IMG/VR virus record: IMGVR_UViG_3300030099_002624
Location: 1 to 30,425 of that record
Strand: one strand, 5' to 3'
Source of the DNA: a virus
Length of the DNA: 30,425 nucleotides
The notes below the pieces were generated by a model, which was given only the letters and a program-made list of their open reading frames with translations, ran no database searches and was not told where the DNA came from. This document shows, piece after piece, positions 1 through 30,425 of the stretch; position 1 is the stretch's first letter; every line of letters begins with the position of its first letter. The translations under genes and the position numbers were made by a program.

Positions 1-1
1 T

Positions 2-523
2 CAAATAGAAACTATTAGTTCTGAAATAAATAGATGGAAAATAGGTGATATTAGAGTTGACTCAACTGGTTTGGGAGATGTAGTATTTGACCATCTACTA
101 TCTTCTGGATTACCAGTAACACCATTTAAATTTAGTGCACAAAGTAAATATCAATTATTCCAAAATTACTACATTGCACTAGAAAATGGTACTGTACATT
201 TCCCAGAAAGTTGGGATACACTTAAAAAACAATTGGAAGATATAAGTATAAGACCTAGTGGAAATGGTTCGTATGTGTTTTATAATGAATCAAGTGAGCA
301 TGATGATTGGGTTGATGCAGAGTTGTTAGCATTAATGGCTAGTGACCCACCAGGTTATGATGATGGTGAATATAAATATTTAGGAGCTATAAGTAGAATG
401 AGACCTATAAGACCTACAGACTCTAGGAAGCCTTCACGATTTATGCAAATGAGAAGACAACAAAAGACAAAACAAAAATTACAATACTTAGAAGAAAACG
501 AATTAATTACTACAGAAATATAG
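2..523 (+). CDS. Terminase large subunit, C-terminal part (5' end outside window)
   Basis: The frame is open from base 2, so the gene begins upstream; 173 residues are visible. The stretch IGDIRVDSTGLGDVVFDHL, followed by FKFSAQSKYQLFQNYYIAL and a V-F-P-x-x-W segment, is the typical end of the RNase H-like nuclease domain of phage large terminases. The aspartate of DSTG is the expected metal ligand. The enzyme cuts concatemeric DNA and drives it into the prohead through the portal, which is encoded immediately downstream (7-base gap). The last ~40 residues are basic (RPIRPTDSRKPSRFMQMRRQ), usual for terminase tails. A TTG at 71 could be taken as a start, but the conserved motif runs upstream of it, so it is internal. 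The family call is firm; the N-terminal ATPase part is not in the window. Confidence 0.9.
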   Translation, partial: QIETISSEINRWKIGDIRVDSTGLGDVVFDHLLSSGLPVTPFKFSAQSKYQLFQNYYIALENGTVHFPESWDTLKKQLEDISIRPSGNGSYVFYNESSEHDDWVDAELLALMASDPPGYDDGEYKYLGAISRMRPIRPTDSRKPSRFMQMRRQQKTKQKLQYLEENELITTEI

Positions 524-530
524 GTAAAGA

Positions 531-2456
531 ATGGTTTTAGATTACGAAATAGACCCAACAGAAGCAATCAAAGTAGAAGCAGCAAATCCTACAGACGAGC
601 CAGATATTACACTTCAATGGGTAAAAGAAAAAGCACAAACTGGTCACGAATTATTTAGAGAGTTTCGTAACAAAGCAGAAGAGCTAGATGACTTTTATCT
701 AAACAACTTTGACTTTAGCGTTCCAGAAAACGGAACATTAATTAGACTGGGTACAGCACAGTCAGTAATAAATACTCTAGTTGCACACGTTAGTCCACAG
801 TTCTTGGATATATCTGTTCCACCTCCTGGTGCACGAGGACAAGCAAGAGCAGAACTAATGGAAAAGTTTTTGACAGGTGCACATCATATGGTAGAACAAA
901 GAACACCTGTATACAGAGAGATTACTAAACACGCTGGTCTTTATGGTATTGCTTGGGAAAAGATAGAGTTTACTGCAAATGAATGGAGTGACTTTCCAGA
1001 AGCACCACCACATGAACAAGAAGCAAGTGCAGAATATAGAGAACGAATAAAAGAAGTATTAGATAAAAGGTCTGTATCATGGCCTATAAAATCTGTAGCT
1101 GTAAATCCACAAAACCTTATATGGGATTTGAATAATGGTACACAACCTAGATGGGTTATATATGAATATCAAGTAGATGCAGAATGGGTACAAGCTCACT
1201 TTCCAGAATGGAACGTATACAAAAAAGGTTACGTTACTTTCCAAGAAGTATGGACAGCAACTCAAGTAGGATACATAGCAGATGACAAATGGGTATTAGA
1301 ACCTAGAAGACATGGTTATGGTAAACTGCCTTGGATTATGTACTGGCCACAGATGGGATTAGATACAGGTAACTCAGAACCAGAAACTTTATACATGGGA
1401 TTACTAAATGGCTCTATAGATATGCTAAGAGCACAAAGTCAATTAGCATCACACTATATTGACATTGTAGGTAAATCAGCTTGGCCTACACTAGAATTTA
1501 CAGGACCACCAGGAATTACAGAAGAAGTGCAAGCAGCATGGGATGATACTCCAGGTGCAAAGAATATTAAACCACCACAAGTAAATGTTGGTGCATCACA
1601 AACACCAAGGCCACCTTCAGAGATTGGTATTGCAAAACAATTCTTAGATGAAGCTATTGAAGCTAATACAGTTCCTGCTGTTGCCAGAGGACAAAGACCA
1701 ACAGGTGCAGCATCTGGTTATCATACTGCTGTACTAGCTGGTATTGCATCACTTAACTTTGGTGCAGTAAAAGAAGCAATGGAACGTGGTTTACAAGATA
1801 AAGGTGAACTAATACTAAGAATAGTAGAACACGTCATTAATGATAAACTAACAGTATTCGGTAAAACAGAAGCTGGAGTTTTAGATGCTGCTATCAAGCC
1901 TACTGACATCAAAGGGCATTACGTCAACATTGTTCGTATTAACTCTGTTTCGCCAGAAGAACAGGAAAGAAGACTTAACCTGTGGGCAAACTTATGGCGT
2001 TCAGGATACGTTGATTTGGATACTGCTCTCAGAAAAGGTGGAGTTAGCAATCCACTAGAAGTTCGTGCTAAGATATTAGAAGAACAATTTATTAACTCGC
2101 CAGGCATTCAAGAACAGCTACAACAAGCAGCAGCATCAAGAATACCTACGATACAAAATATTATTGAAGCAGCAGGACAACAGTCACCACAAACAGGACC
2201 AACTCCTGAACAGACTGCAATGAATATTTTAAATACACAAGGAGCTATGCAATTGCCTAATGCAGGAAATTTCCAACAAGGTAATCAAGCAGGTATAAGA
2301 CCTAACAATCCAGGTACAGGAGTACCACAAACTACTAGACCTGTAGTACCAGGTTCTATAGATGAAATGAATCAAACAGCTCGTGCTGTAGCAGGACCAA
2401 GAAGTGGTAATGTTAGAGTACCAGGAGCAGACATATCACCAGGAGCAAGAGGATAA
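531..2456 (+). CDS. Portal (head-tail connector) protein
   Basis: This 641-residue protein lies directly after the terminase, the standard position and size for a portal of short-tailed phages. The portal forms the dodecameric ring at one vertex through which DNA is packaged and ejected and to which the tail attaches. Visible features fit: an early helical acidic region (HELFREFRNKAEELDDFYL), a WEKIEF/W-P-I-K-S-V-A-V-N-P beta-rich wing segment at about residues 145-215, a long stem/crown helical part (about 370-560), and a low-complexity Q/P/G-rich tail from about residue 560. The start at 531 has GGTAAAG close upstream and little alternative. The stop overlaps the next start (TAATG), implying coupled translation. 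The call rests on position, size and sequence style; no single diagnostic motif defines the family. Confidence 0.85.
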   Translation: MVLDYEIDPTEAIKVEAANPTDEPDITLQWVKEKAQTGHELFREFRNKAEELDDFYLNNFDFSVPENGTLIRLGTAQSVINTLVAHVSPQFLDISVPPPGARGQARAELMEKFLTGAHHMVEQRTPVYREITKHAGLYGIAWEKIEFTANEWSDFPEAPPHEQEASAEYRERIKEVLDKRSVSWPIKSVAVNPQNLIWDLNNGTQPRWVIYEYQVDAEWVQAHFPEWNVYKKGYVTFQEVWTATQVGYIADDKWVLEPRRHGYGKLPWIMYWPQMGLDTGNSEPETLYMGLLNGSIDMLRAQSQLASHYIDIVGKSAWPTLEFTGPPGITEEVQAAWDDTPGAKNIKPPQVNVGASQTPRPPSEIGIAKQFLDEAIEANTVPAVARGQRPTGAASGYHTAVLAGIASLNFGAVKEAMERGLQDKGELILRIVEHVINDKLTVFGKTEAGVLDAAIKPTDIKGHYVNIVRINSVSPEEQERRLNLWANLWRSGYVDLDTALRKGGVSNPLEVRAKILEEQFINSPGIQEQLQQAAASRIPTIQNIIEAAGQQSPQTGPTPEQTAMNILNTQGAMQLPNAGNFQQGNQAGIRPNNPGTGVPQTTRPVVPGSIDEMNQTARAVAGPRSGNVRVPGADISPGARG

Positions 2457-2644
2457 TGGCAAAAAGTACACATCCATTAGAATTAGCATTTATGAAATTT
2501 GATGACACTACTAAAAGATATTTAAAACAAGTATCTAATAGTTTTCAAAACATAGATAGTATTCCTGATGTACAACAACCAAAAAAACGTAGCAAGAAAT
2601 CAATCTATAATTATGGATTGAACACACCATTTGGGAGAAGCTAA
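2456..2644 (+). CDS. Small basic protein between portal and ejection-like genes
   Basis: A 62-residue protein, translationally coupled on both sides: its ATG overlaps the portal stop, and its own stop overlaps the next ATG (TAATG at both ends). It is rich in Lys/Ser/Thr, with a basic patch QPKKRSKKS at about residues 42-50 and no membrane segment or cysteines. I do not recognise a family. The fixed place in the packaging/head block and the exact overlaps argue that it is a real gene, perhaps a small virion or assembly factor. Confidence 0.7.
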   Translation: MAKSTHPLELAFMKFDDTTKRYLKQVSNSFQNIDSIPDVQQPKKRSKKSIYNYGLNTPFGRS

Positions 2645-4932
2645 TGGCATTAAGATATAATTTTCAAATAACTACTCCAGATGGAGTTACAGAATCTGTA
2701 ATTAGCGAAGGTAATACTATAGCACAAGCTAGAACAAGTGCTTTATCTCGTTTTCCAGGTAGTACTATTACAGGAACACAATACTTAGGTGAATTTGGAC
2801 CACAGTTAAATGTAGATGAAGGATTTGGAGAGGGAATTTCTCCATTTTCAAATCAAGTTGTAACTCCAGGAGACCCTATTGAATTTACTCCAACTCAAAC
2901 TATTTTAGATATTGAAGATTCAGATGTTCCTATTACTAGAGAATTAGTTGAATCTATAAATTTATTATTAAAAAATACAGGAAATTATAATGTTAGTAAT
3001 TTAACTGATGAAAATGTAGAAAATGTTGATAATATAATAAACACTATTAGAAGTGTTCCAAGCACACAAGTTTTTGGTAGAGCAGCAGTTCCAACAGCAA
3101 TAGCTTTTTTAAATGATTCTTTAGAAAATAGAGAAGAAGAAGATAAATTAACTAATCAACAAGTTGCAAACCAAGTTGCTTTACTAAATAGTTTTGTAGG
3201 TAAAATTAATGTTTTTAAAAATTCACCTGATAGATTATCACGTTTAATAGAACCAGGAATTGATGAAGATTTAGGATTTAGAATATCTGCTGAATTACAA
3301 AAAGGCAATCCTTTTGCTAGAGGAAATATTAATACTCCCTTTGCAGCTGATAATGTTACTTCTGAAATTGGAGAAACAGATACAGCAGGTGGTGTTACAG
3401 AAGATGAAAATAATATTACGAATAATATTACGACAGAAGGTGGTGACTCTGGACCATCACCTGGCTCTGCAAATGAAATAGTTGATATAACTCAAACTCC
3501 TGAATATTTAGCTTTGTTAGCAGAAATTGAACAATTAAAAGCAAATCAAGCACCAGGTGCACCTACTCCTGCTGCTTCAGTAACTGAGCTTATTGGAAAT
3601 ATTGGTGACCCAGACTTTCAAGAATTTTTATCACAAAATCAAGATGCTTTGTTTACAACCGTTGATGGTATACCTTCTCTTACTGGTATAGGTGAACAGT
3701 TAATAAACAATTATAATGCAATAAAAGAAGATGAATTAAACAAAGAATTTGAATTAAAACAACAGGAAATTCGTGACAATCAAGTTCTTAGTGAATTAGA
3801 AAAACAAATAGAATTACAAGAAGCTAGACTAGATATAGAAAGAGAAATTACAAAATTAGAAACTGATGCAAGAATTGTTGAATCTAATAATCAATTTAAC
3901 ATAGGTATAAAAGCAGCTCAACAAGATAGAGTTGCTAGAGCAGCACAAGCAAACCAAGACAGACTAGCCAGAGCAGCTGTAGCTGAAACACAAGCAGGAA
4001 CGTCACCATTTTTTGGATTAGATGAACTAGGTGCTGAACAACAAGATGCTAGAAGACGAAGTCAACTTGCAGGAACAGGTGGAGTTTTTGGTGCGTTAGC
4101 AGCAGGAATAAGTCCACAAGATGTTTTTCAAGCACAAAGAGATGGTTTAAGTACTACTGACCAATTAGCTTTAGCAAGAGCTTCAGGAAATCCTTTTGAT
4201 TTAGATGCTCAACAACAAATAGCTTTACAAACTAGTTTAGCTAGAGGGGGTTTGACTCCAGATGAACAAATAGCTTTGGCTAGAGCAACTGCTAATCCTT
4301 TTGGATTTACAGCAGCTCAACAAATAGGATTGCAAGAAAGTTTAGCCAGAGGTGGTCTTACTGCTCCTCAACAATTTGCATTAGAAACACAATTAGCTAG
4401 AGGTGGTTTATCAGCACAAGAACAGTTTGACTTGCAAACTGCTTTGGCTAGAGGTGGACTTACACCAGAACAAAGGTTGGCAGAACAAAGAGCAGCTGTC
4501 AATCCTTTTAATCTAACTGCTCAAGAACAAATTAATTTACAAACAGCATTGGCAAGAGGTGGATTGTCTGCTGAAGAAAGATTAGCAGAACAAAGATTAG
4601 GAATAGTTCCTGAATTATTTAGAGCATCTCCACAATCATTGGGTGCTTTATCTAGTGTATTGGGTGGTACTGCTAATCTAAGAAGTGCATTAAATCCATT
4701 TTTAGGAACAAACTTTACAGGTGGAACAGCTACTCAAGCGACTGCACCTATGTCAACTCCTACTCTTGGACAATATCAACAACAAACTCCATTCCAACAA
4801 GGTGCAACTCAAGCAAATCTTGCATCAACTGGACAAGATATAGAACAAGCAATTTTAGGAGTAACGCCACAAGGAGTGAATACTAATCCTGGAGGTTTAG
4901 CTCCATTTACAAGTACGATAGGAACTTACTAA
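2644..4932 (+). CDS. 762-residue repeat-containing virion protein candidate
   Basis: The function is not recognised. Three regions are visible. The N-terminal part (about residues 1-250) is mixed alpha/beta and acidic. A coiled-coil-like region at about 355-450 is very rich in Glu/Lys/Gln/Leu (for example KQQEIRDNQVLSELEKQIEL). The C-terminal part (about 500-655) has short imperfect repeats with the core LARGGLT/S-x-x-Q/E-Q, at about 17-residue spacing, interrupted by ANPFxxTAxxQ units. The last ~100 residues are Gly/Thr/Gln rich. No enzymatic motif is seen. The position between portal and scaffold, next to a giant protein, suggests an internal (ejected) virion protein or an assembly factor. 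The repeats point to a fibrous or helical-bundle structure. It follows the previous gene by a TAATG overlap. Confidence 0.75.
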   Translation: MALRYNFQITTPDGVTESVISEGNTIAQARTSALSRFPGSTITGTQYLGEFGPQLNVDEGFGEGISPFSNQVVTPGDPIEFTPTQTILDIEDSDVPITRELVESINLLLKNTGNYNVSNLTDENVENVDNIINTIRSVPSTQVFGRAAVPTAIAFLNDSLENREEEDKLTNQQVANQVALLNSFVGKINVFKNSPDRLSRLIEPGIDEDLGFRISAELQKGNPFARGNINTPFAADNVTSEIGETDTAGGVTEDENNITNNITTEGGDSGPSPGSANEIVDITQTPEYLALLAEIEQLKANQAPGAPTPAASVTELIGNIGDPDFQEFLSQNQDALFTTVDGIPSLTGIGEQLINNYNAIKEDELNKEFELKQQEIRDNQVLSELEKQIELQEARLDIEREITKLETDARIVESNNQFNIGIKAAQQDRVARAAQANQDRLARAAVAETQAGTSPFFGLDELGAEQQDARRRSQLAGTGGVFGALAAGISPQDVFQAQRDGLSTTDQLALARASGNPFDLDAQQQIALQTSLARGGLTPDEQIALARATANPFGFTAAQQIGLQESLARGGLTAPQQFALETQLARGGLSAQEQFDLQTALARGGLTPEQRLAEQRAAVNPFNLTAQEQINLQTALARGGLSAEERLAEQRLGIVPELFRASPQSLGALSSVLGGTANLRSALNPFLGTNFTGGTATQATAPMSTPTLGQYQQQTPFQQGATQANLASTGQDIEQAILGVTPQGVNTNPGGLAPFTSTIGTY

Positions 4933-7900
4933 ATGGTAACACCTTTTAATAGAAATCCTTTTTCTGCTCCAAGAGAAGATAATTATGAGAGAATAAAAAG
5001 ACTTCGTAAAGAAAGAGAAAACCGTTTAAAAGAACAAGAAAGATTAGTTATAGAAGCTCAAGCAAGACAAAGAGCTTTAGTAGCTGAACAAAATATTTTA
5101 AACCCTCAACAACCTGTTGTTCCTTTAAACCAACCTGATTCTCCACCAAAACCATTTCCAGTTGTAGAACCTCCACAAAAAACAGCAGAGCCTATAAGTT
5201 ATTCTGGTTTTGCATCTGGTGTTAGAGAAAACTTAGCAAATGCAGGATTAAGTGCTTTAGAATTTATAGAACCAGGAATTAACACAGCAATAGGTGTAGC
5301 TGCAAGATTTGTAAGTCCTGGAGAAACTGAGTTTGATAAACAACTTAAAATAGTAGAAGAAGAACGTGAAGCAGCTGGTAAACAAAGAGGACTTAGAGGA
5401 TTTTTTGCAACAGGAACGGAAGCAGCTAGACGTGCAGCTCCTTTACAAAGAGGTGCAGAATATGGAGCTTCTCTAGCAACTACTGTTATACCAGATGGTA
5501 TGTTTGGAATTGATTCAGATGAAGTTAGAAAAAAAAGAAATCAATATTTTAAAGAAGCTACTGGTAAAGAATGGACTCTTTTAAATTCTTTTATTGACCC
5601 AGTAGAAGATTTAAATGCAACTAAAAAAGCATACAAAGAAACAGACCAACCTACATATGCAAAAGGAACATTAGAGTTTATATTTGACCCTTTGAATGTA
5701 TTACCAGGTATAGGAATAGCATCAGATATAAAAACAGGGTCTAAGGCTTTAAAAGGTTTAGCTAGGCTTTCTATAAAAGCACCTGTTCAAGCAGTTACTA
5801 AAACAGGTAAAATAGTTGCACAACCTAAAAAAGTTGCAGAAAAAACAAAACAAATTGCTAGTGATATAAAAAGTTATTATGATGATGTTGTAACTTATAA
5901 TACAAACCCTACTGATTTATTGCGACAACGTATAGAAGAAAAAGGTGCAGACTTAGTAAAGGGTGGAGCTGCAATAGAATATAACACAGCAGCAGCAGAA
6001 GGAAGATTAGTTTCTAGGATGCCAGGTGTTTATGATAATGTTATTCCTCTTGTTGATGGATATGACCATTTTGATAACATAACAGCAAATGTTGTTTCAA
6101 ATCCAGATTTTGCAAAAGGATTAACTAGGCCTTTGACAAGAGAACAATTTGATGCACAACTTGGTACATATAAAGAAACTGTAAAATATTCAGAAGATTT
6201 TTTTAGTGACGATAATATTATAAAAAGACGAGATAGATTTAGAGAAAAATTAGTAAAGAAAAATCAAGAAACTTTAAAACAAAACCAAGCTGCAAAGTTA
6301 CAAGAAGGAATAAGAAAAACTTTTGATGGTATAGATAAGATAGGATTATCTTTTATAACAACTCCTTTTCGTACAATAGTAAATTCTATTGACCCTCAGA
6401 TATTAGCAAAAGTTGGAGATGCAACAGATTTAAAAACTAAATATTTAGAACACGCTCGTAACAAAGCTAATGCTTTGAATGCAGCTGGAATTAGTGTAAA
6501 AAATACTATTACTAAATCTGGTGATTCTAAACGTGTTTTTAAAAATAATATAGATGGTTTTATAATTACACCTAATGAAGCAGATGCTGCAAGAATATAT
6601 AGAGTATTAAAAGACCAACATAAAAATTCAGGATATAATGTAGCAGATTTAAATAAAACAATTGACCAAGGTACAAATGCTTTTTTAGAGTCAGATATAA
6701 TTAGTGCTGTAGTAGATGTAAGAAAAGCTGTTAGAGAAGATATGGTAACTCCCATAGGAAAGCAACCAGTAGATGATTTAATATTTGATTTGAAACCAAT
6801 GTTTAAAGTTCAAGGTAGTGAATACTTTAATTTTAAAACAGGAGCAAGAACAGAAAAAGGTAACTATGTTATTCAGAGAGCAAAAGCAGAATTTGAAAAA
6901 GCTAAATTATTAGCTGAATATGGTAATCCAATTGTAGCTGGTGGTAAAGTTCTATCAGGAAAAGCTTTAGCAGATTTTTATTTATCAGAAAAAGCTTATG
7001 CTTCAAGATATGTTTTAAATAAAACAGGTAATAAAGCATTTTCTAATAACAGCTTAGAAAAATCATTTAACAAAAGTAGAAAATATTTAGACCCAGATAA
7101 TATATTTGAAGATATTATTAGTGGCGAAAGAAATATTATATATGCTAACCCAGAAGATGCTTTGAGTTTATCTTTTATTGGAGCTTATAATCAAATGATA
7201 GATTCAGTTTTGAAATATGATTTGATTGATTTTTTTAATAAAAGTAAAGCAGCAAGAAAACAGTATGGTATAACAGTAGTTGAAAAAATAACATCACCTC
7301 AAAGTGGTTTTCAACTACAAGCAGATACTTTACCTGGTTATAAAATTGGAAACAAAGAAATTACATTAAAGAAAACAAAACCAAGTAATAGAAATGTTCC
7401 ATTAGAACAAACAGAAAGTGAAAAACTTTGGGATGGTTTGTTATTTCGTACAGAAAAAGATGCTGCAAAATTTGCAAATGATTTTGATTTAATTATTAAT
7501 GCAAGTAATGATGTTGTAGGTATGCCTGCTTTGATAAAAAATCAAATAAAAACAGGTACAGGTGTTTTAGGAGCACCTATATCTAAAGCAGGTGATATAA
7601 CAAAAGTTTTTCGTTTAGCTGGTACTGGTATTGATTTAGGTCTAACTGCAATATATGCACCAATAGTTTTTGGTTTAGGTTCAGCAAAAATTTTAAAAGG
7701 TATTGCAGCAGATAATCCTAAGCTTATTACAGAGGGAAAAAATTTATATAAAGGTATTGCTAGAGCTACTGTTGATAGTATTGTATCTCTTGTAAATCCA
7801 GATAGAGTATTAGCAAAAACTTATTCTCCTGCTAGACAAAAAACTTTAGCACTTATGAATAGAAATAATATGGGATTAGGTAGATTGCAAGTAGAAGCAT

Positions 7901-9849
7901 ATGAAGCAGTCTCAGCTAGTACAACTAAATGGGGTGGAGAAGTAACCAATCCTGTTAATTTTCTAGGAAAAACTCAAATAGGCAAATTGTTAAGAAAATT
8001 TGAAGGTAGTTGGTCTACATTTATAGATGAAATAAAAATTTCTACTTTTGAAGCATTGACATCAGGCTTAGATGAAATACAAGATGCTGTAAAAATAAGA
8101 GAAATAGCAGATTTTATAGAAAAAGGAACAGGAACATTAAGTTCTGAAGCAGTTGGTTTATCTAGTTTTCAAAGAAAAATAGAATCAACATTTATGTTTT
8201 TCTCTCCTAGGATGACTCGTTCTATATTAGGATTACTTAGTGATTCACTTACTAGAGGTGGAGAACGAGGTGCATTAGCAAGACAAGGAGCAATAGGAGC
8301 ATGGACAAGTTTGCAAGCTTATACTTGGGGAATAGGACAAGCTTTAGGACAAGATGTAAACTTAGACCCAACTCAACCACATTACTTACAAATAAAAATA
8401 GGTAATGATTGGGTAGGTCCTGGTTCACAAATAATTTCTTTGCCTAGGGCAGTTTATAGAATGGCAGCTGGGCCAGATGATGTAGATGCTGTGTATAGAG
8501 AAATAAATCAAGAGAATGAAGTTACAGACCAACCTTGGTTTCAATTCTTACGAGGTAGAGCATTTACTGCACCAGCTGGTTCTATGATGTTAGAAGCAAT
8601 AAGTAATGAAAATTATTTTGGTGAACCTTATGAAGGTTTGACTGATTTTGCAACAGCACAAGGTAAAAGATTTTTTCCTTTTTGGATGCAAGATGCAGTA
8701 GCAGGTGACCCTTATAAAACAGGATTTAGAGGAATAGCAGCTGAATTTGCAGGATTAAGAACAAGGCCACTTACTACTTATGAAAGAAGGCGTGACTTGC
8801 GTGACCAAGCAGTAACAGAAATGTTCCCAGAATTTTCAAGTTATTTAGATTTAGACCCAACAAGAAAAAAATTATTTAATTCTGAGTTAGAAAAAGAATC
8901 AAGTAATAAAATTTCAGCAGCAATATTAAGTGATTTAAAAGCAACTGATGAATTAATACAAATTGACAGACAAAATAAAGGTGGCAATTCTTCTCAATTA
9001 GATGATTTCTATGAAATCTTAGAAACAACTAGAGATGAAAAAGCAGAGAGAGTAGCAGAAACTTTAAATACTTATGTATCAAGTGTTGCTCAATCTCCAG
9101 CAGATTTAAGAGCTTCATTAAATGTAGTAAATGCTGAATACTCATCTAAATATAAAGATATATATGAAGAAGGTGGCAAGTATTCTGATGCACATAATTA
9201 CATAAAACAATTAGAAAGTATAAATGATACTGAAAAAATAGAAGATATATGGATTAGTTCTTACTTAGAAAATGTTTTGTATAATTCAGAATGGGAAAAA
9301 CAAACAGAACAAGGTATATCTTTTTATGATTATGACGGTAAAGCAGAAGCAGAAGCTTCTTGGATTAATCAATATGGTAATGATGCCTATGAATACATTC
9401 AAGAGTATTTAGTTGCAGGTAAAAATACTTCTCCTATAATACAAGAATTATATGATGCTAGAGAAAAGTTTTCTTTTTATTGGGATGGTGCAAAAGAAGA
9501 TGCTATAAACTTTACAGCAAATAAATTAGGAAGACTTAAATCAGAAGTTTCTCAATTATATAATGCTTACAGAACAGGTACGGTATCAGAAAAAGAAGTA
9601 TTAAAAGAATCTGAGATAATAAAAGAAGTTACAAGTTATATTGCAAAATCTCGTAAAATTATGAGAGAGAATAATCCAGCATTAGATGGCTTTTTATATA
9701 GATGGGGGTATACTACTACTTTGGCAAACCCTCAAAATGATAGCCTTGAAGCTCAAACTTTATGGAGAAATAAAACTCCTATATCATTAAACCAACCAGG
9801 TAACTTGTACGACCAATATGCCACAATGGCAGAAAATGTTGTACAATAA
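4933..9849 (+). CDS. Giant (1638-residue) internal virion/ejection protein candidate
   Basis: The largest gene of the window starts at the base following the previous stop. The N-terminus is strongly charged and coiled-coil-like (YERIKRLRKERENRLKEQER). Two stretches are hydrophobic enough to touch or cross membranes: about residues 900-920 (LGLTAIYAPIVFGLGSA) and about 1120-1140 (GAWTSLQAYTWGIGQALG). The C-terminal third is helical and charged. Such length, helix content and patchy hydrophobicity are typical of podovirus inner-core/ejection proteins and of the large polyvalent proteins of marine phages. It has no visible lytic transglycosylase, protease or polymerase motif that I can defend. 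A tape-measure role is possible but less likely, because it precedes the scaffold and capsid genes rather than the tail genes. The gene is real; the function is inferred. Confidence 0.75.
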   Translation: MVTPFNRNPFSAPREDNYERIKRLRKERENRLKEQERLVIEAQARQRALVAEQNILNPQQPVVPLNQPDSPPKPFPVVEPPQKTAEPISYSGFASGVRENLANAGLSALEFIEPGINTAIGVAARFVSPGETEFDKQLKIVEEEREAAGKQRGLRGFFATGTEAARRAAPLQRGAEYGASLATTVIPDGMFGIDSDEVRKKRNQYFKEATGKEWTLLNSFIDPVEDLNATKKAYKETDQPTYAKGTLEFIFDPLNVLPGIGIASDIKTGSKALKGLARLSIKAPVQAVTKTGKIVAQPKKVAEKTKQIASDIKSYYDDVVTYNTNPTDLLRQRIEEKGADLVKGGAAIEYNTAAAEGRLVSRMPGVYDNVIPLVDGYDHFDNITANVVSNPDFAKGLTRPLTREQFDAQLGTYKETVKYSEDFFSDDNIIKRRDRFREKLVKKNQETLKQNQAAKLQEGIRKTFDGIDKIGLSFITTPFRTIVNSIDPQILAKVGDATDLKTKYLEHARNKANALNAAGISVKNTITKSGDSKRVFKNNIDGFIITPNEADAARIYRVLKDQHKNSGYNVADLNKTIDQGTNAFLESDIISAVVDVRKAVREDMVTPIGKQPVDDLIFDLKPMFKVQGSEYFNFKTGARTEKGNYVIQRAKAEFEKAKLLAEYGNPIVAGGKVLSGKALADFYLSEKAYASRYVLNKTGNKAFSNNSLEKSFNKSRKYLDPDNIFEDIISGERNIIYANPEDALSLSFIGAYNQMIDSVLKYDLIDFFNKSKAARKQYGITVVEKITSPQSGFQLQADTLPGYKIGNKEITLKKTKPSNRNVPLEQTESEKLWDGLLFRTEKDAAKFANDFDLIINASNDVVGMPALIKNQIKTGTGVLGAPISKAGDITKVFRLAGTGIDLGLTAIYAPIVFGLGSAKILKGIAADNPKLITEGKNLYKGIARATVDSIVSLVNPDRVLAKTYSPARQKTLALMNRNNMGLGRLQVEAYEAVSASTTKWGGEVTNPVNFLGKTQIGKLLRKFEGSWSTFIDEIKISTFEALTSGLDEIQDAVKIREIADFIEKGTGTLSSEAVGLSSFQRKIESTFMFFSPRMTRSILGLLSDSLTRGGERGALARQGAIGAWTSLQAYTWGIGQALGQDVNLDPTQPHYLQIKIGNDWVGPGSQIISLPRAVYRMAAGPDDVDAVYREINQENEVTDQPWFQFLRGRAFTAPAGSMMLEAISNENYFGEPYEGLTDFATAQGKRFFPFWMQDAVAGDPYKTGFRGIAAEFAGLRTRPLTTYERRRDLRDQAVTEMFPEFSSYLDLDPTRKKLFNSELEKESSNKISAAILSDLKATDELIQIDRQNKGGNSSQLDDFYEILETTRDEKAERVAETLNTYVSSVAQSPADLRASLNVVNAEYSSKYKDIYEEGGKYSDAHNYIKQLESINDTEKIEDIWISSYLENVLYNSEWEKQTEQGISFYDYDGKAEAEASWINQYGNDAYEYIQEYLVAGKNTSPIIQELYDAREKFSFYWDGAKEDAINFTANKLGRLKSEVSQLYNAYRTGTVSEKEVLKESEIIKEVTSYIAKSRKIMRENNPALDGFLYRWGYTTTLANPQNDSLEAQTLWRNKTPISLNQPGNLYDQYATMAENVVQ

Positions 9850-9890
9850 CAATAAAACAACACTATCTATGGATAGAAAGGTCTAAGGAC

Positions 9891-10673
9891 ATGGCAGAAG
9901 AAGTCAAACAAAACACACCAGAAAATACTGCACAACAAGTACTTGCAGAAAATTCTACGGAACAACCACAAGAAGTTGCAGCAACTACGGAAGAACAACC
10001 AGCTGTTACCGAAACTCCAGACGTAACAAGTATTGTAAATAAAACATTACAAGACTTTATGGGTAAGGAACAAGGTAGACTGGCACAAGTGTCAGGACAA
10101 AAAATAGCAGCAGTTGAAAAATCTCTTGATAGTAAATTAGAACAATTGAACCAAAGATTAGAACCTTTGATGCAAATGGCTAATGCACAAGAAAGAGAAA
10201 GACTTCTAAACCTTGACAATGAACAACTAGCAGAGATGGTATTAAAACAAAGGTCACAACCAGCTACGGCACAACCAGAACCTGTACAACAGGAACAACC
10301 AGTAGACCCTAATATAAATGCTTTAGCAACAGCTACACAGGACTTGATAACTCAAAACGGTCTCAATATGAATATTGAAGACTCAAGGTTGTGGGAAGGA
10401 TATACCCAAGGTATGTCTTTATTGCAGTCAATTGATTTAGCAAGAAAAAATATTGAGAAAATGAAAGGCTCACAACCTCAACAGACTCAACAACCTCAAG
10501 CAGCTACACCACCTCCAGCTACTCCTTCAACTCAAGGTGCTCCACAAAAAAGCGTAAAAACAATTAGCAGTTTGTCTGATGCAGCACAATTATTTGCAGA
10601 TGGTAATATAAACTCTACTCAATATAGAGACGCCAAAAAACAAATAAGAAGTTCTGGGTCAGCAACATTATAA
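9891..10673 (+). CDS. Capsid scaffolding protein
   Basis: A 260-residue protein immediately before the major capsid gene, the classical scaffold position. The composition is right: very rich in Gln, Glu, Ala and Thr, with few aromatics and no globular signature. The N-terminus is disordered and acidic, and a central coiled-coil stretch (about 60-125, with KSLDSKLEQLNQRLEPLMQM) could mediate oligomerisation. A P/Q-rich linker (about 190-225) precedes a C-terminal helix-rich tail ending in a basic patch (QYRDAKKQIRSSG), which in scaffold families contacts the coat protein. The start at 9891 has AAGGAC six bases upstream. The 41-base gap before it is one of the few breaks in this operon, so it may have its own expression level. 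Confidence 0.82.
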   Translation: MAEEVKQNTPENTAQQVLAENSTEQPQEVAATTEEQPAVTETPDVTSIVNKTLQDFMGKEQGRLAQVSGQKIAAVEKSLDSKLEQLNQRLEPLMQMANAQERERLLNLDNEQLAEMVLKQRSQPATAQPEPVQQEQPVDPNINALATATQDLITQNGLNMNIEDSRLWEGYTQGMSLLQSIDLARKNIEKMKGSQPQQTQQPQAATPPPATPSTQGAPQKSVKTISSLSDAAQLFADGNINSTQYRDAKKQIRSSGSATL

Positions 10674-10684
10674 GGAAATAAACA

Positions 10685-11578
10685 ATGGCAACAGGATTGA
10701 CACTAACAGGCTCTTCGAGTCTGAGTGATATGTCTAAAATCATTGTCGCTGAATCAATTGATAACGTAGAGCCGTCAGCACCTATGATGGACCTTGTGAG
10801 CAGGTATGATATACCTACAGGAAGCAAGCAAGTCAATGTTCCTATTTGGGGAAGACAGAGTGCAACAGCTCTTACAGAAGGTGTAGATTTATCTGTACCA
10901 CAGCAAGTTACAGCAACAGTTGTAAACTTGACTGCTTCTGAACACGGAATACTATCATTTGTTAGTGACCGATTACGACATGAAAACAACGAAAACGTAC
11001 TATCAGCAGTAGGTACTATGCACGGAAGAGCAGTAGGTAGATTGCTAGATAGCGACTTATTAACACTATTAGATGGCTTTAGTACATCTAAACCAGGTTC
11101 TGGTAGCAATGCAACATTTACTACTATTGCTGGTGCTGTTTCTCTTTTGAGAACAGACAATGCAACTTTTGGACCAGCTCCAAGTAAACCTAATGCAGTT
11201 TTACACCCAGAGCAGATACGAAGGTTGACTCAAGAACTTGCAGGTATACAAGCAGCAGGTGCAGGTGCAGCAGCAGGTGCTACTGTTCCAGAAGGACCAT
11301 CAGCTGAAGTTATTAGTTCTTATTGGAGAGGTAATGACCCTATCTTTGGTGTTCCTATATATGAAGATGGTAATATTACCGTATCTTCAAACAATGCAAA
11401 AGGTGGAGTATTTGCAAAAGAAGCTCTAGCTTTAGCAATGGAAATGGAAATAGCAGCTGAAGAAGAAAGAGACGCATCACTAAGAGGAACAGAAATTGTA
11501 ACTGTTGGTACTTGGGGTGAGTCAGAAGTTGTTGATAACTGGGGAGTAGAAATATTCTCATTAGCAAGTTCAATATAA
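10685..11578 (+). CDS. Major capsid protein (HK97-type fold expected)
   Basis: A 297-residue protein following the scaffold after an 11-base gap, with an AAGGAAATAAACA leader. It contains segments typical of small phage coat proteins: an N-terminal helix with S-D-M-S-K-I-I-V-A-E-S, a P-domain-like long helix region (RLRHENNENVLSAVGTMHGR, residues ~98-117), an A-domain-like stretch with VLHPEQIRRLTQEL, and a C-terminal FGVPIYED...GVFAKEALALAMEM section ending in beta strands. The FGVPIY...AKEALALA pattern is common to HK97-fold coat proteins. It should be the most abundant virion protein, which fits the good ribosome site. I see no sign of a cleaved delta-domain; scaffolding is supplied by the preceding gene. 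Confidence 0.88.
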   Translation: MATGLTLTGSSSLSDMSKIIVAESIDNVEPSAPMMDLVSRYDIPTGSKQVNVPIWGRQSATALTEGVDLSVPQQVTATVVNLTASEHGILSFVSDRLRHENNENVLSAVGTMHGRAVGRLLDSDLLTLLDGFSTSKPGSGSNATFTTIAGAVSLLRTDNATFGPAPSKPNAVLHPEQIRRLTQELAGIQAAGAGAAAGATVPEGPSAEVISSYWRGNDPIFGVPIYEDGNITVSSNNAKGGVFAKEALALAMEMEIAAEEERDASLRGTEIVTVGTWGESEVVDNWGVEIFSLASSI

Positions 11579-11596
11579 GATAAGGAATAGATAGCA

Positions 11597-11959
11597 ATGG
11601 TAACTCAGGATACGTCTCAATGGATGAATAAAAAACAAGGCAAAGTAAAACGTTTTTTAGGAAATTCAATTGCAGAGTTAAACCTTGATACTCCAGCAGA
11701 TGCTGAGAAGGTGACACTTTATGACCAGAGAGATGGTTCAAAGTTAGTCGTTCCGAGATACTCTGCTAATACTTATCTAAAAAAACCTTATTCTGTCTCT
11801 TCGCAAGATAAAGACGGAAGAATTACAAATCATGTCGATTCAACAAAAAACTTATTTGATTGGTCGCCACCAAAAAAGATTGAGAATAGTGTAACCAGGC
11901 CAGGTGAAACTATTTCTAAACCTAAAAAAAGAAAAAGAGGAAAGAGAGGTAAAAGATAA
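11597..11959 (+). CDS. Small basic head-region protein, unknown function
   Basis: A 120-residue protein after the coat gene, with an AAGGAATAGATAGCA leader. The first ~80 residues look globular (mixed polar with AELNLDTPADAEKVTLYDQR). The C-terminus ends in a dense basic tail, KPKKRKRGKRGKR, which could bind packaged DNA or RNA. No family is recognised. Its place just after the coat gene is where head-completion, decoration or connector proteins are often found. The stop overlaps the next start (TAATG), tying it to the zinc-finger protein gene. Confidence 0.7.
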   Translation: MVTQDTSQWMNKKQGKVKRFLGNSIAELNLDTPADAEKVTLYDQRDGSKLVVPRYSANTYLKKPYSVSSQDKDGRITNHVDSTKNLFDWSPPKKIENSVTRPGETISKPKKRKRGKRGKR

Positions 11960-12432
11960 TGGAACAACCAGTTATTACTCCACCTAAACAAATGCAAGAG
12001 TATTGGAAACGTGAAGTGATTGCACGACACGCTGATGATGTCAAAGCATATTTAGATAAGAATAATTTACAGGAACTACCGTTACCTGAATATGTAACAC
12101 CAGACCAAGCGATATTTTATCGTGAGATAGATGGTGTATGGGAATCTCTCAAGTACCCTGCTCAAATACATGGTCTCGTTACTGCCGTACAGAAAAATTG
12201 GCTCATGGCTCGCCCTGTGCTTGAGACGTTAGAAGCCGATAGTACCGAAGCTTCCAGTAAGAGCAATCTTAATGTGGCGACTGATATGTTAGTTGAACAG
12301 TTGAAGAAACGTGATACAAGAGAAACAAATAAAAGTAAATCTTTGAAATGTACTGTAAAAGGTTGCAGGAAAAGATTTGCTACAGAGAGTAACATGAAGA
12401 TTCATATTACTCGGAAACATAAGGAAAAATAA
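11959..12432 (+). CDS. C2H2 zinc-finger protein in the head operon
   Basis: A 157-residue protein with a helical N-terminal two-thirds (EYWKREVIARHADDVKAYL and similar) of no recognised family, and a single perfect C2H2 finger at the very C-terminus. Cys131 and Cys136 are separated by four residues, twelve residues follow to His149, and four more to His154 (C-x4-C-x12-H-x4-H). The finger's internal Phe (KRF) and Met (SNMKIH) sit at the expected hydrophobic core positions. C2H2 fingers usually bind nucleic acid or protein. They are common in eukaryotes and archaeal viruses and infrequent in bacterial tailed phages. Lying between the coat gene and the neck/decoration genes, it may act in head completion or DNA binding in the capsid. 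The finger is seen directly; the role is inferred. Confidence 0.78.
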   Translation: MEQPVITPPKQMQEYWKREVIARHADDVKAYLDKNNLQELPLPEYVTPDQAIFYREIDGVWESLKYPAQIHGLVTAVQKNWLMARPVLETLEADSTEASSKSNLNVATDMLVEQLKKRDTRETNKSKSLKCTVKGCRKRFATESNMKIHITRKHKEK

Positions 12433-12434
12433 TT

Positions 12435-12770
12435 ATGAGTGCAGGAACAAGACAGTATACAACTTCTGCTGATTCAGCAACTCAAGGTGCTGGTGATATA
12501 ACAATCACAGCTGCAACTGATAAAATTCTTACTCTCGACCCAGGTGGAGCAGATAGAACTATCGACCTTGTATTTGTAGATACTGATGAGACTGGTGTAA
12601 CAACATCATTCGCAGAAGTATTTATTGACAACGTAGCTGACGCTGCTGAAGCGTTTACAGTTAGAGATGGTAACAACTCCGACTCTGCCCTTTGTGTAAT
12701 TGAGCAAAACAAAATGGCTCATTTTCAATGGACAGGTGCGAAGTGGGTAACCACTACAGGTGAAACTTAA
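12435..12770 (+). CDS. Small beta-rich virion protein (decoration candidate)
   Basis: A 111-residue protein with alternating hydrophobic/polar strands (TITAATDKILTLDPGGADRTIDLVF), a high Thr/Asp/Ala content and no charged tail. It starts two bases after the previous stop, with AAGGAAAAATAATT upstream. The composition and size suit a capsid decoration or head-stabilising protein of beta-sandwich type, but I do not recognise a family. It is followed by a strong hairpin at 12778-12810 and then by another small beta-rich gene. Confidence 0.68.
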   Translation: MSAGTRQYTTSADSATQGAGDITITAATDKILTLDPGGADRTIDLVFVDTDETGVTTSFAEVFIDNVADAAEAFTVRDGNNSDSALCVIEQNKMAHFQWTGAKWVTTTGET

Positions 12771-12777
12771 AAACAAT

Positions 12778-12810
12778 TAATAGTGGGGAGATTAATTTCT
12801 CCCCCTATTA
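12778..12810 (+). promoter_or_regulatory. Intergenic hairpin between two small virion genes
   Basis: TAATAG at 12778-12783 pairs with CTATTA at 12805-12810, and GGGGAGA at 12785-12791 pairs with TCTCCCC at 12798-12804. One T is bulged at 12784, and the loop is TTAATT. The result is a 13-bp G/C-cored hairpin in a window where GC runs are scarce. No U-tract follows, so it is not a classical terminator. It could be an mRNA 3'-end stabiliser, a processing site or a partial attenuator that sets different levels of the flanking genes. Confidence 0.65.
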
Positions 12811-12825
12811 GACAAGGAATATATA

Positions 12826-13131
12826 ATGGCAAGATTAGGATATGAAAAATTAGCTGTGGCTGCTTCAGCAGTTAGCTTGGCTAGTGTTCCATCAGAAGCT
12901 ACGGTTGCTCACATACAATGTGACACAGCAGCTGTTAGGTTTAGATATGATGGTACTGCTCCAACATCATCAGAAGGCACAACGATTGCAGCAGATGGTA
13001 GTATTACTTTGATAGGTAGTGATGTTTTAGCACAGGTGAAGTTTATAAGAACAACTTCTACAAGTGCTTCACTAAAAGTGGCTTATGGCACACACACATC
13101 TGGAATAGCAGGCTTTCAGGATGCAATCTAA
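12826..13131 (+). CDS. Small beta-rich virion protein
   Basis: A 101-residue protein rich in Ala, Ser, Thr and Val. Strand-like segments (ATVAHIQCDTAAVRFRYDG, SITLIGSDVLAQVKFIRTT) resemble small phage head or tail decoration proteins in which a value array is wrapped as a beta sandwich. The start has AAGGAATATATA upstream, directly after the hairpin. The stop overlaps the next ATG (TAATGG). No family is recognised. It shares the strand pattern FRYDGTAPTSSEG...GSI with the 98-residue protein two genes downstream, so the two may be distant paralogs. Confidence 0.68.
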   Translation: MARLGYEKLAVAASAVSLASVPSEATVAHIQCDTAAVRFRYDGTAPTSSEGTTIAADGSITLIGSDVLAQVKFIRTTSTSASLKVAYGTHTSGIAGFQDAI

Positions 13132-13559
13132 TGGCTCACGATAAAAATAGATTTATAGAAAAACCTGACGAAACTGTAGTTGAAGTAGATGTACCAGATA
13201 AAGATTTAAAAGTTCTTATACCTGATAACAGATACGCATACGGTGATACTGAGTCTGTAGCACAAATGGCTCAAGACGTGGTTGGAAAACATTCTAATAA
13301 TAGTGACAAAGCTGCTAAAGTAGCATACGAACAAGCAAGACAGCAATTAGAAACAACTGACTGGAAAGAACTAAAAAGAAAAAGAGCAATGGAAAGAGTA
13401 AGAGCTAAGAAACCTGCTTTTACTTTACTTGCTCATGAAGATGATTTTGGTTTTGTAAAAGGTTATACTGTTTTAACAAAGCTTACTCATCCAAGTGGAT
13501 TGGTAGAGCATAAAGAAAAATATTTTTCTGTAGACGAATTAAGCGATATGGGAGTGTAA
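13131..13559 (+). CDS. Unknown 142-residue head/neck-region protein
   Basis: A protein of mixed composition. It has an acidic N-terminal part (TVVEVDVPDKDLKVLIPDN), a charged helical middle (YEQARQQLETTDWKELKRKR), and a C-terminal beta segment. It is coupled to the previous gene by a TAATG overlap and followed after one base by the next gene. No known domain or motif is seen. The position among head-decoration and connector genes suggests a structural or assembly role, but I cannot say which. Confidence 0.68.
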   Translation: MAHDKNRFIEKPDETVVEVDVPDKDLKVLIPDNRYAYGDTESVAQMAQDVVGKHSNNSDKAAKVAYEQARQQLETTDWKELKRKRAMERVRAKKPAFTLLAHEDDFGFVKGYTVLTKLTHPSGLVEHKEKYFSVDELSDMGV

Positions 13560-13560
13560 C

Positions 13561-13857
13561 ATGGCATCCTTTACAGCAGGCACTAAAACAATTAGTTCAG
13601 CTGGTACAAGAGTGCAAGTTACTACTACTCCAACACCAGTAAGACGTGTTAGATTTCAAGCACCACCAGGCAATACTGGTATAACTTATGTTGGTGGCTC
13701 AGATGTTTCATCATCTGTAGCTGCAATAGAGTTTTCAGCAGCAGGGGGAACAGAAACTATAGATTTTACAGAGGGTAGGCCAGGAGACTTGTCAGAATTT
13801 TATTGCGATTCTGCATCAGATGGGGATAAAATACATTACATTGGAGTGTTAGTATAA
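13561..13857 (+). CDS. Small beta-rich virion protein (possible decoration protein)
   Basis: A 98-residue Ser/Thr/Gly/Val-rich protein of predicted all-beta character (TRVQVTTTPTPVRRVRFQA, GGTETIDFTEGRPGDLSEF). It resembles short phage proteins that coat the head or the neck. It begins one base after the previous stop and ends in a TAATG overlap with the head-tail protein gene. No family is recognised. Confidence 0.67.
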   Translation: MASFTAGTKTISSAGTRVQVTTTPTPVRRVRFQAPPGNTGITYVGGSDVSSSVAAIEFSAAGGTETIDFTEGRPGDLSEFYCDSASDGDKIHYIGVLV

Positions 13858-15176
13858 TGCCAACAACAATTTCATCAACAACATCATTAGCAACTATGCT
13901 ACCAGAATATGCTAGACGTATTGGTGCATATGTTGGTTCGTTTACAACTACAACTGCTATAGCTGCAAATACATCTGTAGTATGCACAACCCTAGGAGAT
14001 AGAGGTTGGGATGTAGATGACATACTAAATGATTTTTATATAAAGATAACATCACAAAATAATAGTGGTGCTATTCGTAGAATATCTGATTACACAGGTA
14101 GTAGTGGAACTATAACTGTATCTGGTTCTAGTCTTAGTTCAGATAGTAGCACACAGGCTACCTTTGAAATATATAGATATGACCCTCAAAGACTAACTGA
14201 TACGTTGCAAGATGCAGCACAAGAAATATTCCCTAGAGTATATGTTCCTGTATATAACAATACAAATACTGCAAAGACATTTCAATATAACTTTACTAGA
14301 CCTACTTCTATTCCAAGAGGATATGTTAGACAAATTTGGATAGAAAAAAGATTAGATGCTAAAACAAGTACAGATAATATTCTTAGTGACCAGAACTGTG
14401 ACATGGAAGAATCTTCCTCTAGTATTACTGACTGGACTACAAGTAATATTACTGCTGCTGTAGAAGCAGATACTACTGACCCAGACAATGCAATGGTATG
14501 GGGAGAATCTCAATCTGCAAAACTAACTGTATCTGCATCTTCTGTAGGTCAGTTCTATTTATCAGTAACTAACCCTACTAATTACGAAGGTGAAGAACTA
14601 AACTTTGCTATATGGGTATACTCTAAAACTGCAAGTCGTGTATCTGCATTTTTACAAACAGACTCCGATACTGTAGTTACTGGAGATTCACACACAGGAA
14701 ACGGTTGGGAAAGAATAACAGTTACTACAGTTGCTAACAATGTTTCTAGTTCTATCAAGGCAGGTATACAAATAAGTTCTGGTGATGCTTTTACTTGTTA
14801 TGCAGATGAAGCAATAGCTACTTCTGGTAGAGAAGAAATGCCTAGAGCAGGTAGGATTGCAGTTAGAAACTGGAGAGAAGAAGACACACAAATTAGAATT
14901 ACAGAAGCAATACCTGAAGACCATAACCTAATGATTGTTGGTATGGGTATGTTAGACTTTGGGAACTTATCTTCTTCAGCACAAGAAATAAATGAAAGCA
15001 GTAGAAGGTTATTGTATAATCTAGCTGCTAGTATTTTATTTCAAGGTGAAATAGATACAGTTGATTCTACAGAACAACAACAAGCATTAAATAGATTTAA
15101 TCATTTTAAAAATAGAACAAATGAAATGCTAGGTGGTATGACACCTATGGCAATGATAAGGAACACAGCTTCGTAA
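13857..15176 (+). CDS. Head-tail adaptor / tail tubular protein A-like, with an inserted jelly-roll-like module
   Basis: A 439-residue protein that appears to be an adaptor into which a carbohydrate-binding-type beta module has been inserted. Residues 1-175 and the last ~110 form the helical frame. The helix DPQRLTDTLQDAAQEIFPRVY and the terminal QEINESSRRLLYNLAAS...ALNRFNHFKNRTNEML resemble gp11/adaptor-like proteins that join portal and tail nozzle. Residues about 177-323 (ILSDQNCDMEESSSSITDW and on to GWERITVTTVAN...FTCYADEA) have the layout of CBM_4_9-like modules: an N-x-D/F-E-x-x-x-W start, a W-x-R-I middle strand and a V-D/A-E end. The next gene has a related module. The gene overlaps both neighbours by TAATG. 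The family assignment is by pattern, not by search. Confidence 0.66.
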   Translation: MPTTISSTTSLATMLPEYARRIGAYVGSFTTTTAIAANTSVVCTTLGDRGWDVDDILNDFYIKITSQNNSGAIRRISDYTGSSGTITVSGSSLSSDSSTQATFEIYRYDPQRLTDTLQDAAQEIFPRVYVPVYNNTNTAKTFQYNFTRPTSIPRGYVRQIWIEKRLDAKTSTDNILSDQNCDMEESSSSITDWTTSNITAAVEADTTDPDNAMVWGESQSAKLTVSASSVGQFYLSVTNPTNYEGEELNFAIWVYSKTASRVSAFLQTDSDTVVTGDSHTGNGWERITVTTVANNVSSSIKAGIQISSGDAFTCYADEAIATSGREEMPRAGRIAVRNWREEDTQIRITEAIPEDHNLMIVGMGMLDFGNLSSSAQEINESSRRLLYNLAASILFQGEIDTVDSTEQQQALNRFNHFKNRTNEMLGGMTPMAMIRNTAS

Positions 15177-17665
15177 TGCCACAACATACAGATGTAAAAC
15201 TACAAAACACAGACGGCAGTTCAAATCCTGTAGAACTAACATTATGGAAGGATAGTCCTAACTTAACAAACGGCTATTCTCTTAGCTCTAAGCCTTTCTT
15301 ACCCCCTAGACAACCGACAGATGATGCGAACTACCAACAGGTTGACCCTAACGCTTCTATGACGTATGACCTTACTTCTTTTCACAGAGGATTTGGTCAA
15401 GGTGAGGATAGAAGTTTTGGTAAGGATGCTAAATATGGTTATTCAGATGGTGTCTTAGCAAACTTTGAAGGTGAGATAACTTTAGGTTATGCACAAGAAG
15501 AAGTAGATATGATTATTAGAAATGGTAGATTTGAAGATACTGAAATCAACCAATGGACTGCAACTAACGTAACACCAGAAAGAGATACTACTGACCCTAG
15601 GTCAGGAGATGCTTCTTTAAAAGTAACTGTTGGTTCTAACAATGGCACTTTAGTCCAGTCATTTGTTGCTAAGTCAGCAGCAGCTTTGAATGGGCAGAAC
15701 TATCAAGTCTTAGCATATGTAAAGAGAGTATCTGGTAGTGGTAGTTGTACACTTACTACAACAAATGGTTCTGGTACTGATAACTCATCTACTAGTACAT
15801 CTTATTCTCTAATAGAAATACAAGGTACGGCAGCTACTGCTGGTACTTCAATAACACTTACGTTTAGTACAGCATCAGATGTTTGGCAAGTAGATGATAT
15901 ATGTGTAATCCCAGCAGGTGGTGTATCTTTTCCTGTACCTCCAGTCAACTTTGAAGGATATAACTACATGATATGTGGTCAAACATTATTATTCTGGAAT
16001 GAAAGTAGAAAGGCATTTGATGTAGGTTATTACTTTGATAGAGTAATGTCTACTATAGAAGTATTTGATGGCAAGATGTTAGTTGGTAGTGACAACATAG
16101 ATGGTAGTAGTAACTATAAATATTTTTATATAACAGTTGGTGGTAATCCAGCAAGTACAACTATTACTGTAAATGCAGTAACAAGTTCAAGTGCATCTGT
16201 AGCAAGAGCACAGTTTTTTGTAAAGGCTAGGAATGCCAACGGAGATTATGCAATAGCAAAAGTATATTCTAATAAGGTTTCGTTTTTGGTAGACCCAGCT
16301 ACAGCTTCACCTGTATGGGGTGGAGAGTTAGAAGTAGGTAAAGCAGATAGAAATATTACAAATGCTTTTGCTGCTAACGATACATTAGTAATTGGTAAAG
16401 AAGATGGCTTGTTTGTATATGATAGAAATGTAAACCAATTTAGAGATGTATCTCCTGAAGCAAATTTATTTTCAGGAGCAAATAATTTTAACAAAGCAAT
16501 TGCAAGAGCAGGTAGAATATTTGCAACATCTGGAGATAGAGCATTCTGGTCTATACCTTTCTTAGTTCAAGATAATCAATGGGAAGATATATCCTATTTG
16601 CTTAGAGCAACCAGCTTTATTGGTTTTGGTGGTAGAGTTACATCAATAGCACAAGATGTAAATAATATATTTGTTACTGTATCTGATGATTTAAAACCAC
16701 AAACACAGTTATATCCATACGCATTTCCTTTTGATTTTAGTACTGGGGGAATTTCCCAGAAAATATATTTAGCAACAATTAGAAATCAAAGAGATAGTAA
16801 AGGTAGTGGTTCTGAAACAGTAGCACATACTATTTCTTCATTAGATATGACTGAGTGTAATCAACTTGCAAGATACAAAGATAATGTTAGTACATCATCT
16901 AGTATTTCTAATTTGTTTGCTTTTGGAATATTTACAAATCCAGATACAGGTGCAACAAATAAAGATGAACCTAGAATAACTAGGTTGGTTATGCCTGTAG
17001 AAAACGAGCATCCCAGTTTAGTTGGTAGTAGGCAGATAAGAACATCTGGTGAGTTTTATACATCTTTTATGGACTTTAATTTTCCAGACCAAGAAAAATC
17101 ATTAGCAAAAATTGCTTTCTTAACTAACAATGTAGACGCAGATAGTACAGTAAAATTATCTTATAAGACTGATGATTCTACTTATGATGATGACCAAGGA
17201 TGGACTGACATAGGTACACTTACGTCTTCTGGTCATCAAGTATTAACACCATCTCTTACAAGTCCTGTGTCTTTTAAACGTATTAGGTTTAAACTTACAT
17301 TGACTACAGGTTTGAGAACAGATATAGGTCCAAGAATATTGAGTATGGTTGTTCATTCTATATTCAACCCTGTTGATTATTTAACATGGAATTTACAATC
17401 AAAGTTGTTAGATGCTAGACTAACAAGTAGAAGATTACGTCAAGCTAGTGATAGCCAAGTGTTGTCTACTACACTAAGTAATTTAGATACCTTGCGACAG
17501 CAAGCATTTATTTTATATACTGATATTGATGGTACTCAATATAGAGCTAGAATATCTAATAGGACTTTGATACCTATAGATAGAGACCGTAGATTTATTA
17601 GTGGAGCTGCAACAGAAAGGTCTTATTTACTATCACTAACATTGAATGAGGTGAAAACAAGCTAA
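15176..17665 (+). CDS. Tail nozzle/tubular protein B-like, with a carbohydrate-binding-like module
   Basis: An 829-residue beta-rich protein. Residues about 112-250 form a CBM_4_9-like module, starting IIRNGRFEDTEINQWTATN and ending in VWQVDDICVIP, as these modules usually do. The rest (from about 255) has repeated short strands with W/F/Y-rich turns (YMICGQTLLFWNESRKAFD, VIGKEDGLFVYDRN, FATSGDRAFWSIPFL), suggesting a beta-propeller like that of T7-type nozzle proteins. The C-terminal ~100 residues are basic and helical (KLLDARLTSRRLRQAS) followed by strands. The function inferred is the tail tip or nozzle that contacts the receptor and closes the DNA channel. It is coupled by TAATG to both neighbours. 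Confidence 0.66.
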   Translation: MPQHTDVKLQNTDGSSNPVELTLWKDSPNLTNGYSLSSKPFLPPRQPTDDANYQQVDPNASMTYDLTSFHRGFGQGEDRSFGKDAKYGYSDGVLANFEGEITLGYAQEEVDMIIRNGRFEDTEINQWTATNVTPERDTTDPRSGDASLKVTVGSNNGTLVQSFVAKSAAALNGQNYQVLAYVKRVSGSGSCTLTTTNGSGTDNSSTSTSYSLIEIQGTAATAGTSITLTFSTASDVWQVDDICVIPAGGVSFPVPPVNFEGYNYMICGQTLLFWNESRKAFDVGYYFDRVMSTIEVFDGKMLVGSDNIDGSSNYKYFYITVGGNPASTTITVNAVTSSSASVARAQFFVKARNANGDYAIAKVYSNKVSFLVDPATASPVWGGELEVGKADRNITNAFAANDTLVIGKEDGLFVYDRNVNQFRDVSPEANLFSGANNFNKAIARAGRIFATSGDRAFWSIPFLVQDNQWEDISYLLRATSFIGFGGRVTSIAQDVNNIFVTVSDDLKPQTQLYPYAFPFDFSTGGISQKIYLATIRNQRDSKGSGSETVAHTISSLDMTECNQLARYKDNVSTSSSISNLFAFGIFTNPDTGATNKDEPRITRLVMPVENEHPSLVGSRQIRTSGEFYTSFMDFNFPDQEKSLAKIAFLTNNVDADSTVKLSYKTDDSTYDDDQGWTDIGTLTSSGHQVLTPSLTSPVSFKRIRFKLTLTTGLRTDIGPRILSMVVHSIFNPVDYLTWNLQSKLLDARLTSRRLRQASDSQVLSTTLSNLDTLRQQAFILYTDIDGTQYRARISNRTLIPIDRDRRFISGAATERSYLLSLTLNEVKTS

Positions 17666-19650
17666 TGGCAAATGAATTTAAACACGCATCAGTTGGAACA
17701 GAATTAACTCAGGCAGAGTACGAAAGTACTACGTCACACGTTTTAGATTCTCAAGCAGCTGGAGATATTATATATGCTAGTTCTACTACTCAGTTATCAA
17801 GACTAGGTATAGGTACAGCTGGCAAAATATTACAGGTAAACTCAGGTGCATCTGCTCCAGAGTGGACTGCAACTGTAACAGGTGTTACATCTGTTTTGAA
17901 TACCAGTTTGGTAATTGGTAGAGATTCTGATAATGATATAGATTTTGCAACTGACAATACAATTTTATTTAGAGCATCTGGTGCTGACCAAATCAAACTA
18001 ATAGATGGTGCATTAGCTCCAGTTACTGACAATGATGTTGATTTAGGAACAAGTTCACTAGAATTTAAGGATGCTTTCTTTGATGGTACAGTAACTTCAG
18101 ATGCTTTTGCTGGTCCTCTTACAGGTGATGTAACAGGTAATGCTGATACAGCAACTACATTAGCAACTGCAAGGGCAATTAATGGAGTAAACTTTGATGG
18201 TAGTGCAGCTATTACAATTACGGCAGCTGGTTCTACTCTTAGTGATACAGTTCCTGTAAGTAAAGGTGGAACTAATGCTACTTCACTTGCAGATAAAGCT
18301 GTACTTATTACACAAGATTCAGGTACTGATACTGTTTCGGCAGCAGCAATGTCATCAAATGGTCAATTACTTATTGGTGGAACAAGTGGTCCAGCAGTAG
18401 GTACATTGACAGCAGGTAGTAACGTTACAATTACTAATGCTGATGGTGAAATAACTATAGCAGCTGCTTCTTCAAGTGGTGATATAACTGGTGTTACTTT
18501 GACTGGTGATGATAGCAATACTGCATCTGATACAGCAGGTAGTGCAGATTTTACTATAGCAGGTGGGTCAGGATTGACTACATCTGTTTCTGGAACTACA
18601 GTTACAGTAGCAGGAGACAATGCAAGTACATCTGCTAAAGGTGTTGCACAATTTAGTTCTGATAACTTTGCTGCATCTAGTGGTACTATAACAATCAAAG
18701 ATGGTGGTATAGTAACAGCAGAATTAGCAGCAGATGCAGTTACAAGTGCAAAAATAGCTGATGACGCTATAGGTAGCGAACATATAGCAGATGACGCAGT
18801 AGTTACTGCTGCAATAGCTGATGATGCAATAACCTCTGCTCTAATAGCAGATGATGCCGTTGTTAGTGCATCAGTAGCAGATAGTGCAATTACTACTGCT
18901 TTGATAGCAGCTGATGCTGTAACAGGTGCTAAGATAGCAGATAATGCAATTGATAGTGACCATTATACTGATGGTTCTATTGATACAGCACATATTGCTG
19001 ACAACAATGTAACAGCAGCAAAGATATTTGATTTGGCTAGAGGTAGTATTCTTTATGGAAATGCTAGTGCAGCAACAGCAGAACTTACAGCAGGAAGTGC
19101 TAATACAGTATTGACATCTGATGGTAATGATATTTCCTGGGCAGCAGCTAGTGGTGGTGGATTTGAAGAGGTTGATATGTGGAGACTTCATACATCTTTA
19201 ACAGGTGATGCAGACCCTATTAGTTCAAACTTAGAAAGAGTTGATACTGGTGGGTTTGCTGCAATCAAAACTGGTAATAGTGCATCTGGAATGTCAGAAA
19301 GTAGTGGAGTGTTTACATTCCCTCAAACAGGTATTTATAAAATAACATTTCATGCTACTTTGTCTGGAGCTGGTGGAAGTGGAAGTGCTGACACAAATGT
19401 TACTTACAGTATCAAAACAACAAATAACAATGGAACTAGCTATACTACTAATACTTCTCACCTTTTGCTTTCTTTATATAACGCATCAGCTCAAACAAGT
19501 GGAACAACTCATATGATATTTGATGTAACAGATACTTCACAGGACAAAGTTGCATTCAAAGTTGGAGGACAAGCTGCAAGTAATAAGACTGAGGGTTGGA
19601 GTGATATTAGTTACACTTACTTTCTTTTTGAAAGATTAGGGGATACATAA
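17665..19650 (+). CDS. Tail fibre/spike with pentad-type repeats and C1q-like tip
   Basis: A 661-residue fibre protein with three parts. Residues 1-~350 are beta-structured, with phage-fibre-like stretches (GKILQVNSGASAPEWT; TVPVSKGGTNATSLADKAVL is the usual fibre 'SKGGTGATS' motif). Residues about 351-455 are an array of ~8-11-residue repeats of the type I-A-D-D-A-[IV]-x-[ST]-x-x. Residues ~496-661 form a compact domain with the signature of a C1q/TNF-like jelly-roll (GVFTFPQTGIYKITFHATL ... YFLFERLG). Such tips trimerise and often recognise the host surface. The start follows the previous stop by TAATG. This is the best receptor-binding candidate of the window. The C-terminal sequence is echoed in a tiny reading frame just downstream. 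Confidence 0.85.
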   Translation: MANEFKHASVGTELTQAEYESTTSHVLDSQAAGDIIYASSTTQLSRLGIGTAGKILQVNSGASAPEWTATVTGVTSVLNTSLVIGRDSDNDIDFATDNTILFRASGADQIKLIDGALAPVTDNDVDLGTSSLEFKDAFFDGTVTSDAFAGPLTGDVTGNADTATTLATARAINGVNFDGSAAITITAAGSTLSDTVPVSKGGTNATSLADKAVLITQDSGTDTVSAAAMSSNGQLLIGGTSGPAVGTLTAGSNVTITNADGEITIAAASSSGDITGVTLTGDDSNTASDTAGSADFTIAGGSGLTTSVSGTTVTVAGDNASTSAKGVAQFSSDNFAASSGTITIKDGGIVTAELAADAVTSAKIADDAIGSEHIADDAVVTAAIADDAITSALIADDAVVSASVADSAITTALIAADAVTGAKIADNAIDSDHYTDGSIDTAHIADNNVTAAKIFDLARGSILYGNASAATAELTAGSANTVLTSDGNDISWAAASGGGFEEVDMWRLHTSLTGDADPISSNLERVDTGGFAAIKTGNSASGMSESSGVFTFPQTGIYKITFHATLSGAGGSGSADTNVTYSIKTTNNNGTSYTTNTSHLLLSLYNASAQTSGTTHMIFDVTDTSQDKVAFKVGGQAASNKTEGWSDISYTYFLFERLGDT

Positions 19651-19654
19651 TACA

Positions 19655-19690
19655 ATGAATATAACATTTAGTAGATTAGGAGAAATATAA
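19655..19690 (+). other. 11-codon frame resembling the end of the tail fibre
   Basis: Between the fibre and the next gene is the frame MNITFSRLGEI. It looks like the fibre's own last residues (YFLFERLGDT): F-x-R-L-G-[DE]-[TI] followed by a stop. The nucleotide match is also visible (AGATTAGGGGATACATAA against AGATTAGGAGAAATATAA). It may be the relic of an exchanged or duplicated C-terminal domain. It also carries the AGGAG that serves the next gene, so the similarity could be partly functional. It is not proposed as a coding gene. Confidence 0.4.
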
Positions 19691-19691
19691 A

Positions 19692-20030
19692 ATGGCAGGT
19701 GGTTCATTAAGACCAAATCATATTGAAGATGTTCTTGTAACATTAAATACAGGACAATGGTTTGGTTGGTCAGATAGTTCAAATAAAGTTTATGCAAACC
19801 TAACTGTTGCTAGTGGTTACAGTAAACCAACAGAGTCAACTTTGACTACAAAGTTAGCCGAACTACAGGCAGCTTATGATGCAGATAACGCTACATATAG
19901 ACTCAACAGGAAAGCAGAATACCCTAGTATTGGTGACCAATTAGATATGCAATATCATGACGCAGTCAATGGTACAACTACATGGAAGGATGCTATTGCA
20001 GCAGTCAAGAGTAAATACGCAAAATCATAA
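19692..20030 (+). CDS. Small tail-associated protein of the XkdW-like type, unknown function
   Basis: A 112-residue protein right after the fibre gene, with TTAGGAGAAATATAAA upstream of its ATG. The C-terminal half, RKAEYPSIGDQLDMQYHDAV followed by TTWKDAIAAVKSKYAKS, matches a pattern frequently seen in small proteins after tail-fibre genes (Y-P-x-x-x-[ED]-Q-L-D-x-x-[YF]-H-D ... W-x-x-x-I-x-x-[IV]-K), where they are thought to act in fibre assembly or as tail chaperones. That function is inferred. The N-terminal half includes a short beta motif (TGQWFGWSDSSNKVYAN). Confidence 0.7.
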   Translation: MAGGSLRPNHIEDVLVTLNTGQWFGWSDSSNKVYANLTVASGYSKPTESTLTTKLAELQAAYDADNATYRLNRKAEYPSIGDQLDMQYHDAVNGTTTWKDAIAAVKSKYAKS

Positions 20031-20062
20031 TATATAAGTTATTATAAAAAAAGGAGATAATC

Positions 20063-20242
20063 ATGGAACAAGAAAATTTAGGAACAATAATTATGGATGA
20101 TGTGCTTTTGTTGTGCAAACTTAATAAAGGTTTTGAAGCACAATTAATTCTAATAGCACAAACAAGAATGAATATAGAAAAGAAAGGAACTACAAATGGC
20201 ATACGGAATGAAGACCAAGAAAAAGTCAATGAAAAAAAATAG
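20063..20242 (+). CDS. Short 59-residue hypothetical protein
   Basis: A frame MEQENLGTIIMDDVLLLCKL... of 59 residues with an excellent ribosome site (AAAGGAGATAATC before ATG). The N-terminal half is amphipathic-helical, with one Cys; the C-terminal end is charged and shares DNA with the overlapping next gene (its last 47 bases overlap the start of the 34-residue basic protein). No family is recognised. The strong ribosome site is the main support. Confidence 0.6.
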   Translation: MEQENLGTIIMDDVLLLCKLNKGFEAQLILIAQTRMNIEKKGTTNGIRNEDQEKVNEKK

Positions 20243-20300
20243 TGGTATGCGAAAAGCAGGCATGACTGCAAAACGTAAATCTAAAAAAAAGAGATACTAA
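20196..20300 (+). CDS. 34-residue very basic peptide
   Basis: MAYGMKTKKKSMKKNSGMRK and on to a KRKSKKKRY end: 34 residues, about half of them Lys/Arg, with Met and Gly as spacers. It starts inside the previous gene in another frame, with AAAGGAACTACAA upstream. The composition resembles protamine- or histone-tail-like nucleic-acid binders, and it opens a run of five such proteins, so I take it as genuine. The molecular role is unknown. Confidence 0.62.
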   Translation: MAYGMKTKKKSMKKNSGMRKAGMTAKRKSKKKRY

Positions 20301-20301
20301 T

Positions 20302-20475
20302 ATGAAAATAAAAAATGTAAACATAGATTCCTTGACTAAAAGACAACAAGCTTCTATGAAAAGACACGGCAAGCACCATACTTCTAAGCACCTTAGAGAG
20401 ATGGTGAAGTCTATGAACAGAGGTAGAACTTTTACGCAGTCACATAAATCTGCAATGAGAAAAGTGGGAAAGTGA
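20302..20475 (+). CDS. 57-residue basic, His-rich small protein
   Basis: MKIKNVNIDSLTKRQQASMK and onward: 57 residues with 5 His (RHGKHHTSKH) and many Lys/Arg, ending SHKSAMRKVGK. A helix-turn-helix-like arrangement is possible (DSLTKRQQASMKRH ... HTSKHLREMVKSMNRG). The order 'L-T-x-R-Q-Q-x-x-x-x-x-H-x-x-x-H-x-x-x-H-[IL]' followed by a 'T-F-x-x-S-H-x-x-A-x-x-x-V-G-K' end is a pattern I have seen in small marine-phage proteins of unknown role. It starts one base after the previous stop with no strong ribosome site, so it is probably coupled. Confidence 0.65.
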   Translation: MKIKNVNIDSLTKRQQASMKRHGKHHTSKHLREMVKSMNRGRTFTQSHKSAMRKVGK

Positions 20476-20549
20476 TAGGTGATAGAGTGTTTAGTTTTAT
20501 ATTGTTTATAGCAATGCTAATCACTTTATTATTTATAGGAGAAATGTAA
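20472..20549 (+). CDS. 25-residue single-membrane-helix peptide (GTG start)
   Basis: The frame begins with GTG overlapping the previous stop (GTGA) and ends at a TAA that overlaps the next ATG. It encodes MIGDRVFSFILFIAMLITLL and then FIGEM: almost entirely one hydrophobic helix (residues 6-22). The double overlap and the lack of any intergenic space suggest a translated, coupled membrane peptide rather than spacer. The GTG start and the weak ribosome site lower confidence. It also contains the ribosome site (AGGAGAA) for the next gene. Confidence 0.5.
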   Translation: MIGDRVFSFILFIAMLITLLFIGEM

Positions 20550-20740
20550 TGGCTACTAAAAAGAAAAGAAAATCAACAGTCAATCAAGCAGGTAACTATA
20601 CTAAACCTACTATGAGAAAACGATTGTTTCAGAGAATAAAAGCAGGTAGTAAAGGTGGTGCTAGAGGGCAATGGTCTGCTCGTAAAGCACAAATGTTGGC
20701 TAAACAATACAAGGCTAAAGGTGGGGGTTACAGAAACTAA
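20549..20740 (+). CDS. 63-residue basic small protein
   Basis: A Lys/Arg/Gly-rich protein (MATKKKRKSTVNQAGNYTKP ... GSKGGARGQWSARKAQMLAK) with a clear ribosome site (ATAGGAGAAATGTA). The motif K-G-G-x-x-G-x-W-S-A-R-K-A-Q-x-L-A-x-x-Y-K-x-x-G-G-G-Y is typical of short proteins in marine phages and often comes with the two basic genes that follow. It could condense or bind DNA or RNA; no enzymatic function is suggested. The stop overlaps the next ATG. Confidence 0.72.
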   Translation: MATKKKRKSTVNQAGNYTKPTMRKRLFQRIKAGSKGGARGQWSARKAQMLAKQYKAKGGGYRN

Positions 20741-20982
20741 TGGCTAAAACCAAACGTCAACAATCATTATCTAAATGGACTAAACAGAGATGGGATTATG
20801 TTTCTGCTAGTGATAAGAAAAAACCTAAAAGTAAACGTGGTAGGTATTTACCTGCTAGTGTTCGTGCTAGTCTAAGTCCAGGAGAAAAAGCTGCAACTAA
20901 TAGAAAGAAAAGAAAAGCAGGTGGAGTAGGTAGTAGAGCAAAATATTCAAAGAAAATAGCAAGAGGTGTTAGGAGAGCATAA
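20740..20982 (+). CDS. 80-residue basic small protein
   Basis: A very basic protein, MAKTKRQQSLSKWTKQRWDY followed by a KRGRYLPASVRASLSPGEKA core and a KKRKAGGVGSRAKYSKKIAR tail. The repertoire (W-T-x-Q-x-W, R-Y-L-P-x-x-x-x-x-x-L-[ST]-x-x-E) recurs in short phage proteins near the structural operon end. No catalytic residues are seen. It is coupled on both sides by TAATG overlaps, forming a tight three-gene unit with its neighbours. Confidence 0.72.
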   Translation: MAKTKRQQSLSKWTKQRWDYVSASDKKKPKSKRGRYLPASVRASLSPGEKAATNRKKRKAGGVGSRAKYSKKIARGVRRA

Positions 20983-21257
20983 TGGTTGCAAAGAAATATC
21001 AAAATCCTAAAGGTGGTTTGAATGCAGCAGGTAGGGCATACTTCAAAAGAAAAGAAGGTGCTAATCTAAAGCGACCACTCAAGTCTGGTACATCACCTAG
21101 ACGTGTAAGCTTTGCTGCTAGGGTTGGTGGTATGCCAGGGGCATTGAAAGATAAGAAAGGTAGACCTACTAGATTAAAACTTGCATTAAAAGCTTGGGGG
21201 TTTGGCAGTAAAAGAGCTGCTAGAAACTTTGCTAGAAGACACAAAAAAAAGAAATAA
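20982..21257 (+). CDS. 91-residue basic protein, DUF6321-like
   Basis: The sequence PKGGLNAAGRAYFKRKEG, then LKRPLKSGTSPRRVSFAAR, then a MPGALKDKKGRPTRLKLALK segment closely matches the small basic protein family usually labelled DUF6321 in marine phages and some bacteria (from memory; not searched). It is about 91 residues, the expected length, and basic throughout, ending ARRHKKKK. The function is unknown; nucleic-acid binding is plausible from charge. The gene overlaps the previous stop. Confidence 0.78.
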   Translation: MVAKKYQNPKGGLNAAGRAYFKRKEGANLKRPLKSGTSPRRVSFAARVGGMPGALKDKKGRPTRLKLALKAWGFGSKRAARNFARRHKKKK

Positions 21258-21260
21258 TAT

Positions 21261-21545
21261 ATGGTAGATAAATCTGAAAAAAATATTAAAGAGAAAGATG
21301 GGAATGTAAATCTAACTGGAACGCAGTTGATTACTTTTCTTATATTCTTTCCAATCGTAGTAGTGTGGTTGTTCCTCGCTGCTAGAATAGTTTGGAGTGC
21401 ATCAAGTAATCCTGAGACCCTAGATTCGATAGAAGGATTATTGACTGCTTTGGCAGTTTTGTCTCTGCCAGTTGCAGGTGGACTTTCAGAAATACTCAGG
21501 GCGTATGCTGCTGAGGTAACAGACAAGAAAAAAGGAGATGACTGA
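21261..21545 (+). CDS. 94-residue protein with two membrane helices
   Basis: The protein has a charged N-terminus, a hydrophobic helix at about residues 22-47 (LITFLIFFPIVVVWLFLAAR), a short loop, a second hydrophobic segment at about 60-80 (GLLTALAVLSLPVAGGLSEI), and a charged C-terminal tail (EVTDKKKGDD). This is the layout of small class II-type holins, but many small phage membrane proteins look alike and no lysin gene is present nearby to confirm it. The stop overlaps the ATG of the next gene after the intervening GATG, with GGAGATG acting as a ribosome site. Confidence 0.7.
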   Translation: MVDKSEKNIKEKDGNVNLTGTQLITFLIFFPIVVVWLFLAARIVWSASSNPETLDSIEGLLTALAVLSLPVAGGLSEILRAYAAEVTDKKKGDD

Positions 21546-22423
21546 TGAAGATAACATTCAAGTCAAAAACATTTCGGTTTCCTAAAATCTACATACCGAA
21601 GATTAAGGCAAAACTCAGTCTTCCAGTATTGCAGATGGCTATACCACGAATTAAAACAAAGTTAGGTTTAGGAGATAACTTTAAAAAAATAATGGGCATA
21701 TCATTGTCTATGGCAGGATTGATTATTATTGGCTCTGTTTACTTTGCTATTGCAGGAGTAAATCAAGCACCTGTATTTCCACAGTCTGCAACATATGATA
21801 TGGATGCAAGAACAGTTAATGTACCAGTAGGTAATGAAGGTTCGGAACTAACACAAACCTTAGCTTTGAATATTGGTGGTGCTAGGATAGAGTCAATTAT
21901 TATTGATGACATCAACGTAGGTAGTACAACTATTACAGACTCACTAAAGATATTCGCAACAGGTTCTCATTGGATAATGGTAGATGAATTACTAATAGAT
22001 AATCTTACTGCACCTGACTTCGTGCTAGGTAATAGTGAGATTTATGAGCTAGTTGTCAAAGATAACAAAGCAGATGGTAACTCATTCTCCCCTACCCTAA
22101 CCAATGGGATAGCAGATATTACATTAGCATCTACTCGTGGTGCAATTGACCTGCCAGCAGTTACAGGTTCGGATTATGACCGAATAGTCATCAACACGAG
22201 TGGTGCTGATGCACAGATAGGCAAGTTACACATCAAGAACTTGAAGGCGTATGATGAAGGCATTGTCTTGAATAACCTCAAAGTAGGTAAACTGACGATA
22301 CAAAATTCAAGCATCGGAGATGGTGACGGTATAGATAGTGCAGATTTTATTATCCAATCAGATACTAAGATTGCACAGTCAACATTGACTAACAATGCTG
22401 AAGTTCCAATTAGCGTAAAGTAG
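21545..22423 (+). CDS. Membrane-anchored protein with beta-solenoid-like ectodomain
   Basis: A 292-residue protein with an unusual layout. A strongly basic amphipathic N-terminus (KSKTFRFPKIYIPKIKAKL, repeated as AIPRIKTKLGLG) leads to one transmembrane helix at about 49-71 (IMGISLSMAGLIIIGSVYF). The rest, ~220 residues, is rich in short Ile/Val/Asp/Asn strands (ESIIIDDINVGSTTITDSLK; RIVINTSGADAQIGKLHIKN; LNNLKVGKLTIQNSSIGDG) that repeat at roughly 20-25 residues, as in right-handed beta-helices. It could be a phage-encoded surface/envelope protein for host modification, exclusion or lysis control. No catalytic motif is recognised. It is coupled to the preceding membrane gene. The function is inference. 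Confidence 0.68.
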   Translation: MKITFKSKTFRFPKIYIPKIKAKLSLPVLQMAIPRIKTKLGLGDNFKKIMGISLSMAGLIIIGSVYFAIAGVNQAPVFPQSATYDMDARTVNVPVGNEGSELTQTLALNIGGARIESIIIDDINVGSTTITDSLKIFATGSHWIMVDELLIDNLTAPDFVLGNSEIYELVVKDNKADGNSFSPTLTNGIADITLASTRGAIDLPAVTGSDYDRIVINTSGADAQIGKLHIKNLKAYDEGIVLNNLKVGKLTIQNSSIGDGDGIDSADFIIQSDTKIAQSTLTNNAEVPISVK

Positions 22424-22430
22424 TTCTATT

Positions 22431-22583
22431 ATGATGGGTAAACTAAGACCACAGATATTTCTAGCAATAATTGTCCTAGCTGTTTTATCTGTGGTTGGTC
22501 TGTACAAAGGGCATAACGAGATTGCTAGTGGTGCTATTGGTGGCATCATTGCTCTAGGTATGAAAGTCCTAGAGTCAGAATAA
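22431..22583 (+). CDS. 50-residue two-helix membrane protein (holin-like candidate)
   Basis: MMGKLRPQIFLAIIVLAVLS then VVGLYKGHNEIASGAIGGII and a C-terminal ALGMKVLESE. A strong transmembrane helix at about 8-25 and a second at about 30-45 are joined by a short charged turn. A length of 50 residues (or 49 if the second ATG is used) with two helices recalls very small holins/pinholins, but the call is by shape only. It sits 7 bases after the membrane-anchored gene and is the last gene of the plus-strand late operon before the regulatory gap. Confidence 0.6.
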   Translation: MMGKLRPQIFLAIIVLAVLSVVGLYKGHNEIASGAIGGIIALGMKVLESE

Positions 22584-22620
22584 ACAATCCCCCCAAGTTT
22601 TGATTTCTAAATTAATTTTC

Positions 22621-22650
22621 AAAACAACAGTTTTTGTTTTAACTTTTTTT
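22621..22650 (+). terminator. Weak hairpin + U-tract ending the late operon
   Basis: AAAACAA (22621-22627) pairs with TTGTTTT (22634-22640) around a short loop. After AAC, a run of seven T residues follows (22644-22650). The stem is A/U-rich, so efficiency may be low, and a competing pairing exists between GTTTTGA upstream and TCAAAAC. It is the first terminator-like element after the last gene of the long plus-strand operon. Confidence 0.5.
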
Positions 22651-22690
22651 ATAAACAAGATGATGTCTTTACGTTTAAAATTATTTCACA

Positions 22691-22719
22691 AATTAAATAT
22701 AAAATAATTGTGATAGAAT
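22691..22719 (+). promoter_or_regulatory. Extended -10 promoter before the 68-residue gene
   Basis: TGATAGAAT at 22711-22719 is an extended -10 element (TG-n-TAGAAT), about 21 bases before a strong ribosome site (AGGAAGGAGAGTAAT) and the ATG at 22741. The -35 region at 22691-22696 (AATTAA) is poor, as is usual for extended -10 promoters. The predicted RNA would start near 22726, leaving a ~15-base leader. The same TG-n-TAxAAT form occurs at 22981-22989 on this strand and at 26484-26491 on the other. Confidence 0.55.
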
Positions 22720-22740
22720 GTTACCAGGAAGGAGAGTAAT

Positions 22741-22947
22741 ATGTTCAATAATATAGCAAGTCTTTTCTTGAGTAAAGAGAAGAAAGTATTACTTGATTTA
22801 GCAATGCACATAGTTCAGTCTTTGGATACCAAAGAAGAAAGACTAGCAGCAGCAAATACAGTAATGGAAGCACTAAAAGATGGCAAGATTACAACTATAG
22901 AGTGGACCAAGATAGGCAAATCTCTAGGTGTATTTGGTAAAAAATAA
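22741..22947 (+). CDS. 68-residue helical protein of its own transcription unit
   Basis: The protein (MFNNIASLFLSKEKKVLLDL ... LDTKEERLAAANTVMEALKD ... TTIEWTKIGKSLGVFGKK) looks like a small helical bundle, with a short hydrophobic N-terminal end and amphipathic charged helices. No membrane span or cysteine is present and no family is recognised. It has its own extended -10 promoter and a strong ribosome site, and it is separated from the late operon by a terminator-like element, so it is probably expressed on its own schedule. A similar small protein at a late-operon boundary is common in marine phages, but its role is unknown. Confidence 0.68.
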   Translation: MFNNIASLFLSKEKKVLLDLAMHIVQSLDTKEERLAAANTVMEALKDGKITTIEWTKIGKSLGVFGKK

Positions 22948-22960
22948 TTTTACTGTTAAA

Positions 22961-22989
22961 TTTTCTTTGCAGTCTTAAGGTGTTATAAT
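22961..22989 (+). promoter_or_regulatory. Extended -10 promoter for the putative small RNA
   Basis: TGTTATAAT at 22981-22989 has a perfect TATAAT and the TG-n extension. A weak -35 (TTTTCT, 22961-22966) lies 17 bases upstream. Transcription would start at about 22996, exactly at the base where the 5' arm of the structured RNA begins. No reading frame with a ribosome site follows within 110 bases, so the product is likely non-coding. Confidence 0.6.
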
Positions 22990-22995
22990 AAATTT

Positions 22996-23108
22996 AAGGC
23001 ACTAAACCATAACGTAATTAATAAGTATTCAACATTCTTTTTTAATTCATAAACTTTTTTTTTCATAAGATAAGTACGTTCTAATCCTTTGGTTTAGTGT
23101 CTTTTTTT
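22996..23108 (+). ncRNA. Putative ~113-nt structured RNA closed by its own ends
   Basis: The 5' arm GGCACTAAACCA (22998-23009) pairs with TGGTTTAGTGTC (23090-23101): 12 base pairs with one G-U, extendable by two A-U pairs into the start of the 7-T tract (23102-23108). So the RNA begins and ends at the same helix, with an intrinsic-terminator-type U tail. An inner helix AACGTA/TACGTT (23011-23016 with 23075-23080) adds 6 pairs. The remainder is a U-rich loop with two similar copies of C-U(6-9)-CAUAA. The single-stranded 3' segment between the two helices (23081-23089, CUAAUCCUU) contains an anti-Shine-Dalgarno-like UCCUU. No Rfam-type family is recognised. The pairing is seen directly; transcription is inferred from the promoter and U tail. 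Confidence 0.6.
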
Positions 23109-23112
23109 ATTT

Positions 23113-23154
23113 AAAAAAAATCTCCCCTCTAGCGAGTAAGAACTAGAGAGGAGA
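23113..23154 (-). terminator. Intrinsic terminator of the minus-strand operon
   Basis: On the minus strand the arms TCTCCTCTCTAG (23154-23143) and CTAGAGGGGAGA (23132-23121) pair over 11 of 12 positions (one A-C mismatch) around the loop TTCTTACTCG, and eight T residues follow (23120-23113). This is a classical terminator for the leftward operon ending at 23246. It faces the plus-strand RNA terminator a few bases away. The loop holds CUUACUC, the exact complement of GAGUAAG in early-gene ribosome-binding leaders. Confidence 0.75.
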
Positions 23155-23164
23155 CGAGTAAGAG

Positions 23165-23197
23165 ATGAATAAGCCATGAATAAGTTATGAATAACTG
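23165..23197. repeat. Three 11-bp tandem repeats (ATGAATAA core)
   Basis: ATGAATAAGCC, ATGAATAAGTT and ATGAATAACTG lie head to tail at 23165, 23176 and 23187, spaced by 11 bp (one helical turn). This is the layout of a protein-binding iteron/operator. On the plus strand each unit also forms a minimal ATG...TGA frame overlapping the next (ATGA). On the minus strand they read as CUUAUUCAU, complementary to AUGAAUAAG leaders elsewhere in this operon. The rest of 23155-23245 holds no gene that I can support. Confidence 0.7.
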
Positions 23198-23245
23198 AAG
23201 GAGAACTCATTTGCATCTCAATATAATGCTACATTATTAGTGTTA

Positions 23246-23515
23246 CTATATCAAGGAAATAAAGACTGGTGTTGTTTCTCCAACATAAGAGCCGACTACA
23301 TTAAATTCAAAGTATTCTACTGCTTCCTCATAATCCATGCCAGTAGACATCAAAATGTTCAAGCATTTATTTCTATCATAAACTGCTAAAGTTTTATTGA
23401 ACTGGTAACCAAAGCCTATCAATGCTTCCTCAAACCCAGTAGCCATCAATGCTCCCTCAAATTCTTCCATCAAATCATCCCAATCCTCTTTGTTTATCCT
23501 GTTTGGTTTTACCAT
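23246..23515 (-). CDS. 89-residue acidic protein, unknown function
   Basis: The last gene of the leftward operon. It is acidic, with a helix-rich N-terminal half (NKEDWDDLMEEFEGALMATG) and a C-terminal half with alternating strands; no cysteine pair or catalytic motif is seen. The start overlaps the end of the resolvase gene by 7 bases, indicating coupled translation. No family is recognised. Confidence 0.68.
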   Translation of the reverse strand: MVKPNRINKEDWDDLMEEFEGALMATGFEEALIGFGYQFNKTLAVYDRNKCLNILMSTGMDYEEAVEYFEFNVVGSYVGETTPVFISLI

Positions 23516-23946
23516 AATATCGCTACCTCTACTCTCTGGTCTCCTTGTTTACAGTAGACCTTTTGTATTTTCATTGACCAGACTTGATTATCATCTGCCC
23601 ACATCCCTGCTTCTGTTAACCCATCAACGATTGGCTTTAATAAATTGTCTACATCTGGCTTCTTTATATGAGGTACTCCCACTAAACCTTCCTGCCTTTT
23701 TTTGGCCGTTGCTTTAGGCATAGGCATGTATGCTGTGGCCACAATGGTTACTGGTGTACTTTCTTTTGCTGTAAGACCCTTAGAAGCGATTTCTGACACA
23801 CCTACATCTTTTATTTTAGTCATCCATTTTCTTACTGTTTTACTGTTATAAGACCCAAACCTTGAAAATCTTACTGACTTAGGTCTAGGCCAACCTACAT
23901 CTTTAGCAGGTATCGTTAGAAAGTAATTTAGTTTAGTTTGTGTCAT
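23509..23946 (-). CDS. rusA: RusA-family Holliday-junction resolvase
   Basis: A 145-residue protein with the RusA signature HIKKPDVDNLLKPIVDGLTE followed by GMWADDNQV. Asp98, Asp100 and Asp118/Asp119 correspond to the catalytic acidic residues of RusA, and Lys104 to its conserved lysine. The N-terminus has the usual small beta strands and a basic arm. RusA cuts four-way junctions symmetrically, which in phages resolves recombination and replication intermediates and trims branched DNA before packaging. It overlaps its upstream neighbour by 4 bases (ATGA), forming a nuclease pair. The family is clear from the motif; substrate details are by analogy. Confidence 0.92.
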   Translation of the reverse strand: MTQTKLNYFLTIPAKDVGWPRPKSVRFSRFGSYNSKTVRKWMTKIKDVGVSEIASKGLTAKESTPVTIVATAYMPMPKATAKKRQEGLVGVPHIKKPDVDNLLKPIVDGLTEAGMWADDNQVWSMKIQKVYCKQGDQRVEVAILW

Positions 23947-24326
23947 TTTAAATTTTTAAATAATGTAGACAGAGGTAACAACACTAAATCGCTAGTGTTA
24001 TTATCTCCACCTTTTACTACTTTTGCAGTTTCATTATGAAACATTTTCTCTACTAGGTTTCTTAGTTTGTCTACTGGGAACACAACATGAGCAACATCCT
24101 CATCATTTATTTGTAAACAATGCCACCAGTAATCTGCTTGTGTAGTAGATAAACCAGATGGTTTTCCTCTGGAATTAATTTCTATTGCTATATTCCCAGA
24201 CTTAAGCCACCCATTATTCTCCTCGCTTTTTATTTCTATTGATTTATTTTTCAGTATCTTAGCAATTTGTTTCTCTCTAATCTGACCTAAAAGTAAATCA
24301 TATTTGAAATCATTATTATGTTCCAT
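23943..24326 (-). CDS. Candidate PD-(D/E)XK-type nuclease
   Basis: A 127-residue protein. Its sequence YDLLLGQIREKQIAKIL, then IEIKSE (Glu31-Ile-Lys33), then GNIAIEINSRGKPSGLSTTQ and ADYWWH, fits the core order of PD-(D/E)XK nucleases: an N-terminal acidic helix, a beta-turn-beta with E-x-K, and a following helix with Q-A-D-x-W. The 'GKPSGLSTTxADYWWH' part resembles small phage/Holliday-junction resolvase-like nucleases. It is coupled to the RusA gene by an ATGA overlap, which suits a role in DNA processing. I cannot confirm activity, and a structural search would be decisive. Confidence 0.65.
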   Translation of the reverse strand: MEHNNDFKYDLLLGQIREKQIAKILKNKSIEIKSEENNGWLKSGNIAIEINSRGKPSGLSTTQADYWWHCLQINDEDVAHVVFPVDKLRNLVEKMFHNETAKVVKGGDNNTSDLVLLPLSTLFKNLK

Positions 24327-24341
24327 ATTTAAACCTTTCTG

Positions 24342-24578
24342 TTACCCATATTTTTGCTCCCAATGTTCTTTTGTTTCTACAAATGATAAAATGTCTTTAG
24401 CCATAGCATTCTTACCAGTTCTTACATCATCCATTTCTACATCCACGTTATTGTCTTTTGCCCATTGCTCATTGCTTTCTATGACTTGTTGGCAATACTT
24501 CCTTATATCGTGAATGAGATGCCATAGTGCCATCACAGTCTCTCCCTTTTTTGAATGCTCCTTTGCATTGCAATCCAT
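24342..24578 (-). CDS. 78-residue acidic helical protein, unknown function
   Basis: A charged, helix-rich protein (ALWHLIHDIRKYCQQVIESN...) with one Trp-containing N-terminal helix and no recognised motif. Two starts are possible: the given one (GAGGAG eight bases before it) and Met16 (GGGAGAGACTGTG before it). The longer form is kept because its ribosome site is better. It sits in the replication operon between two other small genes. Confidence 0.6.
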   Translation of the reverse strand: MDCNAKEHSKKGETVMALWHLIHDIRKYCQQVIESNEQWAKDNNVDVEMDDVRTGKNAMAKDILSFVETKEHWEQKYG

Positions 24579-24589
24579 ATCATGCTCCT

Positions 24590-24760
24590 CTAATCGATAT
24601 TATCTAGCGAAATTTCCATACCATGTAAAGTATGATGAATATCTTTTAATATATCTTTTAATATCAACCCACTTTTTTCCAAACTACTACTCATTTCGTC
24701 TAGGCTTTCAGTTATTTCAGATAATCTTTTATCTATTATTTGATGTAATTCATCATTCAT
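24590..24760 (-). CDS. 56-residue coiled-coil-like small protein
   Basis: The protein begins MNDELHQIIDKRLSEITESL and consists almost wholly of heptad-like Leu/Ile positions with Glu/Asp/Ser between, a probable short coiled coil. I chose the ATG at 24760 because it follows TAAGGAGAAATAGA, while the further upstream ATG (24793) has no ribosome site. It ends ~11 bases before the next gene. No family is recognised. Confidence 0.62.
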   Translation of the reverse strand: MNDELHQIIDKRLSEITESLDEMSSSLEKSGLILKDILKDIHHTLHGMEISLDNID

Positions 24761-24832
24761 TCTATTTCTCCTTATGTTTAGAATTGATTCCAAAGTTACT
24801 TGGACAGTTTGTTTCCCTGCGATTTGGAATGA

Positions 24833-25558
24833 CTAATCCCAGCTAAAAGTTTCTTGTTCAACAGTATCATCAGTTACTTCAACTGCACCTAGTTCTTTTG
24901 CCTTAGCAACACTTGGACTATCTGCTATATCATCTAATGGATGTATGTCTTGAAAGATTTCCTCTCCTAGCTTTGCAGTTTCAAGTACGTCTATTGTTTC
25001 TGCCAACCATTGTTTCTCAACTTCATCTCCAAAGTGTTTACCAATTAGACCACTACTCAACAAAGTAGTCATGTTGTTAAATGCCATACCCTTTGCTATT
25101 CTTTCATCTACTGTGCTACCAGAGTTTTGTACTGGTTGCGTAGGTGTTGGTTGACTTACAGGAGCAGGTGCATCAGATTTTTTTATTGCCCATGCTTCGT
25201 TTCCATCATCTCCCTTGTAAGTCTGGACTAGAAAGTTTTCTTTTTCTTGTCCATTCTTATCAATGTAAATCTCATGTTTCAATTGCACAGAAACATAATC
25301 TCCCTGTGAAAACTTCTCTCCTGTATATGGATTGAAGCCACCTATCTCTGTATTCCATGAGCCTTTCAAGTTCCATATTTTACTTGCGTTGTCCTCGCTA
25401 AATGCAATGCCATATCCATACTTATCAAAAGTTCTTGAAATAGTTCCATTGACATACTCAAAGACTACTCTCTTTGTAGGATTGCCTTTTTTATCCTCGC
25501 CACTATTTAATCTTTTTACTTTTGATGGCCATGTTAGGTCTGGTGATTGTAATTCCAT
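24833..25558 (-). CDS. 241-residue protein, possible ssDNA-binding (OB-fold) protein
   Basis: The N-terminal ~130 residues are beta-rich and hold several aromatic/basic positions spaced as in OB folds (RVVFEYVNGTISRTFDKYGY; GDYVSVQLKHEIYIDKNGQE; ENFLVQTYKGDDGNEAWAIK). A P/Q/T-rich linker (APAPVSQPTPTQPVQ) follows, then a helical part and an acidic end (EVTDDTVEQETFSWD). A beta domain plus linker plus acidic tail is the layout of phage single-stranded-DNA-binding proteins. The position two genes downstream of the primase-helicase supports this. There is no identifiable family signature, so the call is tentative. Confidence 0.55.
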   Translation of the reverse strand: MELQSPDLTWPSKVKRLNSGEDKKGNPTKRVVFEYVNGTISRTFDKYGYGIAFSEDNASKIWNLKGSWNTEIGGFNPYTGEKFSQGDYVSVQLKHEIYIDKNGQEKENFLVQTYKGDDGNEAWAIKKSDAPAPVSQPTPTQPVQNSGSTVDERIAKGMAFNNMTTLLSSGLIGKHFGDEVEKQWLAETIDVLETAKLGEEIFQDIHPLDDIADSPSVAKAKELGAVEVTDDTVEQETFSWD

Positions 25559-25560
25559 AT

Positions 25561-25779
25561 TTATTCTCCTTGTTCAAATGGATTTGTATTTGTTTTTTTA
25601 TCTATGTTTTTTTCGTATAACTTATCTATAATCTGTGCTTTGTCATAAGTAGGATGAGACTCTCCTCTTACCCATCTCCTAATGGTCTCGTGTGCTCTGA
25701 CACCAGTAGCATCTGCTAGTTCTGATGTTCCTATCTTATCTTTCAAAGCGATTATTTTTTTTGTTGTTTCAGTTATCAT
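25561..25779 (-). CDS. Cro/C1-type helix-turn-helix regulator
   Basis: A 72-residue protein with the helix-turn-helix GTSELADATGVRAHETIRRW (about residues 17-36), followed by VRGESHPTYDKAQIIDKL. 'E-L-A-x-x-x-G-V-x-x-x-x-I-x-x-W-x-x-G' is the classical HTH_XRE/Cro signature: glycine in the turn, and a Trp/Arg recognition-helix end. It probably binds palindromic operators in this region. Plausible targets are the 16-bp dyad at 30406-30421 and the 13-bp dyad at 26492-26504. The ATG follows AAAGGAGAAACA. The binding-site assignment is inference. Confidence 0.8.
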   Translation of the reverse strand: MITETTKKIIALKDKIGTSELADATGVRAHETIRRWVRGESHPTYDKAQIIDKLYEKNIDKKTNTNPFEQGE

Positions 25780-25806
25780 TGTTTCTCCTTTCTAAATTTT
25801 TTTTCA

Positions 25807-26046
25807 TTACATCCAACCTTCCATAGTTAGGTCTCCATCCTCTAATTGAAGACCATCACTTGTTGTCCACCTCTGCAAGTCTTGTTCCCTATGCGTTGCC
25901 ACTATACTATTCCCTGTTGCTTCCACTCGTTCCTTGAATCTTTTGATAGCACCTTGTTCTCCCTCTGGAAAACTATGTTGCTTACCACCATTTTGGCTAA
26001 AGAACATATACTCATCTAGTGTGAATACTATTCTATCTAAACTCAT
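25807..26046 (-). CDS. 79-residue hypothetical protein
   Basis: A mixed alpha/beta protein (DRIVFTLDEYMFFSQNGGKQ ... EGEQGAIKRFKERVEATGNS ... TTSDGLQLEDGDLTMEGWM). The ATG overlaps the stop of the preceding 34-residue gene (ATGA), with AAGGATTACTAAA inside that gene as ribosome site. No motif, membrane segment or cysteine pair is recognised. Confidence 0.65.
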   Translation of the reverse strand: MSLDRIVFTLDEYMFFSQNGGKQHSFPEGEQGAIKRFKERVEATGNSIVATHREQDLQRWTTSDGLQLEDGDLTMEGWM

Positions 26047-26147
26047 TTTAGTAATCCTTTCTTTTTAAAATCTTTTATAATAAGTTCATGTAACAAATCT
26101 GCTATATTAACAGATGTTACCTTTTTTTCTTTTTCTTTTTTATTCAT
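26043..26147 (-). CDS. 34-residue very charged peptide
   Basis: MNKKEKEKKVTSVNIADLLH and then ELIIKDFKKKGLLK: a lysine-rich start followed by an amphipathic helix. The start has an excellent ribosome site (AAAGGAGTAAATAACT) and the stop overlaps the next ATG (ATGA), so translation is well supported. The function is unknown. Confidence 0.62.
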   Translation of the reverse strand: MNKKEKEKKVTSVNIADLLHELIIKDFKKKGLLK

Positions 26148-26149
26148 AG

Positions 26150-26455
26150 TTATTTACTCCTTTCTATTATTGCTAGAACATCATCTGCAAAATATTCATA
26201 TCCTCTCATCTCATCATCCCAGTCATCAATACTTTGCATATCATTATCTCTTGCAGTCTCTCTGTTTCTTTCTTTCACTTCCTCACAGGCTTCTTTTATA
26301 TCATCTAAAGTTTTAGTCATTCTCTCTACCAATCCTGCGTTACTGTGCATGTCCATGTCTTGTTCGCAAGATGGACATATCCAGTCTCTGCCTACCAGTC
26401 TTGTGTTATCTCCACCAACTGGTCTGGCACACGCATCACAAATTTCTTTACCCAT
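26150..26455 (-). CDS. 101-residue zinc-ribbon protein
   Basis: The N-terminus carries two CxxC knuckles, Cys6-Asp-Ala-Cys9 and Cys27-Pro-Ser-Cys30 (17 residues between), the layout of a small zinc ribbon. The remainder is an acidic helical stretch. It is the first gene downstream of the internal promoter at 26484-26512, with AAGGAGTAAATAATT as ribosome site. Zinc ribbons of this kind bind nucleic acid or partner proteins. The family and function are not recognised beyond that. Confidence 0.72.
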   Translation of the reverse strand: MGKEICDACARPVGGDNTRLVGRDWICPSCEQDMDMHSNAGLVERMTKTLDDIKEACEEVKERNRETARDNDMQSIDDWDDEMRGYEYFADDVLAIIERSK

Positions 26456-26483
26456 AATTATTTACTCCTTACTCTTTATTATT

Positions 26484-26512
26484 ATTCTACCACAACAATG
26501 TTGTAATATCAA
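26484..26512 (-). promoter_or_regulatory. Internal sigma70 promoter with palindromic spacer
   Basis: On the minus strand TTGATA (26512-26507) and TAGAAT (26489-26484) lie 17 bases apart, and TG-n precedes the -10 (TGGTAGAAT), giving a near-consensus extended promoter. It would drive genes from 26455 down to 23246. The spacer contains the 13-bp dyad ACAACAATGTTGT (plus strand, 26492-26504: ACAACA-A-TGTTGT), an operator-like site placed where a repressor would block polymerase. Confidence 0.65.
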
Positions 26513-26517
26513 TAGAT

Positions 26518-26561
26518 AACATAACATACTACTCTCTTAAGAGAGAGTACGTTGTTATGTT
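26518..26561. promoter_or_regulatory. Large intergenic hairpin after the primase-helicase gene
   Basis: AACATAACA (26518-26526) pairs with TGTTATGTT (26553-26561). Inside, TACTCTCT (26530-26537) pairs with AGAGAGTA (26542-26549) around TAAG, with a 3x3 internal loop between the helices. It lies three bases after the primase-helicase stop on the minus strand and just upstream of the internal promoter. It lacks a U-tract on either strand, so it is not a classical terminator; it may stabilise or process the mRNA, or be bound by a protein as DNA. Confidence 0.6.
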
Positions 26562-26564
26562 CTA

Positions 26565-28598
26565 TCAAATATCATTTTCATTAATGTAATACTGTCCACC
26601 AGAATTTCTAATTTTATTTCTTGCTTCAAGTCTTTGTAATGTTACTCTCAATGTTGGTAGAGGTATGTCTGTTTCCTCTGATAGTTCCTCTCTATTCATT
26701 GGTCTTGTTTTCAATTGATACAAAATTTTCTCTGGATTAGTTTGTTTTGCTGACAGGTTACTGCTCTTGTTCAAATCTCCAAAGTCATAACTTATGCTGA
26801 CAGTATTGTCCTCATCATCATTTACAAATGTAACCTCATATCCAATAGGTTTATGAACACCACCTGTATTGTTACCTTTTCTGTGATACATACCAATTAT
26901 GCTAGTGTTTCCATCTTGGTCATCATCTTTCTCTGCTGACCAAATGTTCCTAGATAGGTTGGTAAAGAACACACTACCATAAGCATGAGTATCTGACCCA
27001 GACTTAGTAATATGAGTAATGCCAAGTGACGAAACACCTAGACTTCTAACTGCTTGATGGTATGTTCTAGCACTTTCTGGACTGTTAGTATCCTCGTTAC
27101 CACTAGCAACTACACTATCAATACAGATTAATTCTATGTTGTGCTTAGAAATATCTCTTTGTATCTCCTCTAAATGATTTACTAAAGGTGCATCAAATCT
27201 CCTGTAAATTACAGGATGTAATAAATCTTTTTCTGTAAGACCTGCACCTCTAAGTAATCCATACATGATGGAATAAAATTCTTGCTCACTTGCTTCCCAG
27301 TCACAGAACATAACTGCACTCGGCTCTCTGATATAAAGGTTAGGTAATAAATTTTTTCCAGAAGCCTTTGAGAGTAGTGTTGCTATTGCAATGGTAGATT
27401 TCCCAGTACCACCTGCTCCCATAATTAAGTTACTTTGGTTTTCTTTGACATATGGTTTAGCACTCCATCCATCTTGTGTGATTTCTGGCTTATAAGTTCT
27501 CATGTCATGTCCTACTGATGATGTTTCTAAACTCTTATGTATCAGAATAAAAGTATTAGACAGTATAGATTTCCAATTTCTCTCTGCGTCTATTGATGTA
27601 AGTTCTTTTCTTAAACTATCAACACTACTAGACGATAGCATATTGATACGTCTTGGTGCAGTAATTGGTGTACCCTCATCCTCTATCTCTATCTGACAAC
27701 TTAGACTATCTCCTCGTTTTGTAATAGAAGTGCAGTTTATTACTATCCCTTGTCCTGGATATCTAAACACTCTCCTGTTTGCTATTGAAACTTCCACGAT
27801 AGGTGTTTCTATTTCTTGGTTTTCATAATTCTCAAACGTCTGATACCTACCAGAATAAATACTATCTATCACTTGCATCAACTCAACTACTTCCATAGGT
27901 GGCTCACACTTACTCCTGTATTGTTCCATCAATGTTATCGCAATATCTTTACTGATGTTCTTACTTCTAAAATACCCTGCCAGTCTACTCGCCATGTCGT
28001 TTCTTTGGCCCTCTCCTACCCCTCTAAGGGCATCCGACACCCATGTAGGTTGTTTGTTACCATTGATACTTTCAATGAAGTTCTGTGAACGTTTCTGTTT
28101 TACTTTATTGTGTTGAAATTCTGTAATCTCTGACCATTTAACTATCGAAACTTCTTTACTGCTTGTATATTCTTTCCCATTTACAATGCTTGGAGGTGCT
28201 AAAACGTACCCACCATCTGCTCGAATATCAACTTTGTCTACAAGACCTGCTGTTTGTGATAAGTTTTCGTCATACTCAATATAAAAATGGTAACCTCTTG
28301 GTGTTTTTACATACCTAGTTTTTGGTATTTCTAATCCTACCTCTTTCAGATTAGCAACTGCTGACTTATCATCTAAATCTATTACATTTATTCCAGATAT
28401 TTTACCTGTTGCTATTCCAATATTTGCATCTGGATATTTTTTGAATAGTTTTTCTGCTATCTCGTAATCATTGGTAGCACTTTTTCCACCATTAGGTTGC
28501 AACTCGCTATCATATAATGGCTCTTTGTTATTTGACTTGACTGCTAAGACACTAAAACCCTCTGCAATATACTGTTGTGCCATCTCTAAGTTATTCAT
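26565..28598 (-). CDS. Primase-polymerase / RepA-like helicase fusion
   Basis: A 677-residue replication protein. Residues 1-~160 are a bifunctional primase-polymerase (archaeo-eukaryotic primase type) domain. It has the catalytic VIDLD (Asp74, Asp76), then RGYHFYIEY with His104, and the ADGGYVLAPPS motif. A PriCT-like helical segment lies at ~189-253. Residues ~385-590 are a RecA/RepA-type ATPase: Walker A GAGGTGKST (394-402), Walker B ELICID (489-494), and a GITHITKSG sensor stretch. The last ~60 residues form a winged-helix (REELSEETDIPLPTLRVTLQ). It would make primers and unwind DNA for phage replication; no separate DNA polymerase is in the window. The ATG at 28598 (after AAGGAGATAAA) is preferred over longer frames starting at 28637 or 28619, which lack a ribosome site. 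Confidence 0.88.
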   Translation of the reverse strand: MNNLEMAQQYIAEGFSVLAVKSNNKEPLYDSELQPNGGKSATNDYEIAEKLFKKYPDANIGIATGKISGINVIDLDDKSAVANLKEVGLEIPKTRYVKTPRGYHFYIEYDENLSQTAGLVDKVDIRADGGYVLAPPSIVNGKEYTSSKEVSIVKWSEITEFQHNKVKQKRSQNFIESINGNKQPTWVSDALRGVGEGQRNDMASRLAGYFRSKNISKDIAITLMEQYRSKCEPPMEVVELMQVIDSIYSGRYQTFENYENQEIETPIVEVSIANRRVFRYPGQGIVINCTSITKRGDSLSCQIEIEDEGTPITAPRRINMLSSSSVDSLRKELTSIDAERNWKSILSNTFILIHKSLETSSVGHDMRTYKPEITQDGWSAKPYVKENQSNLIMGAGGTGKSTIAIATLLSKASGKNLLPNLYIREPSAVMFCDWEASEQEFYSIMYGLLRGAGLTEKDLLHPVIYRRFDAPLVNHLEEIQRDISKHNIELICIDSVVASGNEDTNSPESARTYHQAVRSLGVSSLGITHITKSGSDTHAYGSVFFTNLSRNIWSAEKDDDQDGNTSIIGMYHRKGNNTGGVHKPIGYEVTFVNDDEDNTVSISYDFGDLNKSSNLSAKQTNPEKILYQLKTRPMNREELSEETDIPLPTLRVTLQRLEARNKIRNSGGQYYINENDI

Positions 28599-28670
28599 TT
28601 TATCTCCTTGCTTATTCATTTGATTAAGGATGGGCATAGACTAAATGAATAAGAAAAAAAATCTATGCCC
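28591..28670 (-). promoter_or_regulatory. Pseudoknot-like translational control element of the primase-helicase gene
   Basis: On the minus-strand RNA, GGGCAUAGA (28670-28662) pairs with UCUAUGCCC (28640-28632). The loop of this helix contains CUUAUUCAUUU (28653-28643), which pairs perfectly, 11 bases, with AAAUGAAUAAG (28621-28611), ending two bases before the ribosome site. That is an H-type pseudoknot. The same loop segment can instead pair 10 bases with AAAUGAAUAA (28600-28591), which includes the start codon, so the two pairings compete. In addition UCCUU (28630-28626) can pair with the AAGGA of the ribosome site. All pairings are seen in the sequence; the switching role is inference. Confidence 0.6.
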
Positions 28671-28691
28671 TGTAATATTATTTGTTTATTA

Positions 28692-29054
28692 CTACTTTCT
28701 GTTAGTACTAACTCCTGTGCAATCAAACTCTGTTGCTATTACCTCGTGCATCAGTCTGATATATTCTGTGTCGCAGTCTGAAAGACTAAACAATCTACCC
28801 CTCAATAATTTATCTTTATCAACTTTTACATCAATGTTTCTCTCATCTGCTAAACTAAGTGTCCTCTCGTCAATCTCAGTTACCCAGTTTAATATGTCAT
28901 TATTTCCATACACCTTGTAATCTATCAATGCTTTCATGATGTCCTCTTTCAAATCATCATCATCAAAATAACAAATCAATCCATAACATATATCTAAAAG
29001 CAAATCCTCTCTACTTGCAGTCTTACTATCATACCAATTATTTACATGGCTCAT
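28692..29054 (-). CDS. 120-residue acidic protein, unknown function
   Basis: An acidic helical protein (SREDLLLDICYGLICYFDDD... DLKEDIMKALIDYKVYG) with three Cys that do not form a CxxC motif. The start follows AAGGAGAAAAAAT. No recognised family. It precedes the control element and the primase-helicase gene and is probably cotranscribed with them. Confidence 0.68.
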   Translation of the reverse strand: MSHVNNWYDSKTASREDLLLDICYGLICYFDDDDLKEDIMKALIDYKVYGNNDILNWVTEIDERTLSLADERNIDVKVDKDKLLRGRLFSLSDCDTEYIRLMHEVIATEFDCTGVSTNRK

Positions 29055-29065
29055 ATTTTTTCTCC

Positions 29066-29362
29066 TTAATTTTCTGCGTCATAAATCTTATCGTTTATGT
29101 CTTGTTGCCAACGTGCTTTGTCTTTCTCAAACTCTGCAATCCATCTATCTAATAATTCGTGCAAGTCTTTTGCTTTCAAGTGTGGATGTTTTGTTCTGCT
29201 TACATAGTCTGTGTTATACATAAACCTCAAACCATGTTTACCACTCAACACTACTTGGTTTTCCCAGTTTTCATTTATATCCTGTTCTGGGAATCCCTCA
29301 TCCATGAGAAATTCTAAATCCTCTAAAGAATCTTTGACTGCAAACCTTATAAACTTTTTCAT
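29066..29362 (-). CDS. 98-residue hypothetical early protein
   Basis: Mixed composition with an acidic N-terminal half (VKDSLEDLEFLMDEGFPEQD) and a charged, Trp-containing C-terminal helix (ELLDRWIAEFEKDKARWQQD). No motif recognised. The leader is the early-gene standard AAGGAGTAAGTAA before the ATG. Confidence 0.68.
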   Translation of the reverse strand: MKKFIRFAVKDSLEDLEFLMDEGFPEQDINENWENQVVLSGKHGLRFMYNTDYVSRTKHPHLKAKDLHELLDRWIAEFEKDKARWQQDINDKIYDAEN

Positions 29363-29366
29363 TTAC

Positions 29367-29597
29367 TTACTCCTTACTTATAGGTATTTCCATAACCATT
29401 TTTTTGTTCATTAACTCTGGCTCAGTTTCAGACACAACATGAATTGTTTTTACATTGTATCCCTCAACGTCCTCATTTAAATCCTCGCCATCTATATACC
29501 CTAGATTTTTATTCTCAGTATCCTCATCAGTTTCTGCTATAATTTTTTTTACAACCTCGTATGTTTCAACGATTGTTATTTCCATTTTCTCTGTCAT
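29367..29597 (-). CDS. 76-residue acidic early protein
   Basis: A very acidic protein (EDTENKNLGYIDGEDLNEDV) with flanking strand-like segments (MEITIVETYEVVKKIIAE; VKTIHVVSETE). DNA-mimic or inhibitor roles are possible for such small acidic early proteins but are not shown by sequence. The leader AAGGAGTAAGTAA is identical to that of its neighbours. Confidence 0.66.
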   Translation of the reverse strand: MTEKMEITIVETYEVVKKIIAETDEDTENKNLGYIDGEDLNEDVEGYNVKTIHVVSETEPELMNKKMVMEIPISKE

Positions 29598-29608
29598 TTA
29601 CTTACTCC

Positions 29609-29938
29609 TTATAATTCTTGGTAATGATTTGTTATCCCTACTCTGTAATTTGATACACCATCATGGTCACTCAATCTTACATCATAAAGACGTTTACCTA
29701 ATTGTTTTATTGTAATGTTCCAGTCGCTATTTGGTCCAATCGTGTCTACAATATCTCTTGTTTCCTTGATTTCAAAACCACCTAACACTTCTGCATTATC
29801 CCAACCATGATTATATGATGTTACTACTGCATACCTACCAACATGGTCTGAAAACATTTCATCTAATTGTTCCAAATAATCATCCCACTCAAAATCATCA
29901 CAATTATTTGTTATGTATAATTCTTTTTGTTTACTCAT
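29609..29938 (-). CDS. 109-residue early protein, unknown function
   Basis: An acidic protein with an N-terminal helix (DDYLEQLDEMFSDHVGR) and a C-terminal strand-rich part (IKQLGKRLYDVRLSDHDG). No recognised family. The leader, ATGAATAAGGAGTAAG on the minus strand before its ATG, fuses the ATGAATAAG motif with the ribosome site, forming a four-codon frame (M-N-K-E-stop) in the leader itself. Confidence 0.68.
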   Translation of the reverse strand: MSKQKELYITNNCDDFEWDDYLEQLDEMFSDHVGRYAVVTSYNHGWDNAEVLGGFEIKETRDIVDTIGPNSDWNITIKQLGKRLYDVRLSDHDGVSNYRVGITNHYQEL

Positions 29939-29968
29939 TTTCTTACTCCTTATTCATTTATTTATTTA

Positions 29969-30097
29969 TTAACAACATTTTGTTATCGTTGCAAGTTTAT
30001 CAAATTTTTTACAACACTTACAATTTTCATTGTAAATTCCTATCAATCCATCAAAACATATTTCATGTTTTTCATCATCACAAAAACAACTATTCAT
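29969..30097 (-). CDS. 42-residue cysteine-rich peptide
   Basis: MNSCFCDDEKHEICFDGLIG and then IYNENCKCCKKFDKLATITK-CC: 8 cysteines in 42 residues (4, 6, 14, 26, 28, 29, 41, 42). With several Asp/Glu/His this could bind metal (zinc or iron) or form disulfides. It has the standard early leader AAGGAGTAAGTAA immediately before the ATG, which strongly supports translation. No known family is recognised; the role is open. Confidence 0.68.
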   Translation of the reverse strand: MNSCFCDDEKHEICFDGLIGIYNENCKCCKKFDKLATITKCC

Positions 30098-30112
30098 TTA
30101 CTTACTCCTTAT

Positions 30113-30346
30113 TTATTTTATTTTTTTGTATACGATTTTTATTTCATAGTCATTACGATTTGACTTGATTAATTTAGCCAATTCTGTTCTGTATTTTCTG
30201 AAATAACTTTTTGGAAATATCCAAGTATCAAGATAATCATCAGACTTTGCGTGGCTATCTGTTACCCAATTAATTACTTCCCACATTTCATTGAAATCTT
30301 TTTGTGGTATCCAATTAGTTATGTCTATTTCATTTTCATTATTCAA
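30113..30346 (-). CDS. First gene of the early operon, 77 residues (TTG start)
   Basis: A small acidic-to-basic protein (NNENEIDITNWIPQKDFNEM ... KSDDYLDTWIFPKSYFRKYR) with several Trp/Tyr, no recognised family. The start is TTG, chosen because AAGGAG sits six bases upstream and the only nearby ATG is out of frame. It is the promoter-proximal early gene (RNA start near 30372), so it is probably the first phage protein made from this operon. Confidence 0.68.
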   Translation of the reverse strand: MNNENEIDITNWIPQKDFNEMWEVINWVTDSHAKSDDYLDTWIFPKSYFRKYRTELAKLIKSNRNDYEIKIVYKKIK

Positions 30347-30378
30347 TATTAACTCCTTATTTTTTTATTGATAATATA

Positions 30379-30407
30379 ATACTACACTATTATTGTTGTT
30401 GTGTCAA
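30379..30407 (-). promoter_or_regulatory. Strong early promoter (TTGACA-17-TAGTAT)
   Basis: On the minus strand a perfect -35 TTGACA (30407-30402) and a good -10 TAGTAT (30384-30379) are separated by 17 bases. The predicted start lies near 30372, about 25 bases before the first gene's TTG at 30346. It is the likely main driver of the leftward early operon. Confidence 0.78.
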
Positions 30408-30421
30408 GTACTAAAGTACTT
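30406..30421. promoter_or_regulatory. Operator-like palindrome abutting the early promoter
   Basis: AAGTACT-AA-AGTACTT is a perfect 16-bp dyad that overlaps the first bases of the -35 element. A protein bound here would sit beside or over the -35, and could either block or recruit RNA polymerase. The HTH protein at 25561-25779 or a host factor is a candidate ligand (inference). The window ends four bases later, so any paired site upstream is not visible. Confidence 0.65.
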
Positions 30422-30425
30422 AGTT

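Follow-up and report, generated by a model that had tools for sequence, protein, structure and literature searches.

A phage island of tiny, mostly basic genes carries DUF5872-like and DUF6321 families that may join the virus particle

Results

Layout and composition of the gene island

The window is a 30,425-nt stretch of DNA from a marine phage (positions 1 to 30,425 of IMG/VR record IMGVR_UViG_3300030099_002624). A first-pass annotation made from the sequence alone had described seven tiny genes between 20063 and 21257, nearly all overlapping or touching, five of them strongly Lys/Arg-rich. All seven ORFs were present at those places and lengths, and g2, g3, g5, g6 and g7 carried net charges (K+R minus D+E) of +14 to +27. 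The genes are as follows.

g1, 20063..20242, plus strand: 59 aa, ATG start, net charge -1, not basic; AAAAAAAGGAG upstream
g2, 20196..20300, plus strand: 34 aa, ATG start, net charge +15, K/R 44%
g3, 20302..20475, plus strand: 57 aa, ATG start, net charge +14, phrog_31838-like
g4, 20472..20549, plus strand: 25 aa, GTG start, net charge -1; single hydrophobic stretch, GRAVY 1.87
g5, 20549..20740, plus strand: 63 aa, ATG start, net charge +19; N-terminal half of a DUF5872-like protein
g6, 20740..20982, plus strand: 80 aa, ATG start, net charge +24; C-terminal half of a DUF5872-like protein
g7, 20982..21257, plus strand: 91 aa, ATG start, net charge +27; DUF6321 (PF19846)
g8, 21261..21545, plus strand: 94 aa, one hydrophobic stretch, not basic; continues the gene run beyond the interval first described

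The overlap is 47 nt between g1 and g2, 4 nt between g3 and g4, and 1 nt at each of g4/g5, g5/g6 and g6/g7; g2 and g3 are separated by 1 nt. The basic ORF content of the island exceeds chance. Five plus-strand ORFs of at least 30 aa exceeded 0.2 in net charge per residue and summed to 325 aa, compared with a mean of 0.57 such ORFs (22.9 aa) and maxima of 4 ORFs and 167 aa in 500 first-order Markov resamplings. The NCBIfam search gave no island gene a family name. PHROG, Pfam and NCBIfam searches returned no family match for g1 and no confident family for g8, and the best PHROG match of g2 was at chance level (0.52). The match of g3 to phrog_31838 (E 1.3e-5) spanned positions 3-51 of 51, most of the profile.

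Coding capacity of the ORFs

We determined nonsynonymous/synonymous ratios by pooling, for each gene, as many as 12 of its closest distinct relatives whose dS exceeded 0.05. The ratios of g3 (0.16), g5 (0.12), g6 (0.22) and g7 (0.34) were low, and these four genes clearly encode proteins. A ratio of 0.22 was also obtained for g2; it rests on one relative, and the ATG-started frame stays open in two further loci (L090 and L091), so that g2 is likely coding. The case is weaker for g1 (0.62 from three distinct relatives; present in 10 loci) and for g4 (0.49; six relatives found, one with dS 0 excluded). The weak signal and few relatives of these two genes are what an annotation artefact of untranslated ORFs would predict. 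For the island as a whole we consider such an artefact extremely unlikely, given ratios of 0.12-0.34 for four genes and the hundreds of relatives of g5, g6 and g7.

The first-pass annotation had singled out g4 as a GTG-started membrane peptide locked between two overlaps. The 25-aa ORF, its hydrophobic stretch and both overlaps are there. Among five other distinct spacer sequences, the hydrophobic core was free of indels in all five and GTG was kept in four, but the stop codon was kept in only one. As an exact gene, g4 is therefore doubtful.

g7 is a DUF6321 protein, and larger relatives are reported in virions

One gene had been called DUF6321-like, and the Pfam search bore this out: g7 matched PF19846 with 77.6 bits (cut-off 28.5; E 1.2e-21), residues 7-72 aligning to positions 2-72 of the 72-column profile, which makes g7 a full-length member. 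DUF6321 was found in 549 phage records; the open-access literature yielded nothing on DUF6321 or on the PHROG numbers. The domain stands alone in g7, as in P-TIM40, S-CREM1 and HTVC022P, whereas in S-SCSM1, S-CREM2, S-E7 and ACG-2014f it forms the C-terminal end of a protein of 490-880 aa.

Two of these larger proteins bear on particle association. The C-terminal domain of S-CREM2 ORF137 is PF19846 (3.5e-10), and this protein (108049-109521) is listed in Table 3 of the virion proteome with 4 unique peptides and 4.1% coverage (PMC10665884); its own record carries no virion protein label. S-SCSM1 ORF29 likewise ends in PF19846 (3e-22) and is labelled 'virion protein' in its record. Its detection rests on that label, since 48 CDS carry the label in the record by our own count and the paper, in its available part, gives 45 proteins (PMC9602691). 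A profile of a phrog_23735-type family, considered below with g6, matched ORF29 as well (1.7e-6). Both proteins resemble g7 in their DUF6321 ends, and ORF29 has in addition a module probably distantly related to g6; they differ from the window's set of tiny basic proteins in being single long chains with other segments. By eye, the middle module of ORF29 is possibly g5-like.

Particle association of these families may thus be argued from published mass spectrometry of larger DUF6321-bearing relatives. The available parts of the S-SCSM1 and S-CREM2 papers warn, with regard to non-structural enzymes, that proteins may persist with virions through CsCl purification (PMC9602691, PMC10665884). For S-CREM1, 14 virion proteins are reported in the accessible part of PMC9964418, which does not state if the stand-alone DUF6321 protein is among them; the portion of the P-SCSP paper available to us contains no virion mass spectrometry (PMC9860041); and per-gene temporal classes for HTVC022P and HTVC027P are placed, according to the part seen of PMC12753301, in its supplement. 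The label 'structural protein, T4 GC0119' in S-E7 was given no weight, as T4-GC119 is called hypothetical in the accessible part of PMC3037559.

g5 and g6 are the two halves of one DUF5872-like protein

g5 matched phrog_17747 (E 2.4e-35, 4-63 of 63), and g6 matched phrog_14910 (E 2.7e-13, 1-75 of 80) and, more weakly, phrog_23735 (E 0.0035). Across 191 loci, g5 was found in 181, g6 in 183 and both in 181; at the two loci with g6 alone, the sequence has just 122 and 132 nt ahead of g6. Distinct g6 sequences numbered 155, and 153 of them had g5 as a partner, without exception upstream and on the same strand; the spacing was up to 60 nt in 113, 61-300 nt in 25 and larger in 15.

The two genes were also found as one ORF, at 58 of 78 viral loci in a scan with the fused query and at 16 of 80 genome loci. 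A reversed fusion, g6-g5, occurred at 13 of the 80 genome loci, all 13 in records titled Pelagibacteraceae (SAR11). A g5 match without a g6 match was seen at three of the 80 genome loci (L197, L212 and L222), each with less than 350 nt remaining past g5, and the converse at three of the 78 fused-scan loci.

Neither g5 nor g6 singly matched PF19197 (DUF5872; cut-off 27.5 bits) at E up to 1, and when the DUF5872 model was run against the window at E 0.001 there was no match, nor was there one in any of 14 control genomes. The likeness to this family comes from the alignment of a fused relative, L261, over columns 2-95 (1.1e-5, 26.5 bits against the cut-off of 27.5), and of a distant g6 relative, L401 of the phrog_23735-type family, over columns 52-103 (4.4e-5, 24.5 bits, same cut-off). 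The difference is that the DUF5872 halves in the window are two genes and not one chain, and neither alone reaches the model. Judged by these alignments and the fusions, g5 and g6 are two halves of a single protein related to DUF5872, an extension of the first-pass annotation, which had missed it. DUF5872 is also named in the phycodnavirus CeV-01B (viral model library), and a DUF5872 gene is listed for the phycodnavirus CpV-BQ1 in the part seen of PMC12085832.

We compared g6 with the phrog_23735-type family by profile-profile alignment. The real score (20.7-21.2) beat 100 of 100 column shuffles on each of three targets and compared with 14.5-15.8 for the reversed control, while HHalign's own probability was just 1-2%. 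The family thus appears to be distantly related to g6. These relatives are independent of g5, because a g5 match was found in 0 of 80 such loci.

Conservation of the set and its neighbourhood

The earlier claim of conserved clustering holds for g5-g6 and partly for g7, but not for the complete set. In the set of 191 loci, in which the window and L001 are identical and some contigs are counted twice, all seven genes were found together in the window/L001 and two contigs (L087/L167 and L092/L170), the first of them sharing 100% identity with the window across 1483 nt. The complete set is clade-specific, and the core is more widespread. g3 was found in 26 viral contigs, and six of 25 g3-scan loci had neither g5 nor g6; a DUF5872-type match was absent from 58 of 80 g7-scan loci. 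Gene order also varies, being DUF6321-g5-g6 in MEP402 and g5-g6-g7 in the window. Such variation, together with the DUF6321-like folds that the viral model library names within Ferritin/DPS and AAA proteins, would suit mobile accessory modules with no single common role, basic small domains being readily recruited as cargo tags or DNA tethers. We regard this as very unlikely, however, given the strong purifying selection on g5, in which 28 of 62 residues are invariant across 16 diverse phage rows, implying one demanding function.

A TerS, TerL or portal gene lay within 3 kb at 64 of 80 g7-scan, 39 of 80 g5-scan, 28 of 79 g6-scan and 10 of 78 fused-scan loci. The next gene of at least 140 aa downstream of g7 encoded a portal/head-tail adaptor at 47 of 80 loci (representatives identified), 12 of the 80 having no gene of that size left on the contig. 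DUF6321 sits between the two terminase genes, small and large, in P-TIM40, ACG-2014f, S-SCSM1, S-CREM1 and S-CREM2; its place in HTVC022P is between the scaffold gene and the capsid gene, and in P-SCSP1d between the capsid gene and that for the tail tube. In the window, HTVC034P and HTVC204P, by contrast, the genes close the gene run, away from packaging genes, the window's island being positioned after a tail fibre gene. In HMO-2011, g5 and g6 are ~1.8 kb apart, and the intervening genes include a methanesulfonate monooxygenase gene. The window's capsid gave a weak major-head-protein match (1.7e-7); for its 641-aa putative portal, a search of the phage collection at 1e-5 gave no relative, and PHROG gave no match.

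For short basic proteins taken to be made late, the first-pass annotation had proposed three roles, namely DNA condensation, RNA binding or packaging in the head. The last gains from the DUF6321 domains of the S-SCSM1 and S-CREM2 virion proteins and from the many relatives near head or packaging genes, but some relatives lie elsewhere. The portal genes downstream of g7 and the positions between terminase genes or between scaffold and capsid would also fit helpers of packaging or assembly that work, for example, with terminase, portal or scaffold and are lost from the mature particle. We think this unlikely: carriers of the domain are reported in virions, the window's genes follow the tail fibre, and homologues occur in cellular genomes where no adjoining phage packaging gene was seen (ORF lists, by eye).

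Cellular homologues and hints of nucleic-acid binding

Cellular homologues, usually one per genome, were found in genomes titled Pelagibacteraceae, Spirosoma, Fibrella, Occallatibacter and others. The SAR11 copies are flanked on one side by an SDR-like gene and on the other, for most of the loci examined, by a TspO-like gene (named by reading); no common neighbour was seen for the non-SAR11 copies (ORF lists, by eye). Prevalence was sporadic: the L260 family had a homologue in 10 of 79 genomes (in one of them as an 80-aa ORF), the L267 family in 8 of 61 and the L264 phylum in 1 of 149, with the genomes used to pick these groups counted in.

Some cellular homologues have Lys/Ala-rich tails. Those of the fusions L250 and L262 gave weak matches to the bacterial histone H1-like HC2 family (PF07382/NF038052), below cut-off, and the tail of L264 gave no family match; the window's proteins differ in having no such tail. 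In L253, the g5-g6 pair is joined to a Rho_N domain (25.5 bits, cut-off 24.9), with a sub-threshold SAP match. The charge, the H1-like tails and the Rho_N fusion are indirect hints that would be consistent with nucleic-acid binding. A works-like comparison can be made with the DNA-associated basic proteins of the PBCV-1 virion, which are recovered with packaged viral DNA; they belong to a eukaryotic virus, no sequence relation was found, and the best-known two carry a protein kinase and a 'basic adaptor' domain, according to the part seen of PMC3281028. The introduction of that source, as far as available, states that there is no evidence of a large contribution of basic proteins to phage DNA neutralisation.

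Since cellular homologues exist, a role independent of the virion is implied. The proteins could be late products that never enter the particle and instead work on nucleic acid within the infected cell, for instance on the host nucleoid, mRNA or ribosomes; the Lys/Ala-tailed and Rho_N-bearing homologues speak for such use. We consider this unlikely, as two virion proteomes are reported to include proteins with DUF6321 and DUF6321 genes accompany head or packaging genes in several phage groups.

Structure searches

Nothing credible came from searching solved structures, whether by phmmer (queries g5, g7 and fused L261) or by profiles from both alignments. A g5 match to fluorinase (0.14; 0.0095 in NCBIfam) covered ~26 residues and was attributed to chance. 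The model of the fused L261 (pLDDT 92.3, pTM 0.63) had no Foldseek match in the PDB at E up to 0.001, the best VIA Z being 2.2 among 18 chains; for the g7 model (pLDDT 87.7, pTM 0.72), the VIA second look alone placed 0 of 38 PDB chains at Z of at least 2. For these predicted models, a lack of PDB relatives does not establish that the fold is new. Against the viral model library, 5 of 54 matches of the fused model and 14 of 87 of g7 were at E up to 0.001, mostly under uncharacterised or DUF6321 names.

Discussion

The island is a variant of already known but uncharacterised families. We give an even chance to our preferred reading: g5, g6 and g7 form the core of a set, probably assisted by g3 and g2, whose small basic products are made late, become part of the particle and bind nucleic acid inside it. 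The two halves g5 and g6 would be made separately and act as a complex, and g7 would be the free-standing form of the DUF6321 domain that in several cyanomyoviruses closes a larger, particle-reported protein. Made late, the window's proteins would enter the virion and bind the packaged DNA, where they could neutralise charge or hold cargo or DNA ends. Trypsin cleaves Lys/Arg-rich proteins to very short peptides, and the stand-alone forms may have gone unreported because of this.

A broader and doubtful conjecture is that the DUF5872 halves and DUF6321 are portable basic modules common to tailed phages of marine and fresh waters, phycodnaviruses and some bacteria, which coat or tether packaged DNA as a simple phage chromatin, the split g5-g6 working as two polypeptides or fused in either order. 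In the split, fused and order-swapped variants of g5/g6, nature provides a test of how two halves make one unit. For the DUF5872-like and DUF6321 families, found across hundreds of virus contigs, a concrete role that can be tested now emerges. Should the proteins indeed sit on packaged DNA, the view of tailed phages as lacking basic DNA-packing proteins would need revising.

Layout and coding status of the island

The seven small ORFs (g1 to g7; 59, 34, 57, 25, 63, 80 and 91 aa) lie downstream of the tail fibre gene and a single 112-aa gene; genes of 94 and then 292 aa continue in the same direction. In this 30,425-base virus record, head and tail genes occupy the plus strand, and replication genes lie on the minus strand beyond roughly 23.5 kb. 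The relevant features of the window are listed below.

71-523, possibly a truncated large terminase gene (C-terminal part), from its position only, just before a 641-aa putative portal gene (PHROG gave no match for either)
10685-11578, plus strand, weak major head protein match
17665-19650, plus strand, tail fibre matches
20063-21257, plus strand, g1 to g7
21261-21545, plus strand, 94-aa protein with one hydrophobic stretch, adjoining the island in a holin-like position (no confident family match)

Re-derivation reproduced all the coordinates, lengths, overlaps and the GTG start of the first-pass annotation. Its five strongly basic ORFs were also recovered, g1 and g4 not being basic, and its DUF6321-like member, g7, is indeed DUF6321. 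In 500 resamplings of composition-matched random sequence, the maximum was four basic ORFs, versus five here, and their total length reached at most 167 aa, versus 325 aa. Codon substitutions relative to homologues indicated purifying selection on g3, g5, g6 and g7 (ratios of 0.12 to 0.34); the basis was thinner for g2 (one relative), g1 (three) and g4 (five of six). In the 25-aa membrane peptide g4 the hydrophobic core is conserved, but neither the start nor the stop codon is constant, and in four relatives (L134, L135, L143 and L103) another protein, of about 75 aa, occupies its slot between g3 and g5; g4 is considered only a possible gene.

Distribution of the island genes

The first-pass annotation described a conserved clustering. 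This does not hold for the full set, which among 191 loci was confined to the window and two other contigs, one of which matches the window exactly across the island; the core is more widely distributed. Two more loci fall short only in giving no match to the g2 profile, and the g2 frame is open in both. Confirmed relatives in the viral collection numbered at least 597 for g5, at least 593 for g7, 362 for g6 and 26 for g3, and up to 80 loci were kept from each scan. Among isolates, g5 occurred in 17 records, two of them for HMO-2011; one of the phages infects Synechococcus, the others SAR11, SAR116, Roseobacter or Methylophilales hosts. For g7 there were 63 isolate records at 1e-5. A cyanophage DUF6321 query returned 549 records at 1e-3, many of them near-identical isolates. 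DUF5872, to which g5 and g6 are related, and DUF6321 are Pfam families of unknown function, and the open papers searched yielded no literature on either beyond one table entry.

g5 and g6 as parts of one protein

The g5/g6 pairing is a point beyond the first-pass annotation. Among the 191 loci, g5 was present in 181, g6 in 183 and both in 181; the two g6 loci without g5 begin 122 and 132 nt ahead of g6. When identical g6 sequences were collapsed, g5 was present in 153 of 155, always upstream and on the g6 strand, with a gap of at most 60 nt in 113 of these distinct pairs. Each scan was queried with a single gene only, and g6 was found in 80/80 g5-scan loci and g5 in 77/79 g6-scan loci. In the best 80 of 410 genome loci, the two form a single ORF in g5-g6 order in 16 and in the reversed order in 13, all titled Pelagibacteraceae; three had no g6 match, each with a contig end close by. 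A fused query recovered fused genes in 58/78 viral loci. The fused gene of L261, a phage-like contig, lies 441 nt from a DUF6321 gene; its protein scored just under the Pfam DUF5872 cut-off and its predicted structure, of high confidence (mean pLDDT 92.3, pTM 0.63), is that of a single small helical protein. Given the near-constant pairing, the fusion in both orders and the single L261 fold, we read g5 and g6 as one two-part protein whose parts are predicted to meet in space however they are connected.

Two observations count against a strict pairing rule. About 1.8 kb, including other genes, separates g5 from g6 in HMO-2011, and distant g6 relatives of the phrog_23735 type lacked g5 in 80/80 loci. 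The HMO-2011 interval (L003, 3156-4922) holds three genes, among them an annotated methanesulfonate monooxygenase subunit gene. In L090, L091 and L092 the g5 and g6 profile matches are about 124 nt apart, versus 5 in the window. Six SAR11 family genomes (L260, L266, L432, L433, L435 and L437) carry a 138-aa fusion in g6-g5 order at a constant site, with an SDR-like gene on one side and a TspO-like gene on the other (names read by eye); a g6 match occurred in only 10/79 genomes of this family.

Neighbours of DUF6321 genes

A DUF5872-type gene lay within 150 nt of g7 in 21/80 g7-scan loci and within 1 kb in 22/80, and none was found near g7 in the other 58. The two genes are also close together in L261 and in two genome-collection contigs (L248 and L242). 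The next downstream gene of at least 140 aa was a portal or head-tail adaptor in 47/80 loci, as named by family search. The DUF6321 gene is immediately 5' of a head-tail connector gene in MEP301 and is flanked by scaffold and capsid genes in HTVC022P, by capsid and tail tube genes in P-SCSP1d, and by small and large terminase genes in P-TIM40, ACG-2014f, S-SCSM1, S-CREM1 and S-CREM2. In MEP402, DUF6321, g5 and g6 relatives, in that order, directly precede the large terminase gene. The setting differs in HTVC034P and HTVC204P, where the island relatives close the run behind a peptidase gene, and in the window, where the island comes after the tail fibre. Only 10/78 fused-scan loci had a TerS, TerL or portal gene within 3 kb.

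Larger proteins also carry this domain. L115, L122, L126 and L141 encode 292-299 aa proteins with an N-terminal DUF6321 followed by about 180 residues of other sequence. In the viral model library, a DUF6321-like fold, possibly a cargo tag, lies inside two proteins of uncultured tailed phages, A0A6J5N5R9 (679 aa, named Ferritin/DPS) and A0A6J5R4H4 (1143 aa, named AAA domain).

Larger relatives reported in virions and the proposed role

The virion link of these module families likewise extends the first-pass annotation. In sequence searches, S-SCSM1 ORF29 (517 aa) and S-CREM2 ORF137 (490 aa) both had DUF6321 as their C-terminal domain. According to PMC9602691, mass spectrometry of CsCl-purified S-SCSM1 virions identified 45 phage proteins; the record labels ORF29 and, in all, 48 CDS as "virion protein", so the agreement with that paper is close, not exact. 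In Table 3 of PMC10665884, ORF137 (108049-109521) has 4 unique peptides and 4.1% coverage; the DUF6321 domain falls at 109300-109518 of its record, in which the protein is annotated as hypothetical.

At its N-terminus, ORF29 also has a phrog_23735-type module (1.7e-6); g6 matched phrog_23735 at 0.0035. The profiles of g6 and this family align along most of their length with a score of 20.7-21.2, which for each of three targets exceeds 100/100 column-shuffled controls (maxima 17.0-17.4) as well as the reversed control (14.5-15.8). A member of this family matched the C-terminal part of DUF5872 under the cut-off. From these profile comparisons the family is likely a distant relative of g6, not a proven one, since the HHalign probability is low (1-2%). 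If true, ORF29, one virion-labelled protein, carries relatives of two of the three core proteins of the window.

The earlier proposal that the basic proteins condense DNA, bind RNA or are packaged in the head is partly supported, the packaging part through the larger virion-reported DUF6321 relatives. A Rho_N domain fused to the g5-g6 pair (L253) and H1-like tails (L250 and L262) would point to nucleic acid as the target. PBCV-1 basic proteins, recovered with packaged DNA, offer a functional comparison (PMC3281028); the introduction of that paper states that there is no evidence that basic proteins add much to phage DNA neutralisation; given that statement, testing the island proteins on DNA is worthwhile. 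The five basic proteins sum to a net +99 per set, and by simple arithmetic it would take 60 to 80 sets to offset about one tenth of the charge on a 30-40 kb genome. Tethering, end protection or cargo binding would take fewer. On the basis of charge, position in the structural run, the head-gene company of many relatives and the detection of larger relatives in particles, g5 plus g6 and g7 would accompany the DNA into the head or attach to it at assembly.
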